Position numbers and translations under genes: made by a program. This document shows positions 1 to 64,000 of a stretch of 64,000 nucleotides of DNA, piece by piece. The notes beneath the pieces were generated by a model. The model made no database searches. It worked only from the letters and a program-made list of their open reading frames with translations, and was not told the DNA's origin. How positions within the stretch are numbered: position 1 is the first letter of the stretch; each line of letters starts with the position of its first letter. The DNA is taken from contig NC_017033.1 of the NCBI RefSeq assembly GCF_000242255.2, positions 1,550,001-1,614,000 of the forward strand, given 5' to 3'. The stretch is from Frateuria aurantia DSM 6220 (lineage in GTDB: Bacteria; Pseudomonadota; Gammaproteobacteria; Xanthomonadales; Rhodanobacteraceae).

Positions 1-575
1 CGCTGTCGGTTCCAGTAGCTCTTGAACTTCAGGACCTGGTGCGGATCGAAGACCAGTACCACCACCTTGGCCAGGGCCAGGATCTCCTGCAGGTGGTTGT
101 CCTGCTCAAAATGGTTGTAGCGATCAGAGCGGCTCAGCAGTAGATGGGCCTCGTCGACAAAGACGACATCGGCCGTGGTTCCCGACTTGTGGCATTGATT
201 GACAAAGCTGGTCGGCCGCTGGTAATCCCCTTTGCGTACCGCCGGCAGCGTTCCGGCTACCCGTTTGTAGAACTTGATCATCTCCGGATGATTGACCAGC
301 ATCAGGTTGCGACTGCCTGCCAGTGGATCATGTCCTTGCCGGTCACGCGCCAGTTGCTGGATGCGTTCAAAAGCGGCATTCACCACCACACTCTTGCCAG
401 TGCCTGCATCGCCTTCGATGACCAAAGCGGCCGGGGAGGCGGCATGATGGGTACGGGCAAAGTCCACGATGTGATCGACCAGTGCCTGCTGGGCCTTGGT
501 CAGTGCAGGACGGGACGGAGACGTGGGCGGAACGTCGGCCAGCGGCAAGGAAGTTGCGGGTTTTGAAGTGGTCAT
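1..575 (-). CDS. DUF2075 / Schlafen-3-like DNA/RNA helicase domain protein (3' end outside window)
   Basis: The open frame runs from an ATG at 573-575 leftwards off the window edge; about 191 codons are visible. A low-complexity N-terminus is followed by a P-loop GDAGTGKS at residues 55-62 and a Walker B/DEAH box (VFVDEAHLL, DEAH at 141-144). This arrangement is typical of the DUF2075 (Schlafen group 3-like) ATPase/helicase family, whose cellular role is mostly undefined and which often occurs near defence genes. The gene diverges from a nuclease-like gene at 870, and the 294 bp between them would hold both promoters. A role in nucleic-acid metabolism or defence is inferred from family and neighbour only. 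The C-terminal helicase motifs cannot be seen. Confidence 0.8.
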   Translation of the reverse strand, partial: MTTSKPATSLPLADVPPTSPSRPALTKAQQALVDHIVDFARTHHAASPAALVIEGDAGTGKSVVVNAAFERIQQLARDRQGHDPLAGSRNLMLVNHPEMIKFYKRVAGTLPAVRKGDYQRPTSFVNQCHKSGTTADVVFVDEAHLLLSRSDRYNHFEQDNHLQEILALAKVVVLVFDPHQVLKFKSYWNRQ

Positions 576-869
576 GTCCAGAGCAAATCAGTGTCGGGGA
601 TAAGTCGGAGCGGGCCGCATGCCGGCCATGCCAACACTTGGTCGTGTCGGATTGGCAGTTCTGACGGCCCTGGTGCAATGCCCCGGCTGCAGCGATCATA
701 CGCCTGGCCGACAAGGAGTCTGAAGGCAGGACAGCTGCCCGGCGTGGGTTCGCCCTTCATGTGGTCGGTGGGCACATGCAGGAGATCTTCGCAGGGGATG
801 GCTGGCATCACGAGCCGGGGACGCTGCTACACTTGTCACGGTCGGCATTATCTGAAGGTTCTTGCAAGC

Positions 870-2147
870 ATGAGCGACCCCATCCTGGATCTGGTCCGGC
901 GTTGGCGTGAGGATCCTGGCGCGACATATCAGAGCTGGTTCCTGTGGGAGGAGCGGCTGAAGAATTTCCGGTCCATTCGTCGCGGTCTGCAGCAAGTCGT
1001 TGCCGAAATCCAGGAAGATCGCTTCGGTATTGCTTATCGTGGATCATCGCTCGAGACTGTGGTTCACTCGATCGCCGAGCAACGGCAGATCTTCAAGGGA
1101 GCCGATCATGCGTTCCTGTGGAAGCCCAAGCTGCGCATTCCTGATATCTACGAGCACTCTCTGAATCAGAAAGCGTTTGGCCGTCTGCTGGATACCTGCT
1201 TGTGCAGCCATGCCGAAGATGCTCTGGTTTCGGCCATCCATGCCATTGACGCGCAACAGATCAAGGGGCTGGGTCCGGCGGTGGCGAATCTGCTGTATTT
1301 CCTGCACCCGACCCTGATCCCGCCGTTCAATACGGCCATCGTCAAGGGCTACAACGCGTTGACCGGTTCGCGAGTCAAGCTGGGGCGCTGGCAGGAGTAT
1401 CTTGCGATGCGCAAGGGCATTCTGGACTTGAATGAGCGCTGCCGTTCCTGGTTGTCCAATGATCTGGGTGCCATCGGCGGTCTGTTGTTCGATGTGGGCA
1501 GTGGGCGCTATCCGGCTCCGCCATTGGGTGACGATATCGCGGCCCGGGAGGCTTGGGCGCGTGATCTGCATGCCGTGCGCCAGCAGAGTGCGGCAGAGGT
1601 CCGGCGCTTGCAAGCCGAACGCGAAAACGACCATACCCATACCCAGATCCAGGGTTGGCTGCGTGATCTGGGGCTGGCTCTGGGCCATGAGGTATGGATA
1701 GCCGCCAATGATCGCGGCCGCTCGTGGGCGGGCGGCCGTCTGGGCGATGGTTGTCTCTCCGAGCTGCCGGGCTTCCCCTTGGGAACGCCCGGTGCGGCCG
1801 CGGTACGCCTGATTGACGTGTTGTGGCTCAATCGTGACGGTTGCAGCATCGTCGCGGCTTTCGAAGTGGAACACTCCACCTCGATCTATTCCGGCATTGT
1901 GCGCATGCTCGATCTGGCCCTGGGGCGCGAAGCGCATGCACTGGAGGGCCTGTTTCTGGTGGCTCCCGACAAGCGCGAAGCGGATGTACGCGATCAATTG
2001 CGGCGACCGGCCTTCAACAGAATCGCCGACATGAATGTGCGCTATTTGCCGTACGGGGCACTGGCTCAGCATCGAGAGGCTATGGCCCGCTTTGGCCAGG
2101 GCTTGAAGCCGATTCAGGCCATTTCGCATCTTTTGACGACGGGGTGA
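870..2147 (+). CDS. Putative PD-(D/E)XK restriction-endonuclease-like protein
   Basis: 425 aa from the ATG at 870; upstream in-frame codons have non-coding-like composition. The first half is helical and contains a helix-hairpin-helix-like stretch, IKGLGPAVANLLYFLHP. The C-terminal third has a candidate nuclease core: an acidic residue in RLIDVLWLN, then a hydrophobic strand ending in AAFEVEHSTS, i.e. D...ExE spacing as in PD-(D/E)XK restriction enzymes. DNA cleavage is inferred from this motif. No methyltransferase is adjacent, so a classical type II pair is not evident. The divergent DUF2075 helicase suggests a possible two-gene nuclease-helicase module. It could also be a housekeeping nuclease of unknown function. 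Confidence 0.65.
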   Translation: MSDPILDLVRRWREDPGATYQSWFLWEERLKNFRSIRRGLQQVVAEIQEDRFGIAYRGSSLETVVHSIAEQRQIFKGADHAFLWKPKLRIPDIYEHSLNQKAFGRLLDTCLCSHAEDALVSAIHAIDAQQIKGLGPAVANLLYFLHPTLIPPFNTAIVKGYNALTGSRVKLGRWQEYLAMRKGILDLNERCRSWLSNDLGAIGGLLFDVGSGRYPAPPLGDDIAAREAWARDLHAVRQQSAAEVRRLQAERENDHTHTQIQGWLRDLGLALGHEVWIAANDRGRSWAGGRLGDGCLSELPGFPLGTPGAAAVRLIDVLWLNRDGCSIVAAFEVEHSTSIYSGIVRMLDLALGREAHALEGLFLVAPDKREADVRDQLRRPAFNRIADMNVRYLPYGALAQHREAMARFGQGLKPIQAISHLLTTG

Positions 2148-2348
2148 TACCCGACTGCCTTCGGGTTGCCATTCGGGCGTTCCGATGGGAGATGATCTGG
2201 CCGCGACTTCCTGCGGCTGGCACAGCCCGGATGATGGGCCTATGATCCTTGGCACTGGATGTCGTCACGTTGTAGTGGCGGTCAATTTCCTCGAGTTCGG
2301 GAGCATTGCGGCCCCTGCGAGAATTCGGAACAAGGATTTGCACGCTTA

Positions 2349-3638
2349 ATGATCAGCCGTCTTCGAATGCTCGTCCCGCTGCAGAGTCGTCAGTCAGATC
2401 TCTACAGCAAGTCGGGAGGTACGGCGGTTGCCGGCGCGGCTCTTGAGCAGGCCGCGCCGCGCCACCGCTGGCATGTGCTGATGATACTCAGCTTGCTGAT
2501 GGGTTTCGCCTCGATTTCCACCGACGTCTATCTGCCGGCTATTCCGACGATGGCGCGGGAACTGGGTGTGCCGGTGGGCACCATCGAGCTGACCGTATCG
2601 GGTTATCTGGTGGGTTTCAGTCTGGGCCAGCTGATCTGGGGGGCCGTCAGTGACCGTTATGGGCGCCGCCTGCCGGTGGCACTGGGGCTGTTGCTGTTCG
2701 TGGCCGGCTCGGTCGGTTGCGCGATGTCCGGCACGGCCTGGGTGCTGATCGGTTGGCGTCTGGTCCAGGCGATGGGTGCCTGCGCCAGCGTGGTGCTGGC
2801 CCGGGCGATGGTTCGTGATCTGTATGCCGGCCATCACGCGGCGCGTATGTTGTCGACCCTCATGATGGTGATGGCCGTGGCTCCCTTGCTGGGGCCGATG
2901 GTGGGTGGACAGATTTTGCTGGCTTCGGGCTGGCGGGCGATCTTCTGGTTGCTGGCGGTGATCGGCGTGCTGACACTGCTGGCGCTGGCGGCCTTGCCGG
3001 AAACCCTGCCGCCGGAACGGCGCCATGCCCTGCCGCTGTCACAGGCGTGGGCCGGCTACCGCGCACTGCTGCGTGATCCCCGGCTGCGTGCCTATATGGG
3101 TGTGGGCGGTTTCTATTACGCCGGCATGTTTGCCTATATCGCCGGTTCGCCGTTCGCCTTTATCAGTTACTACCATGTGTCCCCTCAGGTCTATGCGCTG
3201 CTGTTTGCCGGCGGCATCGTCGGCGTGATGGCTGCGAATCTGTTCAACCGACGGATGGTGGCCCGCTTTGGCAGCGATCGTATTCTGCAATGGGGCGCGA
3301 TGATCGCGGCTGGGGCAGGTGCAGCCGCGGCGATAGCCGGTGCCACGGGCTGGGGTGGTCTGGTGGGTCTGGCGATTCCCTCACTGCTGGTAGCCTCGAT
3401 GGCCGGATTTATCGTGGCCAACGCCATTATCGGCGCGCTGGCGGACTTTCCCAGGCAGGCGGGCGCCGTATCGGCGCTGGTCGGGGCCTTCCAGTATGGT
3501 TTCGGGGTACTCAGCTCGGGTATCTTGGGGGCATTGGGCGACAGCTCCCCCTGGCCGATGACCTGCATCATGCTGCTCAGTGGTCTGGCCTGTCTGGGCT
3601 GCGCGCTGTGGCTGCGAGCTAGGCCTCGCCTGCAGTAA
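2349..3638 (+). CDS. Bcr/CflA-family MFS drug efflux transporter
   Basis: 429 aa from the ATG at 2349; an ATG at 2367 is an alternative. A cytoplasmic N-tail of about 40 residues leads into about twelve hydrophobic segments. TM1 contains STDVYLPAIP, characteristic of the Bcr/CflA (DHA1) proton-coupled exporters, and the loop between TM2 and TM3 has the MFS motif A, GAVSDRYGRR, at about residues 98-107. A conserved RLVQAMGACASVVLARAMVRD stretch follows (motif B/C region). The family exports bicyclomycin, chloramphenicol or sulfonamides across the inner membrane; the substrate here cannot be deduced. A LysR gene follows in the same direction after 270 bp and might regulate it. Confidence 0.85.
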   Translation: MISRLRMLVPLQSRQSDLYSKSGGTAVAGAALEQAAPRHRWHVLMILSLLMGFASISTDVYLPAIPTMARELGVPVGTIELTVSGYLVGFSLGQLIWGAVSDRYGRRLPVALGLLLFVAGSVGCAMSGTAWVLIGWRLVQAMGACASVVLARAMVRDLYAGHHAARMLSTLMMVMAVAPLLGPMVGGQILLASGWRAIFWLLAVIGVLTLLALAALPETLPPERRHALPLSQAWAGYRALLRDPRLRAYMGVGGFYYAGMFAYIAGSPFAFISYYHVSPQVYALLFAGGIVGVMAANLFNRRMVARFGSDRILQWGAMIAAGAGAAAAIAGATGWGGLVGLAIPSLLVASMAGFIVANAIIGALADFPRQAGAVSALVGAFQYGFGVLSSGILGALGDSSPWPMTCIMLLSGLACLGCALWLRARPRLQ

Positions 3639-3750
3639 GCAGGCGGTGAAGGCGTGGCTTTTCACGCAGGCATCCGCAGCCGGTTCAGCGGCGTTGCAGA
3701 CGTATCATCGCTTGTTTGCCATCGCGGTGATGGCTGGCCCCAGACGACCT

Positions 3751-3769
3751 TTCCCTGCGTTGCAGGGAA
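3751..3769 (+). terminator. Hairpin downstream of the MFS gene
   Basis: A perfect 8-bp inverted repeat (TTCCCTGC / GCAGGGAA) with a 3-nt loop lies 113 bp after the transporter stop codon. No U-tract follows, so it may be a processing or regulatory structure rather than an intrinsic terminator. The rest of 3639-3908 shows no gene; it must hold the promoter of the LysR gene. Confidence 0.3.
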
Positions 3770-3908
3770 CCCCGCGAGCCTTCGGATCGCAACGGCGGTG
3801 GCCAGCTCGGCCTCCACCCCGGCTCTGGACTGGACGCTTGGGAATATCCATGGGTCTCGTCGGCCGGCGAGCATCCCGAGATGCATTGATGTATGACGGA
3901 GCAGACGA

Positions 3909-4820
3909 ATGCGACGCGAAGAACTGGTGGATCTCAATGCCTTCATGATCGTGGCCGAGGAGCAGAGCTTCACGCGTGCCGCGGCCAAGCTGGGCACCTC
4001 GCAATCGACCTTGAGCTATACCATTCGTCGACTGGAGGCCCGGATGGGCGTGCGCTTGCTGACACGGACCACGCGACGGGTGGCGTTGACCGAGGCTGGC
4101 GAGCGTCTGCTGCGCACCTTGAGTCCGGCGCTGGACAGCATTGCCGAGGAGATAGCCGCGCTCAGCCAGTTTCGCGACAAGCCGGCAGGACGACTGCGTA
4201 TCACCACGTCCGAACATGCGGCCCAGACGCTGCTGGTGCCGGCGCTGGAGCGGCTGCTGCCGCAATATCCCGACCTGCATGTGGAGCTGGCCATCGAGTC
4301 CAGCCTCACCGATATCGTTGCCGAGCGCTTCGACGCGGGGGTGCGGCTGGGCGAATCGATTGCCAAGGACATGGTGGCCGTGCGGATCGGGCCGGATCTG
4401 CGCATGGCCGTGGTCGGCTCGCCCGATTATTTTGCCCGCCACCGCAAGCCCAGAACGCCGAAGGATCTGGCCGATCACTCATGCATCAATCTGCGGATGC
4501 AGAGCGCCGGCGGCGTCTACAGCTGGGAATTGCAGAAGGGGCCGCGTGAACTGCATGTACGCGTGGATGGCCAGCTGACCATCAATCATGCGGCGACCAT
4601 TCTGCATGCCGCCCGCGGCGGATTGGGCCTGGCCTGCGTGCCCGAGAATCTGGTGCAGGACGCCGTGGCGGCCGGCCAGCTGCAGCGGGTGCTGGAAGAC
4701 TGGTGTCCGCCGTTCCCCGGCTATCACCTGTACTATCCCAGCCGGCGCCAGCCATCGGCGGCGTTCCGCCTGTTGCTGGATGCGTTGCGCTATCCGCCCA
4801 AGGCCCTGGGCCTTGGTTGA
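3909..4820 (+). CDS. LysR-family transcriptional regulator
   Basis: 303 aa, the usual LTTR length. Residues about 6-65 form the winged HTH (LNAFMIVAEEQSFTRAAAKL, TLSYTIRRLEARMGVRLL, TRRVALTEAG). The rest is the periplasmic-binding-protein-like effector domain beginning near GRLRITTSEHAAQTLL and including AGVRLGESIAKDMVAV, typical of the CrgA/DmlR-like subgroup. It is probably a homotetrameric DNA-binding regulator. It ends 50 bp before the remnant of an alcohol dehydrogenase and faces an aldo/keto reductase; LTTRs of this group commonly control such oxidoreductases. The target is therefore inferred to be the oxidoreductases or the upstream MFS gene. The effector is unknown. Confidence 0.9.
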   Translation: MRREELVDLNAFMIVAEEQSFTRAAAKLGTSQSTLSYTIRRLEARMGVRLLTRTTRRVALTEAGERLLRTLSPALDSIAEEIAALSQFRDKPAGRLRITTSEHAAQTLLVPALERLLPQYPDLHVELAIESSLTDIVAERFDAGVRLGESIAKDMVAVRIGPDLRMAVVGSPDYFARHRKPRTPKDLADHSCINLRMQSAGGVYSWELQKGPRELHVRVDGQLTINHAATILHAARGGLGLACVPENLVQDAVAAGQLQRVLEDWCPPFPGYHLYYPSRRQPSAAFRLLLDALRYPPKALGLG

Positions 4821-4870
4821 CACGGCAGGGGGATCGGGCATGCGCCCCGATGCCTCTGCCGTGCATTTCG

Positions 4871-5026
4871 TCAGCTGGCGCAGGGCTGGCCCAGCGTCGC
4901 CATATCGATCACGCAGCGGTGATGCACATCCGAACGCTCCAGGCGGTCGAAGGCTTCATTGATCGGGGCCACGCGGATGGTTTCGCAGTCCGGCAGGATC
5001 TGCTGGCGAGCGCAGAAGTCCAGCAT
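4871..5026 (-). pseudogene. C-terminal remnant of a zinc-type NAD(P)-dependent alcohol dehydrogenase
   Basis: On the minus strand, 51 codons ending at the TGA at 4871-4873 read MLDFCARQQILPDCETIRVA, then an INEAFDRLERSDVHHR segment and VIDMATLGQPCAS. This closely resembles the last about 50 residues of cinnamyl-alcohol/aldehyde reductases of the YahK/AdhC group (LEFCAEH..., INEAYERMLKSDVKYRFVIDM). The catalytic zinc domain and the Rossmann fold are absent. The fragment begins 33 bp from the stop of the neighbouring aldo/keto reductase, so most of the ancestral gene was deleted, probably when the two oxidoreductase genes were brought together. It is unlikely to be expressed as a functional protein. 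Confidence 0.7.
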
Positions 5027-5059
5027 TCAAGCTCACGGAGGCTGTCTGGTTGTGTGATA

Positions 5060-6061
5060 TCAGAGGAGGCGGCCTTCGACAGGGTAGGCCGGATCGGTGA
5101 AGCCGGGCGTGGAGGCATGACCAGGGTGGACCAGCGCGTCCACAAAGGCTTCGTCGTCGGCGCCCAGCTTTACGTCCAGTGCCGTCAGATAGCTGTCCCA
5201 GTGGGATTCGGTACGTGGGCCGGCGATGGCCGAGCTGATCAGGCGGTTGTTCAAAACCCAAGCCAGGGCGAAAGCGATGGAGCTGATGCCCTTGCCGGCG
5301 GCGCGCGCAGCGATCTGTTGTGCGATATGCAGCGATTCGGCACGCAACTCGGTCTGTTTGATGCGGGGATCGCCACGGCCTGCGCGGGAGTCAGCCGGCA
5401 ACTGGTCCAGCGAGGCATATTTGCCGGTGAGAATGCCGCGTGCCAGCGGGCTGTAAGGCACCACGCCCAGACCGTAATGCGCTGCTGCCGGCAACTGTTC
5501 GACCTCGGCACTGCGGTTGACCAGATTGTACAGCGGCTGGCTGACACTGGGCCGCTGGATACCCAGCTGATCGGCCAGTCTTGCCACTTCGGCGATGCGC
5601 CAGCCGTGGAAATTGGACAGGCCGTAATAACGCAGCTTGCCCTGGCTGATCAGGTCACCGATCGTGCGCAATGCCTCTTCCAGGGTGACACCGGGCAGGG
5701 CGCGGTGAAAATACAGGATGTCGACATAATCGCTGCCCAGTCGCTGCAGGCTGGCCTCGAAGGTCTGCATGATCCACTTGCGGGACTGGCCCATGGTATT
5801 GGCCTGATCGCCGCGACCGTATCCGAATTTGGTGGCAATGACCCATGCATCGCGTTGCGTGGCCAGACTTCTGCCGACCACACGTTCGGACTCGCCGTTG
5901 TTGTAGACATCGGCCGTATCCAGGAAATTGATGCCCTGAGCGGCAGCCTTGTCGATGATGCGCCTGGCGGTGGGGGCATCGGTGTCGCCTCCGAACATCA
6001 TGGCGCCCAGGCAGAGAGGGGAGACCTTGAGGGCGCTTTGGCCGAGATAGCGGTAGTCCAT
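5060..6061 (-). CDS. Aldo/keto reductase
   Basis: 333 aa, full length for an AKR (beta/alpha)8 barrel. The catalytic tetrad is visible: D48 and Y53 in NFLDTADVYNNGESE, K78 in VIATKFG, and H119 in DILYFHR. The C-terminal part has the cofactor-binding segment SSAIAGPRTESHWDSYLTAL. It should reduce carbonyl substrates with NADPH in the cytosol; the substrate is unknown. It is transcribed toward the LysR gene, with a truncated alcohol dehydrogenase between them. Its start lies about 800 bp from the prophage boundary. Confidence 0.92.
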   Translation of the reverse strand: MDYRYLGQSALKVSPLCLGAMMFGGDTDAPTARRIIDKAAAQGINFLDTADVYNNGESERVVGRSLATQRDAWVIATKFGYGRGDQANTMGQSRKWIMQTFEASLQRLGSDYVDILYFHRALPGVTLEEALRTIGDLISQGKLRYYGLSNFHGWRIAEVARLADQLGIQRPSVSQPLYNLVNRSAEVEQLPAAAHYGLGVVPYSPLARGILTGKYASLDQLPADSRAGRGDPRIKQTELRAESLHIAQQIAARAAGKGISSIAFALAWVLNNRLISSAIAGPRTESHWDSYLTALDVKLGADDEAFVDALVHPGHASTPGFTDPAYPVEGRLL

Positions 6062-6561
6062 GGATTGCTCGCGGAGTCGGAAAGGAAGAGGTCGCAGGCG
6101 GCGTTCGTCACGGTCGCGCCGGCCGCCGTCAGCTTCAACGGCTGATGGGCCATGGGCCTGGATCCCTTATCCTAATGCGCTGCCTGCAGGCGATACATCG
6201 AGGCAGGTCGAATGGTTTCATATCTGGTATTCATCAATTTCTGCAAATCACGGGCCGAATCCGCCGGTGAGCTTCTCTGCCGCCACGCGTGGTCAGGTGG
6301 TGGATGGATCAGGCGGAACAGGGGGGATTGAGCGAGTCCTCTGGCGCGTGGCAGCACATTCCGGTTTCATCAGTCCATGGGTTCCACGCCTTCGATATCG
6401 CAGCGGCCAAGGCCCGGCAGCGGGCAAGACTGGGATCGTGCGCTCAACGCAGCTGGACAACTGCGATGACATGGCAGGACAGCTTGAGGTCTGCATCTTT
6501 CCGCGATGGGTACCTGACCCTCGGCAGGGCCAGCCGATGGCATCTTGGTGCAGCATTCGTC
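6062..6561. other. Gene-poor stretch left of the prophage
   Basis: No open frame here has protein-like composition; the overlapping reading frames on both strands are rich in Arg, Ser and Cys and match no recognisable family. The stretch must include the promoter of the aldo/keto reductase at its left end. The rest may be decayed DNA of an earlier integrated element (see 6562-6855). Confidence 0.4.
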
Positions 6562-6855
6562 CTACGGACTTTCCATGACTGTCACCTGGACCACTTGGTG
6601 CAATCGATGGTGCAATTTTGGTGCACAAGGGTGCGATTTGCAGGAATTCAAACAAGCTGCGACGGGCTTGAAAATGCTTGGACTGATGCAGGCTGCATTG
6701 CACACGAGATGTGCATCCTGTGTGCAATGCGGCCCGATTTTCAACTGCGTTCAAATACTTGTGTGCACGTGTGCGGGGTTGCGATACTGGCCGCAAGTGA
6801 TGGATTTACAACGCAATGGCTGCGTTTGAGGATCTGTGCACAAGTGTCTCGTGGT
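6562..6855 (-). pseudogene. Remnant of a second integrase 5' end and attP arm
   Basis: This segment aligns by eye with 50460-50652, the integrase-proximal end of the resident prophage. Both contain a 9-bp inverted repeat ATTGCACAC...GTGTGCAAT, then TTCAACT.CGTTCAA, CAACGCAA(T/G).GCTGCGTTT and GTGG before the attachment core. In the minus-strand reading frame MKIGPHCTQDAHLVCN parallels MKVGGHCTQNAHLVCN upstream of the resident integrase, and SIFK is retained from its N-terminus, after which similarity is lost. It lies outside the present attL, so it is best explained as the end of an older, related element that occupied the same tRNA before the resident phage. Confidence 0.6.
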
Positions 6856-6872
6856 CCCCCCGGCAGGACTCG
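6851..6872. repeat. attL: left attachment site
   Basis: The 17-bp core CCCCCCGGCAGGACTCG at 6856-6872 is identical to 50653-50669. With one mismatch at 6855 the match extends left to GTGG at 6851, covering the tRNA CCA end. The mismatch falls on the tRNA discriminator position (T here, i.e. A73 in the tRNA sense; C in attR, i.e. G73). To the right the sequence diverges completely. Confidence 0.9.
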
Positions 6873-6907
6873 TTTTGACCATATAAATCAATGCGATACA
6901 TGCCGCC

Positions 6908-6945
6908 ATGTGCACTTTGTGTGCAGTGCACATCCGTGTGCACAC
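6908..6945. promoter_or_regulatory. Cluster of TGTGCA / TGCACA motifs (candidate integrase arm sites)
   Basis: Within 38 bp of the left prophage end the hexamer TGTGCA or its complement occurs repeatedly (ATGTGCACTTT, TGTGTGCAG, TGCACATCC, GTGTGCACAC). The same hexamer recurs on the other attachment arm (50493-50640) and in the old remnant (6597-6855). Recurrent short motifs flanking a tyrosine-recombinase core are typical of arm-type integrase or excisionase sites; the assignment is an inference. Confidence 0.5.
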
Positions 6946-6951
6946 GCCATC

Positions 6952-7182
6952 TCACTTGGATCTGATTCCGCGCTCACGGTATCCCCAGGCAATGATGTCG
7001 GCCGGAAGCCACCGCTTCAATCGCCGGCCATGCTCGATCTTTGGTTCCGGGAACCGTGGCATCTTGCTGATGCTATCCGTGAAGGTCTTGGGCACAACGC
7101 GGAAGTAGGTCGCGCAATCCTCCGGCGTCCATAGCCGATCAGTCGGGAGCTGATCGGGTTCAATTTTCTCAGCAGCTCCCAT
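6952..7182 (-). CDS. AlpA/excisionase-like small HTH protein
   Basis: 76 aa from the ATG at 7180-7182 (a GTG one codon upstream is the alternative). The core LWTPEDCATYFRVVPKTFTD, KMPRFPEPKIEHGRRLKRWL and ADIIAWGY resembles the HTH_17/AlpA winged-helix fold used by phage excisionases: a helix, a recognition helix, then a basic wing ending in the usual (D)I..W. It lies 80 bp from attL, the last gene of the leftward early operon. In the circular phage genome it would lie directly upstream of the integrase across attP. Role as excisionase/directionality factor is inferred from fold and position. Confidence 0.65.
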   Translation of the reverse strand: MGAAEKIEPDQLPTDRLWTPEDCATYFRVVPKTFTDSISKMPRFPEPKIEHGRRLKRWLPADIIAWGYRERGIRSK

Positions 7183-7694
7183 CACGCCTCCTTGAAATAT
7201 CGCTGCACGATGTCAGTGGCACGATTCCACAGCTCGGCATCACCGTCTCGAAGAACCTCTAGAAGCAGTCGCTTCTCCTGCATGTAGACCTTGGCGAACT
7301 TGGGATCATGCAGAACGATGCTTTGCGTGTTGTGGATCAGATCGGCCAGCTTGATGGTCTTGGCCTCAGGGGATGCCTTGGCGATCCATTCGCGGTCGAT
7401 GCGCTTCCTTGCCTCTCGGTTTCCGTCATCAGGCGTTGATGCATCCGTCAGGGCATCCACAAGCTCTGCGACATCCTCGCCAAATTCCACCGCCACATCG
7501 ATGAGCCGGGTATCCGTATCCTCGACCACGTCGTGCAGTAGGCAGGCAGCGATCATTGTCGGCATATGAGCCACCGACTTCACGATGGCAGCGACAGAGA
7601 TCGGATGGGTGATGTAGGGATCGCCCGTGTACTTGCGAACCTGTCCTTCATGCGCTTGATAGGCGAAAAGAAGCGCCTTCTGTTCGATATCCAT
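7182..7694 (-). CDS. HD-domain (p)ppGpp hydrolase-like protein (MESH1/SAH type)
   Basis: 170 aa from the ATG at 7692-7694, preceded by a strong AGGAGGGG. The whole protein is one RelA/SpoT-type HD domain: H30 in YITHPISVA, H54-D55 and E58-D59 in ACLLHDVVEDT, D118 and N122 in KLADLIHNT. These match the Mn-binding and catalytic residues of the (p)ppGpp 3'-pyrophosphohydrolases. No synthetase domain is present, so it is a stand-alone small alarmone hydrolase-like enzyme, cytosolic. In this leftward early operon it could lower host (p)ppGpp or counter an alarmone-type toxin; that purpose is inference. It overlaps the excisionase-like gene and the next gene by a few bases. Confidence 0.85.
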   Translation of the reverse strand: MDIEQKALLFAYQAHEGQVRKYTGDPYITHPISVAAIVKSVAHMPTMIAACLLHDVVEDTDTRLIDVAVEFGEDVAELVDALTDASTPDDGNREARKRIDREWIAKASPEAKTIKLADLIHNTQSIVLHDPKFAKVYMQEKRLLLEVLRDGDAELWNRATDIVQRYFKEA

Positions 7695-7981
7695 CACTCC
7701 CCCTCCTTGTATTCCGGGGCGGCGGCAAGAAATGTCCTCCAGATCGTTGACGGGAAGGCATTCGGGTTCTGCTCATCCAGATAGGCCGCCACGTCCATGG
7801 CCTCGGTGAGCTGCTCCGGCACCAACTTCCACCCCGGCGGCGCTTTGGTGAGGGCGGCCATGATGCAGGCAAAGTTCTCGGGCGTGTATCGGCCGCTGAT
7901 CACCTCATCCTTGATCAGTCGATGAGATCCAGTCGATGCGCAAATATCCCGTGCCATCCTCTCCAGTACAGTCATGGCCAT
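7694..7981 (-). CDS. Phage hypothetical protein (95 aa)
   Basis: 95 aa from the ATG at 7979-7981, with GGGAGGG seven bases upstream; a second Met two codons later is possible. No family recognised. Mostly helical, with an amphipathic N-terminal half and the segment PPGWKLVPEQLTEAM, which resembles the short PPGWKLVP motif found in many small phage early proteins of unknown role. It overlaps both neighbours by four or fewer bases and so belongs to the same leftward operon. Confidence 0.65.
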   Translation of the reverse strand: MAMTVLERMARDICASTGSHRLIKDEVISGRYTPENFACIMAALTKAPPGWKLVPEQLTEAMDVAAYLDEQNPNAFPSTIWRTFLAAAPEYKEGE

Positions 7982-8169
7982 TACTCAACCCTCCCTGTTT
8001 CGGCAAATTGGGCCAGCATCCGAGATAGACGCCGCGCCTCTTCGCGGCCTACCTGCACACTTCTCGTCGGCCTGCAGGTGCTGCTACATACCAGCCAGCA
8101 TCGGCCGCCGATCATCTGCAGCTCGATCGACTCGGTGCGGTCGTTTTTGAGTCGGATCGCATCGGCCAT
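7981..8169 (-). CDS. Phage hypothetical protein (62 aa)
   Basis: 62 aa. A small predicted beta-rich protein with two Cys (WLVCSSTC) and a basic C-terminal helix (EEARRLSRMLAQF). No family recognised. Start and stop overlap the neighbouring genes, indicating translational coupling in the leftward operon. Confidence 0.55.
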   Translation of the reverse strand: MADAIRLKNDRTESIELQMIGGRCWLVCSSTCRPTRSVQVGREEARRLSRMLAQFAETGRVE

Positions 8170-8477
8170 TACTCAATCACCTCGCGCACGTGGATGCATT
8201 CGATACATCCGTTATCAGCCCCTTGATCAGCTGACTCCTTGCTATCGCAGATATATATCTCGCCGTCAAAATACAGATTCACCCAAAACTCCCGCGGACT
8301 CACCTCCTCGCTGATGCGGTATTTATCACTTGCGTGAAGATGGTCATTTTTACCCCACGCGCACCATGAATCAGACATCCAGCACTGAACTTTCTTCCCA
8401 TTCTTCATTCCCTGAGCCGCGGCAATAACGCCATCCCACCCAGTCACGGGCTCGCCCCATTTGATTCGGTCAGTCAT
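8169..8477 (-). CDS. DUF551-like phage hypothetical protein (102 aa)
   Basis: 102 aa, rich in Trp and Cys (VQCWMSDSWCAWGKNDHLHA, VNLYFDGEIYICDS, GCIECIHVREV). The N-terminal RIKWGEPVTGWDGVIAAAQ is mirrored in the next upstream gene (IKWERPGDD), hinting at a shared short domain. No reliable family assignment. Coupled by overlaps on both sides. Confidence 0.6.
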   Translation of the reverse strand: MTDRIKWGEPVTGWDGVIAAAQGMKNGKKVQCWMSDSWCAWGKNDHLHASDKYRISEEVSPREFWVNLYFDGEIYICDSKESADQGADNGCIECIHVREVIE

Positions 8478-8842
8478 GCCATGTCCTCATCGGTGATGGT
8501 GTGTTCCTGGATGTTTTTGATGGCACCGAACATCGCGGGCGGCAGTTCGGATAGCCAGGAACGCAGATGCTTGACCAGAGATTTGTGGTGCGGGTCGAGA
8601 AGTCCAGACTCGTAATCGTCTGCCAGAAAACCATGCTTCTCCTTCGCATGGTCGGCCATCGAAGAGATGACTTCCCATGAAAGGGTGCTTGCCGACAGGT
8701 GTTGGTATGGAGTGAACTGGCCAAACCTGATCACCGATCCAGCACTGAGATCGCCACCCGATGCATCTATGGCATCCCCTATGGTGTCGTACAGGAATGC
8801 GTCGTCTCCGGGACGCTCCCACTTGATTTGTGGATCACCCAT
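8474..8842 (-). CDS. Phage hypothetical protein (122 aa)
   Basis: 122 aa from the ATG at 8840-8842, which has GAGGA about eight bases upstream; an in-frame ATG at 8863 lacks a ribosome site. Starts MGDPQIKWERPGDDAFLYD; acidic, mostly helical, no recognisable domain. Its 3' end overlaps the following gene by four bases. The position in the leftward early operon is the only clue to function. Confidence 0.6.
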   Translation of the reverse strand: MGDPQIKWERPGDDAFLYDTIGDAIDASGGDLSAGSVIRFGQFTPYQHLSASTLSWEVISSMADHAKEKHGFLADDYESGLLDPHHKSLVKHLRSWLSELPPAMFGAIKNIQEHTITDEDMA

Positions 8843-9113
8843 CGTTCTGTTCCTCACATGCATTGCGCGTGGCCCACCCTACGGCTGCAGGTGGCATCGG
8901 CGCGATGGTGTAGATGGCCCGGATCGTGCCGGCGGCGGCCGGGCGAGCATCGGGCGGAAGTGTGTGCAGGCCGGCCAGCACCTGATTCAACATGATGCCG
9001 GCAGCGCGGGCCTGCTCGGCGGTGGATGCGACCTGGGCGAGTGAGCTGCACCAGGTTGGCGCGGCCGGCGTCGGTGTGGCCAGCGCGGCGGTCAGGAGTA
9101 GGACCGGGACCAT
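8835..9113 (-). CDS. Small secreted/periplasmic phage protein (92 aa)
   Basis: 92 aa from the ATG at 9111-9113 (GGAGG seven bases upstream). The first about 18 residues, MVPVLLLTAALATPTPAAP, form a short signal-peptide-like hydrophobic segment with Ala-X-Ala. The mature part is helical with two Cys (TWCSSL and RNACEEQ) that could form a disulfide. Family unknown. Export suggests an envelope role, possibly in lysogenic conversion, but this is inference. Confidence 0.5.
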   Translation of the reverse strand: MVPVLLLTAALATPTPAAPTWCSSLAQVASTAEQARAAGIMLNQVLAGLHTLPPDARPAAAGTIRAIYTIAPMPPAAVGWATRNACEEQNDG

Positions 9114-9442
9114 CACCCCACCTCCGGCGCGTCAGGGATGGGCATGTAATGGCTGTAGTTGGTTGACACTATTTTGCCATTGGGTGACTTCCAGCATTCC
9201 TCGATGTCATCCCATCCCGCAATTGCTTTTGGATAGATGGCAGCCAGTGTTAGCTGACCTAGAATGACATTTCCAGCGGCCTTTTCTGACCCATCAATCG
9301 GCAGCCAGCGCGGGGCGTATTTGGCGTGGGCGGCTTTCCATGTCTGCCAGTTCAAATCAACCTCACGGCCCTCCAGAGCCATGTACCGCGCATGGTCCTC
9401 AAACTCATCTCGCAGTGCGATTACTTTCTGCTCAGTGCTCAT
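9113..9442 (-). CDS. Phage hypothetical protein (109 aa)
   Basis: 109 aa. The N-terminal half is helical (EQKVIALRDEFEDHARYMAL, WQTWKAAHAKYAPRWLPI). The second half contains DDIEECWKSPNGKIVSTNYS and a C-terminal HYMPIPDAPEV, a short phage sequence often seen next to DUF551-like proteins (…THWMPLPEPP). Function unknown. It overlaps the methyltransferase stop codon by four bases. Confidence 0.6.
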   Translation of the reverse strand: MSTEQKVIALRDEFEDHARYMALEGREVDLNWQTWKAAHAKYAPRWLPIDGSEKAAGNVILGQLTLAAIYPKAIAGWDDIEECWKSPNGKIVSTNYSHYMPIPDAPEVG

Positions 9443-11094
9443 GCGGCCATGGCCTCCATGTTGTGGGCCGGATCGAGGTTCGCCCGGGCGATGGCAGCCA
9501 GCGGTGGCGGGCTAACCGAATTTCCGCACATGCGCGTGCTGGCGCTGATGCTGAGGCGCCGGCCGTCAGCGGTGCGATCGATGATGTAATCCGCGGGAAA
9601 CCCCTGGGCCCGGTAAAGCTCGGCCGGCTTGAGCATCCGCAGGCCGATATCCACGATGACGTAGGGCGTGCCCTTGATGGTTACAGTGACCAGGGCCAGC
9701 CGGTCGCGGGTGGTGACGGTGTCGAGCGGGTCGCGCAGATTTTCGCCGTGAGCCGTTCCGTAGTATTTGATCAGGAATGCCGCGACGCGCAGAGCTCCAT
9801 CGGTCTGCTGCTGGCTGAGAGTGCATGTCACCAGTCGCTGCTGGCTTCCGCTCCCCACGATGGTCGGTGCCGGCTGTCGAAGGTCATTCCCGGCCCCGGT
9901 GTAGAAGCCGCCATTGGCCTGCTCGAGAAAAGCAGATACGACACCGAGAGCATGTGCAGCACCTGCCGGTCGGGCTGCACCGGCACCGCTGGTGATCGTG
10001 GGCACCGGCTCAGTAATCGCAACCCCGGCCCGGACATCGCCTCGGATCTTGATCAGGTGCGCCGATACGGCGGAGAAGTGCCCACCTTTGATGCCGCTGA
10101 CCTGTGTCCGCAGTGGCTCATCAGCTGCAAATACTCGCTGGCTGCTGCCGTTGGCATGTTCGGTGAGGAATGCTGCTGCTGGGCCCGGAACAATGAACGG
10201 CTCATCTGTATCCAGCACGAATTTGTGGATGCCCTTGGCGATGCGCCGGCAGGTGGCATCTGCCAGAGGCCTTGCCCGCTCGAATATCGACGGGCAGGGT
10301 ATCGACCAATCGATGCAGTCGGCGGCGGTGACGAGCGGCTGTAGGCCGAGACCGCGGCCATGGGTCTGTGCTGGCCAGACAATGGGCAGCCCATCCCGGC
10401 GCGCGATGAGAAAAAGTCGCTCCCGGCTGGTGCCGGCACCGTAGTCGCTAGCGATCAGGAGCCTGTGCTTGACCTGGTATCCCATGCCGCGCAGCTCATG
10501 AAGGAAGCGCGCCCAGGTCTGACCGGCTCGGCGCTTGTCGGGGACCAGGAATTGCTGGTCGACCGGGACACGCTCACCACGGAGGGCGACAGTGCCGTCC
10601 AGTTTCACAACGCGTCCGGTCGCCGGATCGCGCTTGGCAATCAGCGGACCCCAGCTGCGGATTTGTCGGACGTTCTCCAGCGAAATGATCCGCGGCGCAC
10701 GCCCGGCACGCGCCAGGGCTCCGGCCCACTTCAGCACAACCCACGATAGCGACCGGGTGGCCCGGCTTCGCGGTTGGCCGCCCTTTGCCTGGCTGAAATG
10801 GGTGCAGTCCGGGCTGGCATGGAACCAGCCGACCGGGCGGCCGGCGACTTCTCGCACTGGATCGGTCTGCCAGACATCCTCGCGGTGATGAACGGTAAAC
10901 GGGTGGTTTGCAGCATGCATGCCGATGGCGTCGGCATCATGGTTGATGGCGATATCCGGATCCCGCCCCAGCGCCTGCCGCAGGGCCTCACTGGCTCCGC
11001 CACCGCCGGCAAACAGGTCCACGATGATTTCTCCCGGGTGTAAGCGGCTGAGTCCGGAGGTGCGCGGGAAGTTGAAAGTAGGCTGTGCGCTCAC
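9439..11094 (-). CDS. Phage DNA (cytosine-5)-methyltransferase
   Basis: 551 aa. Motif I DLFAGGGGAS is at residues 26-35; motif IV HASPDCTHFS has the catalytic Cys97; motif VI is SLENVRQ (E140-N141-V142); motif VIII TSRERLFLIARR follows. After a long variable/target-recognition region come motif IX-like LKPAELYRAQGFPADYI and motif X MCGNSV. It transfers a methyl group from SAM to C5 of cytosine at an unknown sequence. No cognate nuclease is adjacent in the prophage, so it is a solitary phage MTase, probably protecting phage DNA from host restriction. The motif IV prolyl-aspartyl-Cys replaces the canonical Pro-Pro-Cys. Confidence 0.92.
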   Translation of the reverse strand: MSAQPTFNFPRTSGLSRLHPGEIIVDLFAGGGGASEALRQALGRDPDIAINHDADAIGMHAANHPFTVHHREDVWQTDPVREVAGRPVGWFHASPDCTHFSQAKGGQPRSRATRSLSWVVLKWAGALARAGRAPRIISLENVRQIRSWGPLIAKRDPATGRVVKLDGTVALRGERVPVDQQFLVPDKRRAGQTWARFLHELRGMGYQVKHRLLIASDYGAGTSRERLFLIARRDGLPIVWPAQTHGRGLGLQPLVTAADCIDWSIPCPSIFERARPLADATCRRIAKGIHKFVLDTDEPFIVPGPAAAFLTEHANGSSQRVFAADEPLRTQVSGIKGGHFSAVSAHLIKIRGDVRAGVAITEPVPTITSGAGAARPAGAAHALGVVSAFLEQANGGFYTGAGNDLRQPAPTIVGSGSQQRLVTCTLSQQQTDGALRVAAFLIKYYGTAHGENLRDPLDTVTTRDRLALVTVTIKGTPYVIVDIGLRMLKPAELYRAQGFPADYIIDRTADGRRLSISASTRMCGNSVSPPPLAAIARANLDPAHNMEAMAA

Positions 11095-11423
11095 GCCACC
11101 TCCCTCCGCTCAACCCTGGCCCGAGGCTTCGGAGGAACCCGAATAAACCCCATCCAATGCTCCAGATCTGCCATTGCCACGGCGAAGATGGAATGCTCTG
11201 GATGGCACTCGCCAGTGCCCGACGCATTACCCTGGTAGACCCCGACAAGTCGGCTGGAGTGCGTGACCAGAAACCCGTCATATCCGGCCTCGTGGTGCGT
11301 GACGAACGCAACGCCGCCGGTCTCGCCGATGTACACCGCGATCCGACCATGCTCCAGCGCGTTCTCGCTGATCTCTTTCGCTATGGCATCACTGCCACGG
11401 CTGATGTTTCCGAGTGATTTCAT
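11091..11423 (-). CDS. Phage hypothetical protein (110 aa)
   Basis: 110 aa, overlapping the methyltransferase start by four bases. Reads as an alpha/beta domain (GRIAVYIGETGGVAFVTHHE, HSIFAVAMADLEHWMGFI) with a basic Pro-rich tail. No family recognised. Its coupling to the methyltransferase suggests a shared expression pattern, not necessarily a shared function. Confidence 0.6.
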   Translation of the reverse strand: MKSLGNISRGSDAIAKEISENALEHGRIAVYIGETGGVAFVTHHEAGYDGFLVTHSSRLVGVYQGNASGTGECHPEHSIFAVAMADLEHWMGFIRVPPKPRARVERREVA

Positions 11424-11432
11424 GCTTCGTCC

Positions 11433-11660
11433 TCAGGAGGCCATTTTCTCGGCCACTGTTTCGGGCAGATCCGGGAAGGTGCCCCACGGTTTGGAAAACT
11501 CAGGGGCCCATGGTGAATCGTGGCCGCAGGCCATCTTTCCGCAGCGCATACGTGGCTCGCCGTCTCGGACAAGCACTCGCATACGGCCGGATCGCCAGTC
11601 GAACCAGCCGTCGAGCGGCTGGAACATGTCGATGGTTGGAAGGGAGTTGTCGGCGGCCAT
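11433..11660 (-). CDS. Phage hypothetical protein (75 aa)
   Basis: 75 aa acidic protein, MAADNSLPTIDMFQPLDGWF..., with two Cys around MRCGKMACGHD that could bind metal with His. Family unknown. It lies two bases after the start-proximal side of the YqaJ gene stop, so it is part of the recombination operon. Confidence 0.55.
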   Translation of the reverse strand: MAADNSLPTIDMFQPLDGWFDWRSGRMRVLVRDGEPRMRCGKMACGHDSPWAPEFSKPWGTFPDLPETVAEKMAS

Positions 11661-11662
11661 GG

Positions 11663-13417
11663 TCAGGCCGCCTTACGCTCGGTGAGGCCGAGGCCGACAT
11701 CCTTGATCCGAGCCATCATGGCCCGCAGCATGTCGAGCACCTGGTCCTCGCGGTACAGCTTGGCTGCACGATCGGTGCCGGCCGGGTTGAACCCGAGCTG
11801 GGCCAGTCCGTCTGCAGTGATCGAAAGCGGTGCGATCAAGGCGCTGATGTCGCCCAGCTTGATGGTCTTGGCAGGGCCTGCCGGTTGGGCGACTTTTTCG
11901 GCCTTGGCTGGGATCTCGTCCGTTGATGCCGCAAAGTGGCTCTGCGCCTGAGGTGCGGACTGGACGACTTTTGCAGATGCCGGCGGAGTCTCGTCCACCA
12001 CCTTGGCCGCATCCTGCTCGCGGGACAGCTTCTCGGCTTCTTCCTTGCGGATCTGCTCGCGCTGCCGCTCCAGTCGCTCAGTCTCCTGCCGTTCGAACTC
12101 GCCGATACGAGCCGCGACCAAGTTGCGGAGATCTTCAGGCGACTTGGTTTGTGCCAGCATCACCCGATCGGCAAACAGTGACTGGTGCTGATGTTGATTT
12201 TTCAGGATGCTGACGTTGGCGCGGATGGTCTCGGCCCGCTGGCTCGCAGCGATCTTGATGTCGGCCACGGCCGTACTGACTGCGTCCCGCATGCTGCTGA
12301 TCGATCGCTTGCCTTTGATCGATGCGCCGATGCCCGCCAGGGTGGCCTGGTCCGGCCGCGGCGCAAATTCACCGAGGCTCACAACCAACTGCTCGTAGTG
12401 GGCCCTGGCTGCACGGATGCCGGCGTCGACGATCTCCTGTCGGATGCTGATGTCGCGAGCCTTGACGCATTTTTCCAGATCAAGACGGATACGGCGGGCC
12501 TCTTCCTTCAGCTCATCCATCGCCCGGAAAACCGCCTCGACCGGCGCGGCATCGGCGAGCGCTGCAGACTTCACCGATTCCAGACGGTCTTCCACGCCCT
12601 TCGCCCAGGTGATCGTCTTCCTGGCATCGGCGAAATCTTCATCAGTCTGCAGATCCCGGTTGATACCGCCGAACACAGCCATGGCATGAGTCTTGAACGC
12701 ATCCAGATTCGATGCGGTGACCATGCCGCTGACAGCCACATGCAGGGCAGGGAGCTGATCCGGAGCCTTGCCGACCGGCGCCGGCGCCACTTCCTGCTCC
12801 GGCTGATAAGCGGAAATGTCCTGCTCGAGCTGGGCCCAGCCGGCAACAATGCGCGCACGCAGTGCGGGATCTGAGAGATACCAGCAACCACGGCTATCGG
12901 ACTGGATGTCTCCATCCCATGATGTCGCCATAAACAGAGCCCTGTCTGCGCCGGATACCATCATCTGCTGCTCTAGCTGGGCGCAGTAGATCTCCGGAAG
13001 CACGACCTCATCGCCATGAAGCGGGATATGGCCATCAGCGACATGCTTGCGCGGAATCGCTGATCGCAATGCCATGTTGAGCGTTTTGTGCTCCCAGATG
13101 GCATCTTCCATCATCGTCAGGCCGTCGAAGCTGGCTGAAAGACGGCCCTCGGTGCCGACGCAGGGGAACAGATCTTCGCCAATGACTTGTTCGGCCAGAG
13201 GCCTGCACAGCGCCTCAATGCGATGGCCTTCATCAAAGATGCGTTGCAACTGCGGGGTAATCTCGCGCTCGATACCAGTAGCCAAGCGCTTGATCAGCTC
13301 GCTGCGCGACTCATAGGGCGACAGTCCGAGCATGGCTGGTGCATCACTGGCATTGAAATGCGCAGAGCGGTGGGCATGCCATTCCGGCGTGCCCTGGGTG
13401 AGCTTTACGATCTTCAT
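11663..13417 (-). CDS. YqaJ-family viral exonuclease (recombination)
   Basis: 584 aa. Residues about 1-200 form the YqaJ/lambda-exonuclease fold: GTPEWHAHR near the N-terminus, NASDAPAMLGLSPYESRSEL, then an acidic residue in SASFDGLT and the ExK motif in WEHKTLN, followed by a conserved Gln-rich helix, YCAQLEQQMMVSGADRALF. A 5'-3' exonuclease producing 3' overhangs for the annealing protein encoded just downstream. The long C-terminal extension (about 230-584) is a charged coiled coil (EFERQETERLERQREQIRKE) of unknown role, much longer than in lambda Exo. Confidence 0.88.
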   Translation of the reverse strand: MKIVKLTQGTPEWHAHRSAHFNASDAPAMLGLSPYESRSELIKRLATGIEREITPQLQRIFDEGHRIEALCRPLAEQVIGEDLFPCVGTEGRLSASFDGLTMMEDAIWEHKTLNMALRSAIPRKHVADGHIPLHGDEVVLPEIYCAQLEQQMMVSGADRALFMATSWDGDIQSDSRGCWYLSDPALRARIVAGWAQLEQDISAYQPEQEVAPAPVGKAPDQLPALHVAVSGMVTASNLDAFKTHAMAVFGGINRDLQTDEDFADARKTITWAKGVEDRLESVKSAALADAAPVEAVFRAMDELKEEARRIRLDLEKCVKARDISIRQEIVDAGIRAARAHYEQLVVSLGEFAPRPDQATLAGIGASIKGKRSISSMRDAVSTAVADIKIAASQRAETIRANVSILKNQHQHQSLFADRVMLAQTKSPEDLRNLVAARIGEFERQETERLERQREQIRKEEAEKLSREQDAAKVVDETPPASAKVVQSAPQAQSHFAASTDEIPAKAEKVAQPAGPAKTIKLGDISALIAPLSITADGLAQLGFNPAGTDRAAKLYREDQVLDMLRAMMARIKDVGLGLTERKAA

Positions 13418-14154
13418 TCGACTACCTCCACCTCGGTGGTTTCGAGGTCACGGATGGCGCCCAGCTGACCGGGCGTCAGGGTGTATTTGGTATGGACCAT
13501 GGCGATGATCTCGTCGGCAGTTTTGCGACCACTCTGGATGCGCTCGGACCAGGTGCCAAAGTTCTTGTTGAACTCGTCATCCGAGTAGGGCGGAAGCTCC
13601 TGTGCAATCCGCTCAGCCCGCTGCGTGGCGCTATCGGCCTGCGATACCGTGATCCGCTCTGCCTCATCGTGGTCATAGATCCCAACGAATCCGAAAGCGA
13701 TACGCGAGCACTGGATCATGGCCTTGTGGCGTAGCATCCGGCGCGGGTGGGACTGCCAGGGGCCTGCGTTGTTTCGCTTGCACTCGGCCATCCACTCGGT
13801 GACGCGAATCGGGTGCGATCGATCCTTGCGGTAGATGATGCAGGTGCAGCTCTGGTCATCCTGTTCAAAGTTGATGCCATCGAACTGGGCGTGACCGTTG
13901 ATGATCCGCGACCATCCATCGACGCCAACCACCGGAACGATGCCGCCCTTGTCCGGGAAGGCATAGATCTCTTTCGTCCAGGGATTGAGGCCGTACTGGT
14001 TGGCAACCATGAGAAGGGCCGCCATCTGCTCGTCGGTCACGTTGCCCTTGAACGCGGTGGACTTGAGCGTTTCGACCAGATCCTTGGAATCAACATTCAG
14101 CAGGCCGAGATTCTTGGCCAGGCCATCGACCTGGGTGGTGACGAGTGCGGACAT
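13414..14154 (-). CDS. bet: RecT/Bet-family single-strand annealing protein
   Basis: 246 aa from the ATG at 14152-14154, preceded by GGAGTTGTT; a longer frame to 14184 has no ribosome site. Typical Bet features: TAFKGNVTDEQMAALLMVAN, YGLNPWTKEIYAFPDKGGIV, VVGVDGWSRIINGHAQFDG, and the late WMAECKRNNAGPWQSHPRRML, RHKAMIQCSRIAFGFVGIYD. It coats the ssDNA made by the exonuclease and anneals it, promoting phage recombination and replication. The stop overlaps the start of the YqaJ gene by four bases, giving an Exo/Beta operon as in lambda. Confidence 0.93.
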   Translation of the reverse strand: MSALVTTQVDGLAKNLGLLNVDSKDLVETLKSTAFKGNVTDEQMAALLMVANQYGLNPWTKEIYAFPDKGGIVPVVGVDGWSRIINGHAQFDGINFEQDDQSCTCIIYRKDRSHPIRVTEWMAECKRNNAGPWQSHPRRMLRHKAMIQCSRIAFGFVGIYDHDEAERITVSQADSATQRAERIAQELPPYSDDEFNKNFGTWSERIQSGRKTADEIIAMVHTKYTLTPGQLGAIRDLETTEVEVVE

Positions 14155-14206
14155 AACAACTCCTGCCGGCCTGCGCCAGCACAATCAAAAGGGAAGGGGA
14201 TTTGAA

Positions 14207-14491
14207 TTAGTGGAAGCCGCGGGGCGGCTCTTGGTAATTTCGTTCGGCTCGTCCGTAAGCCCATGACCAAAGCAGCGCTTCGATCTCTCGCCAGTCCTTG
14301 GTGGCCACAGCCTTGGCCATGGCCTCACAGTCGTTGGGGCGGTCGAGTAGGGTGGCGAGAAACTCCTCGGCCACCTCAGGATCTGCTACGGACCGGATTG
14401 CTTCGCGCTCGATGATCGATTCACGATCAGCTGCAGCATCGCCGGCGTGGTCGCATTGCCAGCCGGGAGGATCGGGGAGGTATAGGGTCAT
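14207..14491 (-). CDS. Phage hypothetical protein (94 aa)
   Basis: 94 aa acidic helical protein, MTLYLPDPPGWQCDHAGDAA..., no recognised family. It is 52 bp upstream of bet and overlaps the next gene by four bases. Conserved-looking placement beside recombination genes; role unknown. Confidence 0.6.
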   Translation of the reverse strand: MTLYLPDPPGWQCDHAGDAAADRESIIEREAIRSVADPEVAEEFLATLLDRPNDCEAMAKAVATKDWREIEALLWSWAYGRAERNYQEPPRGFH

Positions 14492-14682
14492 TCCTCCACC
14501 CCGTCATAATCGTCATCGACTTCCATCCAAGCCGAGTCGTCCTCGGCCTGGTTATCTGGATTTCCGGGATGGGTGCAGCTACCGCATGGCGGGGTCAAGT
14601 GGCACGAGCAATTGCCCCCGTCAAATTCGGAATCAAAATCGGCTCGCTCGGCTTCAGCCTCAGGCGTCAGTACACGCTTCAT
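14488..14682 (-). CDS. Small Cys-rich phage protein (64 aa)
   Basis: 64 aa. Contains a compact metal-binding-like motif GNCSCHLTPPCGSCTHPGNP (C-x-C-x5-C-x2-C plus two His) followed by an acidic tail DDDYDGVEE. The motif is seen in small unknown phage proteins, probably binding zinc. Starts and stops overlap the neighbours by four bases. Confidence 0.6.
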   Translation of the reverse strand: MKRVLTPEAEAERADFDSEFDGGNCSCHLTPPCGSCTHPGNPDNQAEDDSAWMEVDDDYDGVEE

Positions 14683-14894
14683 GCCGCCATCTCCTGCCTC
14701 GACCCAGCATCATGCGCATCAGCCATCTCCGTCAGGCCTGCGATCAACTCGCGGATGCTACTCATCGGAATGCATATGGACACAGCCATGTCGCAAGTGG
14801 TCCGATCAAACACAATCGCAGCCCGGCTAAATGCCGTCTCACCCCGGTAATGGATGTAGGTGGTCAAATTGCTCTCGCTGCCTATGACCTTCAT
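14679..14894 (-). CDS. Phage hypothetical protein (71 aa)
   Basis: 71 aa from the ATG at 14892-14894, which is coupled to the upstream small gene. MKVIGSESNLTTYIHYRGET... reads as a beta-rich then helical domain with no recognised family. Upstream in-frame codons to 15032 have non-coding composition. Confidence 0.5.
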   Translation of the reverse strand: MKVIGSESNLTTYIHYRGETAFSRAAIVFDRTTCDMAVSICIPMSSIRELIAGLTEMADAHDAGSRQEMAA

Positions 14895-15016
14895 GCCACA
14901 CCCCCGGCGATCAGTGGCCACTTCGGATGGATGGCCAGCATCAGGCCAAGGTCCGTCTGATTGAACCGGCCGAACCAGCGGCAGGCCGCCTTGCAGCGCT
15001 TCGTGTTGGATTTCAT
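14891..15016 (-). CDS. Small basic phage protein (41 aa)
   Basis: 41 aa from the ATG at 15014-15016 with GGAGAAAGTC upstream: MKSNTKRCKAACRWFGRFNQ then TDLGLMLAIHPKWPLIAGGV. Basic N-terminus, hydrophobic C-terminus. No family. It lies immediately after a terminator, so the leftward transcript must read through or restart here. Confidence 0.45.
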   Translation of the reverse strand: MKSNTKRCKAACRWFGRFNQTDLGLMLAIHPKWPLIAGGVA

Positions 15017-15032
15017 GACTTTCTCCAGGCAC

Positions 15033-15054
15033 AAAAAAAGCCGGATGGCCGGCT
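15033..15054 (-). terminator. Intrinsic terminator (leftward)
   Basis: Minus-strand hairpin AGCCGG-CCAT-CCGGCT followed by seven U (A-run 15033-15039 on the plus strand). It lies just after the repeat-protein gene. Confidence 0.8.
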
Positions 15055-15063
15055 GTTGGTTGA

Positions 15064-15897
15064 TTAGATTTCGACGGGCCTGCCGTCTTTCAGTGAGTAC
15101 CAGACATTCGGCTTGATGCCATCCTTGCCGACAACGCCTGCCCATACGTCGATGATTTCGTGGTCCTCGTTGCGCTCAACGAGGAATAGGGCATTTCCGT
15201 CTGTGCCCATGACTTTCCCCTCATAACCCGAGGCCATGGCTGCTCCCCAGTCGCCGGTCGAGCTGGCTGCGCCCCAGTCGCCGGTCGAGCTGGCTGCGCC
15301 GTAGTCGCCGGTCGAGCTGGCTGCGCCGTAGTCGCCGGTCGAGCTGGCTGCGCCCCGGTTGCCGGTCGAGCTGGCTGCGCCCCGGTTGCCGGTCGAGCTG
15401 GCTGCGCCGTAGTCGCCGGTCGAGCTGGCTGCGCCGTAGTCGCCGGTCGAGCTGGCTGCGCCCTGGTAGCCGGTCGAGCTGGCTGCGCCGTAGTCGCCGG
15501 TCGAGCTGGCTGCGCCCCAGTCGCCGGTCGAGCTGGCTGCGCCGCGCTCATCCTTGGACTGATCGCCATCCGCTTTCTTTGCCCGACTGAACGTAAAATC
15601 GATGGCCGCCTTGATGATGCCCGGCAATCCGATTTCAGCCTTGATTCCAATCTTCTCGCAGGCCAGCTTGTCGCTTTCCCGATCCACCTTCCCGGATGCC
15701 TCGATTACTGCGAAGCGTGCACCTGCGGGCGGGTAGTATCCAAACACATCGAGCGGATACTCGCAGCAGTGGAAGCCTTCGTTGCAGGCCTTCACCTCGC
15801 CTTCGTGGACATACTCCTTGCCGACCTCATACTGAAAATCTCGGCACTTGAGATCCTTGTCAAAGCCCTTGTAAGCCACGATCACTTCGTTTGCCAT
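15064..15897 (-). CDS. DUF7666-type protein with a nonapeptide repeat array
   Basis: 277 aa. The N-terminal about 65 residues ([37 protein letters not shown]) match a small domain seen in phage proteins that carry pentapeptide-like arrays. Residues about 118-220 are eleven copies of GAASSTG followed by DW, DY, NR or YQ (nine residues each), plus a degenerate GAAMASGYE copy. Such regular Gly/Ala/Ser/Thr repeats are predicted to form a beta-solenoid. The C-terminus resumes a globular fold ending [16 protein letters not shown]. The gene is flanked on both sides by leftward terminators, so it is an independent unit. Function unknown. Confidence 0.75.
15240..15543 (-). repeat. 27-bp tandem repeat array inside the DUF7666 gene
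   Basis: About eleven in-frame units of 27 bp share the constant part GCCGGTCGAGCTGGCTGCGCC (written here in two parts, GCCGGTCGAGC and TGGCTGCGCC) and differ in six bases encoding DW, DY, NR or YQ. Near-identity of units makes slippage or recombination likely, changing solenoid length without frameshift. Confidence 0.9.
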
Positions 15898-15908
15898 GAA
15901 CTTTCCTC

Positions 15909-15934
15909 AAAAAAAAGCCAGCTCATGGCCGGCT
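15909..15934 (-). terminator. Intrinsic terminator (leftward)
   Basis: Minus-strand hairpin AGCCGGC-CATGA-GCTGGCT (one G-U pair) followed by eight U. It lies between the MazG-type gene and the repeat protein and closely resembles the terminator at 15033. Confidence 0.8.
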
Positions 15935-15973
15935 TGAAAGTGGTAGATACGGCATGTGCCGCACCGATAGAGA

Positions 15974-16061
15974 ATGAGTGGCTGGGTATTGCGCCGGCCT
16001 CGCACGGCTCAACGCCATCCAGTGGCGGGGTATTGCCGGCCTATCAGTGGCCGGGTCTTAA
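15974..16061. repeat. Three short direct repeats (AGTGGCnGGGT)
   Basis: Plus-strand copies GAGTGGCTGGGTATT, CAGTGGCGGGGTATT and CAGTGGCCGGGTCTT start near 15976, 16020 and 16047. They lie between the MazG-type gene and the terminator upstream of the repeat protein. No gene overlaps them. Possible protein-binding iterons or a decayed repeat; function unknown. Confidence 0.45.
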
Positions 16062-16062
16062 A

Positions 16063-16449
16063 TCAAATCGACTTACCGCCAGGCAGCGCCCGATTTGCAG
16101 GCAGATGATCGGCCCGCGTGGCGTTGTAGCGAATCTTCTCCATGGCCGCGCCGAACACGTCGAGGTGAAGGGCCCCAGCCAGATCGAGGATCCGGATCAC
16201 CGCATCGGCCATCTCGACTTCCATACCCTTGCGCTCAGGCAGATGGTCGTCCATCAGATCCTTGCGGAACGCCTCCAGCGCCTCGCTGACTTCGGAATGC
16301 ACAAGGGCCAGCTTGCCGGCGATGAAGTGCTTCCTTGCATCGGGATCGCGCCACGCCAAACTGTTCCACCAGCCGCCATCGACGGCCGCGCCGTGGCATA
16401 GCGACTGAAATGCCTGCAGAGACGACAGGCTCAAGCTGTGTGCTTGCAT
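16063..16449 (-). CDS. MazG-like nucleotide pyrophosphohydrolase
   Basis: 128 aa from the ATG at 16447-16449 (AGGAG upstream). All-alpha fold with the MazG metal signature ExxE...ExxD: E53-VS-E56 in LVHSEVSEALEAF and E79-MA-D82 in VEMADAVIRI. Such enzymes hydrolyse (d)NTPs or alarmones to the monophosphate plus PPi; substrate unknown. It is the first gene of the leftward operon, about 270 nt downstream of the PL-like promoter. The frame stays open 60 codons upstream to 16629, so a longer leader peptide or N-terminus cannot be excluded. Confidence 0.75.
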   Translation of the reverse strand: MQAHSLSLSSLQAFQSLCHGAAVDGGWWNSLAWRDPDARKHFIAGKLALVHSEVSEALEAFRKDLMDDHLPERKGMEVEMADAVIRILDLAGALHLDVFGAAMEKIRYNATRADHLPANRALPGGKSI

Positions 16450-16720
16450 ATTTGCGCTCCTCTGCGCGTTGAATTGTGATGGGGTCTGTCGGCCCGCTAC
16501 GGCCACATTTTTCACCAACAAGGAAGTCCGAGTGTTCAGCGCCTCGGTCAGCGCAACCTCAAATCCCATCACAATGGCCCCTGCTACCAAGGGCCAAAGT
16601 CTCTGCCGATCCGTCACTTGGCTGAACATCCCTCAGATGCTTTGACCCGCCGTGACCGGCAGCTATTCGGTTGTGGAAGATCCCAGGCCGTGGGTCAGCG
16701 TTTCGCTGCGGCGCGGGTTG

Positions 16721-16784
16721 ACTATACGAAACGCATACCAACGAGGCAATGCGAAACGCATAATTTATGGATGCGAATCGCATA
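16721..16784 (-). promoter_or_regulatory. PL-like promoter with operator cluster OL (three dyads)
   Basis: Three 15-bp dyads lie at 16723-16737 (TATACGAAACGCATA), 16748-16762 (AATGCGAAACGCATA) and 16770-16784 (GATGCGAATCGCATA). On the minus strand a promoter reads TTGCCT (16749-16744), 17-bp spacer, TATAGT (16726-16721); the first dyad fills the spacer and runs into the -10 box. It points at the MazG-first leftward operon. The same arrangement occurs at 19713-19763. Repression by the gene at 19343 is inferred. The 16450-16720 leader between promoter and MazG gene has no clear gene. Confidence 0.75.
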
Positions 16785-16860
16785 CTGTTCAGCGTCCATT
16801 TATCTAAATCTCACCCCGTGAGACGCGCACAGGCCATCATTTCCCCACCAGGAGGAAACA

Positions 16861-17096
16861 TGGCCAAAGAGACGATTTACGTGGTGCAGACGTGGGTGGC
16901 GGGGAAACGCGGGCAGTTGATCGCCGATCCGCCGATACCGATGACGGCAGAGGATGCGGCTGTGCGCCGGGCCTACAGGCTGGAGGAGGATAAGGCCGCG
17001 GTCATGGTCTTTGCTCAGACGGCGGACTCAGAGACGGGCGACTATGATGATCCAAGGATCATCCTGCGGCTGGGGGAGGAGGTGGAGATGGGGTAG
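16861..17096 (+). CDS. Phage hypothetical protein (78 aa)
   Basis: 78 aa with an ideal AGGAGG six to seven bases before the ATG. Sequence (KETIYVVQTWVAGKRGQLIA, AVRRAYRLEEDKAAVMVFAQ) suggests a small alpha/beta domain; family unknown. It is the only rightward gene between the two operator clusters and faces the conversion genes across a bidirectional terminator. Its proximity to OL means that the repressor may control it. Confidence 0.7.
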
Positions 17097-17102
17097 GGCA
17101 TG

Positions 17103-17125
17103 AAAAACCCCGCCGGAGCGGGGTT
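17103..17125. terminator. Bidirectional intrinsic terminator
   Basis: Hairpin CCCCGC-CGGA-GCGGGG flanked by an A-run on the left (U-run for leftward transcripts, the stronger direction) and GGTT on the right. It separates the rightward 78-aa gene from the leftward conversion genes. Confidence 0.75.
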
Positions 17126-17516
17126 AGTGATTTATCTTGGCCTGTACCGCGGGCTGCATGCCCGTTGTTGGCTGAGCGTATGCTGGAACTTGAATGATGA
17201 TGGGGGCAGCTTGGGTCGCTGAGAGCGTCGATGGCGGCTTCCACAGGGTATTCATAGCAACCACCACTGCGACGAGTGTGCCAATGATTGTTAGCACCGT
17301 CGCAAGCATCCACCCCTTGATATCACTGCGCACACCTTCGATGTCTGCCTTGGTGGCCAAGGTAGGCAAGATGGTGTCTAGCCGTGTTTCAAGGGTGGTA
17401 AGGCGCTGTTCCATACCTCCATCATGTGTTCCACCACCGCCATTTGCAAGTGCTGGGCCAATAGCTGCCGCTTGCAGCGGATCCATGGCGCCAGGAAGGT
17501 AAGTTACCTTAGGCAT
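17124..17516 (-). CDS. Single-TM phage membrane protein with coiled coil
   Basis: 130 aa. Residues about 35-65 form a short coiled coil (MEQRLTTLETRLDTILPTLA, KADIEGVRSDIKGW), followed by one transmembrane helix (MLATVLTIIGTLVAVVVAMN) and a Pro/Ala-rich tail, a layout like XhlA/hemolysin-type phage proteins. It is the last gene of the repressor-direction cluster, in the position lambda uses for the membrane protein RexB. A role in superinfection exclusion is inference from position only. Confidence 0.65.
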   Translation of the reverse strand: MPKVTYLPGAMDPLQAAAIGPALANGGGGTHDGGMEQRLTTLETRLDTILPTLATKADIEGVRSDIKGWMLATVLTIIGTLVAVVVAMNTLWKPPSTLSATQAAPIIIQVPAYAQPTTGMQPAVQAKINH

Positions 17517-17862
17517 CGTCGGCGGCCTTCTTTTCTGGGTTTCTCCTTACCCACTGCGACACGACGAATAGGTCATGGCTCCTGATATATCCGCAATTAC
17601 CACATCCAAGAGATATTATTGCCCTTCCTGCTACGCTCCCACCCAGTCGCTCTACCATCCCACTATCTGGTCTTGGATTTTCTGCGAAAGGGATCATTGT
17701 GAATAGCCCAAATCTATTTTCTGTTCCGATATAGAACCATGCTGACTCGCCGCAGCACGAGCAATTAGGGCTTAATGTTTTTTCTCCAAGAAATCTTCTG
17801 AAATCTTCCTCAGTTACAGATGTAACTGGCGGTGATAGTATTCTCGATTTACCATCGTTCAT
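17509..17862 (-). CDS. Zinc-ribbon-like hypothetical protein (117 aa)
   Basis: 117 aa. Two CxxC knuckles, NCSCCGESAWFYIG near residue 33 and LGCGNCGYIRSHDLF near residue 87, indicate a zinc-ribbon fold. The N-terminus SVTEEDFRRFLGEKTL is helical. Base composition is more AT-rich than most of the phage. Overlaps the next gene by eight bases. Function unknown; part of the putative lysogenic conversion cluster. Confidence 0.65.
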   Translation of the reverse strand: MNDGKSRILSPPVTSVTEEDFRRFLGEKTLSPNCSCCGESAWFYIGTENRFGLFTMIPFAENPRPDSGMVERLGGSVAGRAIISLGCGNCGYIRSHDLFVVSQWVRRNPEKKAADDA

Positions 17863-17962
17863 TCATTTGCCTTGACTGAGTTGCAATATATAAGTGAAAT
17901 ATCGATTCTTTTTTTGGATTGCACACCTCACTCCGCCAGCATCAGGCACTCGGACCAGCGAT

Positions 17963-18715
17963 TCACTTCGGTACAGCCTTTAATAGGGGCTTTAGGCTGT
18001 TTGCATTGGCCTTACCCCAGGCTATCAGTGCGGCCTGCAGGCGGTCAGACATGTTGTTCATGTCTGCGATGCATGACTTATCGTCTCCATGTCGACATAA
18101 CGTGTTCTTCGGCTCTAGCTCGTCAAACTGGATAGCCATTTCAGTTTGGATGATTCTTTCCAAGTTGATTGGTCCATGAAGGAAGGCGTCCATTGCGATC
18201 TTTGCAAGTTCAGTAATCACTTCATCTTGCTGGACACAGGACCCCATCTCGACGAACTCGACGCCCTTGCCGTGAACGATGCAAGCCATATCGATGCGGT
18301 CACCCGGTTTTGCCATCTCAAGGAACTTCGAGTCTCGGACGCTAATATATGCAGTTACCATCTGCATTTTAATGATAAAATCATCATCACTAAATTTTTC
18401 AGCTCCTCCAAAGTATCCATTCACAAAAGTGTACTTGTTTCGGTACTTGGCATCAGCGCCAATTGGATTCTGCATAAATTCAGTGGCGATAGTTAAATCG
18501 CGCGTGCTAGGAATGACTAGTTTTCGCCATAGTTCGGCATGTTCGCTTTTGCCACCATGGACAAAAGTCAGAAGATCGTTAGAGAAAAAAATCCTTAAGA
18601 AGCGCTGCTGTACTGCGTCTGGATGTATGGCCTCATCAATAGTCGCCGACCGTGCATTGGAAATAGTTGCAAAAAAGGCAAGCGCTGAAATAAATACAAG
18701 CGCGACGAGCCTCAT
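17963..18715 (-). CDS. Exported hypothetical protein, possibly OB-fold type (250 aa)
   Basis: 250 aa with a signal peptide (MRLVALVFISALAFFATISN, cleavage near ARSA). The mature part contains AKPGDRIDMACIVHGKGVEF and EMGSCVQQD, reminiscent of the tRNA_anti-like OB-fold in periplasmic proteins; two Cys pairs (MACIV/GSCV and TLCRH/KSCIA) could form disulfides. The gene is distinctly AT-rich for this genome, a sign of recent transfer. Expressed in the repressor direction, it is a candidate for altering the lysogen's envelope. Function unknown. Confidence 0.65.
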   Translation of the reverse strand: MRLVALVFISALAFFATISNARSATIDEAIHPDAVQQRFLRIFFSNDLLTFVHGGKSEHAELWRKLVIPSTRDLTIATEFMQNPIGADAKYRNKYTFVNGYFGGAEKFSDDDFIIKMQMVTAYISVRDSKFLEMAKPGDRIDMACIVHGKGVEFVEMGSCVQQDEVITELAKIAMDAFLHGPINLERIIQTEMAIQFDELEPKNTLCRHGDDKSCIADMNNMSDRLQAALIAWGKANANSLKPLLKAVPK

Positions 18716-19317
18716 CAGAGCTCGCCTATCACACGCGCCTTGATCGTCTCGTACTCCGAGTCGCTGATCAGACCCTGGTCGAGCATCTCCTTGGCGTTCT
18801 TTAGTCGTGCCGCGGGATCGGGATCGGTCGCCGGTTGGCTTGATCCAAATCCACCCTGAAATCCACCAGATTTCGCCCGCATCTCTTCCAGCTCACGATG
18901 CCGGCGCTTCTCGCGCCAGGACTGCTCCTGAGCCTGGGCCATTCGGTAAACCTCTTGGGCCTCAGCCTTCCTCAGCCCATCGATGCGGTATGTGACCACA
19001 ACACCGCCGCTTGCCAGATCGGGCTGAGTGAGATGCCGGATGATGACTGAGCTGCTGAAAATTCCGACCCGGATATTGGCATCTTTCACGTCCTGCCAGC
19101 GGATGTCAGTTGGCGTAAAGCCACCGAAAAGCCCGCGCGTCATACCGATAATACGACCAGTGGTCGCTGCCAAAAGAGCTCTTCGATGGGTGATCGCAAA
19201 TATGCGCCTCTGGACAGTAGATGCCCTTACGGACTCACCCGGGACCAGCATGGATGTGATGTACGAGAAGGCCTTGGCCGGTACGCCCTCAAGGCCAAGG
19301 GTAGAGTCTGTGCGCAT
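18715..19317 (-). CDS. PH-like and SHOCT domain protein
   Basis: 200 aa. The first about 110 residues resemble a bacterial PH-like (bPH) domain (LVPGESVRASTVQRRIFAIT, RRALLAATTGRIIGM, DVKDANIRVGIF). A charged linker (EQSWREKRRHRELEEMRAKS) leads to a C-terminal SHOCT motif, ARLKNAKEMLDQGLISDSEY then ETIKARVI. SHOCT/bPH combinations are frequent in phages and act as oligomerisation or membrane-associated modules of unknown purpose. Immediately downstream of the repressor and likely co-transcribed with it. Confidence 0.8.
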   Translation of the reverse strand: MRTDSTLGLEGVPAKAFSYITSMLVPGESVRASTVQRRIFAITHRRALLAATTGRIIGMTRGLFGGFTPTDIRWQDVKDANIRVGIFSSSVIIRHLTQPDLASGGVVVTYRIDGLRKAEAQEVYRMAQAQEQSWREKRRHRELEEMRAKSGGFQGGFGSSQPATDPDPAARLKNAKEMLDQGLISDSEYETIKARVIGEL

Positions 19318-19342
19318 TACCTTTCCCCAATAAGCGGCCGGT

Positions 19343-19684
19343 CTAGGGCCGCATGCTCCTGATCATTGCCAGAATCGCCTGCTGCTGGGCTTCAGATAGG
19401 CCTCTCATTTCACGTGCTACAGATGCCGCAATTGGCTCCTCTACGAGCTCTGCATTGCCTGCCATAGCATCCAAATCGGTCTCCAGCACATCCAGGAGCG
19501 CCCTCAGTTCGTCCACTTTCCACCTCGATCCGCGACTGCCATTGAACCATGCGGCCACCGTCTGATACGCAACAGCGATACCGCGAGTGTTGAGCGCGTC
19601 CGTGATCTGCTCGATTGAAAGATTTAGGGCTTCCCGCCGAGCGCGGAGATTAGCAATGAACTGACTCAAATCCTGAGACTCCAT
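19343..19684 (-). CDS. Phage repressor (CI-like, short)
   Basis: 113 aa from the ATG at 19682-19684; upstream codons overlap the operators. N-terminal HTH: LSQFIANLRARREALNLSIE, QITDALNTRGIAVAYQTVAAW, then FNGSRGSRWKVDELRALLDVLE. There is no LexA-type peptidase domain, so it is a small repressor not obviously inactivated by RecA-stimulated self-cleavage; induction may need an antirepressor or another route. The C-terminus (LSEAQQQAILAMIRSMRP) is a dimerisation-like helix. It diverges from a Cro-like gene across operators O4/O5 and is the likely binder of the dyads here and at OL. Confidence 0.75.
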   Translation of the reverse strand: MESQDLSQFIANLRARREALNLSIEQITDALNTRGIAVAYQTVAAWFNGSRGSRWKVDELRALLDVLETDLDAMAGNAELVEEPIAASVAREMRGLSEAQQQAILAMIRSMRP

Positions 19685-19712
19685 ATGGATGTTGTCAGGG
19701 TATCGCGAGCAC

Positions 19713-19763
19713 TTGCGCGCAAAGTATGCGAATCGTATAGTTGCAACATATGCGAAACGAATA
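19713..19763 (+). promoter_or_regulatory. PR-like promoter with operator cluster OR (two dyads)
   Basis: Dyads TATGCGAATCGTATA (19725-19739) and TATGCGAAACGAATA (19749-19763). A rightward promoter reads TTGCGC (19713-19718), 17-bp spacer, TATAGT (19736-19741), with the first dyad running into the -10 exactly as in the PL-like promoter. The predicted start near 19748 abuts an ATG at 19750, so the Cro-like message could be nearly leaderless. Confidence 0.75.
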
Positions 19764-19770
19764 CCTGCCC

Positions 19771-19992
19771 ATGACCGAAAAAGAAGAGCTTTCCGCTTAC
19801 GTCCGTGATGCGGGCGGCATCTCGTCTGCTGCGCGCAAGCTTGATATTCCATACCAGACACTCGCCGCGGTGATGAATGGCAATCGAGGCATCGGACGGT
19901 CCCTGGCCAGCCGAATGGAAAAGGGTTCTGGTGGCGTCCTGAAGGCTTCGCGCCTTATTTGGATTGCCGCTGAGAAAAAGGAGGCTGCATGA
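19771..19992 (+). CDS. Cro-like / YdaS-type HTH regulator
   Basis: 73 aa from the ATG at 19771; an in-frame ATG at 19750 would add seven residues and be almost leaderless from the predicted promoter. LSAYVRDAGGISSAARKLDI, PYQTLAAVMNGNRGIGRSLA, SRMEKGSGGVLKASRLIW is a YdaS/Cro-type HTH. First gene of the rightward early operon, opposite the repressor. Expected to bind the same operators and favour lytic growth. Confidence 0.75.
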   Translation: MTEKEELSAYVRDAGGISSAARKLDIPYQTLAAVMNGNRGIGRSLASRMEKGSGGVLKASRLIWIAAEKKEAA

Positions 19993-20043
19993 ACGCCTCT
20001 CAGCGTCAGGTCTTGTCCTCAGTCCTCCGGCTCGCCGCCGGCC

Positions 20044-20337
20044 TCAATCCTCCTCAACAGGATTGTCCTTCTCCCACTGAATGCGCTCATCGAGGATCGC
20101 GGTGTACTCGCCGGTCATCTCGGTCACGAGATCAGAAATCCCGCGTGGAATTTGTCCGCACGAAGCAGCGATCGATGCAGTGGCAACAGCTTCAGACAAG
20201 CACTCATCAATCCGACGCCGGCAGTGCGGGGCGTCGCACGTATCCATCATCAGGGCCTTGATCACCGCGTCTTGCGCGAGTGACCGCGCATAGAGATCAA
20301 GAACCAACCTCTCCAGATTCAGCTTGGTATCCGACAT
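20044..20337 (-). CDS. Hypothetical protein on the antisense strand of the early operon (97 aa)
   Basis: 97 aa with balanced, protein-like composition (LNLERLVLDLYARSLAQDAV, SEAVATASIAASC, EYTAILDERIQWEKDNPVEE); no family known. It runs against the surrounding rightward genes. Its ATG (20335-20337, minus) overlaps the next gene's ATG (20336-20338, plus) in the palindrome CATG. AGGG lies about nine bases upstream. A competing plus-strand frame from 19989 looks less protein-like. Either this is a true antisense gene or a chance frame. Confidence 0.5.
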   Translation of the reverse strand: MSDTKLNLERLVLDLYARSLAQDAVIKALMMDTCDAPHCRRRIDECLSEAVATASIAASCGQIPRGISDLVTEMTGEYTAILDERIQWEKDNPVEED

Positions 20338-20521
20338 GTACGAGAACCCTACTCATATCCGCGACAAAATCATCAAGGTTCGCCTGAACGCCGACGAGCG
20401 CAATCTCGTCGACGCATTGGCCCGCATCAACAAGACCCAGCCCTCGGTCTTCCTGAGGGACCTGGTGATCCAGGGTCTTGCTGTCGTGACGAAGGATACC
20501 CCCAAGCAGAGCGCCGCCTGA
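20336..20521 (+). CDS. Ribbon-helix-helix (CopG-like) protein
   Basis: 61 aa from the ATG at 20336. DKIIKVRLNADERNLVDALA, RINKTQPSVFLRDLVIQGLA is the strand-helix-helix pattern of RHH DNA-binding proteins. Probably a dimeric regulator in the rightward early operon. Two GGGCCC hairpins lie in the leaders of the next two genes (20535-20550 and 20726-20743) and are possible targets, but this is inference. Confidence 0.7.
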   Translation: MYENPTHIRDKIIKVRLNADERNLVDALARINKTQPSVFLRDLVIQGLAVVTKDTPKQSAA

Positions 20522-20534
20522 AGGACCCTAAATA

Positions 20535-20550
20535 GGCCCTCAGGAGGGCC
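20535..20550 (+). promoter_or_regulatory. Hairpin enclosing the Shine-Dalgarno of the next gene
   Basis: GGCCCT-CAGG-AGGGCC stem-loop; the SD GGAGG (20543-20547) lies in its loop and 3' arm, seven to twelve bases before the ATG at 20557. A related hairpin GGGCCCT-CAAA-AGGGCCC precedes the following gene (20726-20743). Translational control or an RHH operator is possible. Confidence 0.5.
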
Positions 20551-20556
20551 CTCTAA

Positions 20557-20766
20557 ATGACAGAAGACCTTCCCATCGACCTGACGCCTGCACAGGCGGA
20601 CAGGATCTCAGCGTTTGCGAAAGAACAGGGCCTGACCGTCGAACAGGCCGTTACCAAGCTGGCCCGTGAAGCGATCAATGAGCGCTACGTGCTGCCCAAG
20701 AACCGGGGATCAGTTTTGCCCATAAGGGCCCTCAAAAGGGCCCCAAGAGGTCCCTCTCATGACTGA
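20557..20766 (+). CDS. Small RHH/antitoxin-like protein (69 aa)
   Basis: 69 aa. IDLTPAQADRISAFAKEQGL, TVEQAVTKLAREAINERYVL has the spacing of a ribbon-helix-helix or phage regulatory protein. The C-terminal third (LPIRALKRAPRGPSHD) is encoded by the second GGGCCC hairpin, so protein and nucleic-acid signals overlap. It overlaps the next gene by eight bases. Function unknown. Confidence 0.6.
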   Translation: MTEDLPIDLTPAQADRISAFAKEQGLTVEQAVTKLAREAINERYVLPKNRGSVLPIRALKRAPRGPSHD

Positions 20767-21061
20767 TCGAGTCATCCATACGCCTGCATCTCGCGCCACC
20801 GATCCTGTGTCGTCGCACGACGCAGAGATGCGCGTCACGCGCTCCGGCTCCAGGCACTCCAACCGCCTCGCTGTCGTCGAGGCTGTTCGCCGCTACAACG
20901 ACGACATGACGTCTGCCGAGATTGCCCTGGCTGCGGGCCTTGATTACCACGAGGCTGCGCGCCGGCTGCCCGAGTGCGTGACAGCCGGCGATCTGAAGAA
21001 GGGTCCCATGCGCGTCTGTTCAGTGCGCGGGACTCTGGTCTGCTCGTGGGTGATGGCATGA
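20759..21061 (+). CDS. Small winged-helix-like phage protein (100 aa)
   Basis: 100 aa. The central part (NRLAVVEAVRRYNDDMTSAE, IALAAGLDYHEAARRLPECV) reads as an HTH, followed by a wing-like GDLKKGPMRVCSVRGTLVCSW. Probably DNA-binding, located where lambda carries cII, but no homology to CII can be claimed. Its stop overlaps the replication gene start (ATGA). Confidence 0.6.
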   Translation: MTDRVIHTPASRATDPVSSHDAEMRVTRSGSRHSNRLAVVEAVRRYNDDMTSAEIALAAGLDYHEAARRLPECVTAGDLKKGPMRVCSVRGTLVCSWVMA

Positions 21062-21933
21062 GCATCGAGATGATGAATGAGGTCAAGCCTCTAAAGATTG
21101 GCCCCACGCGAAAGGCCGTCATGATCTGGCTGGCCAACTGCGCCAATCATGACCGGAAATGCTGGCCCAAAATGAGCGACCTGGAGGATTGGACGAACTA
21201 CGGTCGGACGGCAATCATTGAGGCGATCAAGTCCCTCGAAAAAGACGGCTATTTGACCGTGGATCGATCGGGGCGGAACAACGTTTACACCATGAATCAG
21301 GTCCGCCAGACGGACCAGTCCGTCTCCCGGACCAGTCCGTCTCCCGGACCTCAGAAGTCCGTCTCCCGGACCTCAGGAGTCCGCCAGGCGGACCCTAACA
21401 GTAATAAAACCAAAATAACAAACGAAGAGGAGAGAGTCGGGCGCATCCAGGCGACCTCGATCTCCTGTCCCGACGGCATCAGCGACGACCACTGGTCGAT
21501 GTGGATCGCCCAGCTTCAGAGCGACGGCAAGGAATCAATCTCCCGCCTGCAGGCCGCCAAGCTCCAGGTCCTTCGCATCGTCCGTGATGGGGGCGACGCC
21601 GAGGCAGTCATCGAGGCCGCCGTGCTCCGCGGCTGGCGCGACCTGCAGGACATCCACGCCGAGATGAAAGCCAGGGCATCGGCCCGCAAAAACAATCACC
21701 AATCCAGCGCCGGCGATACGGCCGGTGGATCCAGCACCCGCACCGGAGTCAACTACCGTGGAAACCGCACATCAGGCCGCAAGCTCAGCGCTGTTGAACA
21801 GGTCGAGGCAGCCATTGCAGAAAACGAACGAGCACGAGCGGACGCTGCAGGCGCAGCATGCATCGCAGCCGAAGGCGCCGCAGACCATGGTCAATGCTTT
21901 TTGGGCGCGGATGGCGACGATGTTCGGGCATAG
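21058..21933 (+). CDS. Lambda-O-like replication initiator (HTH domain protein)
   Basis: 291 aa from the ATG at 21058. Residues about 15-80 form a winged HTH (KAVMIWLANCANHDRKCWPK, AIIEAIKSLEKDGYLTVDRS). A low-complexity linker at about 82-112 (VRQTDQSVSRTSPSPG) is encoded by the iteron array. The C-terminal part (ISDDHWSMWIAQLQSDGKES...) is helical and ends in a region that overlaps the next gene by about 176 bp. The combination of HTH, internal iterons and a P-like gene downstream matches the O/ori/P arrangement of lambdoid phages, so it should bind the iterons and recruit the helicase loader. Confidence 0.75.
   Translation: MSIEMMNEVKPLKIGPTRKAVMIWLANCANHDRKCWPKMSDLEDWTNYGRTAIIEAIKSLEKDGYLTVDRSGRNNVYTMNQVRQTDQSVSRTSPSPGPQKSVSRTSGVRQADPNSNKTKITNEEERVGRIQATSISCPDGISDDHWSMWIAQLQSDGKESISRLQAAKLQVLRIVRDGGDAEAVIEAAVLRGWRDLQDIHAEMKARASARKNNHQSSAGDTAGGSSTRTGVNYRGNRTSGRKLSAVEQVEAAIAENERARADAAGAACIAAEGAADHGQCFLGADGDDVRA
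21301..21430 (+). other. Candidate phage replication origin: five iterons and an AT-rich tract
   Basis: Five 15-bp dyads GTCCGnnnnnCGGAC start at 21301, 21318, 21335, 21357 and 21379 (spacing 17, 17, 22, 22 bp). The middle three are identical (GTCCGTCTCCCGGAC). They are followed at once by an AT-rich run (CCTAACAGTAATAAAACC, then AAAATAACAAACGAAG). They lie inside the initiator gene, as in lambda ori within O. Confidence 0.7.
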
Positions 21934-22411
21934 CTGGGTGAGCCAGTACGGCGCGAATCCTGCCGGGTTGGCGGGAGATACCTGGGGCACCGTTCTTGCT
22001 GGCCTGACTGGCGAGCAGATCGCCCAGGGCATGCGGGAGACGCTGGCACTGGGTTCCGATTGGCCGCCGAGCGCTCCGCGGTTCCGCGCCATGTGCATCG
22101 GCATCCCGTCGCTGGCCGCCACGCAGCACGCGATGCGTACCGGTGCCACCGACCCGTTTACCCGGCAGGCCTGGACCTACATCGACTCGTTCCAGTTCCG
22201 CTCGGCCGATGCTGATCAGGCCGCTCGCATGATGCGTGACGCCCACGAGCTGACGGTGCGATTTGTGATGGACGGCGGTGAGCTGCCCGCCGAGCCCGTC
22301 GCGGCGATTGCTGTAGACCCGGCGCCCGAGCATGTGCCGGCCAGTCCGGATTTTGCACGGCAGAGGATCGAGGAGATCCAGCGTCAGCTGGGTGCGGGAG
22401 AGGTGGCATGA
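21758..22411 (+). CDS. Lambda-P-like replication protein
   Basis: 217 aa if translation starts at the GTG at 21758 (GGAG nine bases upstream); the frame is open to an ATG at 21725 and an internal ATG at 21887 is possible. The central TMVNAFWARMATMFGHSWVS, PAGLAGDTWGTVLAGLTGEQ, IAQGMRETLALGSDWPPSAP, RFRAMC region is characteristic of the replication protein P family found after O-like genes. It should load the host DnaB helicase at the phage origin. The N-terminal third overlaps the initiator gene in another frame. Confidence 0.75.
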   Translation: METAHQAASSALLNRSRQPLQKTNEHERTLQAQHASQPKAPQTMVNAFWARMATMFGHSWVSQYGANPAGLAGDTWGTVLAGLTGEQIAQGMRETLALGSDWPPSAPRFRAMCIGIPSLAATQHAMRTGATDPFTRQAWTYIDSFQFRSADADQAARMMRDAHELTVRFVMDGGELPAEPVAAIAVDPAPEHVPASPDFARQRIEEIQRQLGAGEVA

Positions 22412-22614
22412 TCGAGCGCATCTCCGACACGAACGATATGTCCAGCGCAGCTGAGGAAATGGCCCGGATCGCTGCAGCTCAGTTCCGTAAGCCCGAAGGT
22501 CCCGCAGCCACCGGCGAATGCCTCAACTGCGGCGAATCACTGCCGGATGGCCTGCGCTGGTGCGACACCGATTGCCGGCACGATTACGAGCGTCGGGAGG
22601 CGATGTCCGCATGA
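22408..22614 (+). CDS. Zinc-ribbon phage protein (68 aa)
   Basis: 68 aa. The C-terminal half carries CLNCGESLPDGLRWCDTDCR followed by HDYERRE, i.e. CxxC...CxxxC/H typical of small DksA/DUF2116-like zinc proteins of phages. The N-terminal helix (SSAAEEMARIAAAQFRK) recalls the TraR/DksA family. It may modulate RNA polymerase, but the DksA catalytic acidic tip is not evident. Coupled by ATGA overlaps on both sides. Confidence 0.65.
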   Translation: MIERISDTNDMSSAAEEMARIAAAQFRKPEGPAATGECLNCGESLPDGLRWCDTDCRHDYERREAMSA

Positions 22615-22808
22615 ATATGGACGTTCTCATCTACCGGATTCTGGCAGAAATGGGTCCGATGACGATCAGTCAGATATCGACGGAACTGTCCTGCAGCAAC
22701 CGCAGTGTTCGCCAGCCTCTGGACCTTCTGGTTAATTCGGGGAAAGTATCGGCTACCCACTCGGTGAAGGGCGGATCTTACTGCGTCACCTATGAGGCCG
22801 TCGCATGA
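22611..22808 (+). CDS. Winged-helix phage protein (65 aa)
   Basis: 65 aa from the ATG at 22611. MNMDVLIYRILAEMGPMTIS, QISTELSCSNRSVRQPLDLL, VNSGKVSATHSVKGGSYCVT is a compact MarR/GntR-like winged helix without other domains. Probably a DNA-binding accessory or regulator in the nin-like region. Overlaps both neighbours by four bases. Confidence 0.65.
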   Translation: MNMDVLIYRILAEMGPMTISQISTELSCSNRSVRQPLDLLVNSGKVSATHSVKGGSYCVTYEAVA

Positions 22809-22999
22809 CTGCCTTCGCCTGCGCCCATCACATCGCCCGCATCGGCCGGCTGCCCAGCGCCCAATGGCGTGCCGAGGTCAACCAGCTCCCCGCCGACTGC
22901 GGTCGCAACGATTGCACCACCCGGAACTGCCAGCGCGAAGTCCAATCGCGCCTTGAGATGCAGTGGAAGATCCGCCGAGCCAAGAGGAAAGCAGCATGA
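22805..22999 (+). CDS. Cys-rich phage hypothetical protein (64 aa)
   Basis: 64 aa. Four Cys and several His (FACAHHIARIGRL, DCGRNDCTTRNCQREVQSRL) with a basic C-terminus. Probably metal binding; found in the nin-like cluster upstream of NinB. Family not recognised with confidence. Confidence 0.6.
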   Translation: MTAFACAHHIARIGRLPSAQWRAEVNQLPADCGRNDCTTRNCQREVQSRLEMQWKIRRAKRKAA

Positions 23000-23445
23000 C
23001 CCAGACATTCACCCTCAACGCCGGCGGGGTAGAGCGCGCCGATGTGATGGCCAGCGCTGTGCGGTTCATTGCCGGATTACCTGGATCCAAGAGCTGGAAG
23101 GTCGAGATCAAGGAGTCCCGCAAGGGCCGCACCCTCGACCAGAACGCAGCCCTGTGGGCCGTGGCCTATCCGCCGCTGCGCGAGGCCACCGGCCACAGTG
23201 TCGAGGATCTTCACGAGTATTTCTGCGGTGAGTATTTCGGATGGACCGAGTACGAGGTGATGGGAAATCCCCGCAGCCGGCCGATCCGGACCACGACGAC
23301 CGGCGAGGATGGTAAGCGAGACCTGATCGACGCCCGGACTTTCAGTGACTTCTACGCCACTGTGCAGCGCATTGCTGCCGGCATGGGAGTGATCATTCCG
23401 GATCCCGATCCGTTCCATGGGGACGCCGGGAGGTGGGCGGCATGA
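22996..23445 (+). CDS. ninB: Recombination protein NinB
   Basis: 149 aa from the ATG at 22996, overlapping the previous stop. WKVEIKESRKGRTLDQNAAL, WAVAYPPLREATGHSVEDLH, EYFCGEYFGWTEYEVMGNPR, then PIRTTTTGEDGKRDLIDART and FSDFYATVQRIAAGMGVIIP are characteristic of NinB/Orf, an ssDNA-binding recombination mediator that replaces RecFOR in lambda recombination. Together with the Exo/Bet pair and RusA this gives a full phage recombination set. Confidence 0.92.
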   Translation: MTQTFTLNAGGVERADVMASAVRFIAGLPGSKSWKVEIKESRKGRTLDQNAALWAVAYPPLREATGHSVEDLHEYFCGEYFGWTEYEVMGNPRSRPIRTTTTGEDGKRDLIDARTFSDFYATVQRIAAGMGVIIPDPDPFHGDAGRWAA

Positions 23446-23597
23446 AGGTTTGTCCGATCAAGCCACGGATTGCCGCAATCTTTGGTCAGTGGATCTGTTT
23501 TTCTGACGACTGCGGAGGGCGAGGCTTAACGCCAAGGGATGCGTACATCGCGTGGTTTTTGAACTGGTCTCAAGGCGGCCAGAGGGCATTTCGATGA
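23442..23597 (+). CDS. Small phage protein (51 aa)
   Basis: 51 aa, too short for many gene-callers: MKVCPIKPRIAAIFGQWICF, SDDCGGRGLTPRDAYIAWFL, NWSQGGQRAFR. Start and stop overlap NinB and the next gene by four bases each (ATGA), a strong sign of real coupling. The aromatic, Cys-containing sequence resembles small unknown proteins of nin regions. Function unknown. Confidence 0.65.
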   Translation: MKVCPIKPRIAAIFGQWICFSDDCGGRGLTPRDAYIAWFLNWSQGGQRAFR

Positions 23598-23941
23598 GCG
23601 CACCCAAGATGACCAAAGCCCGCAAGCTGGCCAAGGGGCAGCCGTGCATGATCCGCATCCCCGGCATTTGCAATGGCAACCCTGAGACGACGGTGCTGGC
23701 TCACTACCGGCTTGCCGGCTATAGCGGCACCGGAATGAAGCCGCCGGACGAAATGGGGGCATGGGCCTGCTCGGCGTGTCATGACGTGGTGGATGGGCGG
23801 GTTCGACCAAAGTACTCATGGATTTCTGGTGGTGATGGCAGCCTCCTTTCCAGTGATCGATTCTCCAGTGGTGCGATCAAGCTCATGCATGCGGAGGGCG
23901 TCATGCGCACCCAACAGGCGATCAGGGAGATGGGCCGATGA
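23594..23941 (+). CDS. DUF1364 nuclease-domain phage protein
   Basis: 115 aa from the ATG at 23594. ARKLAKGQPCMIRIPGICNG, NPETTVLAHYRLAGYSGTGM, KPPDEMGAWACSACHDVVDG, and EGVMRTQQAIREMGR match the DUF1364 family, an HNH-like fold with Cys/His ligands found between NinB and RusA in lambdoid phages. Probably a DNA nuclease acting in recombination; activity is inferred from the family. Confidence 0.85.
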   Translation: MSAPKMTKARKLAKGQPCMIRIPGICNGNPETTVLAHYRLAGYSGTGMKPPDEMGAWACSACHDVVDGRVRPKYSWISGGDGSLLSSDRFSSGAIKLMHAEGVMRTQQAIREMGR

Positions 23942-24111
23942 GGGCGATCATGCTGCATATCGGGCTGGGCCTTGCGATGTTCGCGGCCATGCTCCCGGGC
24001 CATCCGGCGCTCAAGAGCATCTACCGGGCAGCGGCAGAACGGACGGAGGAGCAGATCCGGGCAGAGCAGAAGCGGGCCCGAAAGCTCGCACGGCCGGCGT
24101 GGAGGCAGTGA
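23938..24111 (+). CDS. Small membrane-anchored phage protein (57 aa)
   Basis: 57 aa, MRAIMLHIGLGLAMFAAMLP, then a charged helix (AAAERTEEQIRAEQKRARKL). One N-terminal hydrophobic helix and a basic/acidic cytosolic tail. Four-base overlaps with DUF1364 and RusA genes support it as real. Function unknown. Confidence 0.6.
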   Translation: MRAIMLHIGLGLAMFAAMLPGHPALKSIYRAAAERTEEQIRAEQKRARKLARPAWRQ

Positions 24112-24446
24112 TGGTCATGATGCCCATCAAGACTGTATCGGTCCTCAACGGATCGCAGGGCAACTGGCGGCCGGCTGCCGCACGCCGACGCCGGCAGCGG
24201 TCGGATGCATTCGTGCTGTGCCCGCGGGCCAGCCTCCCATGCACCGTGACCATGACGCGGCTATCGGCCGGCACGCTGGATGACGACAACCTGCGCAGTG
24301 CCCTGAAATCAGTCCGGGATGGCATTGCCGACCGGCTGGGAATTGATGATCGGGATCCGCGCGTGAGCTGGGCCTATGCCCAGGCGAAGTGCCCGCGGGG
24401 GAAATTCGGTGTTCGCGTTGAATTTGAATCAAAACAGGGGATCTGA
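24111..24446 (+). CDS. rusA: RusA-like Holliday junction resolvase
   Basis: 111 aa from the ATG at 24111. The RusA catalytic segment is visible: LDDDNLRSALKSVRDGIADR (D57-D59, K66, D70) and LGIDDRDPRVSWAYAQ (D79-D80), matching the acidic metal ligands and Lys of RusA. It cleaves Holliday junctions symmetrically, resolving recombination or replication intermediates before packaging. N-terminal part is basic (AAARRRRQRSD), suited to DNA binding. Confidence 0.88.
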   Translation: MVMMPIKTVSVLNGSQGNWRPAAARRRRQRSDAFVLCPRASLPCTVTMTRLSAGTLDDDNLRSALKSVRDGIADRLGIDDRDPRVSWAYAQAKCPRGKFGVRVEFESKQGI

Positions 24447-24448
24447 CC

Positions 24449-25066
24449 ATGGCGCATATCGGCAAACTACTGGGGCGGCTGAACCCCAAGACGCAGACCT
24501 TCACCGATGCCTCCGGCGGCGTTCCCGAACTCACCCCGCAGGATATCGCCGGGGCGCTGGCGTTCGTGCCGTCAGGCCTCGGTCGCGAGCTGCTGTGCCA
24601 CGTCTGGTGGCCTGGAGGTGCTGAGCGCACCAGGGCGCAACTGGATGCGGCGATCATGGAGTTGCTGGCAAAAGAGTGGCGCCGCCGTGAGGACGCACAG
24701 CTGGACGCCATGCTGATGGTCGCAACACCCGATGTTGGCCGCCGCCGGGCGCAGGATGCCTTTGCCCAGGCCCACAAGGAGCGCTGGCCGAGCTGGGGGA
24801 AGATGGAGCAGGGCATTCTGCAGCCGTCAGAGGTCTACGTGCGGATCAGGGACGCCGTGCTTATGGAGCTGCGTGCAGGCTATTTTGGTGATGCTGACTC
24901 AGGCGCAGGCCGCGCATGGAGTGACCGTGATCGGGCTGAGATGATCGAGCGCTCGAATGTCACTTACAGCACCAACGGATGGAAGCGAGTCTACGAGTGG
25001 CTGCTTGATCACTGCGCGAATGAGGTCGGCATTGCTCAGAGACGATTCGGACGTGCAGCCGCTTAG
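24449..25066 (+). CDS. Hypothetical phage protein in the antiterminator-Q position (205 aa)
   Basis: 205 aa. Starts MAHIGKLLGRLNPKTQTF; contains ELTPQDIAGALAFVPSGLGR, WWPGGAERTRAQLDAAIMEL and a C-terminal YSTNGWKRVYEWLLDHCANE. No antiterminator motif is recognised. It is the last gene of the rightward early operon and is followed directly by two tandem terminators and then the lysis genes, which is where lambdoid phages encode the late regulator Q. A late-gene regulatory role is thus a positional inference. Confidence 0.6.
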   Translation: MAHIGKLLGRLNPKTQTFTDASGGVPELTPQDIAGALAFVPSGLGRELLCHVWWPGGAERTRAQLDAAIMELLAKEWRRREDAQLDAMLMVATPDVGRRRAQDAFAQAHKERWPSWGKMEQGILQPSEVYVRIRDAVLMELRAGYFGDADSGAGRAWSDRDRAEMIERSNVTYSTNGWKRVYEWLLDHCANEVGIAQRRFGRAAA

Positions 25067-25067
25067 A

Positions 25068-25095
25068 CTGTTAGTGTGAAGCACTAACAGTTTTT
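25068..25095 (+). terminator. Intrinsic terminator, end of the right early operon
   Basis: Perfect 9-bp stem CTGTTAGTG / CACTAACAG with loop TGAAG followed by five T. It overlaps the end of the preceding gene by none and precedes a second terminator by 24 bp. Confidence 0.85.
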
Positions 25096-25118
25096 GGGGT
25101 AAATTCCCTATCGTGACG

Positions 25119-25146
25119 AAAGCCCCGCCGGGCACTGGCGGGGCTT
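25119..25146. terminator. Second tandem terminator (bidirectional)
   Basis: Stem AAAGCCCCGCC / GGCGGGGCTTT with a 7-nt loop; the A and T runs on either side suit both directions, and it also ends the convergent gene at 25159. Confidence 0.85.
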
Positions 25147-25158
25147 TGACTTCATTAA

Positions 25159-25422
25159 TCAGCTGTTGCGAAGATGGTTGAAGAGATCAAGTATTTCCCT
25201 TACTGATGATGCAGTGATGATGTTGTCCATGTCTAGATCATGAGGTGACGGGCCAATGACTGATTCGCCCTTGATGTTCCACGAGCATCCCGTGTCGACT
25301 GCCTCGATATCTATCGACCCCGAGAATGTCTCGTCTTTGCTCGATGGGTTGTAGCCGTCAATGGTTCCGAACTTTCCAGATACGGTTCTGATGGGCATTT
25401 CAAATATCTTCACATAAGTCAT
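25159..25422 (-). CDS. AT-rich hypothetical protein, convergent moron (87 aa)
   Basis: 87 aa from the ATG at 25420-25422 (a TTG 24 bases upstream is less likely). MTYVKIFEMPIRTVSGKFGT, VDTGCSWNIKGESVIGPSPH, then a helical C-terminus (SVREILDLFNHLRNS). Leftward in a rightward region, lower GC than its neighbours, and closed by its own terminator: features of an independently expressed moron. Function unknown. Confidence 0.6.
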   Translation of the reverse strand: MTYVKIFEMPIRTVSGKFGTIDGYNPSSKDETFSGSIDIEAVDTGCSWNIKGESVIGPSPHDLDMDNIITASSVREILDLFNHLRNS

Positions 25423-25503
25423 TTTCACAATCTCTTTGATTTTCAAACGAAATGAGCTTCGGATTCAGCCGTAGCTGTATTTATTGTAGCTAATCGGTGC
25501 TTT

Positions 25504-26007
25504 ATGCCTCTTCCCCTGCCAATCGAGCCGCAGGTGGCACTGGCATCTGTCATCGACCCAGCCCTTGAACAGCTTCCCCGTGCCCTTGATAGCGATCAGG
25601 CCGCCGTTCTGCTGCTGGCGATTGCCATCCAAGAGTCGGGCCTGCGTACCCGTCAGCAATATGGCGGACCTGCACATGGCCTGTTCCAGTTCGAGACGGG
25701 CGGATGCAGCGCAGTACTGGGAAGCCCGCTCAGTCGGCCGCTGCTGTTGCCAGTCCTCACGCAGCATGGCGTGTCGGCCACTCCTCAGGCGATCTATCAG
25801 GCGCTGCTGACGGACGACATCCTTGCCGCCAAGGTTGCGCGTTTGCTGCTGTGGACTGATCGCCGCGTATTGCCGGCCCTCGGCGACATCGAGGGCGCCT
25901 GGAAGTACTACTACCGCAACTGGCGGCCCGGCGGCCCACGGCCTGACCACTGGCAGGTCAATTACCGAATAGCGCTCACAGCGCTTGGGAATCACACATG
26001 TCACTGA
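25504..26007 (+). CDS. Phage endolysin-like muralytic enzyme (lysozyme superfamily)
   Basis: 167 aa. AAVLLLAIAIQESGLRTRQQ then YGGPAHGLFQFETGG has the catalytic Glu (E44, in IQESG) and the GLFQFE motif of lysozyme/transglycosylase-type enzymes. No signal peptide or SAR segment is visible at the start, so export may rely on the holin-like proteins encoded just downstream. It cleaves peptidoglycan at the end of infection. The first gene of the late region; overlaps the next by ten bases. Confidence 0.7.
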   Translation: MPLPLPIEPQVALASVIDPALEQLPRALDSDQAAVLLLAIAIQESGLRTRQQYGGPAHGLFQFETGGCSAVLGSPLSRPLLLPVLTQHGVSATPQAIYQALLTDDILAAKVARLLLWTDRRVLPALGDIEGAWKYYYRNWRPGGPRPDHWQVNYRIALTALGNHTCH

Positions 26008-26297
26008 GCATCTTCGCATCCATCGGCGTGCGGGCATCTGCTGTCGTCGCTGGTTTTGCGGGGAGCGTGGTGCATATCGCAGTCACCGAGCAGATGACCC
26101 GGGCCCGTGCTTTGGCGGCCATTGTTGCCGGCACCGGCTGTGCCGCCTATCTGCCCGACTACCTGGTGCTGCACTACCAGCTGCCGGCGCCCATGACCAA
26201 CTCAATCGCGTTCGTCTGCGGCCTCTGCGGGCTATCGGTCGCACTCCGGGTGCAGGCGATGATCACCAGCGCATTTCATGGAGGTAACTCCAAATGA
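25998..26297 (+). CDS. Holin-like membrane protein (99 aa)
   Basis: 99 aa with three hydrophobic segments: about 8-28 (IGVRASAVVAGFAGSVVHIA), 38-58 (ALAAIVAGTGCAAYL) and 66-85 (MTNSIAFVCGLCGLSVALRV). This is a class I holin-like topology. It follows the muralytic enzyme and precedes a second membrane protein, as usual in lysis cassettes. Holin identity is inferred. Confidence 0.65.
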   Translation: MSLSIFASIGVRASAVVAGFAGSVVHIAVTEQMTRARALAAIVAGTGCAAYLPDYLVLHYQLPAPMTNSIAFVCGLCGLSVALRVQAMITSAFHGGNSK

Positions 26298-26560
26298 TGC
26301 TCGCAACGATCAACATCCTGTCAGCCCTACTGGTGTTGGCCGTGTCCATCGATGCGGCTCGGCGCCTGTCATTCCGCTGCCACCCGGTAGCCACTGGCGG
26401 TCATGTGTTGATGGCGATTGCCGAGATGGTGTGCATCTACCAGACCGCAGACCTTCGCAGCGTCCCTGCCTGGGTGGCAGTCATCAACCTGGTGCTGTCC
26501 TACATGGCCATGTCGTCATACCTGCACATCGAGCGCACAGGGAGGTTCGGCTGCAAATGA
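26294..26560 (+). CDS. Second holin/antiholin-like membrane protein (88 aa)
   Basis: 88 aa with an N-terminal membrane helix (MMLATINILSALLVLAVSID) and two further hydrophobic stretches (GHVLMAIAEMVCIY, AWVAVINLVLSYMAMSSYLH). Seen in many phages next to a holin; could be a second holin or an antiholin. Overlaps both neighbours by four bases. Confidence 0.65.
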   Translation: MMLATINILSALLVLAVSIDAARRLSFRCHPVATGGHVLMAIAEMVCIYQTADLRSVPAWVAVINLVLSYMAMSSYLHIERTGRFGCK

Positions 26561-26907
26561 GCATCGCAACCATCATCGCAGTGCTCAATGGCATCTGGAC
26601 CCTTGGCAAGAACCTGATCGGCGCCTTCAAGAAGAAGCCGGCAGGGCAGGGCGCCGAGGATGCCGCCACTCAGGCAGTAGCTGCCACCAACACCGAATCG
26701 AGCGAGACGGCGAGCATCGCCCGCCAGTCGATCGCATCCGTCCAGGAGTCAGCCAATGCTGCGCGTACTGAGAATGACCACCTTGCTGCTGATGCTGCTT
26801 CCGCTGGGAGCGTGCAAGACGCTGACCAAGTCGTCCAGCGAGCCATCGCCGCAGCAAACGCAAAACTTAATCCAGGTTCGGACCATCAAGCCGACCGTCC
26901 TGTGTGA
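26557..26907 (+). CDS. Rz-like inner-membrane spanin (116 aa)
   Basis: 116 aa. N-terminal hydrophobic helix (MSIATIIAVLNGIWTLGKNL), basic KKKP, then a long Ala/Ser/Gln/Glu-rich helix typical of the periplasmic coiled coil of i-spanins. The 3' half overlaps an out-of-frame lipoprotein gene by 152 bp, the classic nested Rz/Rz1 arrangement. It would span the periplasm with the partner lipoprotein and fuse the membranes during lysis. Confidence 0.6.
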   Translation: MSIATIIAVLNGIWTLGKNLIGAFKKKPAGQGAEDAATQAVAATNTESSETASIARQSIASVQESANAARTENDHLAADAASAGSVQDADQVVQRAIAAANAKLNPGSDHQADRPV

Positions 26908-27097
26908 TATGGGAGATCTCCAAAGTGACCCCCTCCCGAATTATCCAGCTCTGCCTGGAATGGTTCCGCTCGCCGCTGATAAAGCCCGCGACGTCTGGGC
27001 CATCGGCGTTGCCGGTCAGTACGGCCAGCTCGCCATCCGATACAACGCAATCCTTTCCTGTCTCGCCGGCTATCGCCAGCGCGGCCTTATCAACTGA
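26756..27097 (+). CDS. Rz1-like outer-membrane lipoprotein spanin (113 aa)
   Basis: 113 aa. Lipoprotein signal MLRVLRMTTLLLMLLPLGAC with lipobox LPLGAC (Cys20), followed by a Lys/Ser/Pro/Gln-rich stretch. Embedded +1-like within the preceding gene. Longer than lambda Rz1, with a C-terminal extension (ADKARDVWAIGVAGQYGQLA, IRYNAILSCLAGYRQR) similar to the Rz1-like proteins of many phages (Pfam-type phage_lysis lipoprotein). o-spanin role inferred from lipobox and nesting. Confidence 0.75.
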   Translation: MLRVLRMTTLLLMLLPLGACKTLTKSSSEPSPQQTQNLIQVRTIKPTVLCDMGDLQSDPLPNYPALPGMVPLAADKARDVWAIGVAGQYGQLAIRYNAILSCLAGYRQRGLIN

Positions 27098-27110
27098 CGA
27101 GGTTATCCCC

Positions 27111-27446
27111 ATGTCGTTTTCCCTGTCCAAGATCGGTGCCGATATCACCGAGGCCGTATCCGCCGCCGAGGCCGTGGGCGATGCGATCAAGGTCGTCTAC
27201 AACTCCGTCGCCCCGCTGATGGACTCGGCTGAAAAGGCCTATGACGGCGTCACCGATGCCGGCGGCACCAAGAAGGCTGCAGTGCTGGCGAGCGCCAAGG
27301 CCGTGGCCGAGGCCCTGGGGCAGGACTGGAAGAGCATCGAAGCCGGCGCATCGTCCCTGGTTGACGCCATCAAGGGCGCCTACAACGTGGCGAAGGACAT
27401 CGTCGATCCGGCGAAGTCGACCACCGTCGCCAGCGCTGCGGCGTAA
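27111..27446 (+). CDS. Helical phage protein (111 aa)
   Basis: 111 aa from the ATG at 27111. Ala-rich amphipathic helices (ITEAVSAAEAVGDAIKVVYN, AAVLASAKAVAEALGQDWKS, LVDAIKGAYNVAKDIVDPAK). No signal peptide. Located between spanins and the head fibre gene; may be a virion or lysis accessory protein. No recognised family. Confidence 0.6.
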   Translation: MSFSLSKIGADITEAVSAAEAVGDAIKVVYNSVAPLMDSAEKAYDGVTDAGGTKKAAVLASAKAVAEALGQDWKSIEAGASSLVDAIKGAYNVAKDIVDPAKSTTVASAAA

Positions 27447-27457
27447 GGGGGTAGATC

Positions 27458-27721
27458 ATGACTGTCAATGTCGTGACCGAAGACGGCACCATCGCCGAGG
27501 TTTCCACCCCGAGTGATGCCTCCGGCTCCTCCTATACCCTCCCGGCTGCCACCAGCTCTGCCCTGGGCGGTGTGAAGGAGGGCGCGTATGTCGCCAATGC
27601 CGGCGAGTCCACCGCAACGGATGTGGCTGGTGCGGTAACGTCCATCAATGCCGTCGCCACCCAACTCAATGCGCTGATCGCATCGCTCCAAGCATCGGGC
27701 GCATTGGCTGCGTCCAGCTGA
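27458..27721 (+). CDS. Head fibre-like protein
   Basis: 87 aa. SSYTLPAATSSALGGVKEGA, YVANAGESTATDVAGAVTSI, NAVATQLNALIASLQASGAL is the typical short head-fibre domain (LPAAT..ALGGVK...V..LNALIAAL) first described in phi29-like phages. It would decorate the capsid surface. Sits just before the terminase genes, as in several phages. Confidence 0.75.
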   Translation: MTVNVVTEDGTIAEVSTPSDASGSSYTLPAATSSALGGVKEGAYVANAGESTATDVAGAVTSINAVATQLNALIASLQASGALAASS

Positions 27722-27733
27722 TCGAGGTAAGTC

Positions 27734-28405
27734 ATGGCCGGCAACAAATCAACGAAGCCGGCCACTGACTGGGAACGCATCGAGGCGGACTACCGGGCTG
27801 GCGTGCTGTCGATCCGTGAGATCGCTGGCAATCATGGGATCACGGATACCGCCATTCGTAAGCGGGCCAAGGCCCATGGCTGGGAAAGAGACCTTGCCGA
27901 GAAGATCCGGGCAAAGGCCGAGTCCAAGGTTCGCAGTGCAGAGGTTCGCACCCAGGTTCGCACTGAGGGCGCAATCTCGGATCGCGAACTGATTGAGGCC
28001 AACGCCGAGGTCATCGCCAACGTCCGCATGGCCCACCGGCAGGATATTGGTCGGGCACGCAGTCTCGCCATGTCCCTGCTGGCTGAGCTGGAATCGCAGA
28101 CGCATCACCTCGATATGGTGGATCAGCTGCGCGACCTAGTGGTGAACAGCGAGGACGGCATCGACGCCAAGCTGCTGACGATGTTCCAGGCCGTGACCTC
28201 ACTACCTGGTCGCACCAAGACCATGAAGGAGCTGGCCGACTCGCTGCAGAAGCTCGTGACGCTGGAGCGTGATGCCTATGGGCTGGCCGAGGCATCCAAG
28301 GTTGAGCTGACCGGCAAGAACGGTGAGCCGATCCAGCAGCAGGTATCCCATGTCGATGAGCGCACAGTCTCAGCGGTCATCGACCGACTCAACGCCGAGT
28401 TCTGA
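27734..28405 (+). CDS. Terminase small subunit
   Basis: 223 aa. N-terminal HTH ([35 protein letters not shown]), then a charged helical oligomerisation region ([20 protein letters not shown]) and a C-terminal part seen in phage small terminases ([20 protein letters not shown]). It recognises the phage pac/cos site and feeds DNA to the large subunit. The 3' end overlaps the large subunit gene by about 50 bp. Confidence 0.88.
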
Positions 28406-29906
28406 GGGGCTTCCCCTCGATCTGGCGATCATCAAGCAGCTGTGCGAGCGGGATCACCTGTTCTTCAGTCGCTACTTCTTCAAGCACCGGCAGGGCATCC
28501 GCTTCCTGCAGAACTGGCACCACCGCCGGATCTGCTCGATTGTCGAGGATGTCATTGCTGGTCGACGTAAGAACGTCGTCATCAACGTTCCGCCGGGCAG
28601 CTCCAAGACGGAGCTGGTGGCAATCAATCTCATCGCCCGGGGGCTTGCCATCAATCCCCGGGCCCGGTTCCTGCATATCTCCTATTCGGATGACCTCGCG
28701 CTGCTCAACAGCGAGACCGCCAAGGAGATCGTGCAGTCCGAGGAATACCAGGCGCTGTGGCCGCTCTCGATAGCCTCAGACGCCAAGAGCAAGAAGCGCT
28801 GGAACGTCGAGGCCAATGGCCAGAAGCTGGGTGGCGTCTATGCGGTTTCGCTCGGCGGCCAGATCACTGGCTTCCGTGCCGGCCACATGGCTCCCGGATG
28901 GCAGGGCGCGATCATCATCGATGACCCGCTCAAGGTCGAGGATGCGTACAGCAAGACGAACCGCGACAAGGCGAACCGTAAGCTGCTGTCCACGGTGAAG
29001 AGCCGAAAGGCCAACCCGGACACGCCGATCATCATCATCATGCAGCGCCTGGCTGAGGAAGACCCCACCGGTTTCATCAAGTCCGGCAAGCTGCCGGGTG
29101 ACTGGGAGTTCATTGAGATCCCTGCGCTGATCGACGATGCATACATCGCCGCACTGCCCGAGGATCTGCAAGACGCGGCGTCCCAGGGCGATGCAGATCA
29201 GGACGGCCGGCGCAGCTACTGGCCCTACAAGGAGCCACTGGACGATCTGCTGGCGATGGAACGGGCTGACCGGTTCGTGTTCACCGGCCAATACATGCAG
29301 CGGCCCAGCCCGCTCGGCGGCGGCATCATCCAGTCGGCCAAATTTGGCCGGTACAAGGTGGTCCCGGAGATGGTCAAGCGGGTCATCTTCGCCGATACGG
29401 CGCAGAAGACGGCCGAGCGCAACGACTACTCAGTGCTGGAATGCTGGGGTCTGGGCAAGAACGGACGCATCTACCTGCTGGACCTTCTCCGCGGGAAATG
29501 GGAGGCGCCTGAGCTGAAGCGCAAAGCCATCGACTTCTGGCACAAGCACCTTGCTGTGCCGGCGTGGCCGAATGGCGCCCTGGTCAAGCTGATGGTCGAG
29601 GACAAGGCCTCGGGCACAGGCCTGATCCAGGACATCCGGGCATCGGGATTGATCCCGGTCGAAGGTATCCAGCGCAACACCGACAAGCTGACCCGCGTCA
29701 TGGACGTGGTCAGCTATATCGACTCTGGCTATGTGCACATCCCCGAGGATGCGCCATGGATCAGCGACTTCACCGCCGAGTGTGACGCCTTCACGGCGGA
29801 CAACACCCATGCACACGATGACCAGATCGACCCTATGGTCGATGCCATCAACAACCTGCTGGGCACCGGCAGGGTGCTGAGCGTCTGGGAGAAACTGGGC
29901 CAATGA
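28353..29906 (+). CDS. Terminase large subunit
   Basis: 517 aa from an ATG at 28353 (28359 also possible; 28323 is unlikely). ATPase: adenine-side segment [17 protein letters not shown], Walker A-like VPPGSSKTE at about residues 79-87, Walker B AIIIDDPL near 187, and a [11 protein letters not shown] coupling segment. Nuclease: [20 protein letters not shown] with the first metal-binding Asp, and a later [16 protein letters not shown]. It pumps DNA into the prohead and cuts the concatemer. Complete, with no frameshift. Confidence 0.95.
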
Positions 29907-31441
29907 GCCGAGGCAAACGGAAAACGCCACGGCTCGGCACGTCAGCAATGGCGCGCGACTCGGCCAAGGCCAGGCGCAAGACCATCGACAGCTTCGAGAA
30001 TTTCGAGGCTCGGGTCGGCATCCAGGCGGGCAACCTGTCGGGCGGTGCCGGCTACACGTTCGATTTCGTCTCGCGCAACCGCGTCGAGATGGAGGCCATG
30101 TACCGGTCCAGCTGGATCGTCGGCCAGGCCGTCGATGTGGTGGCCGAGGACATGACCAAGGCCGGTATCGAGCTTCGGTCTGAGCTGGACCCGAGCGACG
30201 AGGCCAAACTGCTCAAGGCCATGACCAAGATGCAGCTCTGGGATCAGCTCTGCGACACGCTCAAGTGGTCACGCCTCTACGGCGGCGCGGTCGGCGTGCT
30301 GATGATCGACGGCCAGGACATGAAGACGCCGCTGAACATCGACAGCATTGGTCGCGGCCAGTTCAAGGGCATCCTGCCGTTGGACCGTTGGCTGGTGCAG
30401 CCCTCGATGGAAGAGCTGATCACCGAGTACGGCCCCGACATCGGCAAGCCGAAGTTCTACGACGTGGTGGCCGACAGCATGGCCCTGCGCCGGCAGCGGA
30501 TCCACTACACCCGCGTTGTGCGCTTCGATGGCGTGGATCTGCCGTACTGGCAGCGCATCAGCGAGAACCTGTGGGGGCAGTCTGTCGTCGAGCGCCTGTA
30601 TGACCGCCTCGTGGCGTTCGACAGCACGACGCAGGGCGCGGCCCAGCTGGTCTACAAGGCCCACCTGCGAACCTACAAGGTCCCAGGCCTGCGCGAAGTG
30701 ATTGCCATGGGCGGCCCTGCGCTTGAGGGCCTGCTCAAGCAGATCGACATGATCCGCCGGATGCAGACCAACGAGGGCATGACCCTCATGGATGCTGCCG
30801 ACGAGTACGAAGCCCACCAGTATTCGTTCTCCGGGATGGCTGACATCCTGCTGCAGTTCGGCCAGCAGCTTTCTGGCGCCCTGCAGATCCCACTGGTCCG
30901 CCTGTTCGGTCAGTCTCCGGCTGGACTGAACTCGACCGGCGAGTCGGACATGGAGATGTACCGCGATGGCATCCATCAGCGGCAGGAGCGCCGTTTGCGC
31001 ACGCCGGTGGACACGATCCTGCGCATCCTCTGCCGGTCGGTGCTGGGCATCGACGCACCGGAAGAACTGGACTTCGACTTCGTCCATCTCAAGCAGATGA
31101 CGGCCGAGGAAAAGGCCAATGTCTCGAAAACGACCACGGATGCCGTTATCCAGGCATTCGATGCCGGCCTCATCTCGCAGCGCGTGGCTCTGAAGGAGCT
31201 GCAGCAGTCGAGCGACGAGACCGGCATCTGGACCAACATCAGCGACGAGGATATCGAGGCGGCCGACGATGCGCCGCCCGATCCGGGAGAGGGCGACTTT
31301 GGCGAAGATCCATACCCGCCGGAGCCCGGTGCCGACCCGGAAGGCGGAGATCCAGTACGCGGCCAGTCTGAAACAGGTGGCGGCCGCGATCGGTCGATTG
31401 ATCGCTGGCTTCGACCCTGGCGATATCGGCGCGCTGCCTGA
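29903..31441 (+). CDS. Portal protein (DUF1073 family)
   Basis: 512 aa. Recognisable DUF1073 segments: [52 protein letters not shown], and the late [40 protein letters not shown]. It forms the dodecameric portal through which DNA enters and the tail attaches. Databases sometimes name this family after anti-CBASS Acb1 because of shared domain naming; nothing here points to nuclease activity against cyclic nucleotides. The acidic C-terminus (about 450-512) overlaps the next gene. Confidence 0.9.
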
Positions 31442-32051
31442 TATCCAGTCTCGGCTGGAGCAGTACAGCTACAACCTGGGCGACTGGGCGCATCGCACTG
31501 GCCTGAGGATGATCAAGGACGTCAACGCCCGCGATCTGAAAGCATGGCGCGAGCACTCGCGGGACATGTCCCACGCACTTCGCAAGGAGCTGCTGAATGC
31601 TCCGACCGGCCAGGCATTCCATCAACGGCTGACGGAGCAGGTCCACCTGATCCAATCCCTGCCGCTGGACGCTGCGAGGCGCGTGCATCACCTGACGACC
31701 GAGGGCCTGACCAGCGGCCGGCGTGCTGAGGACATCGCCAAGGAGATTGCGAGATCCGGCGAGGTGTCGGCATCGCGGGCGATCCTGATCGCTCGGACTG
31801 AGGTGTCCCGCACGGCATCAGTTCTCAGTCAGGCCCGCGCCCAGCATGTCGGTTCGACGGAGTACATCTGGCGAACCTCGCAGGATGGCGACGTCCGGCC
31901 TGGGCATAGGGCCATGAACGGCACCGTTTGCAGATGGGCAAGTCCGCCGGGCATCAATGAGGGCACGGCGAGCAAGCCGAGAATCATGCACCACCACCCC
32001 GGCTGCATCTGGAATTGCAGGTGTTGGGCGGATGCGATTATTGCGGAGTGA
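31269..32051 (+). CDS. Phage head morphogenesis protein (Mu gpF/SPP1 gp7-like)
   Basis: 260 aa from the ATG at 31269 (GAGG upstream); a GTG at 31329 with GGAG is an alternative that would shorten the overlap with the portal gene. The C-terminal half has the family hallmarks: SASRAILIARTEVSRTASVL, YIWRTSQDGDVRPGHRAMNG, and the Cys/His-containing HHHPGCIWNCRCWADAI. Minor capsid protein, a few copies per virion, acting in head assembly or DNA ejection. Confidence 0.88.
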   Translation: MRRPIRERATLAKIHTRRSPVPTRKAEIQYAASLKQVAAAIGRLIAGFDPGDIGALPDIQSRLEQYSYNLGDWAHRTGLRMIKDVNARDLKAWREHSRDMSHALRKELLNAPTGQAFHQRLTEQVHLIQSLPLDAARRVHHLTTEGLTSGRRAEDIAKEIARSGEVSASRAILIARTEVSRTASVLSQARAQHVGSTEYIWRTSQDGDVRPGHRAMNGTVCRWASPPGINEGTASKPRIMHHHPGCIWNCRCWADAIIAE

Positions 32052-32154
32052 GTTCATGGTCCGCATTCATCCTGACTGGAATTTGAGCCGTGATTGAGCA
32101 GACTGGACAGATTTAAAAAGCTGGCCAATAGACACCAGTTGATGGCATGATTCG

Positions 32155-32174
32155 GCGCCGCAATATTGCGGCGC
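32155..32174. promoter_or_regulatory. Perfect 20-bp palindrome before a small gene
   Basis: GCGCCGCAAT / ATTGCGGCGC is a perfect palindrome without spacer, 15 bp before the ATG at 32189. It may be an operator or a transcript hairpin. The surrounding 32052-32188 has no gene of its own. Confidence 0.5.
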
Positions 32175-32188
32175 AACATAGGCATGAC

Positions 32189-32368
32189 ATGGCTACCGAA
32201 CTGAAAGAAGATCAGAAACTTAAAGCGGACATCATGGCTAAGATTTTGGCAGGTGCCATCGATGGCGCGACCCTGTACGCCATCGGCCATGGGCGCGCAA
32301 ACCTCAAGTACTCCGGGATGCTGAATGGAGCAAAGCGGATTGCCGATGACATTCTCAAGAAAGTCTGA
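32189..32368 (+). CDS. Small hypothetical moron in the head operon (59 aa)
   Basis: 59 aa, MATELKEDQKLKADIMAKIL, AGAIDGATLYAIGHGRANLK, YSGMLNGAKRIADDILKKV: a basic/acidic helical protein. ATG at 32189; an in-frame start at 32147 would read through the palindrome. It is isolated from the portal module by 137 bp and from the protease gene by a terminator, so it looks like an inserted independent unit. Function unknown. Confidence 0.55.
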   Translation: MATELKEDQKLKADIMAKILAGAIDGATLYAIGHGRANLKYSGMLNGAKRIADDILKKV

Positions 32369-32390
32369 TCCATCGCATCAATGTAGAACG

Positions 32391-32417
32391 AAGGCCCGCA
32401 CTGCGCGGGCCTTTTTT
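32391..32417 (+). terminator. Intrinsic terminator after the small moron
   Basis: AAGGCCCGC-ACT-GCGCGGGCCTT hairpin followed by TTTTTT. It lies only 12 bp before the protease gene, so late transcription must pass it, e.g. by antitermination, or restart. Confidence 0.85.
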
Positions 32418-32428
32418 ATGGGCCAAAT

Positions 32429-33739
32429 ATGCGCTTCTACACCATCCAAAAGCTCGGACCGAAGCGCGAGCTGACGCCCGAGGGCTTCCTGCTGTGCCTG
32501 GACGTGCCGGTGGCGCGCACTGGCGAGATGATCTACGGCGAAGGCGAGGTGCCCATCGAGGGCAGCATGGACGGCCTGATCCGGATCACCCGGACGCCGG
32601 ACGAGGTATTCCGTGCCGAGACACTGGCCAGTTGCCAGGGCAAGCCCATCACGCTCGACCATCCTGACGAGTTCGTGACGCCTGAAACGTCGCGCACACT
32701 GTCCATGGGGTCGATGCAGAACATCCGGCGCGGCACTGGAGCTGATGAGGACGTGATCCTCGCCGACCTGCTCATTACCGACGCGGAGGCTATCAAGGCC
32801 GTGCAGGCCGATGGCATCGAAGAAGTCTCGCTCGGGTACGAAGCCGACTACGAGCAAACCGAACCCGGCCGCGGGGTGCAGCGGAACATCATCGTGAATC
32901 ACTGCGCCCTGGTGCGGTACGGGCGTTGTGGCCCGCGCTGCGCGATTGGGGACAAGGAGACTGTTATGGCCAAGCCCGTCAAGCCCGGGAAGAAGTTGTC
33001 GTTCAGCGACCGACTGCGTCGCGCCTTCATGTCCAAGGACGCCGACGAGGCCGAGAAGCTGGCCCAGGAGGCCGAGGACGCAGCCGAAGAGGAAGAGCAG
33101 AAGCGGCGCGAGTCGGAAGATTCCGGCGACGATGATGACGGCGACGATGGCAAGGGCCGGGACAAGGTCGGCGACACCGCCACGCTGAAGCTGCTGCGAT
33201 CGATGGACAAGCGCCTCAAGTCGTTGGACGAGCGCATGTGCAAGATGGAGGACGCCGAGGGTGATGGCGAAGAGGAGGAAGAGGCGGAGACCAACGACGC
33301 CGGCGACCTGACCAGTGCCGAGGCCTCCCCGAAGGTCGATCTGGATGGCGTGAAGATCTACACCGGTGACGCCCGCACTCAGTTCCGGCAGCGGCTGGAA
33401 ATCGTATCGCCCGGCGCCAAGATGCCGACCTTCGATGCCAAGACCACTGATGCGGCCATTGCCGCGAAGCTCTGCGCGTGCCAGCGCCGCGCCCTGGGCG
33501 ACGCCATGAAGACCGACGGCGGTCTGAGTGCAGTCTCCCCGTTCCTCGGCGGACTCGATCCGCAGACCGCCCCGATGGCCGTAGTCAATGCCGCTTTCAC
33601 CGGAGCTGCCGAGCTGCTGCGCCGTCGCAACAACGACCACGGCAGCATGAGTCTGCCCAACCAGCGGCAGATGCCCAACAGCATCGCCGACATCAACAAG
33701 CGCAGCCAGGCCTACTGGGCCGACCGCGCCGCACGCTGA
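32429..33739 (+). CDS. DUF2213 prohead protease with C-terminal scaffold
   Basis: 436 aa. The first about 180 residues are the DUF2213 protease-like domain (LTPEGFLLCLDVPVARTGEM, SCQGKPITLDHPDEFVTPET with a candidate catalytic His, DGIEEVSLGYEADYEQ with a candidate Ser). The rest is a very acidic/basic coiled-coil (SKDADEAEKLAQEAEDAAEE, DDDDGDDGKG) like a scaffolding protein. The two activities are commonly fused in this family: the protease matures the prohead, and the scaffold directs capsid assembly and is then degraded. Confidence 0.82.
   Translation: MRFYTIQKLGPKRELTPEGFLLCLDVPVARTGEMIYGEGEVPIEGSMDGLIRITRTPDEVFRAETLASCQGKPITLDHPDEFVTPETSRTLSMGSMQNIRRGTGADEDVILADLLITDAEAIKAVQADGIEEVSLGYEADYEQTEPGRGVQRNIIVNHCALVRYGRCGPRCAIGDKETVMAKPVKPGKKLSFSDRLRRAFMSKDADEAEKLAQEAEDAAEEEEQKRRESEDSGDDDDGDDGKGRDKVGDTATLKLLRSMDKRLKSLDERMCKMEDAEGDGEEEEEAETNDAGDLTSAEASPKVDLDGVKIYTGDARTQFRQRLEIVSPGAKMPTFDAKTTDAAIAAKLCACQRRALGDAMKTDGGLSAVSPFLGGLDPQTAPMAVVNAAFTGAAELLRRRNNDHGSMSLPNQRQMPNSIADINKRSQAYWADRAAR
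32966..33739 (+). CDS. Nested scaffold protein (internal start within the protease gene)
   Basis: An in-frame ATG at 32966 is preceded by AAGGAG (32954-32959) at six-base spacing. It would produce 257 aa comprising exactly the coiled-coil/scaffold part (starts MAKPVKPGKKLSFSDRL). Lambda C/Nu3 uses the same design. The start is visible in the sequence; its use is inference. Confidence 0.5.
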   Translation: MAKPVKPGKKLSFSDRLRRAFMSKDADEAEKLAQEAEDAAEEEEQKRRESEDSGDDDDGDDGKGRDKVGDTATLKLLRSMDKRLKSLDERMCKMEDAEGDGEEEEEAETNDAGDLTSAEASPKVDLDGVKIYTGDARTQFRQRLEIVSPGAKMPTFDAKTTDAAIAAKLCACQRRALGDAMKTDGGLSAVSPFLGGLDPQTAPMAVVNAAFTGAAELLRRRNNDHGSMSLPNQRQMPNSIADINKRSQAYWADRAAR

Positions 33740-33748
33740 GGAGCTGAC

Positions 33749-34243
33749 ATGCCCGCCTATCTGTATCGCATGCCGTCGGGTATCCCCGGCGACGTCACCC
33801 GCTATTCCGTTTCCACCATCGAGCCGGTCCCGACCGATTCGAGCAATCCGTTCGCCAGCTTCGGCATCCCCGGCAAGATCGTCAGTGGCAAGTTCGTGCC
33901 GCTGGCATCCGGCGACACCGATGTGAAGGTCTACGGCTTCCTGGTCCGCGCCTATCCGACCCAGAACGGCGTCAATCAGGCGCTGGGTGCCGATACCCCG
34001 CTGGCTGGCGTCATGGGCAATGTCCTGCGCCGCGGCTACATCGCCGTGAAGCTCAATGCCGGCGTGGCCGCGCTGGGCGCTCCGGTCTACGTCCGCGTCG
34101 GTGGCGCCACGGACTCCCAGCCCATTGGTGGTATCGAGGCCGCGGCCGACGCCACGGCCGGCAACACCATCGAGCTGGCGAACTGCACCTTCATGTCCGC
34201 GGCTGATGCCTCGGGCAATGTCGAGATCGCCTACAACCTGTAA
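33749..34243 (+). CDS. Capsid-associated structural protein (DUF2190-like cement)
   Basis: 164 aa, beta-rich: DVTRYSVSTIEPVPTDSSNP, VPLASGDTDVKVYGFLVRAY, VKLNAGVAALGAPVYVRVGG, NTIELANCTFMSAADASGNV, EIAYNL. This is the pattern of the small structural cement/decoration proteins encoded between protease/scaffold and major capsid genes. It probably stabilises the expanded capsid. Confidence 0.7.
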   Translation: MPAYLYRMPSGIPGDVTRYSVSTIEPVPTDSSNPFASFGIPGKIVSGKFVPLASGDTDVKVYGFLVRAYPTQNGVNQALGADTPLAGVMGNVLRRGYIAVKLNAGVAALGAPVYVRVGGATDSQPIGGIEAAADATAGNTIELANCTFMSAADASGNVEIAYNL

Positions 34244-34266
34244 TCCCCCACAAAGCCCTGCCAACG

Positions 34267-34294
34267 AAGCCCTGCCATCGAGCGGGGCTTTTTT
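34267..34294 (+). terminator. Intrinsic terminator before the major capsid gene
   Basis: AGCCCTGC-CATCGA-GCGGGGCT hairpin (one T-G pair) followed by five T. A partial duplicate (AAAGCCCTGCCAACG) precedes it. Confidence 0.75.
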
Positions 34295-34320
34295 GTGGGC
34301 GCGATTCGAGGAAACCCCCG

Positions 34321-35328
34321 ATGAGTCAACTGATTCTCCCGCGCTCGGTGAAGCGAGCGTATACCCGCGATGGCCTGCAGACCTTCGACAGCCGCACCAT
34401 CGACAGCTCCGGTGCGTTCCTGGTCGGCGAGCTGGAGCGCCTGGACTACCGTCTGCACGAGCCGCTGGCCGCAGTGACCTGGTCGCGCGATATCCATCTG
34501 CGCGAAGATGTTTCGATGGCCGACGAGATGTCGAGCTTCACCAACAGTTCGTTCGCTGCCGCGGGCGGCATCTCCCCGACCGGCAAGGCCTGGGTCGGCA
34601 AGGACGCCAGCGCTATCACCGGTCTGGGCCTGGACATCGGCAAGACCATGCATCCGCTGTCCCTGTGGGCCATGCAGATCGGCTGGACCATCCCGGAACT
34701 GGCCTCGGCGCAGCAGCTGGGCCGTCCGGTGGATCAGCAGAAGTTCGCCGGCATGAATCTGAAACACCAGATGGACATCGACGAGCAGGTGTACATCGGC
34801 GATACCGTGCTGGGCCTGGAGGGCTTGGTGAACAGCTCGGCCGTCACCACCACCAACGTGGTCAACGGTGCGAGCGGATCGCCGCTGTGGTCGAGCAAAA
34901 CCCCGAAGGAAATCCTTGCGGACTTCAATGCGATTTTGAATCTTGCGTGGGAGGCATCCGCATATGCGGTGTGCCCGACCAAGGTGCTGATTGCTCCGGC
35001 GAAGTACTCGATCCTGACCCAGCCGGTTTCTGAGGCGGGCAATATTTCGATTCTCGAGTATGTTCGGACCAACTGCATATCGCACAACGTGAATGGGCGT
35101 CCGCTGGACATCCAGCCGGTGAAGTGGCTGGCGGGCCGCGGAACCAGCGGCACCGATCGCATGGTGGCCTACACGCAGGAAATGGACCGCGTCCGCTTCC
35201 CGTATGTGCCACTGCAGCGCACCCCGCTGGAATACCGCGACCTGCGTCAGCTGGTGACCTACTTCGGTCGCCTGGGTGCTGTGGAGTTCGTGTATCCCGA
35301 GACCCTGGCCTACGCCGACGGCTACTGA
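34321..35328 (+). CDS. Major capsid protein (DUF2184)
   Basis: 335 aa. Family features: YTRDGLQTFDSRTIDSSGAF, LVGELERLDYRLHEPLAAVT, WSRDIHLREDVSMADEMSSF, GKTMHPLSLWAMQIGWTIPE, and the late MVAYTQEMDRVRFPYVPLQR. DUF2184 proteins are HK97-fold major capsid proteins of contractile-tailed phages with DUF1073 portals. The gene starts 27 bp after a terminator and is probably among the most expressed late genes. Confidence 0.9.
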   Translation: MSQLILPRSVKRAYTRDGLQTFDSRTIDSSGAFLVGELERLDYRLHEPLAAVTWSRDIHLREDVSMADEMSSFTNSSFAAAGGISPTGKAWVGKDASAITGLGLDIGKTMHPLSLWAMQIGWTIPELASAQQLGRPVDQQKFAGMNLKHQMDIDEQVYIGDTVLGLEGLVNSSAVTTTNVVNGASGSPLWSSKTPKEILADFNAILNLAWEASAYAVCPTKVLIAPAKYSILTQPVSEAGNISILEYVRTNCISHNVNGRPLDIQPVKWLAGRGTSGTDRMVAYTQEMDRVRFPYVPLQRTPLEYRDLRQLVTYFGRLGAVEFVYPETLAYADGY

Positions 35329-35338
35329 GGAGGTCGAT

Positions 35339-35563
35339 ATGCCGAGGATCAACGTGACCAAGGCATTCACCTTCACCCATGCCACCGGGGAGCGACAGCG
35401 CTTCCCGGTGGGCTGTCACGAGGTCGCCGAGTCCGTGGCCGGGCACTGGTACGCGCATGAGCACAGTGAGCCTGTAGCTGATGCAGACGTGATCGAGACG
35501 GACACACCCGCAAAGCGGCCGCGCCGCACGAGGAAGGCCGATGGCTCTGACACTGACGCCTGA
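35339..35563 (+). CDS. Small phage protein (74 aa)
   Basis: 74 aa from the ATG at 35339 (GAGGAGG upstream). MPRINVTKAFTFTHATGERQ, RFPVGCHEVAESVAGHWYAH, then an acidic/basic tail. Of the type found between capsid and connector genes (STY1053-like phage proteins). Probably a structural accessory. Overlaps the next gene by 23 bp. Confidence 0.7.
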   Translation: MPRINVTKAFTFTHATGERQRFPVGCHEVAESVAGHWYAHEHSEPVADADVIETDTPAKRPRRTRKADGSDTDA

Positions 35564-35936
35564 CCAGTTCAGGGCGGACTTTCCAGCGCTGGCCAGCACC
35601 ACGACATATCCCGATGCGCAGGTGAATTTCTGGATCGAGCTGGCAGCTATCCGGCTCAACGAGGCCCGCTGGGGCAAGCTCCTGCAGTACGGCGCCGAGC
35701 TGTTCGTGGCTCATAACCTGGTGCTACAGGCGCGGGATATCGCGGATGTGGCGGCCGGCGGCGATCCGGGTGAGGTGACGGGCCCGGCGACAGCCAAGAG
35801 CGTGGACAAGGTGTCTGTGAGCTACGACGCCCAGTCCGTCGCACTGACCGACGGTGGCTTCTGGAACATGAGCAGCTACGGCATTCAGTTCCTGCAGCTC
35901 GCGCGCATGATTGGCACGGGCGGTATCCAGCTATGA
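35541..35936 (+). CDS. Head-tail connector protein (DUF4054)
   Basis: 131 aa. LTPDQFRADFPALASTTTYP, DAQVNFWIELAAIRLNEARW, GKLLQYGAELFVAHNLVLQA, VDKVSVSYDAQSVALTDGGF, WNMSSYGIQFLQLARMI is a typical DUF4054 adaptor, equivalent to the gp6-like ring below the portal. It connects the portal to the neck. Confidence 0.85.
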   Translation: MALTLTPDQFRADFPALASTTTYPDAQVNFWIELAAIRLNEARWGKLLQYGAELFVAHNLVLQARDIADVAAGGDPGEVTGPATAKSVDKVSVSYDAQSVALTDGGFWNMSSYGIQFLQLARMIGTGGIQL

Positions 35937-36475
35937 GCATCAAGGTCAAGCAGGACAAGGTGAACGCCATCCTGCGGTCTCTGCAGGGCATGGAGCGAAA
36001 GCAGGTCATGATCGGCGTGCCGTCGGACACCTCGGACCGCCGAGACCCGACGCAGCCGATCACCAATGCCGAGATCGCTTACATCCAAGACAACGGATCG
36101 CCGGCGAACAACATCCCGGCCCGGCCGTTCATGCGTCCCGGCATGGATGATGCAGCGCCCCGCGCGGCGGTGCAGATGAAGAAGGGCATCACCGGGGTGC
36201 TGGATGGCGATCACGCGGCTGGAGAAAGGGCTCTTGATGCTGCCGGCATCGTGGCATCCAGTGCGGTGAAGAACGTCATCAACTCGGGCAATTTCACGCC
36301 TCTTGCCGATTCCACCCTGGCTGCCCGCGCGGCACGTGGACGCGCCGGCGCTCAGGAAGAGCTGGATCGACGCGATGCCGGCCATGCGCCGGGCACGGAT
36401 CTGGCGAAACCCCTGGTCGATACCGGCCAGCTTCGCAACTCGATCACCTACGTCGTGCGATCCACGGAGGACTGA
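35933..36475 (+). CDS. Neck/tail-completion protein (gp10-like)
   Basis: 180 aa. KQDKVNAILRSLQGMERKQV, MIGVPSDTSDRRDPTQPITN, AEIAYIQDNGSPANNIPARP, FMRPGMDDAAPRAAVQMKKG, and LVDTGQLRNSITYVVRSTED. The N-A-E-I-A-x-I-x-x-x-G..IPARPF and L-x-x-T-G-x-L-R-x-S-I motifs are characteristic of phage virion morphogenesis/HK97 gp10-type tail-completion proteins. Confidence 0.82.
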   Translation: MSIKVKQDKVNAILRSLQGMERKQVMIGVPSDTSDRRDPTQPITNAEIAYIQDNGSPANNIPARPFMRPGMDDAAPRAAVQMKKGITGVLDGDHAAGERALDAAGIVASSAVKNVINSGNFTPLADSTLAARAARGRAGAQEELDRRDAGHAPGTDLAKPLVDTGQLRNSITYVVRSTED

Positions 36476-36858
36476 TGCGCCTCAATGTTTCCCGTGTCCT
36501 GGCCTCGCGAGAGTTCCGGGACACTTCACTCGTCCGCATTCGCAACACGCAAACCGTCGGAGACGATGGCCGTGCGGTGAATGCCCAGGACAGCACCCCA
36601 TTTTCTGGCGTCGTGACGAACGATGCCGGGTACATCCTGCGCCGCTTCCCGGCGGCCAGCGTCGTGTCCGGATCGATCCTGATCACGTCGCAAACCCCGC
36701 TCACGTCGGGCACCCCTGACCTGGATGCCGACATCGTGCGGTGGCGCGGCCAGCAGTACACCGTGTCGATGGTCAATGACTATACGACCTACGGCCAGGG
36801 CTTCACCGAGGCCATCTGCAATCCGCTCAGCCTGCAGGGAGGTGCTGACAGTGGGTAA
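36475..36858 (+). CDS. Head closure/neck protein (127 aa)
   Basis: 127 aa, beta-rich: MRLNVSRVLASREFRDTSLV, RIRNTQTVGDDGRAVNAQDS, FSGVVTNDAGYILRRFPAAS, ILITSQTPLTSGTPDLDADI, VRWRGQQYTVSMVNDYTTYG. The WRGQQYTV.....YTTYGQGF part is typical of phage neck proteins lying between gp10-like and tail terminator genes. Exact family not certain. Overlaps both neighbours. Confidence 0.65.
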   Translation: MRLNVSRVLASREFRDTSLVRIRNTQTVGDDGRAVNAQDSTPFSGVVTNDAGYILRRFPAASVVSGSILITSQTPLTSGTPDLDADIVRWRGQQYTVSMVNDYTTYGQGFTEAICNPLSLQGGADSG

Positions 36859-37405
36859 TGACTCTTCCACTGGCGGATACCTGCTGCCGGCGGCGGGCGG
36901 CCCGAGCTTCGATAACGCCCTGGATGACGCCATCCAGCAGGCAGTGGTCGGCATCACCGGATTACCGGGCAGCCTGGTCCGCCCACGTTGGCAGCCCATC
37001 GTGGCCAAGCAGCCGCCCATCGATACCGACTGGTGCGCCATCGGCGTCACCGATACCGAGCCCGACGACTATCCGGTGCAGGACCAAACTGCTACCGGGT
37101 CGGATCTGATCGAGCACGAGACGATCACGGTGCTGGCCACCATGTACGGCCCGCAGGCGGCAGCCAATGCCAAGGCCCTGCGCAACGGTCTGTATGTCGC
37201 CCAGAACCGCGAGGGGCTGCTCGCAGCAGGCATCAACCTGACGGATACCGGCAAGCCGATAGCAGCCATGGATTTCGTCAATCAGCAGTGGGTCCGGCGC
37301 TACGACCTGACCATCCGATTTCGTCGAAAGACGATCCAGAACTACGACATCCTCACCATCCTCTCAGCCGAGGCGGATGTGCACACTGACACCCACGAGG
37401 GGTAA
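36851..37405 (+). CDS. Neck/tail terminator protein (LIC_12616-like)
   Basis: 184 aa if it starts at the GTG at 36851 (GGAGG eight bases upstream). DDAIQQAVVGITGLPGSLVR, PRWQPIVAKQPPIDTDWCAI, GVTDTEPDDYPVQDQTATGS, and RRYDLTIRFRRKTIQNYDIL. This matches phage neck terminator/LIC_12616-type proteins located before sheath genes in contractile phages. It would cap the tail at the head-proximal end. Confidence 0.78.
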   Translation: MGNDSSTGGYLLPAAGGPSFDNALDDAIQQAVVGITGLPGSLVRPRWQPIVAKQPPIDTDWCAIGVTDTEPDDYPVQDQTATGSDLIEHETITVLATMYGPQAAANAKALRNGLYVAQNREGLLAAGINLTDTGKPIAAMDFVNQQWVRRYDLTIRFRRKTIQNYDILTILSAEADVHTDTHEG

Positions 37406-37408
37406 ATC

Positions 37409-38893
37409 ATGGCCCGAGGCCTTCCCGTATCACGCATCATCAATATGAGCGCGGTCATCGCATCCGTCGGCGTCGCGACCGCGGACTTCAACTCGCTGCT
37501 GATCGTCGGCGCAAGCTCGGTCATCAGTATCAACGAGCGCCTTCGCTCCTATGGCTCTCTGGCCGATGTTGCATCGGATTTCGGCACCAGTGCGCCGGAA
37601 TACCTGGCCGCTGCGCTCTATTTCGACCAGTCGCCCCGGCCGAGCGAGCTGTATATCGGCCGCTGGGCCAAGACGGCCAGTGCCGGCGAGCTGTCCGGCG
37701 GTGTCCTGAGCAGTGCCGCGCAGGCCATTGCCAACTTCACCGCCGTGTCTGCGGGCGGCATGGATATCACCATCGACGGCACGGCCAAATCGCTGAGTGC
37801 GATCGATCTGTCCGCCGTGACCAATCTCAACGGTGTCGCCTCGGCCGTCACCACGGCCCTGGCTGGCGTCGCCACCGTGACCTGGAACTCGGCCACCAAT
37901 CAGTTTCAGGTGGTCAGTGCTACCACCGGCGCCACGTCTTCGGTGGGCTACGCCTCGGCCCCGTCCACGGGCACGGACATTTCGGCTCTGCTGGGCCTGA
38001 CCTCGGGCGTAGCATCGGCACCATCCGACGGTATTGCTGCCGAGGAGCCGGTGGACGCGATCACCGCACTGGATGATGCCTCGGGCGGCTGGTACGCCTC
38101 GATGTTCGCCGATACCTCGCTGACCATCGCGCAGCACGAGGCAGTGGCCAGCTACATCCAGGGCGCGGCGCGCCTGCATCTGTACGGCATCACCACGCAG
38201 GACAGCCTGGTCCTAGACCCGACATCGACCACCGATATCGCCGCCGTGTTCGCCGGCCTAGCTCTGGATCGCACGGTCCTGCAGTATTCCAGCAGCTCGC
38301 CCTATGCGATTGCCTCGCTGTTCGGCCGTGCGCTGACCGTGGACTTCAACGCCAACAACACCGCGATCACCCTGAAGTTCAAGCAGGAGCCCGGCGTTAC
38401 TGCCGAGACCCTGACCACCACGCAGGCCAATGCGCTGGAGGCGAAGAACTGCAACGTGTTCGTGAACTACGCCAATGGTTCGGCGATTCTCGAGCAGGGC
38501 GTGATGAGCAGCGGCGCATTATTCGACGAGATCCAGGGTGTGGACTGGCTGCAGAACGCCATCCAGACCGCGATCTTCAATCTGCTGTACACGTCTACCA
38601 CCAAGATCCCGCAGACCGATGCCGGTGTGGCCCAGATTTGCACCACCGTCGAGGACCAGTGCGAACAGGGCGTTTCCAATGGCCTGCTGGCCCAGGGTGT
38701 CTGGAATACGACCGGCTTCGGATCGCTGTCGGAAGGCCAGACCTTGACCAAGGGATACTACGTCTACGCCGCGACCATCGCCAGCCAGTCCACGGCCGAC
38801 CGCGCCGCGCGCAAGTCCCCGCCCATCCAGGTTGCCGCCAAGCTGGCCGGCGCCATCCATTCGGTCGATGTTTCGATCACCGTGAACCGCTGA
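37409..38893 (+). CDS. Tail sheath protein (DUF3383)
   Basis: 494 aa. N-terminus MARGLPVSRIINMSAVIASV, DFNSLLIVGASSVISINERL, RSYGSLADVASDFGTSAPEY, LAAALYFDQSPRPSELYIGR; C-terminus with KGYYVYAATIASQSTADRAA and VDVSITVNR. DUF3383 proteins are the sheath of a branch of contractile phages. Its presence identifies the virion as a myovirus morphotype. It contracts around the tube during injection. Confidence 0.9.
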   Translation: MARGLPVSRIINMSAVIASVGVATADFNSLLIVGASSVISINERLRSYGSLADVASDFGTSAPEYLAAALYFDQSPRPSELYIGRWAKTASAGELSGGVLSSAAQAIANFTAVSAGGMDITIDGTAKSLSAIDLSAVTNLNGVASAVTTALAGVATVTWNSATNQFQVVSATTGATSSVGYASAPSTGTDISALLGLTSGVASAPSDGIAAEEPVDAITALDDASGGWYASMFADTSLTIAQHEAVASYIQGAARLHLYGITTQDSLVLDPTSTTDIAAVFAGLALDRTVLQYSSSSPYAIASLFGRALTVDFNANNTAITLKFKQEPGVTAETLTTTQANALEAKNCNVFVNYANGSAILEQGVMSSGALFDEIQGVDWLQNAIQTAIFNLLYTSTTKIPQTDAGVAQICTTVEDQCEQGVSNGLLAQGVWNTTGFGSLSEGQTLTKGYYVYAATIASQSTADRAARKSPPIQVAAKLAGAIHSVDVSITVNR

Positions 38894-38901
38894 GGTAGAC
38901 C

Positions 38902-39342
38902 ATGGCAACGTACAGTTTTCTCGATGTGGCTGCCACGATCACCGGTGTGGGCGGATCTTTCCGCCTCGGTAGTGGTGCGGGTGTGGCTGAGGAAGGCATC
39001 TCGTATGAGATGACCGAAGACAAGAACAACATGACCGTGGGCGCCGATGGCCAGGTGCTGCACGCACTTCATGCCGGCAAGAGCGGTCACATCACCATCC
39101 GGCTTCTGAAGTCGTCGCCCCAGAATGCGAAGCTGCAGGCCATGTATGACGCCCAGTCGTTGTCCAGTGCCACCTGGGGCCAGAACGTCATCAGCATCCG
39201 CAACTCGGCCGTGGGCGACGTGATCGCCTGTACGCAGGTGGCATTCCGCCGCTCGCCGAGCAACACCTACGCGAAAGACCCGAACGTGATGGAGTGGCAG
39301 TTCGATGCCGGCCAGATCGACGCGATTCTTGGCGAATACTGA
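38902..39342 (+). CDS. Tail tube protein (DUF3277)
   Basis: 146 aa. MATYSFLDVAATITGVGGSF, YEMTEDKNNMTVGADGQVLH, ALHAGKSGHITIRLLKSSPQ, NAKLQAMYDAQ and YAKDPNVMEWQFDAGQIDAI are typical of the DUF3277 inner tube, which polymerises inside the sheath. Directly downstream of the sheath gene with GAGG-like ribosome site. Confidence 0.9.
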   Translation: MATYSFLDVAATITGVGGSFRLGSGAGVAEEGISYEMTEDKNNMTVGADGQVLHALHAGKSGHITIRLLKSSPQNAKLQAMYDAQSLSSATWGQNVISIRNSAVGDVIACTQVAFRRSPSNTYAKDPNVMEWQFDAGQIDAILGEY

Positions 39343-39352
39343 GGAATGACCG

Positions 39353-39742
39353 ATGCAGTTTGAAATCAATGGTCGGCAGTACCAGTCGGCCAAGATGGAC
39401 ACCCGTAAGCAGTTCCACGTCGCCCGCCGGCTGGCCCCGGCCATGGGCTCGCTCGCCGCAGTCGCGGCCAGTGGGTCAGTCGACAATCTGTCGGTGCTGA
39501 GCCCGCTGGCATCGGCCATCGCCGCCATGCCGGATGCAGACTGCGATTTCGTGCTGGATGCCTGTCTGGCCGTGGTCAGCCTCAACCAGTCCGGATCGTG
39601 GGTACAGATCGCCAACCGATCCGGAGGCCTGCAGTTCGACGAGATCGAACTGGGCGAGATGCTCCAGATCGCGGCGAAGGTGATCCAGGAGAACCTGGGC
39701 GGTTTTTTGCCCGCAAAGGCCGCACCCCTACCGAAGCAGTAG
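39353..39742 (+). CDS. Tail assembly chaperone, unshifted form
   Basis: 129 aa. MQFEINGRQYQSAKMDTRKQ, FHVARRLAPAMGSLAAVAAS, LSPLASAIAAMPDADCDFVL, DACLAVVSLNQSGSWVQIAN, DEIELGEMLQIAAKVIQENL resembles the tail assembly chaperone of contractile phages. It binds the tape measure during tail assembly and is not in the virion. A slippery heptamer T-TTT-TTG at 39703-39709 lies 11 codons before its stop (see next entry). Confidence 0.82.
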   Translation: MQFEINGRQYQSAKMDTRKQFHVARRLAPAMGSLAAVAASGSVDNLSVLSPLASAIAAMPDADCDFVLDACLAVVSLNQSGSWVQIANRSGGLQFDEIELGEMLQIAAKVIQENLGGFLPAKAAPLPKQ

Positions 39743-39939
39743 GGTCGGCCGGCAGCACGGATGCATGGGCCTGCCTTCCCGACGGGGAGGACTGGCTCCT
39801 GCGCCCCGTCGTGCGAGGCATGTGCAAATTCGAGAGCCTGATCGATGGGACGCTCGACCTAGAGCACATCGCCCTGATGAATGACGCCCTCGATGTCGTC
39901 GACGAGAACCGGATCAAAGCGGAGCGGAAACAGTCATGA
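39353..39939 (+). CDS. Tail assembly chaperone, -1 frameshift product (G/GT-type)
   Basis: If ribosomes slip -1 at T-TTT-TTG (39703-39709) the zero frame (…NLGGFL) continues as FARKGRTPTEAVGSAGSTDA, WACLPDGEDWLLRPVVRGMC, KFESLIDGTLDLEHIALMND, ALDVVDENRIKAERKQS, giving about 195 aa. The downstream frame has strongly protein-like composition (DUF6889-type) and no own start with a good ribosome site except an internal ATG at 39820. Both a G protein and a G-T fusion are typical of tail chaperone genes just before the tape measure. Slippage is inferred. Confidence 0.72.
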
Positions 39940-42188
39940 GTTCGGAAGTCATCCGCGAATACCTGGTGTCGCTCGGCTACAAGATCGATGGCGACAGCGA
40001 GCGCCGATTTACTGAAAGCCTGGGTGGGGCCGCCAAAGATGTTGCGGCCCTGGGAGTCGCAATGGCGGCTGCAGCGACGGCATTTGTTGCTGGCGTGGCC
40101 AAGATTGCCGGCGGCATGGAGCAGCTGTATTTCGCTGCTCAGCGGACCCATGCGGCCGTGGAGAGCATTCAGGCCCTGCAGTACGCAGCCGCCCAGATGG
40201 GATCTAGCGCCGAGGGCGCTGCCGGCTCGCTTGAGTCGCTGGCGCGCTTCATGCGTGAGAACCCGAACGGGGAGAACTTTGTTCGTAGCCTGGGTGTATC
40301 TACCCGCGATGCGAATGGTCAGCTGCGCGACACTACCCAGATCATGGGCGATCTCGGCAAGCGCTTGGCGGCCATGCCGTATTACCGCGCTCGGCAGTAC
40401 GGATCGATGTTCGGGTTCGATGAGCGCACGCTCATGGCCCTGCGCTCGGGCATGGGCCAGTTCACCGACCAGTATCAGCAGATGCTGCGCGTGGCCGGCC
40501 TCAATTCGACCCAGGCGGCAGCCGCGTCGCATGGCTTCATGGTGCAGCTGCGAGAGGTAGCGGCGTGGCTGCAGATCCTCTCCCAGAAGGTCTACACGGA
40601 TCTGGCACAGGGTATTGGCGACGATATTGAGCGCTTCCGGGTCCGTTTTATTGCGGACTTCGGGAAAATCTCGCACATCATCGAGTCAGTGGTGAAAGGC
40701 ATCCTGTGGGCAGTCGACATCGTGACCAGCTTCGGCATGGTGGTGGCCGATGCCATCGAGGGCGTGATTGGCTGGTTTCGTGGACTCGATGCCAATTCGA
40801 AGCATGTCGTGGAGGCCATTGGCGCGATTGCTGCGGCATGGGTAGCGCTTGACGCGGCCATGGATGCCAACCCGATCACGCTGGTGCTGATTCTGGCTGC
40901 GGCAGTCGCCTCCCTATGGAATGACTTCAAGGTCTGGAAGCGGGGCGGAACAAGCCTGATTGATTGGGGTAAATGGAAGCCAGAAATCGATCTGGCGAGC
41001 GCAGGCATTCACCTAATCACCCATGCCATCGAGGCATTGGTGCATATGTTCGAGCGGCTCTGGGAGCAGACGGCAAAGATTCGATCCGCTGGCCTTGGCG
41101 AGATTTCAAAGATTGCCCATGGCATTTGGGATGCAACCTCAGGCGCGCGGCAATGGTCCCTTCAGGCCCAAAAATCCATCTGGGATTGGGCCACCGGCGG
41201 ATCCCCGCAGGTCGGGCAGGACGCGCAGGCACTCGCCGCTGCTGCTAACCAGATCCGCAATCAGGTCACAGGCCTGCCATACGAGCATGGCCGGCCGGGC
41301 CCAGATGCTCCACGAGGCATCCGCAACAACAATCCCTTGAACATCCGTCACGATGGCGGATCGTTCAATGTGTATGCCACGCCGCTTGATGGATTGACAG
41401 CAATGGCTCACCAGTTTGCCCTGTACTACTCGGGCAGGTCCGCCACCGCGCACCATGAGGCACTGCACTCCATTCGTCAGATCATTTCGACGTATGCACC
41501 GCCCAAGGATGGAAACGATACACAGGCCTACATCGCCGACGTCTCCAAGCAGACCGGCATCGATCCAGATGCTGACCTGAATTTTGCTGACCCGGCGCGG
41601 ATGCAGGCATTCATGCAGGCCGTGACGCGCCATGAGAACAGCGGACGGAACCCCTATGACAACAGCCTGTTCGCTCAGGCGATTGCCAATCAGGGGGCAT
41701 ACCCGAAGGCAGTGGGCGTGGATCGAGGATCAAGTTCCGCACAGCTTGCTGATGGCTTCAGAAAGCTCCACGAGCTTGTCAGCACCATTCACGGCAACCT
41801 GCAGGGACCACAGATTCAGGGTCTGCTTTCATCGCTGATGGATGCATACCCGGCGGCCCAGGCAGAGAACAATGGCGCATTGAGCGGAGCCATTGCAGAT
41901 GCGGTGCAGCAGATCCAGAAGCTTCAACCTGGTCAGCAGTTCGATGCTCGGGCACTTACGCAGCGCCTCGACGATCTGTCGCGACCTCGGCTACTTGCAG
42001 ACGCATCCACTGCGGCAGCGGCTGGCCAGCCTGCGGCGTCACGGTCAGGCAACACATTGAACCAGCAGACGAGCATTGTTGTGCATGGCGCCACCGATCC
42101 GCAGGCTACGGCCAAAGCGATTCAGGAGCGGCAGCAATCGGTGAATGAGCGGGTCACTCGGAACATGACGGCAGGGACGGCGACATGA
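39936..42188 (+). CDS. Tape measure protein with embedded muralytic-like domain
   Basis: 750 aa. N-terminus SSEVIREYLVSLGYKIDGDS then Ala-rich helices and transmembrane-like segments (near 265-310: VKGILWAVDIVTSFGMVVAD, GAIAAAWVALDAAMDANPIT, LVLILAAAVASLW). Residues about 458-570 (APRGIRNNNPLNIRHDG, VYATPLDGLTAMAHQFALYY, IRQIISTYAPPKDGNDTQAY) resemble the structural lysozyme-like domain in phage virions. The C-terminus is a coiled coil. It sets tail length, and the domain probably opens peptidoglycan locally at injection. Confidence 0.88.
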   Translation: MSSEVIREYLVSLGYKIDGDSERRFTESLGGAAKDVAALGVAMAAAATAFVAGVAKIAGGMEQLYFAAQRTHAAVESIQALQYAAAQMGSSAEGAAGSLESLARFMRENPNGENFVRSLGVSTRDANGQLRDTTQIMGDLGKRLAAMPYYRARQYGSMFGFDERTLMALRSGMGQFTDQYQQMLRVAGLNSTQAAAASHGFMVQLREVAAWLQILSQKVYTDLAQGIGDDIERFRVRFIADFGKISHIIESVVKGILWAVDIVTSFGMVVADAIEGVIGWFRGLDANSKHVVEAIGAIAAAWVALDAAMDANPITLVLILAAAVASLWNDFKVWKRGGTSLIDWGKWKPEIDLASAGIHLITHAIEALVHMFERLWEQTAKIRSAGLGEISKIAHGIWDATSGARQWSLQAQKSIWDWATGGSPQVGQDAQALAAAANQIRNQVTGLPYEHGRPGPDAPRGIRNNNPLNIRHDGGSFNVYATPLDGLTAMAHQFALYYSGRSATAHHEALHSIRQIISTYAPPKDGNDTQAYIADVSKQTGIDPDADLNFADPARMQAFMQAVTRHENSGRNPYDNSLFAQAIANQGAYPKAVGVDRGSSSAQLADGFRKLHELVSTIHGNLQGPQIQGLLSSLMDAYPAAQAENNGALSGAIADAVQQIQKLQPGQQFDARALTQRLDDLSRPRLLADASTAAAAGQPAASRSGNTLNQQTSIVVHGATDPQATAKAIQERQQSVNERVTRNMTAGTAT

Positions 42189-42805
42189 GCATACTCAGCA
42201 CAGCCGCCGTTCTTGTCGGCGGAACCGTGGCGGATATCCTGATCACGCAGAAGCGGCGAATCGGGACCATTTATCCGCAGGTGACCATCTCGGAGCGCAT
42301 GCACGACGAGCTGGCCATGACGGACAACCCCGTTGATTCGGGTGAGGTCGTCACCGATCACTCATACAAGTTACCGGCCGAGCTGACCATGCGCTGCGGA
42401 TGGAGTGAGAGCGGATCGCTGTTCAATGACATCGACAGTCTGCAGATCGCATCTACTCCCAACGAGGCCTATCAGAACCTGCTTTCCCTGCAGAAATCGC
42501 GCCTTCCGTTCACGGTCACGACCCCGCGTCGACAGTACAGCAACATGCTGATCCGATCCCTGGACGTGACCACGGATGCGGCGACGGCCAATGTACTGAT
42601 GGTCGAGGTGGTCATGCGCGAGGTGATCATTGTCAGTACCCAGCAAACGACCATGGCGGCAGCCGAGGATCAGGCCAGCCCGCAGGACACAGCGGCCACG
42701 ACCAATGGCGGGGTGAAGCAGGCGACGGTGGTCACCGATACATCGGTTTTGAGCAAGATCGGGACGGGTGTAGAAAGTGCATTCTCCGCGATTACTGGAG
42801 GGTAA
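42185..42805 (+). CDS. Baseplate protein (Dit/gp41-like, 206 aa)
   Basis: 206 aa. VGGTVADILITQKRRIGTIY, PQVTISERMHDELAMTDNPV, DSGEVVTDHSYKLPAELTMR, NEAYQNLLSLQKSRLPFTVT, TPRRQYSNMLIRSLDVTTDA matches the phage baseplate protein family found after the tape measure in DUF3383-type phages. It probably forms the ring joining tube and hub. Confidence 0.8.
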   Translation: MSILSTAAVLVGGTVADILITQKRRIGTIYPQVTISERMHDELAMTDNPVDSGEVVTDHSYKLPAELTMRCGWSESGSLFNDIDSLQIASTPNEAYQNLLSLQKSRLPFTVTTPRRQYSNMLIRSLDVTTDAATANVLMVEVVMREVIIVSTQQTTMAAAEDQASPQDTAATTNGGVKQATVVTDTSVLSKIGTGVESAFSAITGG

Positions 42806-42808
42806 AGC

Positions 42809-43123
42809 ATGGCAAAAACTGTCTACCAGATTCCCCTGGATGCGGCCGGCCAGACCATCCAGGCGATGATCGGCTCAGTGCAGTATCAGCTCACCGTTCA
42901 GTGGCGGAAATTCTCCGGCTGGGTGCTAGATATTGCCTCTACGGATGGGACTGCCCTGGTGTCGGGCATTCCGCTTGTCACCGGCGTGGATCTTCTGGGC
43001 CAGTACGGATACCTGGGCATCGGGGGATCTCTGCTCATGGCTACCAATGCCGACCCCGATGCTGTGCCGACCTATGAAAACCTTGGCACGACTAGCAATC
43101 TGTATTTCGTGGTGACCTCATGA
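42809..43123 (+). CDS. Baseplate plug-like protein (104 aa)
   Basis: 104 aa beta-rich protein: YQIPLDAAGQTIQAMIGSVQ, YQLTVQWRKFSGWVLDIAST, GIPLVTGVDLLGQYGYLGIG, NLGTTSNLYFVVTS. This pattern belongs to the small baseplate plug proteins (DUF6983-like). Part of the tight baseplate operon; four-base overlap with the hub gene. Confidence 0.78.
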   Translation: MAKTVYQIPLDAAGQTIQAMIGSVQYQLTVQWRKFSGWVLDIASTDGTALVSGIPLVTGVDLLGQYGYLGIGGSLLMATNADPDAVPTYENLGTTSNLYFVVTS

Positions 43124-44067
43124 GCCAGTCTGCCCAGCAGTATTTGCGCCAGGTACAGCTGGTGATCGGCACCCCTGGCGGCCCGGCGGTCGATGTCTCT
43201 GATCTTCGCGTGACCTTCAATGTGCGCTCAGCTTCGGTCGAGACCCTGAAGTCCGCGAACATCCGGATCTTCAATTTGGCCAAGGCCACAGCATCGAAGG
43301 TGCTCAACGAGTTCACTTACATCGAGCTGCATGCCGGCTACCCGAACAACATGGGCATGATCTTCCGCGGCGAGATCTGTCAGGTGAAGTATGGCCGCGA
43401 TCAGAACATGGTCGATACCGTCACCGAGATCCTGGCCCAGGATGCTGACACGGCTTACAACCAGGCGGTGATCAGCAAGACGCTGGCCAAGGGCTGGACC
43501 TACGAGGATCAGTTCAGTGCGCTGATGCGGCCTTTGAACAAGTACGGGGTCAATCCTGGCTTCTCGCCCAGCCGGACAAACAGCCCGGCACCGCGCGGAA
43601 TCACCATGTACGGCATGGTCCGCGATGAGATGCGGATCCTCGCCGAGGATATGGATTGCGACTGGATCATGGAGGACGGGTTCCTGCACCTGATTCCGTC
43701 CGATGGATATATCCCAGGCAACGTGCCGGTGATCAATGGCATGACGGGTATGGTGGGTATCCCAATGCAGACCATTGAGGGTATTGAGGTGCAGTGCCTG
43801 CTCAATCCCCTGGTAAAGGCGGGCGGGGCGGTGAAGCTCAACAATGCCGAGATCGCCAAGGCGGCCAACCGCGTGCCGACGAATACGACAAACGGCTTGC
43901 AGCCGGTTGCCGGCCTGGATGCGGATGGCTTCTATCGCGTTGCGTGCGTGACGCATACGGGCGACACCAGGGGGCAGCAGTTTTACACCTACATCATCGG
44001 CTATTCGGTCGATCCCAATCAGGCTCGGCCCATGGTTGGCCCCTCAGTTACAGCGGTGCCCGGATAA
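43120..44067 (+). CDS. Baseplate hub protein
   Basis: 315 aa. YLRQVQLVIGTPGGPAVDVS, DLRVTFNVRSASVETLKSAN, IRIFNLAKATASKVLNEFTY, IELHAGYPNNMGMIFRGEIC and later MVRDEMRILAEDMDCDWIME, GFLHLIPSDGYIPGNVPVIN are typical of the gp27-like/phage hub proteins that carry the spike. Ends with an ATG-TAA overlap with the spike gene. Confidence 0.85.
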   Translation: MSQSAQQYLRQVQLVIGTPGGPAVDVSDLRVTFNVRSASVETLKSANIRIFNLAKATASKVLNEFTYIELHAGYPNNMGMIFRGEICQVKYGRDQNMVDTVTEILAQDADTAYNQAVISKTLAKGWTYEDQFSALMRPLNKYGVNPGFSPSRTNSPAPRGITMYGMVRDEMRILAEDMDCDWIMEDGFLHLIPSDGYIPGNVPVINGMTGMVGIPMQTIEGIEVQCLLNPLVKAGGAVKLNNAEIAKAANRVPTNTTNGLQPVAGLDADGFYRVACVTHTGDTRGQQFYTYIIGYSVDPNQARPMVGPSVTAVPG

Positions 44068-44726
44068 TGCGACCCACTGAGCGATACGAGGACCACGAGC
44101 ATGTCCTGCGCGAGATCATGCGCTCTGCGCGCACTCGGCAGTGGACATGCATGCCTGGGCATTTCGTCAGTTTCGATGCCGGCACATGCACCGCCGTCGT
44201 GCAGATTGGGATCGCTGGCCAGCAAACAAGTGACGGCGTATCGACGGCCGTGCCGTATCCCGTGCTGGTCGATGTGCCGGTGCAGTTCCCGCGGGGTGGT
44301 GGTGCGGCGCTCACGTTCCCCATTGCCGAGGGAGATGAGTGCACGGTGCATATCGTGGACCGTGCGATTGATGGCTGGTTTGAGTCCAGTGGCATCCAGC
44401 CGCCGAGCAGCAAGCGACGGCAGGCGATAAGCGATGCGTTTGCAGTCCCCGGCTCTCTGTCGAAGCCTGCTCGGCTGCAGAACATCAGCACGTCCACAGC
44501 GCAGCTGCGGAGTGTGGATGGCAAAACCTATGTTGATCTGGACCCGACTGGCCAAGTGGTGAAAATCACTGCGCCCGGCGGCCTGGTCATCGATGCGCCC
44601 AGCGTCAAATGCAGTGGCACAGTCACAGCATCGGGCGAGATCACCGGCAACGGCATCCCACTGTCCACCCACACTCATTCAGGCGTGCAGTCAGGTTCAA
44701 GCAGTACCGGCAAGCCGCAGGGGTAG
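44067..44726 (+). CDS. Membrane-puncturing spike (gpV/Gp138-like)
   Basis: 219 aa from the ATG at 44067. OB-fold part: MPGHFVSFDAGTCTAVVQIG, VDVPVQFPRGGGAALTFPIA, EGDECTVHIVDRAIDGWFES; then a beta-helical shaft (IDAPSVKCSGTVTASGEITG) and the apex motif LSTHTHSGV, whose His residues coordinate the metal ion at the tip of Gp138/gpV spikes. It pierces the host outer membrane. Confidence 0.88.
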   Translation: MRPTERYEDHEHVLREIMRSARTRQWTCMPGHFVSFDAGTCTAVVQIGIAGQQTSDGVSTAVPYPVLVDVPVQFPRGGGAALTFPIAEGDECTVHIVDRAIDGWFESSGIQPPSSKRRQAISDAFAVPGSLSKPARLQNISTSTAQLRSVDGKTYVDLDPTGQVVKITAPGGLVIDAPSVKCSGTVTASGEITGNGIPLSTHTHSGVQSGSSSTGKPQG

Positions 44727-44728
44727 CC

Positions 44729-45076
44729 ATGATTTACCGAAAACTCAACGCGGCTGGTGACTACTCGTTTGGCGCCGGCCCGGGCGACTTTTACCAAAAC
44801 TCTCCAGAAGCGGTGGCTCAAGCTGTACTGACTCGACTTCGCCTACTGGTAGGCGAGTGGTTCCTTGATACAACTGCCGGCACACCCTGGGCTACCCAGA
44901 TACTTGGCAAGGGCACATCGTCGGTCTACGACAGCGTGATCAAGAATCGCATCCTCGGGACCACTGGCGTCCAATCCATCGACTGCTACAGCAGCTCGGT
45001 GTCCGACCGGAAGCTGTCAGTCACCGCAACCATCACCACCGCATACGGAAGCACGACCGTGGAGGCATCGCTTTGA
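44729..45076 (+). CDS. Baseplate wedge protein (gp25/gpW-like)
   Basis: 115 aa from the ATG at 44729. MIYRKLNAAGDYSFGAGPGD, FYQNSPEAVAQAVLTRLRLL, VGEWFLDTTAGTPWATQILG, KGTSSVYDSVIKNRILGTTG. The GEWFLDTTAGTPW motif is seen in phage wedge proteins of this type. It links the hub to the J-type wedge encoded next. Confidence 0.82.
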   Translation: MIYRKLNAAGDYSFGAGPGDFYQNSPEAVAQAVLTRLRLLVGEWFLDTTAGTPWATQILGKGTSSVYDSVIKNRILGTTGVQSIDCYSSSVSDRKLSVTATITTAYGSTTVEASL

Positions 45077-46251
45077 TCACGACCACGGCCCCGACAATCG
45101 GTGCTTCGGGCATCAGCGCGCCGACCTATGCCGAGATTCTCGCCTACCTACAGGCCAAGATGCAGGCTATCTATGGCGACGACATCTATATCGACCCGGA
45201 CAGTCAGGATGGCCAATTCATCGCCATTCAGGCGCTGGCGATCAGCGATGCGAATGCTGCCGCGATACTGGCATACAACAGCCTGAGCCCATCCACTGCT
45301 CAGACCTCGGCCCTGTCGAACAATGTCAAAATCAATGGGCTTACCCGGAACGTGGCGAGCTATTCCACGGTCACCGTCACATTGGTGGGCGTGGCCGGCA
45401 CGATCATCTCTGGCGGCTCAGTGCAGGATGCATCCGGCAATCTGTGGAGCCTTCCAAGCAAGGTTACGATTCCGTCATCCGGCACAGTCGACGTTACCGC
45501 TACCTGCCAGACCGAGGGCGCCACTGTGGCGGCCGCAGCGTCGCTCACGACTATCGCCACGCCGACGCTTGGGTGGCAGTCGGTCAGTAATGCAGCGGCG
45601 GCGACATTGGGCGATGCTGTCGAAACCGATGCCCAGCTCAGGGTTCGCCAGGCCAACTCGACCATGGCCCCCTCCCAGGGGCCGGCCGACGGCATTGTCG
45701 GCGCGATCTCCGATATCACCGGGGTGACTCGGGTCAAGCTCTACGACAACAACACCAGCGCCGCTGACAGTAATGGCATTCCGGCCTATACGCTTGCTCT
45801 GGTGGTGGAGGGTGGCGATGCCGAGGCCATTGCGAGCGCATTTGCCCTACGGAAAGCGCCGGGTGTGCCCACGGCTGGCACTACCACGCAGACTGTCACC
45901 ACTCCGGGCGGGAGCAGTGTACCGATCAACTTCTATGCTCTGGGCGAGACGACCATCAGTGTTGCCATCGGTCTGAAGGCCGGGTCGGGATATAGCTCGG
46001 CCGTGGGCGAGCTTATTCAGGAGGCGGTAGCTGCTTGGATCAATGCTTTGGACATTGGCGCCCCGGTGGTCTGGAATCGCCTCTACATCCCGGCGAATTT
46101 GTCGGGAGATTCCAGCAGCAGCACCTACGAGATCACCAGCCTGGAGATCTGCATCAGTGGGGGCGCGCTCGGCACCGCGGATCTTGCGATTCCATTCAAC
46201 TCAGCGGCTTATTGCACCGCTGATGATGTGGTGCTGGCGGTGACCTCATGA
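45073..46251 (+). CDS. Baseplate J-like wedge protein
   Basis: 392 aa. APTYAEILAYLQAKMQAIYG, DDIYIDPDSQDGQFIAIQAL, AISDANAAAILAYNSLSPST; central GDAVETDAQLRVRQANSTMA and VTRVKLYDNNTSAADSNGIP; C-terminal beta domain. These are hallmarks of baseplate J/gp47 proteins. A structural wedge subunit. Confidence 0.9.
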   Translation: MITTTAPTIGASGISAPTYAEILAYLQAKMQAIYGDDIYIDPDSQDGQFIAIQALAISDANAAAILAYNSLSPSTAQTSALSNNVKINGLTRNVASYSTVTVTLVGVAGTIISGGSVQDASGNLWSLPSKVTIPSSGTVDVTATCQTEGATVAAAASLTTIATPTLGWQSVSNAAAATLGDAVETDAQLRVRQANSTMAPSQGPADGIVGAISDITGVTRVKLYDNNTSAADSNGIPAYTLALVVEGGDAEAIASAFALRKAPGVPTAGTTTQTVTTPGGSSVPINFYALGETTISVAIGLKAGSGYSSAVGELIQEAVAAWINALDIGAPVVWNRLYIPANLSGDSSSSTYEITSLEICISGGALGTADLAIPFNSAAYCTADDVVLAVTS

Positions 46252-46832
46252 CGGCCTATGTCAGCGACTACACCGGCCTGATTACCTCCGAGCACTCCGA
46301 CAAGCCCAAATTCTCCGCAATGGTCCAGGCCATGGCGCAGTGCTGGGTTGATTACCAGAACGCCATGCAGTCGCTCGTTGATGCGATGAATCTCGACACT
46401 GCGGTCGGCGATCAGCTGGATATTCTCGGCAGGTGGATCGGCATTACCCGCAACATCAACGTGCCGATCGATGATCTGTATTTCGCCTACGACGATGTGG
46501 ATGGCATCGGGCTGGATCTCGGTATCTGGAAGACCCCGAGCGACCCAACGACGGGTGTCACCCAGATGGATGACACCACCTATCGCGCAATCCTGCGAGC
46601 AAAGGTAGGCGCAAATCACTGGGACGGCAGCATCGAGGGACTGGAGCCCATCCTTAGCGCGATCTTCAGCCCAGGCGGAACGACGGCAAAAATCGTCGAC
46701 AACGGCGACATGACCTACAACGTCAATTTGACCGGGACCGAGCCGACCAAGCTGCTCATGACACTGGTCGATGCCGGATACATCCAGTGCGTTCCGGCCG
46801 GCATGGCCGTGACCTACACCTACACCGCATAG
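46248..46832 (+). CDS. Baseplate/tail protein (DUF2612, gpI-like)
   Basis: 194 aa. YTGLITSEHSDKPKFSAMVQ, AMAQCWVDYQNAMQSLVDAM, NLDTAVGDQLDILGRWIGIT, RNINVPIDDLYFAYDDVDGI, DDTTYRAILRAKVGANHWDG, GYIQCVPAGMAVTYTYTA. Characteristic of DUF2612, which takes the place of gpI/tail-fibre adaptor in this phage group. Followed by a terminator and the tail fibre gene. Confidence 0.85.
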   Translation: MTAYVSDYTGLITSEHSDKPKFSAMVQAMAQCWVDYQNAMQSLVDAMNLDTAVGDQLDILGRWIGITRNINVPIDDLYFAYDDVDGIGLDLGIWKTPSDPTTGVTQMDDTTYRAILRAKVGANHWDGSIEGLEPILSAIFSPGGTTAKIVDNGDMTYNVNLTGTEPTKLLMTLVDAGYIQCVPAGMAVTYTYTA

Positions 46833-46858
46833 GCCCGCGTTTGAAACGCGACCCCTGC

Positions 46859-46880
46859 AGGCGCCTTTGAGGCGCCTTTA
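46859..46880 (+). terminator. Intrinsic terminator before the tail fibre gene
   Basis: AGGCGCC-TTTGA-GGCGCCT hairpin followed by TTATTG, 19 bp before the tail fibre ATG. A second small hairpin (CGCGTT..AACGCG) precedes it. Confidence 0.7.
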
Positions 46881-46898
46881 TTGTGCCCAGAGGAAACC

Positions 46899-48707
46899 AT
46901 GGCCACACTTGAAAATGATTTCTTGCCGTTCGCCACCGGATCTGGCGCCAATGTCGACGACCAGGCGACTTATGCCGATGCAGCCACGACCGGGACGGGG
47001 TTTGTGTCTGGTATCGCAAAGTCCGCGTCTGTGAACAAGGTTCTACGTCAGGCCTCGACGATGGCTGCCGTGATTGCCGCCCTGATCGTGGATAAGGCCG
47101 CGGTAGCGGTTACCGATGATGGGAGCGTGAGTACCATTGAGGCGAACCTGGTCACGGCCATTCAGGCTGTCGCGCAGGCGCTGGACTATCCAATCAGCCA
47201 GGTGACGGGTCTGCAGGCTGCGCTGAATGCGAAACTGGATGCAACGGCAAATGCCGTGTCTGCGAGCAAGCTGGCCAACACCTTCAATCTCGCCCTGACG
47301 GGCACGGTGACTGGCGCAATCAACATTGATGGATCGCAGAACGTCTCGCTGTCGACATCCATTGCCGATGCAGCCCTCTCCGAAAGCATGGTGAACGGCC
47401 TGCCGGCAGCGCTGTCCACCATTACCAACACGCTTGCGTCGGCCAGTGATGGGACGAATCAGCGTGTAGCCCTGGTTGGCATCAACATCGCCTCTGACGC
47501 ACCCTTCATGACGAGTGCGCAGAATGTCGCCTATGACCTGATCAAGTCGGCGCCAGGAAGCGGATATTTGCATGCCCGCAACCTGACCCTGGATGCCAGC
47601 GGCAACCTGATCGCTGTGGATAGCGCAGGCAATACGCGAGGTTACGGTACGAGCGCATGGGTTACCACGCAGATCAGCGCAGAGACCGCGCGCGCCGAGG
47701 CCGCCGAGTCCACGCTGACCACCAATCTTGCCGCAGAGGTGACGCGAGCCAAGGGAGTGGAGGCCACGATCACCAATACCATCGCCTCGGCTGATGACGG
47801 AACGAACTTGCGCATCGCGCTGGTCGGCATCACCAAAGCGACTGGCGTTCCGTTCATGGCCAGTGCGCAGGGGGTGACGTACAGCCTGATCAAGTCGGCA
47901 CCGGGGACCGGGTTTCTTTCGGCCCAGAATGTGACGCTGGATAGTTCCGGCAATCTGATCATCGTCGATAGTGCTGGGAACACTCGCAATTATGGCACCA
48001 TCAGCTGGGTTAACACTCAGGTTGCGGCTGAAGCAGCCCGAGCCAAGGCGGTCGAGTCAACCCTGACTTCGAACTTGGCGACAGAGACCGCGCGCGCCGA
48101 GGCCGCCGAGTCCACGCTGACCACCAATCTTGCCGCAGAGGTGACGCGAGCCAAGGGAGTGGAGGCCACGATCACCAATACCATCGCCTCGGCTGATGAC
48201 GGAACGAACTTGCGCATCGCGCTGGTCGGCATCACCAAAGCGACTGGCGTTCCGTTCATGGCCAGTGCGCAGGGGGTGACGTACAGCCTGATCAAGTCGG
48301 CACCGGGGACCGGGTTTCTTTCGGCCCAGAATGTGACGCTGGATAGTTCCGGCAATCTGATCATCGTCGATAGTGCTGGGAACACTCGCAATTATGGGAC
48401 TAGCTCCTACGGGACCATCTCCGGTGGCTACTACATCCGCATCGGAAACATCCTGATCCAGGCGTTCTCTGCAGGGGTCCTGAATGCCGGTGACTCAATT
48501 GCATTCCCTGTAGCTTTCTCTGCCGCGCCAGTGGTGTCCACGACCGTCGACAACAACCGGGACGGCGCCAATCGTCCGGTCGCCATCAATCCGACGGTCG
48601 GGACAGTGACCGCGTCGGGTTTCAAGATCAACATCGCCGCCATCTCGGGGGCGAACCAGCCGGCCGGCACCGGCCAGGTGTGGGTATTTGCCATGGGTCC
48701 TGCATAA
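46899..48707 (+). CDS. Tail fibre protein with internal duplication
   Basis: 602 aa from the ATG at 46899. N-terminal attachment part (MATLENDFLPFATGSGANVD), then Ala/Thr/Ser-rich trimer-like repeats (SETARAEAAESTLTTNLAAE). A 134-residue unit occurs in two tandem copies; 105 residues of it are encoded by identical DNA (47680-47995 and 48082-48397), and a diverged third copy precedes them. The C-terminus (YYIRIGNILIQAFSAG, FSAAPVVSTTVDNN) is a typical receptor-binding tip domain. It determines host adsorption. Confidence 0.88.
   Translation: MATLENDFLPFATGSGANVDDQATYADAATTGTGFVSGIAKSASVNKVLRQASTMAAVIAALIVDKAAVAVTDDGSVSTIEANLVTAIQAVAQALDYPISQVTGLQAALNAKLDATANAVSASKLANTFNLALTGTVTGAINIDGSQNVSLSTSIADAALSESMVNGLPAALSTITNTLASASDGTNQRVALVGINIASDAPFMTSAQNVAYDLIKSAPGSGYLHARNLTLDASGNLIAVDSAGNTRGYGTSAWVTTQISAETARAEAAESTLTTNLAAEVTRAKGVEATITNTIASADDGTNLRIALVGITKATGVPFMASAQGVTYSLIKSAPGTGFLSAQNVTLDSSGNLIIVDSAGNTRNYGTISWVNTQVAAEAARAKAVESTLTSNLATETARAEAAESTLTTNLAAEVTRAKGVEATITNTIASADDGTNLRIALVGITKATGVPFMASAQGVTYSLIKSAPGTGFLSAQNVTLDSSGNLIIVDSAGNTRNYGTSSYGTISGGYYIRIGNILIQAFSAGVLNAGDSIAFPVAFSAAPVVSTTVDNNRDGANRPVAINPTVGTVTASGFKINIAAISGANQPAGTGQVWVFAMGPA
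47680..47995 (+). repeat. 316-bp direct repeat, copy 1 (tail fibre)
   Basis: Identical by eye to 48082-48397 (offset 402 bp, 134 codons). Starts at CAGAGACCGCGCGCGCC and ends at CACTCGCAATTATGG. Confidence 0.92.
48082..48397 (+). repeat. 316-bp direct repeat, copy 2 (tail fibre)
   Basis: Identical copy of 47680-47995 in the same frame. Perfect identity implies recent duplication or gene conversion, and the copies are substrates for in-frame deletion. Confidence 0.92.
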
Positions 48708-49193
48708 ATGACTGACAACACCGAAGAGACGGCACCGGTGGCCACCGCAGCTGCCGTGGACATGGCGACCGATGCGACATCGAATGTCGAGACGCAATGG
48801 CCTGCCCGCTACTACGCCAGCTATGACACGTCCGCCACCGGTCCCACCGAGGTCACCGGCTGGTATGACGTGTGGGGCATGTCCAGCACGGCGAATGTGC
48901 CTGCTGCGGCCGAGATGCTTGCGCTTACGGCCGAGCAATGGGCTGCTCGGCTTCCGTATGGGCAGGGCGTGCATGAGGGGACCATTGTGGCCTACACGCC
49001 TCCCAGCACCGTCACCCTGGCAGATCAGGCTGCCACAGCATACTCGGCGGCCGTCGCGACGGTGCAGAGTGAGTATGGCGTCCTCAATGAGCCGACGCCG
49101 GATGACTGGGTGACCTACCTGAAGGCGCTGAAAGCGATCCGGGATGGAGTCGACACCACCAGCACGGCACTGCCGGCCGCGCCGGCGGCATGA
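48708..49193 (+). CDS. Tail fibre assembly-like protein (161 aa)
   Basis: 161 aa, starting at the base after the tail fibre stop. ARYYASYDTSATGPTEVTGW, YDVWGMSSTANVPAAAEMLA, LTAEQWAARLPYGQGVHEGT; C-terminal YGVLNEPTPDDWVTYLKALK. The YASYD...TGWYDVW and LT.EQW motifs match small proteins that follow tail fibres and serve as assembly chaperones. Ends at a strong terminator. Confidence 0.72.
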   Translation: MTDNTEETAPVATAAAVDMATDATSNVETQWPARYYASYDTSATGPTEVTGWYDVWGMSSTANVPAAAEMLALTAEQWAARLPYGQGVHEGTIVAYTPPSTVTLADQAATAYSAAVATVQSEYGVLNEPTPDDWVTYLKALKAIRDGVDTTSTALPAAPAA

Positions 49194-49195
49194 CG

Positions 49196-49230
49196 AAAAG
49201 CCCCATCCCTCGCGGGGTGGGGTCTTTTTT
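49196..49230 (+). terminator. Intrinsic terminator of the late operon
   Basis: CCCCATCCC-TCGC-GGGGTGGGG hairpin (one T-G pair) followed by TCTTTTTT. It overlaps the end of the last tail gene by none. Confidence 0.88.
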
Positions 49231-49312
49231 GTGCCTGAAGCTCGACCATGAAAAATCAATGACTTGCCAATTATCCGCCGTAGTAGACAATCCATCGCTA
49301 CGAGGTCAGATC

Positions 49313-49489
49313 ATGAGCAGCATTGCATCCATCATCCGAGAGCTTCGCATTGCGCGAAAAGAGCTGCGGCCAGCCGACTTTGTTTTTGGAGTGTTGATTC
49401 CAACGATGGTCTTGGCGCTAATCAGGAAGGGGTCAGTCCTTTACCATCTGATCACGATAGCGGGACAGGTGGCGGCCGTCGCAGCCTGA
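49313..49489 (+). CDS. Small membrane protein near the right end (58 aa)
   Basis: 58 aa from the ATG at 49313 (GAGGT upstream). MSSIASIIRELRIARKELRP then hydrophobic DFVFGVLIPTMVLALIRKGS, VLYHLITIAGQVAAVAA. Two short membrane segments. It follows the late terminator and faces the integrase; possibly a conversion or exclusion gene. Family unknown. Confidence 0.5.
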   Translation: MSSIASIIRELRIARKELRPADFVFGVLIPTMVLALIRKGSVLYHLITIAGQVAAVAA

Positions 49490-49509
49490 TCTTGATGGCC
49501 ATGGATGGC

Positions 49510-50481
49510 CTAGTCCAGCTTCGATGCCATATCCGATGCCGACTCCCGGTAGTAGATCATCAGCGACTGCAGGTCTCGATGACCGATGGCCCGAGCAAGC
49601 TGGAGTACATCCAGCTTTTTGCTGAGTCGCCAGATAGCTTCGGCCCGGCTGTCATGGAAGTGTAGGTCTTGAATGGTCGTTTTGTTCCGCACCTTGCGCC
49701 AGAGAGCATCCCGATTCGCATCCGATAGTTGGAAGCATGGGGCATCATCGCGGGGTAGGGCCTCCAGAATCTCAATGGCTCGAGACGATAAGGGAACGTC
49801 GCGGGCATCACCATTTTTCGTTTTGGGAAGATGGGCGTAACGCTCACTGATGTGAACATGGTCCCATGTAAGGGCGGTGATCTCGCCGGAGCGCATCGCG
49901 GTCTCAATCGCAAAAAGGAATGCAAGCCCGATCCGATTTGTTGATGTCCTGCAGGCGAGTCCCGCATCCAGGCCAAAGGCCAGACTTATCTCTTCCACCT
50001 CTGCCTGGGTGATGCGCCTCTTTCGGCTATCTGGCTGATCGGGGAGCTGCATACCCTTGATGGGGTCATGGTTCATGTAGAACCACTCTTCTCGGCAGTA
50101 GCGAAACATCGCCCGGAGCATGTTCAGCTCGCGAAGCATGGTCGCCGGCGTGACGCTCTGAAGGCGCTCATCGCGCCATGCAATGATGTCTGATCGATCG
50201 AGGTCTTGCATGCGCACCTTGGCGATGCTTTTGGACTTGAGTGATCGGCATTTCATCACCTCCCATCGCCCTGCGCCTCGCGTGGGGGCAACTTCTCGCT
50301 CGTAGCGCTCAAGCGCATCAGAAACGAGGCGGGGGATGGTTGCTCGGCCAGATGAAACGGCCTCCTGTTCAATGGCCCATGCCGATGCCTGGGCCTTGGT
50401 AACGAAGACCTTACTCTTGCGCTGACCCTTGATCAGAACCTGCGCTCGCCAGCGCTTTCCATGCTTGAAGATGCTTGCCAT
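49510..50481 (-). CDS. int: Tyrosine-recombinase integrase
   Basis: 323 aa from the ATG at 50479-50481 (MASIFKHGKRWRAQVLIKGQ); upstream frame to 50541 belongs to the attP arm. Arm-binding N-domain, core-binding helices (about 50-130), and catalytic domain with R197 (ETAMRSGEI), K222 (PKTKNGDAR), H276-x-x-R279 (HFHDSRAEA), H301 (IGHRD) and Tyr310/311 (LMIYYRES). It catalyses integration at the tRNA-Arg 3' end, 168 bp away. In the circular phage it lies downstream of the excisionase-like gene across attP. Confidence 0.94.
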   Translation of the reverse strand: MASIFKHGKRWRAQVLIKGQRKSKVFVTKAQASAWAIEQEAVSSGRATIPRLVSDALERYEREVAPTRGAGRWEVMKCRSLKSKSIAKVRMQDLDRSDIIAWRDERLQSVTPATMLRELNMLRAMFRYCREEWFYMNHDPIKGMQLPDQPDSRKRRITQAEVEEISLAFGLDAGLACRTSTNRIGLAFLFAIETAMRSGEITALTWDHVHISERYAHLPKTKNGDARDVPLSSRAIEILEALPRDDAPCFQLSDANRDALWRKVRNKTTIQDLHFHDSRAEAIWRLSKKLDVLQLARAIGHRDLQSLMIYYRESASDMASKLD

Positions 50482-50647
50482 GCCGCCGGCCAAATTGCAC
50501 ACGAGATGTGCATTTTGTGTGCAATGCCCCCCAACTTTCAACTACGTTCAAGCACTTACGCGTATGTGACTGTGGTTTGGTGGTGGCCAATAAGATGTTG
50601 TTTTTCAACGCAATTGCTGCGTTTTTCGGCCTTCACGTATGTGCCCG
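50482..50647. promoter_or_regulatory. Right attachment arm with inverted repeat and TGTGCA motifs
   Basis: Contains ATTGCACAC...GTGTGCAAT (50494-50525 region) and further TGTGCA/ATGTGC copies up to the core, mirroring 6687-6850. Probable integrase arm sites and integrase promoter. No gene otherwise. Confidence 0.5.
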
Positions 50648-50669
50648 GTGGCCCCCCCGGCAGGACTCG
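50648..50669. repeat. attR: right attachment site within tRNA-Arg
   Basis: Core CCCCCCGGCAGGACTCG (50653-50669) is identical to attL and corresponds to the 3' acceptor strand and part of the T arm of the tRNA, so integration regenerates a complete tRNA. Confidence 0.9.
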
Positions 50670-50723
50670 AACCTGCAGCTCAGACTTAGGAGGTCCGCGC
50701 TTTATCCCTTAAGCGACGGGGGG
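50649..50723 (-). tRNA. tRNA-Arg (anticodon CCT)
   Basis: 75 nt including encoded CCA. Acceptor CCCCCCG/CGGGGGG, D arm GCTT..AAGC, anticodon stem CGGAC/GTCTG with loop CTCCTAA (anticodon CCT), T arm GCAGG-TTCGAGT-CCTGC, discriminator G73. The 3' end points into the prophage, which supplied the last bases including the discriminator. It decodes AGG. Confidence 0.93.
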
Positions 50724-54032
<3,309 letters not shown>

Positions 54033-54036
<4 letters not shown>

Positions 54037-54227
54037 AAATCGAAGTGAATGGTCAGGCCCATGATTGGGCGGCTGATCTGGCCAGCCTGCTGGAACAGAT
54101 GGGCTTGTCCGATGCCCATGTCGCTACCGCGCTCAATGGTGAATTCGTGCCGGCGCAGCGTCGGGAGACCACGGCGTTGAAGGCCGGTGACCAGGTGGAA
54201 GTCCTGGCGCCGATGCAGGGGGGCTGA
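54033..54227 (+). CDS. thiS: Sulfur carrier protein ThiS
   Basis: 64 aa. Ubiquitin-like fold, [20 protein letters not shown] ... [10 protein letters not shown], ending in the Gly-Gly that is adenylated by ThiF and thiocarboxylated. It donates sulfur to the thiazole synthase encoded next. Overlaps thiO by four bases. Confidence 0.95.
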
Positions 54228-54231
54228 AGGC

Positions 54232-55011
54232 ATGGACGAGCTTACCCTTTACGGACGTCCGTTCGGGTCAAGACTGCTGCTTGGCACGGCTGGCTACCCA
54301 TCCCCGTCGATATTGCAGAACGCGGTGCGTCGCTCCGGTGCCGGCATTGTTACGGTCTCGCTGCGTCGAGAGTCGGCCACGGCGCGGGGCGGTCAGGCTT
54401 TCGCTGCCTTGCTTGGCGAGCTGGACGTGGTCTTGCTGCCCAATACCGCAGGTTGCCATTCGGTGAAGGAAGCAGTCACCACCGCGCATCTGTCCCGCGA
54501 ATTGTTCGGTACGCCATGGATCAAGCTGGAAGTGATCGGTGACAGCAACAGCCTGTGCCCGGAGGTATTCGGACTGGTCGAGGCGGCACGGATCCTGATG
54601 GCCGAGGGCTTTCAGGTCTTTCCCTATACCACGGCTGATCTGGGGGTCGCCGACCGGCTGCTGGAGGCGGGTTGTCAGGTCCTGATGCCTTGGGCCGCGC
54701 CCATCGGCAGTGCCCGCGGACTGGCCGACCCGTATGCTCTGCGCGCTTTGCGCGGGCATGCGCCGGGTGTGCCGCTGATTGTCGACGCGGGCCTGGGCCT
54801 GCCCTCGCATGCGGCCGCGGCGATGGAGCTGGGCTGTGACGCGGTGTTGTTGAATACCGCGGTGGCCCAGGCCGGCGACCCCGAGGCCATGGCCGAAGGC
54901 TTTGCGCTGGCGGTCCGGTCGGGCCGGCTGGCCCGTCTGGCCCAGCCGGTACCTAGGCGGGATATGGCGGTGCCATCGACCCCGAGCTGGGGCCAGGCGC
55001 AACTGGCATGA
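54232..55011 (+). CDS. thiG: Thiazole synthase ThiG
   Basis: 259 aa from the ATG at 54232. TIM barrel with the Schiff-base Lys98 in [40 protein letters not shown] and phosphate-binding [37 protein letters not shown]. It condenses deoxyxylulose phosphate, dehydroglycine and ThiS-COSH into thiazole phosphate. Located between thiS and thiE in a compact operon. Confidence 0.96.
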
Positions 55012-55622
55012 TCGTGCTGCCGCGCTTCTATCCTCTGACCGATTCTGCCGCAGGAGTGGAGCGACTGGCCGCCGCCGGGGCACGTCTGATCCAGTTGCGG
55101 ATCAAATCGGCCTCTCATGCCACGTTGCGTCAGGAGGTGCTGGCATCGCAAGCCAGCTGCCGCCGGCATGGAGCCGGTCTGGTATTGAACGACTACTGGG
55201 CTCTGGCGATCGAGCTGGGGGTGGAGTGGGTGCACCTGGGGCAGGAGGATCTGGATCAGGCCGACTGGTCGGCCTGTCGTCGCTGCGGATTGAAGCTGGG
55301 TCTCAGCACGCATGACGATGCCGAACTGGAGCGGGCCCTGGCTCATGCGCCTGACTATCTGGCCCTGGGGCCGGTCTGGCCCAGTCGACTGAAGCCCATG
55401 CATTGGGCCGCCCAGGGCGTGGAGCGGATCGCCGAATGGAAGCGGCGTGTCGGCGAACGACCGCTGGTCGCCATCGGGGGCATTACCTTGGAACGCGCGC
55501 CGATCTGTCTGGCGGCAGGAGCCGATGTCTTGGCCGTCTCGACGGATATTTCCGCCGCGTCTGATCCGGCGGCACGGACCCGCGACTGGGTTCGGCTGGT
55601 CCAGCGGGCTCCGGCCGCATGA
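55008..55622 (+). CDS. thiE: Thiamine-phosphate synthase ThiE
   Basis: 204 aa. TIM barrel: [83 protein letters not shown] and [20 protein letters not shown]. It couples HMP-PP and thiazole phosphate to give thiamine phosphate. The substrate loop [10 protein letters not shown] departs from the usual PTxTK but agrees with the Xanthomonadales/pseudomonad subtype. Overlaps thiG by four bases. Confidence 0.93.
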
Positions 55623-56524
55623 ACGATGCCGGCATCGGCCGGGATCACGGAACGATGGCGGCCGGCCGAAAGGTGGCCAATGTGCTGAGCATTGCCGGCA
55701 CCGATCCCAGCGGCGGGGCCGGTATCCAGGCGGACCTGAAGACCTTTGCCGCCTGCGGCGTGTACGGCATGGCGGTGACCACGGCCATCGTGGCCCAGAA
55801 CACCTGCGGCGTGCGGCGTGTGCAGGTGCTGGCGGCGGACCTGGTCAGTGACCAGCTGCAGGCCGTGCTGGATGACGTGCAAGTGGATGCTCTCAAGATC
55901 GGGATGCTGGGCCATGCGGCGGTGATCCGGCGGGTGGCGCGGATACTGCGCCGCCAACCGGTCCCGGTGGTGGTGCTGGATCCGGTGTTGTGTTCCAGCA
56001 GCGGCCGAGCCCTGCTGGAACCGGAGGCGCTGAAGGTGCTGCAACAGGAGCTGTTGCCGCTGGTGACCGTGCTGACGCCCAATCTGGCCGAGGCCGAAGC
56101 CTTGCTGGGCCGAGGCATGGTCGCCGATGCCGCGGGCATGACGGCGGCGGCACGCGAGCTGCTGAAGTCGGGGCCGGACTGGGTCTGGCTGAAGGGGGGG
56201 CATCGCCCGGACGGTCGCTGTGCCGATGTGCTGGTGAATGCCAGGGGGGCCGGCTGGCTGGAGTCGCCACGGGTGACCGGGCGCTACGGCCATGGCACCG
56301 GCTGCACGCTGTCATCGGCTCTGGCGGCGGAGCTGACCCGGCATCCGGTGCCGGTGGCGGCCGAGCGGGCCAAGCGTTTTCTGTACCAGGCCCTGGTTCA
56401 TGCGTCATGGCTGGAGGTGGGACAGGGCTCCGGGCCGCTGCACCATGGTCCTGCAGGCCAGGCCGGGGGGCCGGCGTTCGCGCTGCAATGGCAGGACTGG
56501 CCGGATGCCCTCCCGGCGACGTAG
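55619..56524 (+). CDS. thiD: HMP/HMP-P kinase ThiD
   Basis: 301 aa from the ATG at 55619 (an ATG at 55655 would lose 12 residues). Ribokinase-like fold: VLSIAGTDPSGGAGIQADLK, TFAACGVYGMAVTTAIVAQN, VDALKIGMLGHAAV, VLTPNLAEAEALLG, VWLKGGH and the active-site anion hole with Cys in YGHGTGCTLSSALAAEL. It phosphorylates HMP to HMP-PP for ThiE. Last gene of the riboswitch-controlled thi operon. Confidence 0.95.
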   Translation: MNDAGIGRDHGTMAAGRKVANVLSIAGTDPSGGAGIQADLKTFAACGVYGMAVTTAIVAQNTCGVRRVQVLAADLVSDQLQAVLDDVQVDALKIGMLGHAAVIRRVARILRRQPVPVVVLDPVLCSSSGRALLEPEALKVLQQELLPLVTVLTPNLAEAEALLGRGMVADAAGMTAAARELLKSGPDWVWLKGGHRPDGRCADVLVNARGAGWLESPRVTGRYGHGTGCTLSSALAAELTRHPVPVAAERAKRFLYQALVHASWLEVGQGSGPLHHGPAGQAGGPAFALQWQDWPDALPAT

Positions 56525-56658
56525 GATCAAGCCTGGGCCTGCCGCTGCCGAGTTCCCCTGCAGCGTCCTGGCCGGGGAACCAACCGCCTGCATGCGGGTC
56601 GGTAGCTATACCATTTCGAGCCCGCTGCCAGGGCTTCATCAGTCACAAGTGAGGAAAT

Positions 56659-57282
56659 ATGCGCGCACGTCATCATCTCGCGATCTGGGCCGCGGCCGCC
56701 CTGTTGAGTTCGGCGGCTCAGGCCCAGACGGAAACGCAGGTGCCGGGCTCGGAACAACTGCATGGGCCGCTGGTCAACGGCGTCTGCCTGTTGTCGCGGC
56801 AGGCGGTGTTTGCCAACGCCAAGGTGGGGCAGGCGGCGACCGCACGGTTGCGACAGCTGGCCGGCGGCGCCGAGAGCCGTTTCGATACCGAGCGAGCCAA
56901 GCTGGGCGATGATGCCCGCGCCTTCCAGCAGCAGGCCAAGACCCTGCCGGAAGCCAGTCGGCAGGCGCAAGCCCAGGCTCTGGACCAGCGCGCCCGCGCA
57001 CTGGAAGCCGAGCGCCAGCGTGATGTCCGGCAGCTGGAGCTGACCCGGGTGCAGGCCATGGGCCGGATCGGCCGGGAAACCCAGCCGATTCTGGCTGATA
57101 TCTACAAGTCGCACGGTTGCGGCTTGCTGCTGGATCGCAATGCGGTGCTGGGCGGCAATCTGGGCAACGATCTGACGTCGGCGGTGGTGCAGGGGCTGGA
57201 TGCGAAGATCAGCACCATCAGCTTCAATCTGGCGCCGCTCCCGGCAGCGGCGGAAGCTCCCGCGGCACCTGGTCAGGGCTGA
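56659..57282 (+). CDS. OmpH/Skp-family periplasmic chaperone-like protein
   Basis: 207 aa. Signal peptide MRARHHLAIWAAAALLSSAA-QA; mature part begins VNGVCLLSRQAVFANAKVGQ and continues with long Ala/Gln/Arg-rich coiled coil (ERAKLGDDARAFQQQAKTLP, LDQRARALEAERQRDVRQLE) and a C-terminal DIYKSHGCGLLLDRNAVLGG. This is the Skp/OmpH layout, a periplasmic holdase for outer membrane proteins. It is not in the usual bamA-lpx locus, so it is likely a paralogue. Starts 134 bp after thiD. Confidence 0.82.
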   Translation: MRARHHLAIWAAAALLSSAAQAQTETQVPGSEQLHGPLVNGVCLLSRQAVFANAKVGQAATARLRQLAGGAESRFDTERAKLGDDARAFQQQAKTLPEASRQAQAQALDQRARALEAERQRDVRQLELTRVQAMGRIGRETQPILADIYKSHGCGLLLDRNAVLGGNLGNDLTSAVVQGLDAKISTISFNLAPLPAAAEAPAAPGQG

Positions 57283-57461
57283 TCCCCTGCTGCCGCAACG
57301 GCCGCGGTGCCGGAAACCCGTCAGCGCGGGCCTTGCAGGTGAATCCGTCGATGCGCCAGGCCGGCCGATGACGTATGCCGGTCTTGTGATTTTCTTCACA
57401 TAGGTGAAGGCCTAATCAGGTTACATTGCAGCCATCAACAGATCTCAAGGATGAGGATGCA

Positions 57462-57689
57462 ATGGTTGATGCCATCTATATCGTGCAGGGTTTCGGTCCC
57501 GGACCCGAGTCACTGCCGCTGACGGTGCCGGCGTACTTTGACAGTGCCCCGGCTGCCAGACGCCATGCCTGCTTGCTGGGTACCTTCTGCAGCGAGGTGA
57601 CGATGCGTCGCCATGGCGACGCATCCCGGTCGGCGGGGGTGCCGGACGACGCCCAAGAAAAAGCCCGAATGGGGGATTCGGGCTTTTGA
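57462..57689 (+). CDS. Possible small protein with hairpins (75 aa)
   Basis: 75 aa from the ATG at 57462: MVDAIYIVQGFGPGPESLPL, TVPAYFDSAPAARRHACLLG, TFCSEVTMRRHG... The coding stretch includes a 24-bp perfect palindrome (57602-57625) and its last codons are the terminator stem (57661-57687). Overlap with the terminator is unusual, so this may be a short transcript without a protein product. No family. The 57283-57461 stretch shows no other gene. Confidence 0.35.
   Translation: MVDAIYIVQGFGPGPESLPLTVPAYFDSAPAARRHACLLGTFCSEVTMRRHGDASRSAGVPDDAQEKARMGDSGF
57661..57688 (+). terminator. Intrinsic terminator
   Basis: Perfect 10-bp stem AAGCCCGAAT / ATTCGGGCTT with a 5-G loop, followed by TT and preceded by AAAA, thus usable in both directions. 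Confidence 0.8.
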
Positions 57690-57784
57690 TCCATCTTGGT
57701 CGATCCGGTATCAGGGGGGCTGATGCCAGGTCTTGGGACTGCTGCCTCTCGGCACTGGGCCGGACTTGGGGGTGTCCGACTTGT

Positions 57785-57803
57785 CTATATGATAATCATT
57801 CTC
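57785..57803. promoter_or_regulatory. Candidate Fur box
   Basis: CTATATGATAATCATTCTC matches 14 of 19 positions of the Fur consensus GATAATGATAATCATTATC, with the central ATGATAATCATT intact. It lies about 130 bp before the DUF3574 start. Iron control of the following genes is inference. Confidence 0.5.
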
Positions 57804-57934
57804 CTTTTCAAGTCAATGGCAAATTGATTGCAGATTGATGAAAGGCGCGGATCAAGGCAGGATTCGGGAGCTGGCATCCGGCTTGCGATGATGCCGGCGC
57901 AATCACTTTGACCTGAAAGTTGAGGAAACAGGGG

Positions 57935-58399
57935 ATGGCATATGACCACCGGTGGCGCACGATCTGGCTGATAGCCTTGGCATGGGGCTTGGCTTCGACA
58001 GCCCAAGTGGGTGCAGTGACGGTTCCGGCTGCACCGGCAAGCAGTGACGCGGCGCATCCGCAAGCGACCCGCAACTGGGTGGAGAGTCGTCTGTATTTCG
58101 GGCTGGGCCGGCTTGAAAGTTCAGGGCTGGCGGCACGCGAACGGCAATGGCAGGAATTTCTGGATCATGTGGTGACGCCGCGCTTTCCCGCCGGACTCAG
58201 CGTGCAGGATGTCTACGGACAGTGGCAGGGCCCGGAGCAGCCGCGACCAATCCGGCTTCGTTCCAAGGTATTGATCATCGATTATCCCGATACGCCGGCC
58301 AATCGAGGTCGCATCGAGCAGATACGCCTTCTCTGGAAGGCAAAAACAGGGGATCGCTCGGTTTTGCGTGTTACCGTTCCCGCTGACGTATCGTTTTGA
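57935..58399 (+). CDS. DUF3574 exported protein
   Basis: 154 aa from the ATG at 57935 (GAGGAAACAGGGG upstream). Signal peptide WRTIWLIALAWGLASTAQVG-A; mature part has NWVESRLYFGLGRLESSGLA, EFLDHVVTPRFPAGLSVQDV, YGQWQGPEQPRPIRLRSKVL, IIDYPDTPANRGRIEQIRLL, typical of DUF3574. The function of this family is unknown; members are small periplasmic or lipoproteins. A Fur-box-like sequence lies upstream and a permease gene follows 41 bp downstream. Confidence 0.82.
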   Translation: MAYDHRWRTIWLIALAWGLASTAQVGAVTVPAAPASSDAAHPQATRNWVESRLYFGLGRLESSGLAARERQWQEFLDHVVTPRFPAGLSVQDVYGQWQGPEQPRPIRLRSKVLIIDYPDTPANRGRIEQIRLLWKAKTGDRSVLRVTVPADVSF

Positions 58400-58440
58400 A
58401 TGACGGATGGCGACGGCTGTCGCCCCGTGCAGGAGTTTCC

Positions 58441-60048
58441 GTGGCAAGTGCACCTCGCAGGCTTCGCTGGCTGACTGCTGGCGACATCAATGGTTTTCTG
58501 GGTCTGGTGGTCGACAATCTGTCGATCATGGCGTTTATCGCCATGGCGCTGGTGGGGCTGTTCGGCTTTCCGGCCGATCTGGTTTACACCCGGATGTTTC
58601 CAGGCACGGCCCTGGGCGTGTTGATCGGCAATCTGGCCTATACCCTGATGGCACGCCGGCTGGCCCGTCAGAGCGGGCGGGATGACGTGACGGCGATGCC
58701 ACTGGGTCTGGATGCCCCCAGCAGCATCGGTCTGGCCCTGCTGTTGCTGGGGCCGGCCTTTCTGCATTTCAAGCAGACCGGTCTCTCGGCGGATGCCGCC
58801 GCGTTGCTGACCTGGCATACCGGCATGGCGGCGATGGTGCTGATGGGGTTGTTGAAGCTGGTGCTGGCCTTTGCCGGGCCCTGGGTCCAGCGCAAGGTGC
58901 CGCGCGCCGGGCTGCTGGGCTCGATCGCCGGTATTGCCCTGGTGCTGATGGGCTTTCTGCCCCTGCTGGAAATCATGAAGGTGCCGGTCGTCGGCTTCAC
59001 CGGGCTGGGTATCGTGCTGTATGCACTGGTGGCCCGCGGCAAGCTGCCCTTCGGTCTGCCCGGCGTGCTGGTGGCCTTCCTGGTCGGTACGCTGCTGTAT
59101 TACGTGCTGGGGCCGCTGGGCTGGCTGGGCAGCGGTTATCAGCCCCATGCCGCCCTGCAGTGGCGGCTGGCCTTGCCATGGCCCAGTCTGGGCTGGTGGG
59201 AGGGCATGACGCATGTCGGGCCGTACCTGCCGCTGGTGCTGCCGTTCGGTCTGCTGGTGGTGGTCGGCGGCATCAATGTCAACGAAAGCGCCCGCGCCTC
59301 GGGTGATGAATATTCGACGCGGGACATTCTCCTGGTCGAGGCCGTCGCGACCCTGATCGCCGGCATCTGCGGCGGCGTCGCCCAGACCACGCCGTATATC
59401 GGCCAGCCCTCCTACAAGGCGATGGGCGCGCGTACCAGCTATACCCTGATCACTGGCCTGATCATCGGTCTGGGCGGCATGCTGGGCTATCTGTCGACCA
59501 TCGTCGAACTGCTGCCGCTGTCGGTGCTGGCGCCGATCCTGGTATTCGTCGCCATCGGCATCACCACCCAGTCCTTCGAGGCGACGCCTTCCCGTTACGC
59601 CGCCGCGGTGGTTTTCAGCTTCTTTCCGCCGATCGCGCGCATGCTGACCCTCAAGCTCAGCGATCCGACGTATCTGTCACCCGAGCACTTCGCCCAGCTG
59701 TTCCATGCCGCCAATGGCGGTATCGCCGAACTGGCCGTGGTGACGGTGCTGGGCAACGGATTTATCATTACCTCGATGATCTGGGCGAGTTTCGTCGTCG
59801 CCATGATCGATGGCCGGCTGGGCCGTGCAGCGCTGATTCTGCTGCTGGGTGCCGTCTTGACCGCGTGCGGGATCATCCACTCGGTGCTGCTTTCGGGGGG
59901 CGTGTATCTGCCCTGGCATCTTCCCGTCGACATGCGTTCGATGGTGTGGCAGTTCAGCGGCGCCTATCTGACCCTGGCCGTCGTTCTGCTGCTGCTGTCG
60001 CTGCGACGCGAGCCTCGGGCCGATCCCTCGCCGGCCGATGCGATCTGA
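58441..60048 (+). CDS. NCS2/AzgA-like membrane permease
   Basis: 535 aa from the GTG at 58441 (AGGAG seven bases upstream); an ATG at 58396 overlapping DUF3574 would give 550 aa. About 12-14 hydrophobic helices: GDINGFLGLVVDNLSIMAFI, MPLGLDAPSSIGLALLLLGP, VVVGGINVNESARASGDEYS, ICGGVAQTTPYIGQPSYKAM, PLSVLAPILVFVAIGITTQS. These resemble xanthine/uracil/purine transporters (NCS2 or AzgA), with the SxxGG/TTPYIG-like half-helix motifs. The substrate is undetermined. Near-coupled to the DUF3574 gene. Confidence 0.78.
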   Translation: MASAPRRLRWLTAGDINGFLGLVVDNLSIMAFIAMALVGLFGFPADLVYTRMFPGTALGVLIGNLAYTLMARRLARQSGRDDVTAMPLGLDAPSSIGLALLLLGPAFLHFKQTGLSADAAALLTWHTGMAAMVLMGLLKLVLAFAGPWVQRKVPRAGLLGSIAGIALVLMGFLPLLEIMKVPVVGFTGLGIVLYALVARGKLPFGLPGVLVAFLVGTLLYYVLGPLGWLGSGYQPHAALQWRLALPWPSLGWWEGMTHVGPYLPLVLPFGLLVVVGGINVNESARASGDEYSTRDILLVEAVATLIAGICGGVAQTTPYIGQPSYKAMGARTSYTLITGLIIGLGGMLGYLSTIVELLPLSVLAPILVFVAIGITTQSFEATPSRYAAAVVFSFFPPIARMLTLKLSDPTYLSPEHFAQLFHAANGGIAELAVVTVLGNGFIITSMIWASFVVAMIDGRLGRAALILLLGAVLTACGIIHSVLLSGGVYLPWHLPVDMRSMVWQFSGAYLTLAVVLLLLSLRREPRADPSPADAI

Positions 60049-60142
60049 CCGGCGAGGCGGTCACGGACCACTTCCCCGCATGCCCTTGCCGCGAGGGACG
60101 GGCATGCCGCTCCACCCCTGTCGACCTGTCAAAGGAACTGCA

Positions 60143-60673
60143 ATGTCTCTAGCCGACCTTCTGAACCTGCCGGGCGTCACCGCCCGACCCGCCGCCGAGA
60201 CGCGCGACTACGTCTACAACCACACCATGATCCGGGTGAAAGACCTGCAGAAGTCGATGGACTTCTACACCCGCGTGCTGGGTTTCGTGCCGGTGCACCG
60301 CAGTGACTTTCCGGACGCGGAGTTCACCATCTATTACCTGGTGCGCCAGCCGCTGGAATCGATTCCTGCCCATGACGATGACAAGGCGCGGCAGCAGTGG
60401 GTGCTGGGCCAGTCCGGCGTGCTGGAACTGACCTACAACTACGGCACCGAAAAGCAGGCCGATTTCCATTACCACAGCGGCAACAGCGATCCGCGCGGTT
60501 TCGGCCATCTGTGCATCTCGGTGCCCGATGTGCAGGCGGCCTGCGCGCGATTCGAGGAACTGGGCGTGGATTTCCAGAAGCGGCTCAGCGATGGTCGCAT
60601 GAGGCATATCGCCTTTATCAAGGATCCTGACGGTTACTGGATCGAGATCCTGCAGCCGACGCCTCTGGCCTGA
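60143..60673 (+). CDS. gloA: Lactoylglutathione lyase (glyoxalase I)
   Basis: 176 aa from the ATG at 60143. Two betaalphabetabetabeta modules with metal ligands visible: His in YNHTMIRVKDLQKSMDFYTR, Glu in GVLELTYNYG, His in RGFGHLCISVPDV, Glu in DPDGYWIEILQPT. It isomerises the methylglyoxal-glutathione hemithioacetal to S-lactoylglutathione. Length and start (LPGVTARPAAETRDYVYNHT) match the longer eukaryotic/Xanthomonadales-type GloA. Followed by a strong hairpin. Confidence 0.95.
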   Translation: MSLADLLNLPGVTARPAAETRDYVYNHTMIRVKDLQKSMDFYTRVLGFVPVHRSDFPDAEFTIYYLVRQPLESIPAHDDDKARQQWVLGQSGVLELTYNYGTEKQADFHYHSGNSDPRGFGHLCISVPDVQAACARFEELGVDFQKRLSDGRMRHIAFIKDPDGYWIEILQPTPLA

Positions 60674-60690
60674 CCGTTCCCCTGTGTTGC

Positions 60691-60726
60691 AGCAAGCAAG
60701 GCGGCCCGCAAGCCGCCTTGCTTGCT
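60691..60726 (+). terminator. Long perfect hairpin after gloA
   Basis: 15-bp perfect stem AGCAAGCAAGGCGGC / GCCGCCTTGCTTGCT with a 6-nt loop, immediately after gloA; no U-tract, so termination may be partial. It ends 12 bp before the next ATG. Confidence 0.6.
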
Positions 60727-60738
60727 CTGGAGTTTCCC

Positions 60739-61389
60739 ATGCCCGTCAATCTTCCGATCGCCACCAAGGTCCTGATGGCTCTCAATGTGCTGGTCTACCT
60801 GCTGCAGCAGGTCTGGCACGATCCCTTGCTGGTTCATGCCGCCTTGTGGCCGCTGGGGCCTGACCAGATGGCCCAGACGGCCACGGGCGTGGTGGCGGTG
60901 GGGTTTCGTCCCTGGCAGCTGATCAGCTATGCCTTCATGCATGGCAGCGTGACGCATATCCTGTTCAATATGCTGGCTCTGTGGATGTTCGGAGGCACCA
61001 TCGAGCGGACCCTCGGCACGCCGCGGTTCGTGATCTATTATTTTGCCTGTCTGGTCTGCGCGGCATTGGCCCAGCTGGCGGTGACGGCTTGGTTTCTGCC
61101 GGGCTTCTATCCGACGCTGGGGGCTTCGGGCGCGGTCTTCGGCCTGCTGCTGGCCTTCGGGGTGTTCTATCCCAGAGAAAAAGTCTATTTCATGCTGATT
61201 CCGGTGCCGTTGCCGGCCTGGCTGTTCGTCACCTTGTACGCGCTGGCCGAGTTGCTGTTCGGTGTGACCCAGACCCAGGCCGGGGTGGCGCATTTCGCTC
61301 ACCTGGGGGGCATGCTGGGCGGCTGGCTGCTGCTTCAGTACTGGCGTGGACGGCTGCCGTTCAAGCCTGCAAGAACCCTGTGGCGTTGA
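60739..61389 (+). CDS. Rhomboid-family intramembrane serine protease
   Basis: 216 aa from the ATG at 60739 (GGAG upstream). Six TM segments. The rhomboid motifs are present: HGSVTHILFNMLALWMFGG (HxxxN), catalytic Ser in LGASGAVFGLLLAFG (GASG), and catalytic His in VAHFAHLGGMLGGWLLLQY. It cleaves substrates within the membrane; targets unknown. Full length for bacterial rhomboids. Confidence 0.9.
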   Translation: MPVNLPIATKVLMALNVLVYLLQQVWHDPLLVHAALWPLGPDQMAQTATGVVAVGFRPWQLISYAFMHGSVTHILFNMLALWMFGGTIERTLGTPRFVIYYFACLVCAALAQLAVTAWFLPGFYPTLGASGAVFGLLLAFGVFYPREKVYFMLIPVPLPAWLFVTLYALAELLFGVTQTQAGVAHFAHLGGMLGGWLLLQYWRGRLPFKPARTLWR

Positions 61390-61485
61390 TAGCGTTGGTG
61401 GCTGGAGCGGCGCATGGCATCCGACGGAGTCATTCGCCTGCTGGCGCGGATCGGCTGCCTGGACCTGGCGGGAGCTGAGTCGGAC

Positions 61486-62280
61486 TCAGTCCAGCCGGAT
61501 CACCGGGTCGCCTATCCGCAGCCGCCCGTCCGAACGCGGGATCAGGTTCTGGCCGAAGATGATGCCCTTGTCGCTGCGGCGGTAGGTGCCCAGCGTGCGC
61601 AGCGGTTCGCCGGCAGGATCCGGGGACGCAGTCTGCGGATCGACATTCACGAAGATGCAGCGCGTGCAGGCCTTGACCACTTCGAAGTCGACTTCGCCGA
61701 TCCGCAGTCGGTGCCAGCTGTCTTCGGCGTGGGCTTCACAGCCTTCGATGATGAGGTTGGGGCGGAAATGCAGGGCGCCGACCGGATGTTCAAGGCGCTG
61801 GTTCAAGGCATGCACCGAAGCCTGGCCCAGCAGCAGCAGCGGAAAACCGTCAGCCAGGCTGACTTCGTCGCCCGTGCGGCCGTAGCGGGGATCCACCGGT
61901 CGATGGCTGGTCTCCGGGAGTCGGACCAGACGGACCGAGGTGCCCAGCCAGGCGCTCAGCCAGGCATCGGCCGCGGCATTGCCCACCAGGGCCTGGACCG
62001 ACTGCTTCCAGATGCTGACCGGCCAGACGTCTGCCAGACTGGTGTCAGGAATGTGCAGCATCGCCATGCCTGGCGCATGCAATTGCAGGCCGTCGGCCAG
62101 CGGCTGGGCCTGTACCAGACTGATGCGCGGATGGCTGCGTCCGGTGATGAAGCGTCCTTGTGGATCGCAGACCATCCAGCCGCGATCTGCCGCCAGTCCG
62201 CGCGGCAGTACGGCAATGTCGGAGACGGCTTGAGCCGCTCCGGATTTCAGTGGATAGCGATACAGGCCGCCCAGTCGCAT
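61486..62280 (-). CDS. MOSC domain protein (YcbX-like)
   Basis: 264 aa. N-terminal MOSC beta-barrel (LGGLYRYPLKSGAAQAVSD, GLAADRGWMVCDPQGRFITG) then MOSC domain with DGFPLLLLGQASVHALNQRL, FRPNLIIEGCEAHAEDSWHR, and the conserved Cys in ACTRCIFVNVDPQT. Such proteins bind molybdenum cofactor sulfur carriers and act in N-hydroxylated base detoxification in the YcbX branch. The reaction here is inferred. It lies head-to-tail with rapA and converges on the rhomboid gene. Confidence 0.87.
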   Translation of the reverse strand: MRLGGLYRYPLKSGAAQAVSDIAVLPRGLAADRGWMVCDPQGRFITGRSHPRISLVQAQPLADGLQLHAPGMAMLHIPDTSLADVWPVSIWKQSVQALVGNAAADAWLSAWLGTSVRLVRLPETSHRPVDPRYGRTGDEVSLADGFPLLLLGQASVHALNQRLEHPVGALHFRPNLIIEGCEAHAEDSWHRLRIGEVDFEVVKACTRCIFVNVDPQTASPDPAGEPLRTLGTYRRSDKGIIFGQNLIPRSDGRLRIGDPVIRLD

Positions 62281-62306
62281 CGACAGCTCCCTGCCTCGGG
62301 ACCTCC

Positions 62307-64000
62307 TCAGCGCAGGCTGAGGAAGTCGGGGCTGGTGACAAAGCGGATCGCATCCAGCCGCAGCCGGGCCTGGGGCAGGGCATCCAGCAGCTGGGTCCGC
62401 TCGTCGGCCAGCTCGCCGATCTCGCGTTCGCTGACCGAAGGATTGACCTGGCGCAAGGCCAGCAACCGCTGCAGTTCAGCATCGAGCTCGGTGGTGGCCA
62501 GCTCCAGCGCGGCGCTCTTGAGGGCGTCGGCACGGGTTCCGGCCAGGGTTTCGGCCCGTTCCAGCATCGGCGGCACCAGCTTGGCCAGGAATTTGCGATA
62601 GCGAGGCACTTCGATCGTGCGGTCGGCGGCCTTGCGGACCGCGACCGGACTGGGGGCGAAATCCTCGCGCTCGGCCAGACGGGTGTCGACGGTGACCACC
62701 ACCGGCGTCGGCGGCAGATAGCGGTCGGCATCCAGTCGCTGGTCGGCCACGCACTCGATCACGAATACCGCCTGCAGCAATGCGCTGCGGGCCGGCAGCA
62801 TGTCGTCGACCAGAAAGGCCGCATTGCCAAGCTCTCCGGCCAGAGTCAGTTCGATGGCGCCGCCGACCAGCGGATGATCCAGCCGCAGCAAGGGCAGGTC
62901 ATCACGGCTCAGTGCGGTCTTGCGGTCGAAGGTGACGCTGAGCGGGCCTTCCTCGAAGCCGGGCAGGGCATCCGTGGACAGGTATTGCGGGTCCAGCAGC
63001 CAGATACCGGCACTCAATTCTTCCGGATGCACGCCGAACTGTTCGAACAGGCGCTGCACAAAGCCTTCCTGCGCCGGATCGAAATCATGCTGGAAGGCGC
63101 GCTGCAGATCATCGGCATGCAGGTCGCGATTGGCGGCCAGCTCCAGCAGATGATCGCGACCGGCCTGCAGCTGGTCCAGCAGGACCTGATGCATGGCGTG
63201 GGTGTCCTTGATCAGGACCGCGATACGGTCCGGATCCTGGGCCAGGGCGGCGCCCGCCACTTCTTCGCCGAATTCGGCCAGCAACTGGCGGCCGTCGGCC
63301 GGACTGTGGCGGAAGGCATTCATGCCTTGGTCGTACCATTGCGCCAGCAGATGCTGCGGACTTTCCGGGGCCAGGATCAGGTGCAGGCTGATGCTGTGCT
63401 GCTGGCCGATGCGATCGAGGCGGCCGATCCGTTGTTCCAGCAGGTCCGGATCCAGCGGCAGATCCCACATCACCAGCCGGTGAGCGAACTGGAAGTTGCG
63501 GCCTTCCGAGCCGATTTCCGAGCACAGCAGCAGACGTGCGCCATCGGGCTGGGCGAAGAAGGCGGCATTGCGGTCACGCTGGACCATGCTCAGGCCTTCA
63601 TGGAAACGGGCCACGCCGACACCGCTGCGGGTGCGCAGGGCATCTTCCAGCGCCAGCACCTTGGCCTGGGTCCGGCAGATCAGCAGGAACTTGTCTTGCG
63701 GATGGGCTTCCAGCAGCGCCACCAAGGCTTCAAGCCGGGGATCGTGACTGTAGTCATAGTCTTCGTCTTCGGGATGCGCCTGCAGGTCGGCCTGGAACTC
63801 CTGCAGCAGTTGCTGGTTCAGTTCCGCATCCAGTACGCCGGCATCCAGCAGCTGGAATTCGGGCCGGCGCTCGGGGAAGCCGCCGACGCTCTGGCGACGA
63901 TGACGGAACATCGCCCGGCCGGTGCCGTGGCGATCGATCAGCGCGGCGATCAGCGCATGCGCATGGGCCGGCTTCAGCGGATCCGCCAGTGCGGTCTGCA
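62307..64000 (-). CDS. rapA: RNA polymerase-associated protein RapA (N-terminal part outside window)
   Basis: The frame enters at the window edge and ends at 62307; about 563 residues are visible. They contain the second RecA-like lobe of SWI2/SNF2 ATPases: DKFLLICRTQAKVLALEDAL, ARLLLCSEIGSEGRNFQFAH, RLVMWDLPLDPDLLEQRIGR, LDRIGQQHSI (motifs V and VI), followed by the RapA C-terminal region (SVTFDRKTALSRDDLPLLRL, HPLVGGAIELTLAGELGNAA). It recycles RNA polymerase. An internal ATG at 63911 is not the start, since coding continues upstream. Confidence 0.92.
   Translation of the reverse strand, partial: QTALADPLKPAHAHALIAALIDRHGTGRAMFRHRRQSVGGFPERRPEFQLLDAGVLDAELNQQLLQEFQADLQAHPEDEDYDYSHDPRLEALVALLEAHPQDKFLLICRTQAKVLALEDALRTRSGVGVARFHEGLSMVQRDRNAAFFAQPDGARLLLCSEIGSEGRNFQFAHRLVMWDLPLDPDLLEQRIGRLDRIGQQHSISLHLILAPESPQHLLAQWYDQGMNAFRHSPADGRQLLAEFGEEVAGAALAQDPDRIAVLIKDTHAMHQVLLDQLQAGRDHLLELAANRDLHADDLQRAFQHDFDPAQEGFVQRLFEQFGVHPEELSAGIWLLDPQYLSTDALPGFEEGPLSVTFDRKTALSRDDLPLLRLDHPLVGGAIELTLAGELGNAAFLVDDMLPARSALLQAVFVIECVADQRLDADRYLPPTPVVVTVDTRLAEREDFAPSPVAVRKAADRTIEVPRYRKFLAKLVPPMLERAETLAGTRADALKSAALELATTELDAELQRLLALRQVNPSVSEREIGELADERTQLLDALPQARLRLDAIRFVTSPDFLSLR

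Follow-up and report, generated by a model that had tools for sequence, protein, structure and literature searches.

Organization of the locus

The window, by which we mean the whole stretch of 64,000 nucleotides that was analysed, corresponds to positions 1550001-1614000 of a single 3.60-Mb contig of Frateuria aurantia DSM 6220, and it carries neighbouring phage-like genes: an O-like initiator, a P-like loader, and NinB-like, YbcO/HNH nuclease, Q-like and terminase genes. On the right-hand side of the phage genes lie tRNA-Leu (46826-46908), tRNA-Arg (50649-50723) and a TPP riboswitch (51058-51164); a minus-strand ORF at 15064-15897 (277 aa) contains many GAASSTGD-type units and encodes a repeat protein. 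The features that concern us are collected in Table 1.

Table 1. Features of the putative origin region, in coordinates of the window.
Feature	Position	Strand	Remarks
O-like replication initiator gene	21058..21933	+	291 aa (P0001); presumed reader of the dyad array
N-terminal winged helix-turn-helix domain (HTH_36)	21097..21255	+	Pfam match, residues 13-65 of P0001
Recognition helix	21205..21246	+	residues R49-D62 of P0001, starts RTAIIEA; model helix H49-62
Dyad 1	21301..21315		GTCCG-CCAGA-CGGAC, frame 0, encodes VRQTD
Dyad 2	21318..21332		GTCCG-TCTCC-CGGAC, frame 2, encodes SVSRT
Dyad 3	21335..21349		GTCCG-TCTCC-CGGAC, frame 1, encodes SPSPGP
Dyad 4	21357..21371		GTCCG-TCTCC-CGGAC, frame 2, encodes SVSRT
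Dyad 5	21379..21393		GTCCG-CCAGG-CGGAC, frame 0, encodes VRQAD
A-rich tract, candidate unwinding element	21394..21430	+	may be a degenerate version of the relatives' GAACC element
P-like helicase loader gene	21887..22411	+	likely start ATG 21887; ORF open from 21725

The initiator protein, P0001, most likely starts at the ATG at 21058, which overlaps the stop of an upstream ORF (20759-21061). It matches the Pfam family HTH_36 (PF13730; E 7.1e-12, 45.4 bits, above the gathering cut-off of 25) and two PHROG profiles for O-like replication initiation, phrog_678 (E 1.1e-16) and phrog_391 (E 4.3e-15). Membership in the lambda O family was considered and rejected, as the Pfam search gave no match to PF04492 (Phage_rep_O) at E<=1; nor was there a match to RepA_N at the same threshold. 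The loader gene matches phrog_109 (P-like helicase loader, E 2.5e-13) and phrog_1524 (E 4.6e-15).

The winged helix domain was modelled by AlphaFold2 with a mean pLDDT of 84.3. A PDB sequence search with the window protein returned general winged-helix regulators only (best E 1.9e-4), and Foldseek gave no match in the PDB at E<=0.001. Structural alignment of the model to 4pql, 4pt7 and 5kbj covers 90-91 residues, with Z-scores of 8.6-9.2, the best of which (9.2 to 4pql, rmsd 7.0, 91 residues aligned) is tied with many other winged helices. We take these three structures to be RepA of the pSK41/RepA_N type.

The dyad array and the A-rich tract

The initial annotation had read this part of the initiator gene as five GTCCG-N5-CGGAC dyads, spaced at 17, 17, 22 and 22 bp and followed by an AT-rich tract. 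The array is as described: all five dyads, at 21301-21393, are perfect and have these spacings, and the tract behind them coincides with the lowest-GC 37-nt stretch of the interval 19,900-22,700 (from 21392, GC 0.30; the five lowest-GC stretches of this length start at 21390-21397, GC 0.30-0.32). Allowing one mismatch, there are 11 dyads in the 64-kb window compared with 3.5 +/- 1.75 in 100 shuffles (largest 8), and the perfect dyads number five, every one of them inside the array. Close tandem dyad pairs (2 bp or 1-8 bp apart) are found nowhere else in the 3.60-Mb genome, from which a reversed control pattern is absent altogether; among 274 genomes of the class, the tandem pair occurs in the window's own genome only and the reversed control in one other.

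Is it the DNA or the peptide that has been conserved? The dyads lie in frames 0, 2, 1, 2 and 0 and thus encode differing peptides (Table 1). When 21295-21397 was recoded synonymously at random 200,000 times, five dyads appeared in none of the recodings and four in three of them. Related ORFs with arrays, taken one per cluster, carry their dyads in more than one frame in 47 of 48 cases. Because the dyads of the window occupy three frames and the synonymous null never yields all five, it is the DNA, and not the peptide, that is conserved. The earlier suggestion that a DNA function would constrain the linker peptide of the initiator is thereby strongly supported, and such a constraint would explain the odd, repeat-rich linkers of these proteins.

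Distribution of the dyad

In the bacterial family to which the window belongs, a protein match was found in 11 of 233 genomes. The dyads number 3, 7 and 3, in the same place, in three homologues from other genera that are 33-35% identical (L005, L006 and L008); of two further loci, L007 has 2 of them and L010 has 1, and four loci with the domain (L009, L012, L013 and L014) had no dyads on inspection. A protein scan of IMG/VR with P0001 gave only one relative, 100% identical over 290 residues; the protein scan of genome contigs found no relatives; and tblastn in named phages gave weak matches (23-41% identity among the 40 matches listed out of 136).

Two tandem dyads occur at no fewer than 120 IMG/VR loci, as against 10 for the reversed pattern, and the 120 loci listed form 71 clusters. 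We detected the related winged helix with an iterated profile seeded with the window's domain; it is present in the array-bearing ORF at 93 among the 120 loci listed and in 48 of the 71 clusters, and no winged helix was detected in the remaining 23 of the 71 clusters from the matches listed. Only one of the 10 control loci lies in a winged-helix ORF, and that locus (L147) is an O-like gene with another helix. Library scans of the candidate ORFs, on both strands, are in agreement: HTH_36 was present in 14 of 69 (the window's own ORF included) and 14 of 60, and a single replication-initiation PHROG family matched as many as 22 of the 69 and 19 of the 60.

A scan of chromosomal contigs for the dyad pair gave at least 117 loci (L149-L265); since only 15 among the 117 listed are in winged-helix ORFs, finding the pair in a chromosome is not by itself diagnostic. 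These matches inside winged-helix ORFs include records of Polaromonas, Glycomyces, Streptomyces, Stenotrophomonas and Verrucomicrobium, so use of this dyad extends over several phyla, where it presumably resides in prophages. The other 102 among the 117 listed lie outside O-like genes; many of the 80 chromosomal titles listed are of Myxococcales or Streptomyces, and another repeat family is possibly involved.

Covariation of recognition helix and iteron

If the initiator reads the dyads, then what happens to the sites when the helix changes? We gathered O-like genes by protein rather than by repeat, from genomes of the phylum (a profile match in 55 of 398) and from four IMG/VR scans. The profile behind the genome loci (A3) was built from the GTCCG-array proteins themselves, and the peptide patterns used in IMG/VR exclude the recognition helix. 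The 392 loci gave 389 with the domain, 383 with enough sequence and 340 unique regions. De novo dyad calling in these regions beat all 15 shuffles in 286, where some 21 would be expected by chance; a significant array was missing in 54 of the 340 with the simple caller that was used. At least three copies were present in 281 and odd-length dyads in 252, from which 99 representatives with less than 90% domain identity were taken.

The arrays of this protein-first set are often of a sequence other than GTCCG, and the recognition helix (columns 38-44) predicts which. The helix GRTAVI[DEA] goes with GTCCG in 23 of 24 cases, SRRSVMN with GTGAA in 16 of 16, SKRSVMN together with SKRSVMI with GTGCA in 19 of 19, SKRAVID with GGTGC-N7 in 11 of 11, KERAVRN with CGGCA in 11 of 12, and GRSTVK[VL] with GGGCA in 17 of 19. 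Other helices are less tidy: SKTALLS has GTCCG in only 5 of 14, GESTVRT shows mixed registers, SERAVQN is weak (8 of 19 significant), and the calls for SRRSVMD look mis-registered. A rule for the dyad centre, S-W-S, held in 97 of 198 centres and was rejected.

Pairs of the 99 representatives were compared within bands of scaffold identity, with iterons counted as alike when at most one of the five half-site bases differs. At 40-70% scaffold identity, 131 of 162 pairs that differ at 0-1 helix positions have alike iterons, against 254 of 1587 pairs with three or more such differences, a contrast that was reached in 0 of 200 permutations; such pairs are not independent, because the phages are related. 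The same two groups of pairs gave 208 of 240 and 91 of 325 at 70% scaffold identity or above and, at less than 40%, 15 of 39 and 238 of 1626. Among pairs at 30-40% identity that share columns 39-41 the iterons are alike in 14 of 130; below 40% the helix is a poor predictor of the iteron. With donors of less than 60% scaffold identity (n=83), half-site bases were predicted at 72% from the nearest helix, 53% from the nearest scaffold and 47% from a random donor.

Mutual information across 50 columns (60 permutations per cell) ranked columns 40, 43, 39, 44, 41, 38 and 37 at the top, with column 13 level with the seventh-ranked column 37 at the printed precision. These top columns correspond to Y47 to E54 of the window protein, that is, to the start of the model helix (49-62) and the two residues that precede it. 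Individual pairs illustrate the point; L420 and L430, at 86% scaffold identity, combine SERTVHA with CCGCA and GRTAVID with GTCCG, respectively, and L564 and L562, at 93%, have Arg and Lys at column 39 among a few differences, and GTGAA and GTGCA as half-sites.

Once the helix/iteron table existed, the DNA was scanned a second time, now for GTGAA-N5-TTCAC pairs. This DNA-first scan gave at least 120 loci; among the 120 listed, 83 are in ORFs with the domain and 37 are not. Arg occupies helix column 40 in 52 of the 54 unique domains from the matches listed (two of which are identical to domains used previously), and in 43 of the 45 that, among the matches listed, are less than 80% identical to every earlier domain. 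By comparison, 56 of 62 domains with GTCCG arrays carry Ser or Thr at column 40 and one carries Arg; these 62 domains, partly from the matches listed, comprise one from each of the 48 viral clusters, together with 11 of the 15 chromosomal and 3 of the 4 family loci. The GTGAA arrays lie in more than one frame in 35 of the 54, again among the matches listed.

GTGAA-N5-TTCAC arrays also occur in proteins that the O-like profile does not match (L653, L675 and L686, among others), with linkers like SEKISP; the intragenic design may therefore extend beyond the O-like family.

Downstream of the array: spacing, GAACC and loader genes

The distances between neighbouring sites fall into clusters. In the protein-first representatives, spacings of 17 (76 cases) and 21-24 (207) predominate, with 22 cases at 15 and two at 18-20, so that the spacings of the window, 17 and 22, are the two usual values of the initiator family. 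A model with a single helical-repeat spacing failed in this set, given the two clusters and the group at 15. The helical-repeat fit is clean in the DNA-first set only (period 11.2-11.3, R 0.66, rising to 0.83 without spacings of 16-18), for which the search pattern itself required one spacing of 16-23.

Arrays in relatives are followed by an A-rich element on one strand. Counting GAACC in the 99 representatives gave 92 coding-strand copies in the first 25-nt bin after the last dyad and 45 in the second; the opposite strand has 0 and 1 in these bins. Further downstream there are 1 to 6 per bin, and before the array end 3 to 14. Of the 99 representatives, 68 have at least one copy behind the array, 47 at least two and 31 none. 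Copies are 10-13 nt apart in 58 of 72 spacings, the multi-copy elements lie in more than one frame in 33 of 47, and two copies were found in 0 of 684 background stretches. The element follows several iteron classes, not all of them (it is also seen, for example, at L645-L649). No exact GAACC is present in the A-rich tract of the window.

Among the relatives' 97 downstream ORFs, the overlapping sets of matches comprise two DnaC-like loader families, phrog_50 and phrog_3277 (16 each), phrog_109 (13, P-like loader), two DnaB-like helicase families (9 and 9) and primase/helicase (11).

Proposed mechanism and alternatives

We propose that the segment is very probably a prophage replication origin, lambda-like and intragenic, belonging to the HTH_36 initiator family. 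The covariation of helix and iteron supports the view that the initiator's own recognition helix would read the dyads; protein and sites change together in the relatives, and so each gene seems to hold both a reader and its text. Mechanistically, the N-terminal winged helix would bind every GTCCG-N5-CGGAC dyad, probably as a dimer that places one recognition helix on each half-site, and the five sites, about 1.5 and 2 helical turns apart, would assemble a nucleoprotein complex. This complex may strain or capture the adjacent A-rich tract such that the strands open, and the C-terminal part of the initiator, together with the P-like loader, would bring the host DnaB helicase to the tract and allow the origin to fire. 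In lambda and Stx phages, O binds both the iterons and single-stranded AT-rich DNA (PMC7466680), and by analogy the initiator of the window would do the same.

Could the dyads instead be operators, through which the initiator protein or a phage repressor controls transcription? Palindromic sites do fit a dimeric repressor, and the PDB-listed winged helices of the P0001 fold are mostly transcription regulators. The dyads are, however, well inside the coding region, a search of 20901-22100 with up to two mismatches adds only one site (at 21580, with two mismatches), the arrays of relatives are followed by the strand-specific A-rich element, and many of the 97 downstream ORFs match loader, DnaB-like or primase/helicase families; we consider operators an unlikely explanation.

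Considerably less probable still is the idea that the conserved feature is a series of RNA hairpins in the initiator mRNA, controlling translation or message stability. Each dyad could by its sequence fold into a 5-bp stem with a 5-nt loop, but in 48 arrays pairing is kept in 0 of 29 dyad variants with two changes, a further 32 have one-sided single changes, and the arm sequence is constant and tracks the recognition helix of the protein. Equally hard to credit is a reading in which the DNA has no role and the repeats reflect a repeated peptide or neutral tandem duplication. The linker is of low complexity, and the identity of dyad copies 2-4 makes a contribution of local duplication probable; the use of three frames here and of several in related arrays, the synonymous null, and the recurrence of the same dyad in proteins of 33-35% identity nevertheless speak against this explanation. 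Finally, the dyads could be partition or recombination sites, bound by a protein of the host or of the phage and lying in the initiator gene by chance. Such sites, too, are typically clustered palindromes, but a site sequence that tracks the recognition helix of the gene in which it lies makes this a very improbable reading.

Relation to known systems and significance

The iterons of lambda differ from the dyads described here. The initial annotation had likened the segment to the lambda ori, with a distinct iteron, and the comparison holds up in every part that sequence can test: a winged-helix initiator gene contains the array in its own linker, the A-rich tract adjoins it, and the P-like gene comes next. 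The same order of an initiator gene with its own iterons, an adjacent AT-rich tract and a P-like loader gene is that of lambda and Stx phages, where iterons and tract lie in the middle of gene O (PMC7466680). Unlike lambda, the window has an HTH_36 protein with no PF04492 match and 15-bp dyads at 17/22-bp spacing. That a phage origin can lie inside a gene has been known since lambda; what we predict from sequence is such an origin in a different initiator family.

Other replicons offer partial parallels. In pSK41-type RepA_N plasmids, the origin is inside rep, the N-terminal domain binds sites that are central in its own gene, and the peptide encoded at the binding sites is dispensable (PMC5703833); the initiator of the window differs in being from a phage, in having a separate P-like loader gene and in having no RepA_N match. 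The origin of run-off replication in Bartonella, located in a remnant phage that causes DNA to be amplified, by its published description resembles the window in that a phage-derived O-like gene holds internal palindromic repeats (PMC3610622). In the PLE satellite, the DNA-binding domain of RepA and the origin covary and are swapped as modules (PMC8263062), a likeness to the pairing of initiator DNA-binding domain and iterons seen here; unlike in the window, the PLE iterons are noncoding and outside repA, and the protein family is different.

Among named phages, we inspected five of 28 matches, the Pseudomonas and Stenotrophomonas phages CUB19, PotUPM1, MD8, PseuP_224 and Itty13. All five share the initiator scaffold of the window (50-63% identity to the L005 domain), with an intragenic array, judged by eye, and GAACC repeats. 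They differ from the window in having a SER- or SKR-type helix and arrays of the CCCCGCA...TGC type, also judged by eye, and the 300 nt searched in each contain no GTCCG dyad with up to one mismatch.

As reader and sites are in one gene, public phage genomes contain many paired examples of winged helix and palindrome. An intragenic origin is in itself of a known kind; it is the reader-target code that we find interesting. Helix/iteron covariation in phage initiators was not found in the titles and abstract openings of the open-access literature searched. With close scaffolds that carry different helices and different sites, the code by which this fold recognizes DNA can be tested directly, and the pairing of helix and iteron helps to locate origins in unannotated phages. 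Our broader, two-part proposal, for and against which we see the balance as even, is that HTH_36-type phage initiators may constitute a natural reader-target library whose specificity code can be read from genomes, and that the strand-specific GAACC element, with its 10-13-nt period, may be a shared unwinding or loading signal with a conserved reader of its own.

The genome of the window contains a second phage-like initiator ORF (L016; G000:C1:2089297-2089527, minus strand, 389 aa). The part that it has in common with the window's initiator is the C-terminal tail only, and the next ORF is also similar. Its N-terminal part differs, and its linker contains repeated VT-rich peptides and no GTCCG dyad. 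The comparison suggests that front ends are exchanged along with their sites and that the tail, which may meet the P-like protein, is kept.
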